A stretch of DNA of 10,446 bases from Bradyrhizobium sp. (GTDB taxonomy: Bacteria > Pseudomonadota > Alphaproteobacteria > Rhizobiales > Xanthobacteraceae): NCBI GenBank assembly GCA_028290165.1, contig JAQGKJ010000489.1, positions 1-10,446 on the forward strand, written 5' to 3'. The first letter of the stretch is position 1. Every line of letters starts with the position of its first letter. The notes beneath the pieces are model-generated. The model worked only from the letters and a program-made list of their open reading frames with translations, did not search any database and was not told where the DNA came from. This document shows positions 1 through 10,446 of this stretch, piece after piece. Made by a program: the position numbers and the translations under genes.

Positions 1-1894
1 CGGACAGGAAATGCGCGAAACCAATGATGGTGGTGAGCGGCGAGCGCAATTCGTAGGACACGTGGTGGACGAAATCGACCTTCATCTGGTCGGCGGTCTC
101 CAGCGCCTCGTTGCGCTCGCGCAGCGCGCGCTCGACGTTTTCGGTATCGGTGATGTCCTGGAAGGTCAGCATGGTGGCGCCGTCGGGCAGCGGCATGGTC
201 ATGCAATCCAGCACGCTGCCGTCCTTGCGCTCCAGCTTCAGCACCGCCTCGACCCGGTTCTCGATCGCGGTAATGGCCTCGCGCAGCGTCTGCCAGGTAG
301 CCGCGTCGTCGAACAGCGGCCGGCACCAGGCTTCCACGGTTTCGATATGCGGTTGTTGCAGCAGCGCTTCGGCCGACAGCTTCCACATCTTGGCGAAGGC
401 CGGATTGAACAATTGCGCGCGGCCATTGCTGCCGAACACCGCGACGGCCTCGGCGAGATTGTCGAGCGTTTCGCGCTGGACCCGGATCAGCCCGTCAAAT
501 CGCCGCGCCAGATCCAAGCTTTCGGTCACGTCATCAAACAAATAGGTGACGCCGCCTTCCGGGTTGGGCGTGGTGACGACGCTGACGGCGCGGCCGTCCG
601 GCAGATACCAGGTGTCCTTTTCAGGATCGACCGCGCGATAGGCCTCGTGCAGCTTTGCCTTCCAGGCCCGGAAATCCGGCTGCTCGGGGACCTTGCGCGC
701 GGCGCGCAGGCGGTCGAGCACGCTGGAATCGTCGGGATTGCTGTCGAGAAAGGCGCGGTCGAGATCCCACAGCCGGCTATAGGAATCGTTGAAGAAGGCG
801 AGCCGCCGCTGGCCGTCGAAGAACGCGACGCCCGATGACAGCTGATCGAGCGTGCGGCGATGCGCTTCCGCCATCCGCACCAGCGCCGCGCGCAAGCCGC
901 TGGCTTCGCTGGCGTCGATCGCGATGCCGGCACTTCCGCTGCCGAGGTTCAGCGCGTGCACGTCATAGACCCGTCGCTCGCCGCCGACCACGATCGGCAG
1001 CCGCGCGGTGAACGCCGAAGTGTCGGCAAGCGCCCGGCTGAAGTCGTCGCGCTGGTCGGTTTCGAGCAGTTCAAGGTTGCGCTGAATGGCGTCCGCCACA
1101 CCTGAGGCTTCGGTCGCTTTGGCATAGGCGACGTTGGCATAGCGAAGGTTGCCTTGGGTGTTTTTGGCCCAGATCGGCCACGGCGCCGCGGCCGCGAAGT
1201 CGCGCAACAACTCGGTTTCTTCCAATAGCGTCCTGTAGCGAAGGTTTGATTCCGCCAATTCCCGGCGCAAACCGCCGAGTTCGCGAATCCGCACAATGGC
1301 CTGGCCGCCGATGGCGCGGCCCATGGCCTCGATGGCGTGGCCATTCGATGTCGTGAGATTGAGCAGAAAGCCCTCACCATGCTCGCGCAGCGCATCGACC
1401 GCATGATCCATCTGCAGCGCCGGCTCAGGCGGCAGCCAGGTGCCGAAGGCAAGGATGCGCTGCGGCTGATGTTGCTGGGCCTCCTGCGGCATCAGAAGCG
1501 CGGTGTCGCCGCTGATCTGCGGGCGATTGTCGCCGGCAGCCCACGATATCAGGATTTGCGGTTCCGCGAACAGCAGCGCCCGGAAACGGTCGGCCTGGAC
1601 CTGCAGTTCCCCGATATCGGCGCGCAGTCGCGCCTCGCTTCTTGCCGCGCGCAGCCGCGTGCGCATCAACAGGATCGCCGCCAGCACCGAAAAGCCGAGC
1701 AGCGCCAGCGCCGTCGCAAGGACGGCGATCTCCTGGCGGTTAAACGAGCCTGCGATCACGTGGAGCAACGGCAACTCACCGGCAGCGGCCGGTGCGATCA
1801 AGAGGGGAGTGACGCCAAGGGCCATCAGGCCGTCGCGTGCCAGGCAAGTGCACGACAGCAGGGTCCGACGCATCGCAACGATCACGCCTGACAT
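1..1894 (-). CDS. divL: DivL-type multi-PAS sensor kinase homologue with Tyr in the H-box (partial, C-terminus off window)
   Basis: The reading frame runs from ATG at 1894 to the window edge, giving 631 residues with no stop. Seen: a hydrophobic, signal-like stretch at about residues 23-38, a clear transmembrane segment at about 55-77, then four PAS-like segments at roughly 100-205, 226-330, 345-456 and 472-583. These lead into the H-box FVHHVSYELRSPLTTIIGF (residues 608-626). Tyr614 sits where ordinary histidine kinases carry the phosphorylated His. Known: Caulobacter DivL has this same Tyr H-box and PAS domains; it binds phospho-DivK and controls the kinase CckA, and so CtrA, at the cell pole. 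Orthology and a polarity/cell-cycle role are inferred. The ATG at 1894 has GGGG 7-10 nt upstream; an ATG at 1873 (Met8) is a possible alternative start. The dimerisation helix continues past base 1, and the ATPase domain cannot be seen. Confidence 0.88.
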   Translation of the reverse strand, partial: MSGVIVAMRRTLLSCTCLARDGLMALGVTPLLIAPAAAGELPLLHVIAGSFNRQEIAVLATALALLGFSVLAAILLMRTRLRAARSEARLRADIGELQVQADRFRALLFAEPQILISWAAGDNRPQISGDTALLMPQEAQQHQPQRILAFGTWLPPEPALQMDHAVDALREHGEGFLLNLTTSNGHAIEAMGRAIGGQAIVRIRELGGLRRELAESNLRYRTLLEETELLRDFAAAAPWPIWAKNTQGNLRYANVAYAKATEASGVADAIQRNLELLETDQRDDFSRALADTSAFTARLPIVVGGERRVYDVHALNLGSGSAGIAIDASEASGLRAALVRMAEAHRRTLDQLSSGVAFFDGQRRLAFFNDSYSRLWDLDRAFLDSNPDDSSVLDRLRAARKVPEQPDFRAWKAKLHEAYRAVDPEKDTWYLPDGRAVSVVTTPNPEGGVTYLFDDVTESLDLARRFDGLIRVQRETLDNLAEAVAVFGSNGRAQLFNPAFAKMWKLSAEALLQQPHIETVEAWCRPLFDDAATWQTLREAITAIENRVEAVLKLERKDGSVLDCMTMPLPDGATMLTFQDITDTENVERALRERNEALETADQMKVDFVHHVSYELRSPLTTIIGFAHFLS

Positions 1895-2085
1895 GGTTAG
1901 CCCCAAACCGCACGACTTTACGCCCGGCGATGACCCCGCCGTTCGCGAATCGAATGACAATATCCCCAACGGGACTCGGCCGGTAAGAGTCCAGACCGTG
2001 AACGCGAATCTCGGTACAAAAAAATGCGGTGTCAAACTCTATTGGCGCGCTTTTGATGAAAATGAAACCGCTGTTTGATGGAAAA
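1895..2085 (-). promoter_or_regulatory. dut-divL intergenic region with likely divL promoter
   Basis: This 191-nt gap separates the dut stop from the divL start and is AT-richer than its surroundings near 2011-2086. On the minus strand a perfect TTGACA (2035-2030) is followed after 17 nt by GAGATT (2012-2007), a weak -10 match, which would put transcription start near 2000. A run of seven T lies in the spacer. TTTGATGAAAAT (2052-2063) and TTTGATGGAAAAT (2074-2086) form an imperfect direct repeat on the plus strand. I see no convincing hairpin terminator for dut, so divL may be transcribed both from its own promoter and by readthrough. Confidence 0.5.
1947..2010. promoter_or_regulatory. Cluster of four GANTC (CcrM-type methylation) sites
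   Basis: GANTC occurs at 1947-1951 (GAATC), 1973-1977 (GACTC), 1987-1991 (GAGTC) and 2006-2010 (GAATC). The last overlaps the proposed divL -10 element. Known: alphaproteobacterial CcrM methylates GANTC, and GcrA activates sigma-70 promoters with methylated GANTC near the -10. Cell-cycle control of divL through these sites is inferred. Confidence 0.55.
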
Positions 2086-2544
2086 TCAGCGACCGGTCGA
2101 ACCGAAACCGCCGCTGCCGCGATCGGTTGCCGAAAGCGAGGCCGCGGGAACGAGTTCCGCGCGGACCACCGCTCCAATCACCATCTGTGCGATTCGCTCG
2201 CCGCGCCGGACCGTGAACGGCGCCTCGCCGTGGTTGATCAAGAGCACGCCGATTTCGCCGCGATAGTCGGCATCAACGGTGCCGGGCGAATTCAGCACGG
2301 TGACGCCGTGTTTCGCGGCAAGCCCCGAGCGCGGACGGACCTGCGCTTCATAGCCCGGAGGCAGCGCGATCGTCAGCCCTGTGGGAATGAGCGCGTACTT
2401 TCCGGGAGCAAGGATCATCGGCCCGTCTTCGGGAACCGCCGCCAGCAGATCGAGGCCCGCGGCGTGGGCGCTCTGATAGGCCGGCAGCGCCAGGCCCTCG
2501 CCATGCGGCAGTTGCGTTATCTCGACCTTGACGGTGGCGCTCAC
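2086..2544 (-). CDS. dut: Deoxyuridine 5'-triphosphate nucleotidohydrolase (dUTPase)
   Basis: Homotrimeric cytosolic dUTPase hydrolyses dUTP to dUMP and pyrophosphate, which keeps uracil out of DNA and supplies dUMP for thymidylate synthesis. The 152-aa protein has the usual length and all five family motifs: AGLDLLA (29-35), RPRSGLA (70-76), the block [14 protein letters not shown] (86-99) with catalytic Asp91, RGERIAQM (114-121), and the C-terminal [11 protein letters not shown] (142-152) that closes over the nucleotide. The start is GTG at 2544 and overlaps the coaBC stop as GTGA, so translation is probably coupled to coaBC. The pairing of dut directly after coaBC (dfp) is also seen in other bacteria, including E. 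coli. Nothing is missing or broken. Confidence 0.96.
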
Positions 2545-3962
2545 GAGACATTCCCTACGCTCTTTGCAATCCGCGCCACCAATTGGCCTGCGACTTGCTG
2601 CTTGGTCATTGCCGGCCAGGAGTCGACGCCGATGTTGGCGCCGTCGCGGGTCAAAAGATGCACCGTGTTGCGATCGCCGCCCATGATGCCCGTGGCCGGC
2701 GAGACGTCGTTGGCTACGATCCAGTCGCAGCCCTTGCGCGCCAGCTTTGCCTTGGCGTTGTCGATCAGATTTTCCGTCTCGGCGGCAAAGCCGATCACCA
2801 GCGGCGGCCGCCTGTCCGATAATTTCGAGATCGTGGCGAGGATGTCCGGATTTTCGACGAGCTGCAGCGGCGGCATGCCGGCGGCGGTCTTTTTCAGTTT
2901 CTGCTCGCCTTCATTGGCGACGCGCCAGTCGGCGACGGCGGCGGCAAAGATCGCGATATCCACCGGCAGGGCGGCTTCGACGCGGTGGAGCATCTCGCGC
3001 GCGGATTCCACATGCTTCACGGCGACGCCTGTGGGATCGGCGAGGTCGACCGGGCCTGAGATCAGCGTGACGTCGGCGCCGGCGGCTTGAGCCGCCGCGG
3101 CAATCGCAAATCCCTGTTTGCCGGAGGAGCGGTTGGCGATGTAGCGCACGGGATCGATCGGCTCATGCGTCGGACCGGCGGTAATCAGAACGCGCTTTCC
3201 CGCAAGCGGGCGCGCTTGCGGCGGGCGCAGAAAGCGCTCGGCCGCGGCAGCTATTTCGAGAGGTTCCGCCATCCGGCCGACCCCGGCCTCGCCGGCTTCG
3301 GCCATTTCGCCGGCATTGGGTCCGACCATGGCGACGCCATCGCGTTCGAGCTGGGCGGCGTTGCGGCGGGTCGCGGCATTGTTCCACATCAAGGGGTTCA
3401 TCGCCGGCGCCAGCAGGATCGGCCGGTTGGCGGCGAGCAGAATGGCGCTGGCGAGATCGTTGGCATGACCCTGCGCCATCTTCGCCATCAGATCCGCGGT
3501 CGCGGGCGCCACCACGATCAGATCGCAGTCGCGCGCCAGACGGATATGCCCGGCGTCGAACTCGCTCTCGGCGTCGAACAGATCGGTGTAGGCGCGCTCA
3601 TGCGACAGCGCGCTTGCCGCCAGCGGCGTGACGAATTGCTGCGCGGCCTTGGTCAGCACGCAGCGGACGTGAATATGCCGCTCCTTGAGCCGCCGGATCA
3701 GGTCCAGCGCCTTGTAGGCGGCGATGCCGCCTCCGATCATCAAGGTGACGCGCGGGAGGTTGCCGGCAGCCTCGCGATGGATGGATGGAGAATTCAGAGG
3801 GGCTTGCGAAGCGGCATGAGGGGCGAAGGAAGGGCTATGCTGCGAGGCCTCGCGCAGGATCACCCGCACCTCGTCTTCGACCGAGCGGCCGTTGCGGGCA
3901 GCGCGCAGCCGCAGCTCGTCCCGGATGGCGTCGTCCAGTTTTCGGATCGTCAGGCTGGCCAT
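2541..3962 (-). CDS. coaBC: CoaBC (phosphopantothenoylcysteine synthetase/decarboxylase) with fused N-terminal ribbon-helix-helix domain
   Basis: This bifunctional flavoenzyme of coenzyme A synthesis ligates cysteine to 4'-phosphopantothenate (CoaB) and decarboxylates the product to 4'-phosphopantetheine (CoaC). The protein has 473 aa, against roughly 400 in E. coli; the extra length is N-terminal. Residues 1-39 resemble FitA/VapB ribbon-helix-helix antitoxins, and 40-69 are a Ser/Pro/Ala-rich linker. CoaC starts near 70 with GGGIAAYK (77-84), the active-site His139 in AGHIRLA, and PAMNPLMW (186-193), which fits PXMNXXMW. CoaB starts near 255, with [20 protein letters not shown] (260-279, Asn277) and KLKK (355-358). 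The substrate flap, residues 218-233, has Ala223 where E. coli Dfp has Cys158. ATG 3962 is preceded by GGAAG about 7 nt upstream. No Met occurs between residues 1 and 75, and Met75 would cut the first strand of CoaC. A 56-nt gap follows ubiB; the stop overlaps dut. Confidence 0.95.
3846..3962 (-). other. N-terminal FitA/VapB-like ribbon-helix-helix domain of the CoaBC fusion
   Basis: Residues 1-39 begin [20 protein letters not shown] and continue [19 protein letters not shown]. This fits the RHH antitoxin plan: a short beta strand (ASLTIRKL), helix A ([16 protein letters not shown]), a Ser-capped turn (RSVEDE) and helix B ([11 protein letters not shown]). Known: FitA-type antitoxins dimerise through the strand to bind operator DNA and use their C-terminal tail to block a PIN-domain toxin. 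Here the tail is replaced by a linker into CoaC, and no PIN gene is adjacent. Whether the domain still dimerises and binds DNA cannot be told from the sequence. Confidence 0.75.
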
Positions 3963-4018
3963 GGGAGTCTTCCACGTGGATTGATAGCAATGCTAGCAAA
4001 TTAGTGCGTACATTGCAA
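3963..4018 (-). promoter_or_regulatory. ubiB-coaBC gap: possible promoter and operator
   Basis: On the minus strand TTGCAA (4018-4013) is followed after exactly 17 nt by TAGCAT (3995-3990); each matches 4 of 6 bases of the sigma-70 consensus. The -10 is overlapped by the palindrome TGCTAGCA (3991-3998), which is part of the near-perfect direct repeat TTGCTAGCA/TTGCTATCA (3999-3982 on minus). A perfect 10-bp palindrome, TCCACGTGGA (3971-3980), lies next to the ribosome binding site, and ATTGCAAT (4012-4019) is a further palindrome. Binding by the RHH domain of the downstream protein is inference. Confidence 0.35.
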
Positions 4019-5593
4019 TCACAACTGACGAACCGCAAACAGGATCGCGATGAAGGTCGCGGCGATGATCCAGAGCGCCAAGGTGCGCCAGCGGCTCTTG
4101 CGGCCTTCGGTCCGGCCCATCGCCGCAATGGTCTCCGGCGACAGCCTAACGCCTTCCCGGGTCATGGTCTCCAACTGCTCCAGTACCGCCACCGAGCGCC
4201 CTGCGATCGCCGGCAGACCCCCCAGCACGCGCCCCAGTTCGCCCGCGCCGGACATCGCCCCCTGGATGCGTCCGACCGGGCCGAGATTGCGCTCGATCCA
4301 TTCGCGAACCACGGGATCGGCGATCTTCCAGATATCGAGCTTTGGGTCGAAGCTGCGCGCGACGCCTTCGACCACCACCATGGTCTTCTGCAGCAGGATC
4401 AGTTCGGGGCGGGTGCGCATGTCGAACAGGCCGGTGACCTCGAGCAAGAGCGTCAGCAGCTTCGCCATCGAAATTTCTTCGGCGGTGCGGTTATGGATCG
4501 GCTCGCCGATGGCGCGTATGGCTTGCGCAAAATTCTCCACCGAGTGATGACCGGGCACGTAGCCGGCCTCGAAATGCACTTCGGCGACGCGGCGATAGTC
4601 GCGGGTGATGAAGCCCAGGAGAATTTCGGCGAGGAACCGCCGCTCCTTGGCGCCGAGCCGGCCCATGATGCCGAAATCCACCGCGACAAGCCGGCCGGTA
4701 TCGTCGAGGAACAGATTGCCCGGGTGCATATCGGCATGAAAGAAGCCGTCGCGCAGCGCGTGGCGCAGGAAACTCTGGATCACCTTGCGCCCGAGCTCGG
4801 GCAGATCGACCTGCGATTCCTCGAGCCGCGCATGGTCGCTGAGCGCGATGCCGTCGATCCATTCCATCGTCAAAACATTGTGCGTGGTGCGGTCCCAGTC
4901 GACGGCGGGGACGCGAAAGTCCGGATCGTCGCTTGTGTTCTCCGCCATCTCGGACAATGCGGCCGCCTCCAGCCGCAGGTCCATCTCCATCGCTACCGAG
5001 CGCGACATCGTATTGATGACTTCGATCAGCCGCAGCCGCCGCGCTTCCGCCGAATAGGTTTCCGCCTTGTGCGCGACAAAGAAGAAATCGCCGAGGTCGC
5101 GGCGGAAACGCGAAGCCACGTGGGGCCGCAGCACCTTGACCGCAACCGACTTTCGCACGCCGTCCCGCTCGGTCTCACCGCGATGCACCTGCGCGATCGA
5201 GGCGGCGGCGACCGCTGGCCCGAAACTCGCAAACGCCTGTGCCACCGGGCGTTCCAGCGACTGCGCGATGACGGCTTCGGCCTCGCTTTGCGAAAACGGC
5301 GGCAGCCGGTCCTGCAGGCTTTCCAGGTCGCGCGCCATGGCGACGCCGACCACGTCGGGCCGGGTGGCGAGAAATTGCCCGAGCTTGAGATAGGCGGGGC
5401 CCAGCCGGGTCAGCGCGCGCGACAGTCGCGGGCCGGATTTGGCGCCGGGGCGCTCGATGATCCGCGCCAGCTGCAGCGCCAATTGTCCGGGCGGCGGGAC
5501 CAGGCTCGGGTCGACCACGCCGAATACGCCCTCGCGCGCAAACACGAAACCGGCGCGGGCCAGCCGCGCGATGTGGGTAATGGCAGAAATCAC
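4019..5593 (-). CDS. ubiB: UbiB, atypical kinase/ATPase of ubiquinone biosynthesis
   Basis: UbiB belongs to the ADCK/ABC1 (COQ8) atypical kinase-like family. It supports ubiquinone synthesis, probably as an ATPase acting on lipid intermediates or the Ubi protein complex at the membrane, not as a protein kinase. The 524-aa protein shows the family marks in order: KLGQ (70-73, the KxGQ motif), the Ala-rich loop AAASIAQVH (129-137) that replaces the glycine-rich loop, VAVKVLRP with Lys153, the EMDLRLEA segment (203-210), the catalytic-loop equivalent [10 protein letters not shown] (285-294) and DFG (306-308). One hydrophobic segment at the extreme C-terminus (about 504-521) is a likely membrane anchor; E. 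coli UbiB is usually drawn with two. The GTG start at 5593 overlaps the ubiE stop as GTGA, so the two are probably translationally coupled. Confidence 0.95.
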
Positions 5594-6351
5594 AAACGCC
5601 AGCCCGAATGTAACGCCACGATGCCGCCCGACAGGCTCTGCCAGCTGACGCGGGAAAAACCGGCGTTGCGGATCGTCTCGGCAAACGCGCTGGCTTTGGG
5701 AAATTTACGGATCGACTCGACGAGGTATTGATAGGATTCGGCGTCGCCGGTCACCGCGCGGCCGAGTGGCGGAATGATCTTGAACGAAAACAGATCGTAG
5801 ATCCGATCAAGCCCGGGCACGTCGACGGTGGAAAATTCCAGGCAAAGGAATCTGCCGCCGGGCTTCAGGATCCGAAATGCTTCATGAAGCGCAAGATCGA
5901 TCCGTGGCACGTTGCGGATGCCGAACGCGATGGTGTAGGCGTCGAAGGCGCGATCAGGAAAGGCCAAAGCCTCGGCATTGCCTCCGACGAACGTCACGCG
6001 GTCATCGAGGTGGCGCGAGGCGGCGCGCTCGCGCCCGACGCCGAGCATATCGGAATTGATGTCGCATACGGTGGCCCGAAAGCCCGAGCCTGCCCCCTTA
6101 GCGGCACGAAATGCGATGTCGCCGGTGCCGCCGGCGACGTCGAGCAGCGCGAACGGGGTATCCCCGCGCGGCGGATTGAGCGCGTTGATCATCAGGTTTT
6201 TCCAGACCCGATGTAGCCCTGCCGACATCAGGTCATTCATCAGGTCGTAGCGCCGCGCCACGCTGTGGAACACGTCGTTCACCAGCATCTGCTTGTCCCC
6301 TAACGGGACGTCCCGGAAGCCGAAATGCGTGGTCTCGGTCGGCCGATCCAT
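5590..6351 (-). CDS. ubiE: UbiE, demethylmenaquinone/2-methoxy-6-polyprenyl-1,4-benzoquinol C-methyltransferase
   Basis: This SAM-dependent class I methyltransferase adds the C-methyl group in ubiquinone synthesis, and in menaquinone synthesis where that pathway exists. The 253-aa protein has the usual length. It shows the N-terminal signature [17 protein letters not shown] (35-51), the SAM-binding [11 protein letters not shown] (70-80), GIRNVPR (144-150), [13 protein letters not shown] (161-173), the conserved [12 protein letters not shown] (207-218) and the C-terminal [10 protein letters not shown] (242-251). No menaquinone genes are visible, so a ubiquinone role is the safer reading. It is the first gene of the minus-strand group ubiE-ubiB-coaBC-dut, reads divergently from mutM, and overlaps the GTG start of ubiB. 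I take ATG 6351 because it gives the standard N-terminus. Confidence 0.96.
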
Positions 6352-6444
6352 ATCGTTACGCCCTCAAACGAAATCGCGGCGGACCATAGCGCGCCCGCCG
6401 CAATGTCGCTATCACGTCAACGCCACAAGGTGAATGACACTGCC
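6352..6444. promoter_or_regulatory. Divergent ubiE/mutM intergenic region
   Basis: These 93 nt separate the starts of ubiE (minus) and mutM (plus) and must hold promoters for both unless transcription starts inside the genes. A TTGACG hexamer on the minus strand (6420-6415) is -35-like, but nothing resembling a -10 follows at 16-18 nt. AAGGTGA at 6427-6433 is a plausible, somewhat distant ribosome binding site for mutM. I see no GANTC site and no strong inverted repeat here. Confidence 0.4.
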
Positions 6445-7326
6445 ATGCCCGAATTACCCGAAGTCGAGACCGTCCGCCGCGGCTTGCAGCCGGCGATGGA
6501 GGGATCAAGGATCGTGAAAGCGGAGGTCCGGCGCAAAGACCTGCGGTTTGCCTTCCAGAAGGATTTTGTGGCGCGCCTTACCGGCCAGGCCGTGACAGGT
6601 TTGGGCCGTCGCGCCAAATACCTGATGGCCGATCTTGCCTCGGGCGACGTCTTGCTGATGCATCTGGGCATGTCGGGCTCGTTCCGCGTCATCAGGGACG
6701 ATGAGCAGAAAACGCCGGGCAAATTCCACCATCCGCGAACTGAAGATCGCGCGCATGACCATGTGGTGTTCCATATGTCATCGGGCGCCTCCGTTGTTTT
6801 CAACGACCCGCGCCGTTTTGGTTACATGAAGATCATTGCGCGGCATGCGCTCGAGGAGGAGCCGCTGCTGAAGGGGCTCGGCCCCGAGCCGCTTGGCAAT
6901 GAATTCGATGCCGCCATGCTGGCGCGATCCTGCGCCAACAAGAAGACCAGCCTGAAGGCAGCGCTCCTCGACCAGCGCGTGGTGGCGGGGCTCGGCAATA
7001 TCTATGTCTGTGAGGCGTTGTATCGGGCACATCTGTCGCCGCGACGACTAGCGGCGACGCTGGCGACAAAAAAAGGTGAGCCGACCGATCATGCCAGACG
7101 GCTGGTGAGCGCCATTCATGCGGTGCTCAATCAAGCCATCAAGGCCGGCGGTTCGTCGCTGCGCGATCATCGCCAGACCGACGGCGAGCTCGGCTATTTC
7201 CAACACTCGTTTCAGGTCTACGACCGCGCGGGCGAGAAATGCCAGACCGCGGGGTGTAACGGCATAGTCCGGCGGTTCACCCAGAACGGGCGCTCGACCT
7301 TCTGGTGCCCGAAGTGCCAGAAGTGA
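6445..7326 (+). CDS. mutM: Formamidopyrimidine-DNA glycosylase (Fpg/MutM)
   Basis: This bifunctional base-excision repair enzyme removes 8-oxoguanine and formamidopyrimidines and then cleaves the abasic strand. The 293-aa protein begins [14 protein letters not shown]. After Met removal the N-terminal Pro is the catalytic nucleophile and the following Glu (Glu3 counting Met) is also essential. Other marks are GRRAKYL (54-60), with the conserved Lys58; [11 protein letters not shown] (70-80); NDPRRFG (120-126); the helix-two-turn-helix [17 protein letters not shown] (176-192); and a C-terminal zinc finger with Cys266, Cys271, Cys288 and Cys291. It is slightly longer than E. coli MutM (269 aa), mostly through an insertion around residues 88-104. 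The frame is open upstream to 6325, but that extension overlaps ubiE and would bury the catalytic N-terminus, so ATG 6445 is right. It is divergent from ubiE and convergent with spoVR. Confidence 0.97.
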
Positions 7327-7357
7327 GGCTTGCCGTTGTGTCGCGGCGCTGAGCGGC
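7327..7357. other. Convergent mutM/spoVR gap
   Basis: Only 31 nt separate the two stop codons. A 5-bp GCGGC/GCCGC hairpin with a 4-nt loop spans 7353-7366 and runs into the end of spoVR, but it has no T-tract on either side. No convincing intrinsic terminator is visible. Confidence 0.4.
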
Positions 7358-8902
7358 TTACGCCGCCGCGGCGATGCCCCGCGGACTGGCCGCATGCTCC
7401 TTGAGGACCACGCCCGCGGTGTCGGCTTCAACAAGCGACACGTCATAGGTCCAGAGATCGGCGAGGTGCTGCAGCACGCGCTTGGCATCCGCCTCGTTCA
7501 GCACGGCTCCCTTCACGGCCGCATGCCGCAACATCAGGCGGCGATCGCCTGCCAGATCGACGTCGACCACTTCGATGTTGGGATCGATGTAGCCTACGTC
7601 ATACTGCCGCGCCAATTCGCGCCGGACGCGGCGATAGCCGCGCTCGTCGTGGATGGCGTCGACCCGGATGCCGGCGCTTTCATTCGGATCGTCGTGCAAA
7701 TGAAACATTCGCAAGTGCCGCATCAATCGTGGGCTGAGGAACTGACTGATGAAGCTTTCATCGCGGTAATTGGCCCAGACATCGCGCAACACCGCCATCG
7801 CGTCACCGGTCCCGGCAATATCGGGAAACCACTCGCGATCCTCCTCCTCAGGCTTGGTCACGATGCGCTCGATGTCCTGCATCATCGCAAAGCCTAGCGC
7901 GTAAGGATTAAAGCCCGAAAAACGCTGGTCGTCGAAGTCAGGCTGGAACACCACATTGGTGTGCGACTGCAGGAATTCCAGGAAATTGCCGTCGGAAATC
8001 CGGCCCTGCTCGTGCAACCGGGTCATGATGCGGTAATGCACGTAGGTCGCGGTGCCCTCGTTCATGACCTTGGTCTGGCTCTGCGGGTAAAAATATTGCG
8101 CGATGTGCCGCACGATCCGGATCAGCTCGCGCTGCCATGGCTGCAGCCGCGGCGCCGCCTTTTCGAGGAAATACAGCAGGTTTTCCTGCGGCAGCCCAAG
8201 CAGCTTGCGGCGGCGTTCCGTGCTCAGCAATTCCGGGCTCTTGGCTGGTCCGGTCGGAACGGTACGCCACAAATCGTTGAAGGCGCCCTCCTCGTGCAAG
8301 CGGCGGTCTCCGGCGCGCTTTTCTTCGGCACGAAGATCGAGCTTCTTCTTGCCCGGATAGCGATCGATCCCGTGCGACATCAGGGAATGCGCCGCATCGA
8401 GCGTCAACTCGACCGCCAGCCGGCCGTGACGCTCCTCGCATTGCGCGACGTAGCTCTTGGCGAAATCGAGATAATCGAGAATGCCCTCGGCGTCCGTCCA
8501 TTGCTTGAAGAGATAGTTGTTCTTGAAGAAATGGTTATGGCCGAACGCGGCGTGGGCGATCACCAGCGCCTGCATGGTCGCGGTATTCTCTTCCATCAGA
8601 TAGGAAATGCACGGCGAGCTGTTGATCACGATCTCGTAGGCGAGACCCATGAGCCCTTTGCGGTAGAACGCCTCGTGATGGGCGAAATGCTTGCCGAACG
8701 ACCAGTGCTTGTAGAACAGCGGCATGCCGACGGAAGAATAGGCGTCCAGCATCTGCTCGGCGGTGATGACCTCGATCTGGTTGGGGTAGGTGTCGAGCCC
8801 CAGTTCGGATCGCGCAACCTCTTCGCAGGCATCATGGATACGCTGCAACTTCTGAAAGTCCCAGTCCGCTCCCTCAAACAGGCGTTCGGCTATCGCGGTC
8901 AT
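7358..8902 (-). CDS. spoVR: SpoVR family protein (YcgB-like)
   Basis: This is a 514-aa member of the SpoVR/YcgB family, named after a Bacillus subtilis spore-cortex gene but widespread in non-sporulating Proteobacteria. Its biochemical role is not established. The length is close to E. coli YcgB. Visible conserved blocks are MPLFYKHWSFGKHF (60-73), INSSPCISYLMEENTATMQA (93-112), the His-rich IAHAAFGHNHFFKNN (115-129, with His117, His122 and His124) and, further on, NEGTATYVHY. The spaced histidines and acidic residues suggest metal binding, which is inference. ATG 8902 overlaps the stop of the DUF444 gene as ATGA; an open frame extends to 9031 but lies wholly inside that gene. It is the last gene of the prkA-yeaH-spoVR group, so a role with the PrkA kinase in stress or stationary phase is likely. 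Confidence 0.94.
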   Translation of the reverse strand: MTAIAERLFEGADWDFQKLQRIHDACEEVARSELGLDTYPNQIEVITAEQMLDAYSSVGMPLFYKHWSFGKHFAHHEAFYRKGLMGLAYEIVINSSPCISYLMEENTATMQALVIAHAAFGHNHFFKNNYLFKQWTDAEGILDYLDFAKSYVAQCEERHGRLAVELTLDAAHSLMSHGIDRYPGKKKLDLRAEEKRAGDRRLHEEGAFNDLWRTVPTGPAKSPELLSTERRRKLLGLPQENLLYFLEKAAPRLQPWQRELIRIVRHIAQYFYPQSQTKVMNEGTATYVHYRIMTRLHEQGRISDGNFLEFLQSHTNVVFQPDFDDQRFSGFNPYALGFAMMQDIERIVTKPEEEDREWFPDIAGTGDAMAVLRDVWANYRDESFISQFLSPRLMRHLRMFHLHDDPNESAGIRVDAIHDERGYRRVRRELARQYDVGYIDPNIEVVDVDLAGDRRLMLRHAAVKGAVLNEADAKRVLQHLADLWTYDVSLVEADTAGVVLKEHAASPRGIAAAA

Positions 8903-10167
8903 GGCGCGGCTTTCTCCTTGCGGCGGCGCTGGAAGAGGTCGTGAAACACCGGAAAGATCTCGCTGCGGTCGCTGACCTTGCGCATCGACAGCGGCGCTCC
9001 GGCGGCATGCAAGCGCTGATACAGCGACCATAGCGATGAATCGGACATATCGAAGGTCGAGCCACCGGCTTCGCCGACTTCGAGATAGGCAAAAAACTGG
9101 CTGACCGGCAAAATTTTCTCGGTCAGCAGCCGGCTCACCAGATCGCTGTCGGACGTCGAGTTATCGCCATCGGAGGCCTGCGCGGCGTAGATGTTCCAGT
9201 CCGACGCACGAAACCGCGACCTGACGATCTCGTGCATCGCCTGCAGCGCGCTCGATACCAAGGTACCGCCCGACGCCGGACCGTGAAAGAAAGTATCTTC
9301 GTCGACCTCTTCCGCCCGGTCGGTATGACGAATGAAAACGATTTCGACGTGGCGATAGCGCCGCGTCAGAAACACGTAGAGCAGCATGTAAAAGCGCTTG
9401 GCCAGATCCTTCATGTGTTCGGACATCGAGCCCGAAACGTCCATCAGACAGAACATGACAGCCTGGGCGACCGGCTTGGGTACGGTTTCGAAGCGGCGGT
9501 ATCGGATGTCGATCGGATCGATGAACGGAATCCGGCGAATTTTTGCCTTCAAGGCTTCGATCTCCGCCAGCAACTCCGGACGGCGCTCCTCATCGCAATT
9601 CTCGAGTTCGGACTCGAGCTCCTCGATCGTCTCCGGCCGCGGTCGCCGTAACGCGACCCGCCGCGCCAGCGCCAGCCGCACCGTGCGGCTTATCGAGAGG
9701 TTCGCGGGCGAGCCTGAGGTCGCATAGCCGGCGCGCTGAAGCCCCTCGCTCTCCGCTTCCGCGAGCTTCCGCTTGGCCAGATCGGGCAATTCGAGGTCGT
9801 CGAGGAACAGATCGACGAATTCATCGCGGCTCAGCACGAACCGGAAGGCGTCCTCGCTGTCGCCTTCGCCCGCCCCGGATCCCTTCCTGCGGCCTTCGCC
9901 CGAACGCGGAAGCATGTCGCCTTCGATGAACTTCTTGTTTCCGGGAAGCACCATGTCGCGAATGCCGCCTTCGCGGCGAAAGCGCGGCTCGTCCATCCCG
10001 TCGAGCGGGATAGAGACCTCGCCGCCTTCCAGGACGTCCTTGATGTCCCGGTCCTGCGAAGATTTCTTGACGGCGCCCTGAACCAGCGCCTTGGCCCGAC
10101 GCAAGAAACGCTGGCGGTTCTCAAGGCTCTTGCTGCCCGGATTCAGGCGCCTGTCAATGATGTGCAT
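8899..10167 (-). CDS. yeaH: YeaH/YhbH family protein (DUF444), VWA-like
   Basis: This 422-aa DUF444 protein begins MHIIDRRLNPGSKSLENRQR, a typical YeaH/YhbH N-terminus. The N-terminal half is highly charged, with a Gly/Arg/Glu-rich stretch at about 89-104 and a Glu-rich helical segment at about 178-212. The C-terminal half is a von Willebrand A-like domain with an intact MIDAS: DVSGS (Asp243, Ser245, Ser247), Thr302 in SGGT and Asp333 in SDGD. Metal-dependent protein binding is therefore likely. Known: in E. coli yeaH is co-transcribed with the kinase gene yeaG (prkA) and induced under starvation. Here it starts 19 nt after the prkA stop and overlaps spoVR by 4 nt. I chose ATG 10167 because upstream residues of the open frame fall within prkA and do not look like the family. 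The ribosome binding site is weak, so translation may be coupled to prkA. Confidence 0.95.
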   Translation of the reverse strand: MHIIDRRLNPGSKSLENRQRFLRRAKALVQGAVKKSSQDRDIKDVLEGGEVSIPLDGMDEPRFRREGGIRDMVLPGNKKFIEGDMLPRSGEGRRKGSGAGEGDSEDAFRFVLSRDEFVDLFLDDLELPDLAKRKLAEAESEGLQRAGYATSGSPANLSISRTVRLALARRVALRRPRPETIEELESELENCDEERRPELLAEIEALKAKIRRIPFIDPIDIRYRRFETVPKPVAQAVMFCLMDVSGSMSEHMKDLAKRFYMLLYVFLTRRYRHVEIVFIRHTDRAEEVDEDTFFHGPASGGTLVSSALQAMHEIVRSRFRASDWNIYAAQASDGDNSTSDSDLVSRLLTEKILPVSQFFAYLEVGEAGGSTFDMSDSSLWSLYQRLHAAGAPLSMRKVSDRSEIFPVFHDLFQRRRKEKAAP

Positions 10168-10186
10168 AGCCACAGTTGTTTCAGCC

Positions 10187-10446
10187 TCAGCCAGCCTGTT
10201 TGACGCGCATGTACCATTCGACGAGTCGGCGAACCTGACGCTCGGTATAGCCACGACCGACCATCCGCTCGACGAACTCGCCGTGCTTTTTCTCGGTATC
10301 GCCATCCTTCTTGGTGCCGAACGAGATCACCGGAAGAAGGTCTTCGACCTGGGAGAATATCCGCTTCTCGATCACTTCGCGAATCTTCTCGTAGCTGGTC
10401 CAGGACGGGTTTTTGCCGCCGTGCTGAGCCCGCGACCGCAGCGAGA
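10187..10446 (-). CDS. prkA: PrkA serine protein kinase (YeaG), C-terminal fragment cut by the window edge
   Basis: Only the last 85 residues are visible, ending in a TGA at 10189-10187. The tail reads through SYEKIREVIEKRIFS, EDLLPVISFGTKKDGDTEKK, HGEFVERMVGRGYTERQVRR and LVEWYMRVKQAG. It matches the well-conserved end of PrkA/YeaG proteins. Known: PrkA proteins combine an AAA+ ATPase domain with a C-terminal kinase-like domain; E. coli YeaG acts in nitrogen-starvation and stationary-phase responses. The catalytic parts lie outside the window, so their integrity cannot be judged. It is the first visible gene of the prkA-yeaH-spoVR group, and the promoter of that operon must be beyond base 10446. 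A GTG at 10375 lies inside the gene and is not a start. Confidence 0.92.
   Translation of the reverse strand, partial: SLRSRAQHGGKNPSWTSYEKIREVIEKRIFSQVEDLLPVISFGTKKDGDTEKKHGEFVERMVGRGYTERQVRRLVEWYMRVKQAG

Follow-up and report, generated by a model that had tools for sequence, protein, structure and literature searches.

A FitA-type ribbon-helix-helix domain on the coenzyme A enzyme CoaBC of Bradyrhizobium: probable capture from a toxin-antitoxin module and predicted autorepression

PutA has been described as a flavoenzyme with an N-terminal ribbon-helix-helix (RHH) domain that represses its own gene (PMC5293562). Of the antitoxin systems with such domains, FitAB is reported to bind a 36-bp stretch within its own promoter (PMC5086665, PMC3920265), and according to a paper on AmrZ a valine in the FitA strand makes contact with a thymine (PMC3325190). 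On the enzyme side, mycobacterial CoaBC is described as a dodecamer, its CoaC trimers occupying the vertices of a tetrahedron, and as being regulated by CoA thioesters (PMC7794376).

The gene considered here, coaBC of Bradyrhizobium sp., lies in a stretch of 10,446 nucleotides (contig JAQGKJ010000489.1), which was analysed as a whole and is hereafter called the window. Its product carries an RHH domain in front of the CoaC fold, at which E. coli Dfp starts directly. The accessible literature covered by our searches held no paper on a CoaBC joined to an RHH domain or to an antitoxin. We propose, at a probability of roughly 0.8, that the N-terminus of this CoaBC is a FitA-type antitoxin head captured, together with the operator of its module, from a fitAB pair at the ubiB/coaBC junction, and that autorepression is its most likely role.

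The fused gene and its distribution

The features of the locus are summarized in Table 1. The window protein matched the CoaBC model TIGR00521 over residues 71-465 with 390 bits (cut-off 219.7), and its match to the CoaBC structure 6tgv (E 4e-73) began at chain residue 7, corresponding to window residue 71. Together with the PF02441 and PF04127 matches, the TIGR00521 match bore out the sequence-only reading that a complete CoaC-CoaB enzyme follows the RHH segment in one frame; judged by these families, the protein is a complete CoaBC and a predicted bifunctional enzyme. The neighbouring genes were assigned by NCBI models to ubiE, ubiB and dut, and the PRODH and P5CDH families were absent among the Pfam and NCBI-model matches of the window.

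Table 1. Features at the coaBC locus of the window
Feature	Positions	Strand	Remarks
ubiB, upstream neighbour	4019..5593	minus	TIGR01982, 519 bits
Box 1, TGATTGCA	4014..4021	minus	position -59; its TGA is the ubiB stop codon (4019-4021)
Putative -35 hexamer, TTGCAA	4013..4018	minus	inside and next to box 1; permissive pattern
Box 2, TGTACGCA, degenerate	4005..4012	minus	position -50; 9 bp from box 1
Box 3, TGCTAGCA	3991..3998	minus	position -36
Putative -10 hexamer, TAGCAT	3990..3995	minus	overlaps box 3; 17 bp from -35; permissive pattern
Box 4, TGCTATCA	3982..3989	minus	position -27; 9 bp from box 3
coaBC with N-terminal RHH	2541..3962	minus	single uninterrupted frame, 473 aa, ATG start
FitA-like ribbon-helix-helix domain	3846..3959	minus	residues 2-39; PF22513 match
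Ser/Pro/Ala linker, variable	3753..3845	minus	residues 40-70; low pLDDT, high pN/pS
CoaC flavoprotein domain	3252..3752	minus	residues 71-237; PF02441, 101 bits
CoaB (DFP) domain	2652..3206	minus	residues 253-437; PF04127, 239 bits
dut, downstream neighbour	2086..2544	minus	4-base overlap with coaBC; NF001862, 198 bits

The RHH domain that had been recognized at residues 1-39 from the letters of the sequence was confirmed by profile search: residues 2-39 matched FitA-like_RHH (PF22513) at 58.5 bits over profile positions 1-38 of 39, against a curated cut-off of 27 bits, and residues 1-45 alone scored 63.5 bits. A profile built from 27 fused N-termini matched FitA (2h1o) at an E value of 1.1e-8 over positions 2-44, and a single-sequence query reached FitA in the Protein Data Bank at only 0.075-0.1. 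Arg7, which in FitA we take to be a DNA-contacting residue, was invariant across the 51 fused loci, those with a tblastn match starting at residue 1. In an AlphaFold2 monomer model based on 28 sequences (mean pLDDT 80.8, pTM 0.55), the RHH helices were placed at residues 11-24 and 28-41 (block means 82-87), linker residues 43-67 fell below a pLDDT of 50, and residues 1-4, also below 50, showed no strand, the dimer-pairing RHH strand not being formed in this monomer. Across 300 pairs drawn from 25 genes, one from the window and 24 from loci of Nitrobacteraceae and kin, pN/pS amounted to 0.30 for the RHH (residues 2-39), 0.81 for the linker (residues 40-69), 0.21 for CoaC and 0.26 for CoaB. By these ratios the RHH is under purifying selection near the level of the enzyme, and the linker is not.

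The locus set consisted of the best 80 of 590 relatives retrieved in a scan of GTDB contigs, among which 51 were fused and 28 unfused, while L040 starts inside the RHH, leaving 79 usable loci. The fused loci include Bradyrhizobium, Rhodopseudomonas, Nitrobacter, Afipia, Phyllobacterium, Mesorhizobium, Zhengella and one Brucella species, and the unfused ones Microvirga, Methylobacterium, Ensifer, Roseibium, Hyphomicrobium and Mesorhizobium denitrificans. In a sample of the order comprising 297 genomes, 291 gave a CoaBC match, at least 15 of which begin at query residue 1 or 2. These two surveys answered how far the architecture extends across Hyphomicrobiales, a point raised by the sequence-only reading: the fusion is widespread there. 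A protein search with residues 1-60 retrieved 2387 proteins at E <= 0.01, all 120 of the matches listed combining PF22513 with PF02441, and the fusion architecture is thus visible in databases. Because 51 of the 79 usable loci share the N-terminus and the search returned these 2387 proteins, the RHH N-terminus is not a product of chance. A spread beyond the order was considered and rejected, since among 289 genomes sampled from the class, 175 of them with a CoaBC match at 1e-100, G001 was the sole fused genome among the matches listed. In L024 (from 2001), which belongs to a metagenome bin, the RHH frame runs for 53 codons and stops, the core being encoded in a different frame through a frameshift or an assembly error.

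Internal start codons were scanned in 50 fused genes, two of the 52 having no recognised core. ATG, GTG and TTG were all absent between codon 39 and the core in 16 of the 50, an internal start accompanied by a Shine-Dalgarno-like stretch occurred in three, and a conserved position was not seen. The sole candidate in the window is a TTG at codon 74, within the first CoaC strand; apart from this codon, the earlier statement that there is no internal start stood for the most part. An internal start as the normal start of the enzyme was rejected, as none was conserved across the 50 fused genes.

Toxin-antitoxin modules at the ubiB/coaBC junction

No toxin gene adjoining coaBC was found in the window, where the neighbours are ubiB and dut, and to that extent the absence of a neighbouring PIN toxin was read correctly. 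Its relatives differ. When positions were compared in 297 genomes, a free RHH was located 560-591 bp upstream of coaBC on the same strand in seven unfused genomes, and in ten of ten unfused genomes, namely these seven from the order sample and three more from the genus of G064, the genes run in the order ubiB, antitoxin (fitA), PIN toxin and coaBC, the toxin being recognized by motif. PIN scored above the Pfam cut-off in all five toxin genes tested (L181, L185, L184, L239 and L241), and in all six junctions read the toxin stop overlaps a possible coaBC start, which is GTG in five and ATG in one. The antitoxin tail motif P-L/H-G-G was present in nine of nine compared antitoxins adjoining coaBC (L184 left out) and in none of the 51 fused loci, which carry a variable linker in its place. 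The sequence-only reading had held that the fusion does not look like a toxin-antitoxin remnant; this view had to be given up, since the very place where ubiB meets coaBC is occupied by a fitA-PIN pair in relatives, and several fusions resemble that arrangement minus the toxin. Judged from these junctions, the fusion is probably a toxin-antitoxin remnant by origin, conserved and probably in use.

Tandem RHH genes precede coaBC in L184, L228, L231, L235, L237, L240 and L243: the first encodes a small RHH protein, 69 aa long in L184, and the second the antitoxin, accompanied by its toxin; in L243 it is the second RHH that is fused to CoaBC.

A closer view of these states came from the Mesorhizobium-type genus to which G099 belongs; one of its members is a named Mesorhizobium (G021, the same genome as L063). 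CoaBC was found in 80 of its 81 genomes, with the alignment starting at residue 1-2 in 58, which were classed as fused by alignment and not by individual reading, and at residue 61-70 in 22. Of the latter, 18 had an RHH 560-592 bp upstream, G644 had an RHH in the same frame and three had none, so that a FitA-like RHH precedes CoaBC in 77 of 80 genomes (58 fused, 18 with separate antitoxin genes and one independent fusion). In each of the 18, antitoxin and coaBC are separated by a PIN-like gene, identified by motif in 12 and in L183 and L184, and by reading in L230, L232, L239 and L241.

In a comparison of RHH segments, whose pattern returned no RHH for seven of the loci submitted, those of L196, L220, L243 and L119 clustered with antitoxins, apart from the common fusion, the identity to the nearest antitoxin being 76, 76, 95 and 84 percent, respectively. 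L196, L220 and L243 retain the antitoxin tail before CoaC, and L119 retains the first part of the tail that L232 and L241 have on their separate antitoxins. When L119 was compared with its relative L184, the upstream region and RHH aligned to the antitoxin front at 75 percent and the coaBC start at 89 percent, and the toxin region of L184 had no counterpart in the compared stretch of L119. These four loci look like young fusions. The tail kept in them, in L119 only partly, could also speak for an RHH that serves mainly enzyme assembly or a protein partner, for example an unlinked PIN toxin, instead of DNA, the more so as RHH domains dimerise and antitoxins bind toxins. We consider such a role very unlikely, because the tail motif is absent from the 51 fused loci and because the boxes found at fused coaBC genes (see below) would be left unexplained.

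The distribution of the captured antitoxin head was followed on CoaBC trees. The genus tree contained 54 rows (29 old fusions, four young fusions, 18 antitoxin-linked and three with none), with one outgroup and duplicates removed. The states were interleaved on it, with 20 changes against a shuffled mean of 21.4 and a value as low in 61 of 200 shuffles; on this weakly resolved tree, strongly supported branches force at least four changes for the old fusion. The interleaving is compatible with a front that is exchanged rapidly or that arose more than once. On the wider tree of 114 rows, drawn without L040, L050 and L186, with L024 represented by its CoaBC core only and with L012 and L104 standing for one genome, the fused rows need six changes, at least four by supported branches, and a single origin in the form of one fused clade was rejected (p-AU 6.5e-5). 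We infer an order from module to young fusion to old fusion, and antitoxin-linked and fused states could also swap by recombination. It seems somewhat probable to us that the coaBC front in Hyphomicrobiales is an antitoxin capture site, where repeated independent toxin loss would have fused the antitoxin to the enzyme and led to metabolic self-control that senses the state of the enzyme.

Operator boxes and putative promoter upstream of coaBC

The 150 bp before the start codon were scanned in the fused set (51 loci and the window) and in the 28 unfused loci, with L040 omitted, for a strict 8-bp box, TG[AC][AT][AT][GT]CA, and for pairs of two TG-N4-CA boxes exactly 9 bp apart. As the loci are related, the resulting counts, like those of promoters given below, are not independent events: at least one strict box occurred in 50 of 52 fused versus two of 28 unfused loci, at least two in 44 of 52 versus none of 28, and 9-bp pairs in 44 of 52 versus none of 28, the window having two pairs (Table 1). 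Shuffled fused-locus sequences held a mean of 0.03 boxes per locus, the shuffles preserving base but not dinucleotide content here and in the promoter and free-fitA counts. The 9-bp pair is missing in eight of the 52 fused loci, and L025 and L027 are without any strict box.

A permissive promoter pattern, TTGNNN-N16-18-TANNNT, was found in 42 of 52 fused loci (3.6 after shuffling) versus two of 28 unfused ones (1.0 after shuffling), and both hexamers touch boxes in 20 of the 52 fused loci, including the window. A stricter scan of window positions 3850-4150 found no consensus sigma-70 promoter. The permissive pattern is seldom found ahead of unfused coaBC, and coaBC may therefore have acquired a promoter of its own (window 3963-4018) when the module was captured.

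An extra TGCAATCA box is located at -7 to -9, over the ribosome-binding region, in L036, L039, L043, L045, L061, L063, L065, L069 and L071; a box this close to the start codon could add control on early transcription or translation.

The same boxes were found at antitoxin genes. Among 22 free fitA-like loci of the order, a count that left out nine loci without a start, eight weak and three fused ones, 19 had one or more strict boxes in the 100 bp upstream, six had a 9-bp pair and 19 were followed by a PIN-like motif; for the nine antitoxins next to coaBC in the same count, the strict box was present in five and the pair in four. In the Mesorhizobium-type genus, counted with L194 and L222 (fused by alignment) read as unfused, L243 as antitoxin-linked, and L204 and L224 belonging to one genome, antitoxin-linked rows had the strict box in 14 of 18 and the 9-bp pair before the antitoxin in 17 of 18, rows read as fused had them in 27 of 27 and 24 of 27, respectively, and those read as neither had no strict box and no pair in any of the five. 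L181 carries the same box type before its antitoxin, arranged as TGATTGCA-T-TGCAATCA. The operator of FitA presumably contains TGCTATCA/TGATAGCA; its sequence was not found in the accessible parts of the literature searched. By this distribution, the boxes belong to the antitoxin family. With 9-bp pairs standing before fused and antitoxin-linked coaBC and before none of the 28 unfused genes, the suggestion of the sequence-only reading that the protein might control transcription of its own gene gained strong indirect support, and such regulation is probably exerted.

Given that the toxin-antitoxin origin is well supported, one would at first expect the RHH to be a passive remnant without DNA binding, and the boxes to be what is left of the promoter of the lost module. 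This we nevertheless judge unlikely, because the RHH and the boxes are retained jointly in two distinct regions of the CoaBC tree, and because the near-enzyme selection on the RHH, the invariant Arg7 (51/51) and the occurrence of one or more strict boxes in 50 of the 52 fused loci are at odds with it. A head still binding DNA at these boxes remains our preferred reading.

Genome-wide searches bore on which genes such a head would serve. The strict 17-bp palindrome TGATWGCANTGCWATCA occurred once per genome, always at coaBC, in three of four fused genomes searched (8.4, 7.5 and 4.0 Mb), and was not found in the fourth. A relaxed site was present at coaBC in 17 of 22 fused genomes, being absent there in five, versus none of eight unfused ones; away from coaBC, the 30 genomes contained nine sites, of which one belonged to an unfused genome. 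The reversed relaxed pattern gave no site in any of the 30. Seven of these nine were inspected: three fall within open frames 326-472 residues long, another falls within shorter frames, and one overlaps the start of a 130-residue frame. A wide regulon was rejected on these grounds, four of the seven being inside open frames.

The other two inspected sites are a box pair, TGCTTGCATTGATTGCA, in L094 and L098 (position 1501), apparently intergenic and preceding one and the same gene in both of these Bradyrhizobium genomes. That gene encodes a secreted protein, presumably a lytic transglycosylase, and is a possible second target.

The recurrence of this pair in Bradyrhizobium could be taken to mean that the RHH binds DNA but mainly regulates genes other than coaBC, such as a CoA regulon. 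We give this little credence, given that the strict site is confined to coaBC in three of four genomes and that the relaxed sites elsewhere are few, four of the seven inspected being within open frames. Of the 15 fused genomes listed in the order sample, 13 had no PF22513 match other than the coaBC RHH among the candidates scored; some genomes have other FitA-like proteins, which could use the sites. Control of coaBC itself is the role carried forward below.

Predicted autorepression and comparison with known systems

In the mechanism we propose, an ancestral fitAB module would have lain between ubiB and coaBC, its toxin then being lost and its RHH and operator kept by the enzyme. RHH segments from neighbouring CoaBC subunits would pair as dimers and occupy the boxes, one pair of which holds the putative -35 and the other the putative -10 in the window. 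The bound dimers would block RNA polymerase, so that CoaBC would hold its own level by autorepression, and perhaps that of the downstream dut too. More speculatively, CoA, CTP, FMN or intermediates of the enzyme might tune the binding to DNA. Because the DNA-binding head of an antitoxin and the DNA switch of that antitoxin are both present, the enzyme probably lowers the expression of its own gene.

If true, this would provide a concrete and testable route of toxin-antitoxin domestication, the stages of which coexist in one order as intact module, tail-keeping young fusion and RHH-only old fusion. It would also add a second RHH enzyme-repressor besides PutA, and a direct transcriptional control over how soil and symbiotic bacteria make coenzyme A.

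Compared with E. coli Dfp and mycobacterial CoaBC, the window protein has the same full CoaC and CoaB, and differs in 70 extra residues with an RHH before the CoaC fold. It resembles FitAB/VapBC modules in the antitoxin RHH family (2h1o) and in the type of upstream box; unlike them, the window has no toxin gene, the old fusions lack the antitoxin tail, and the partner of the RHH is an enzyme. The closest parallel is the trifunctional proline utilization A (PutA), with which it shares, as far as sequence tells, an N-terminal RHH on a (predicted) flavoenzyme and a (putative) operator in its own promoter, self-repression being a prediction here. CoaBC differs from PutA in enzyme and pathway. Its RHH belongs to the FitA antitoxin family, comes with an operator of the FitA type and has relatives that are recognizably toxin-antitoxin genes; a switch driven by substrate would be speculative for CoaBC. 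An enzyme repressing its own gene through an RHH would thus be of a known kind, and what appears unusual in CoaBC is the visible toxin-antitoxin origin of the domain and its repeated capture.
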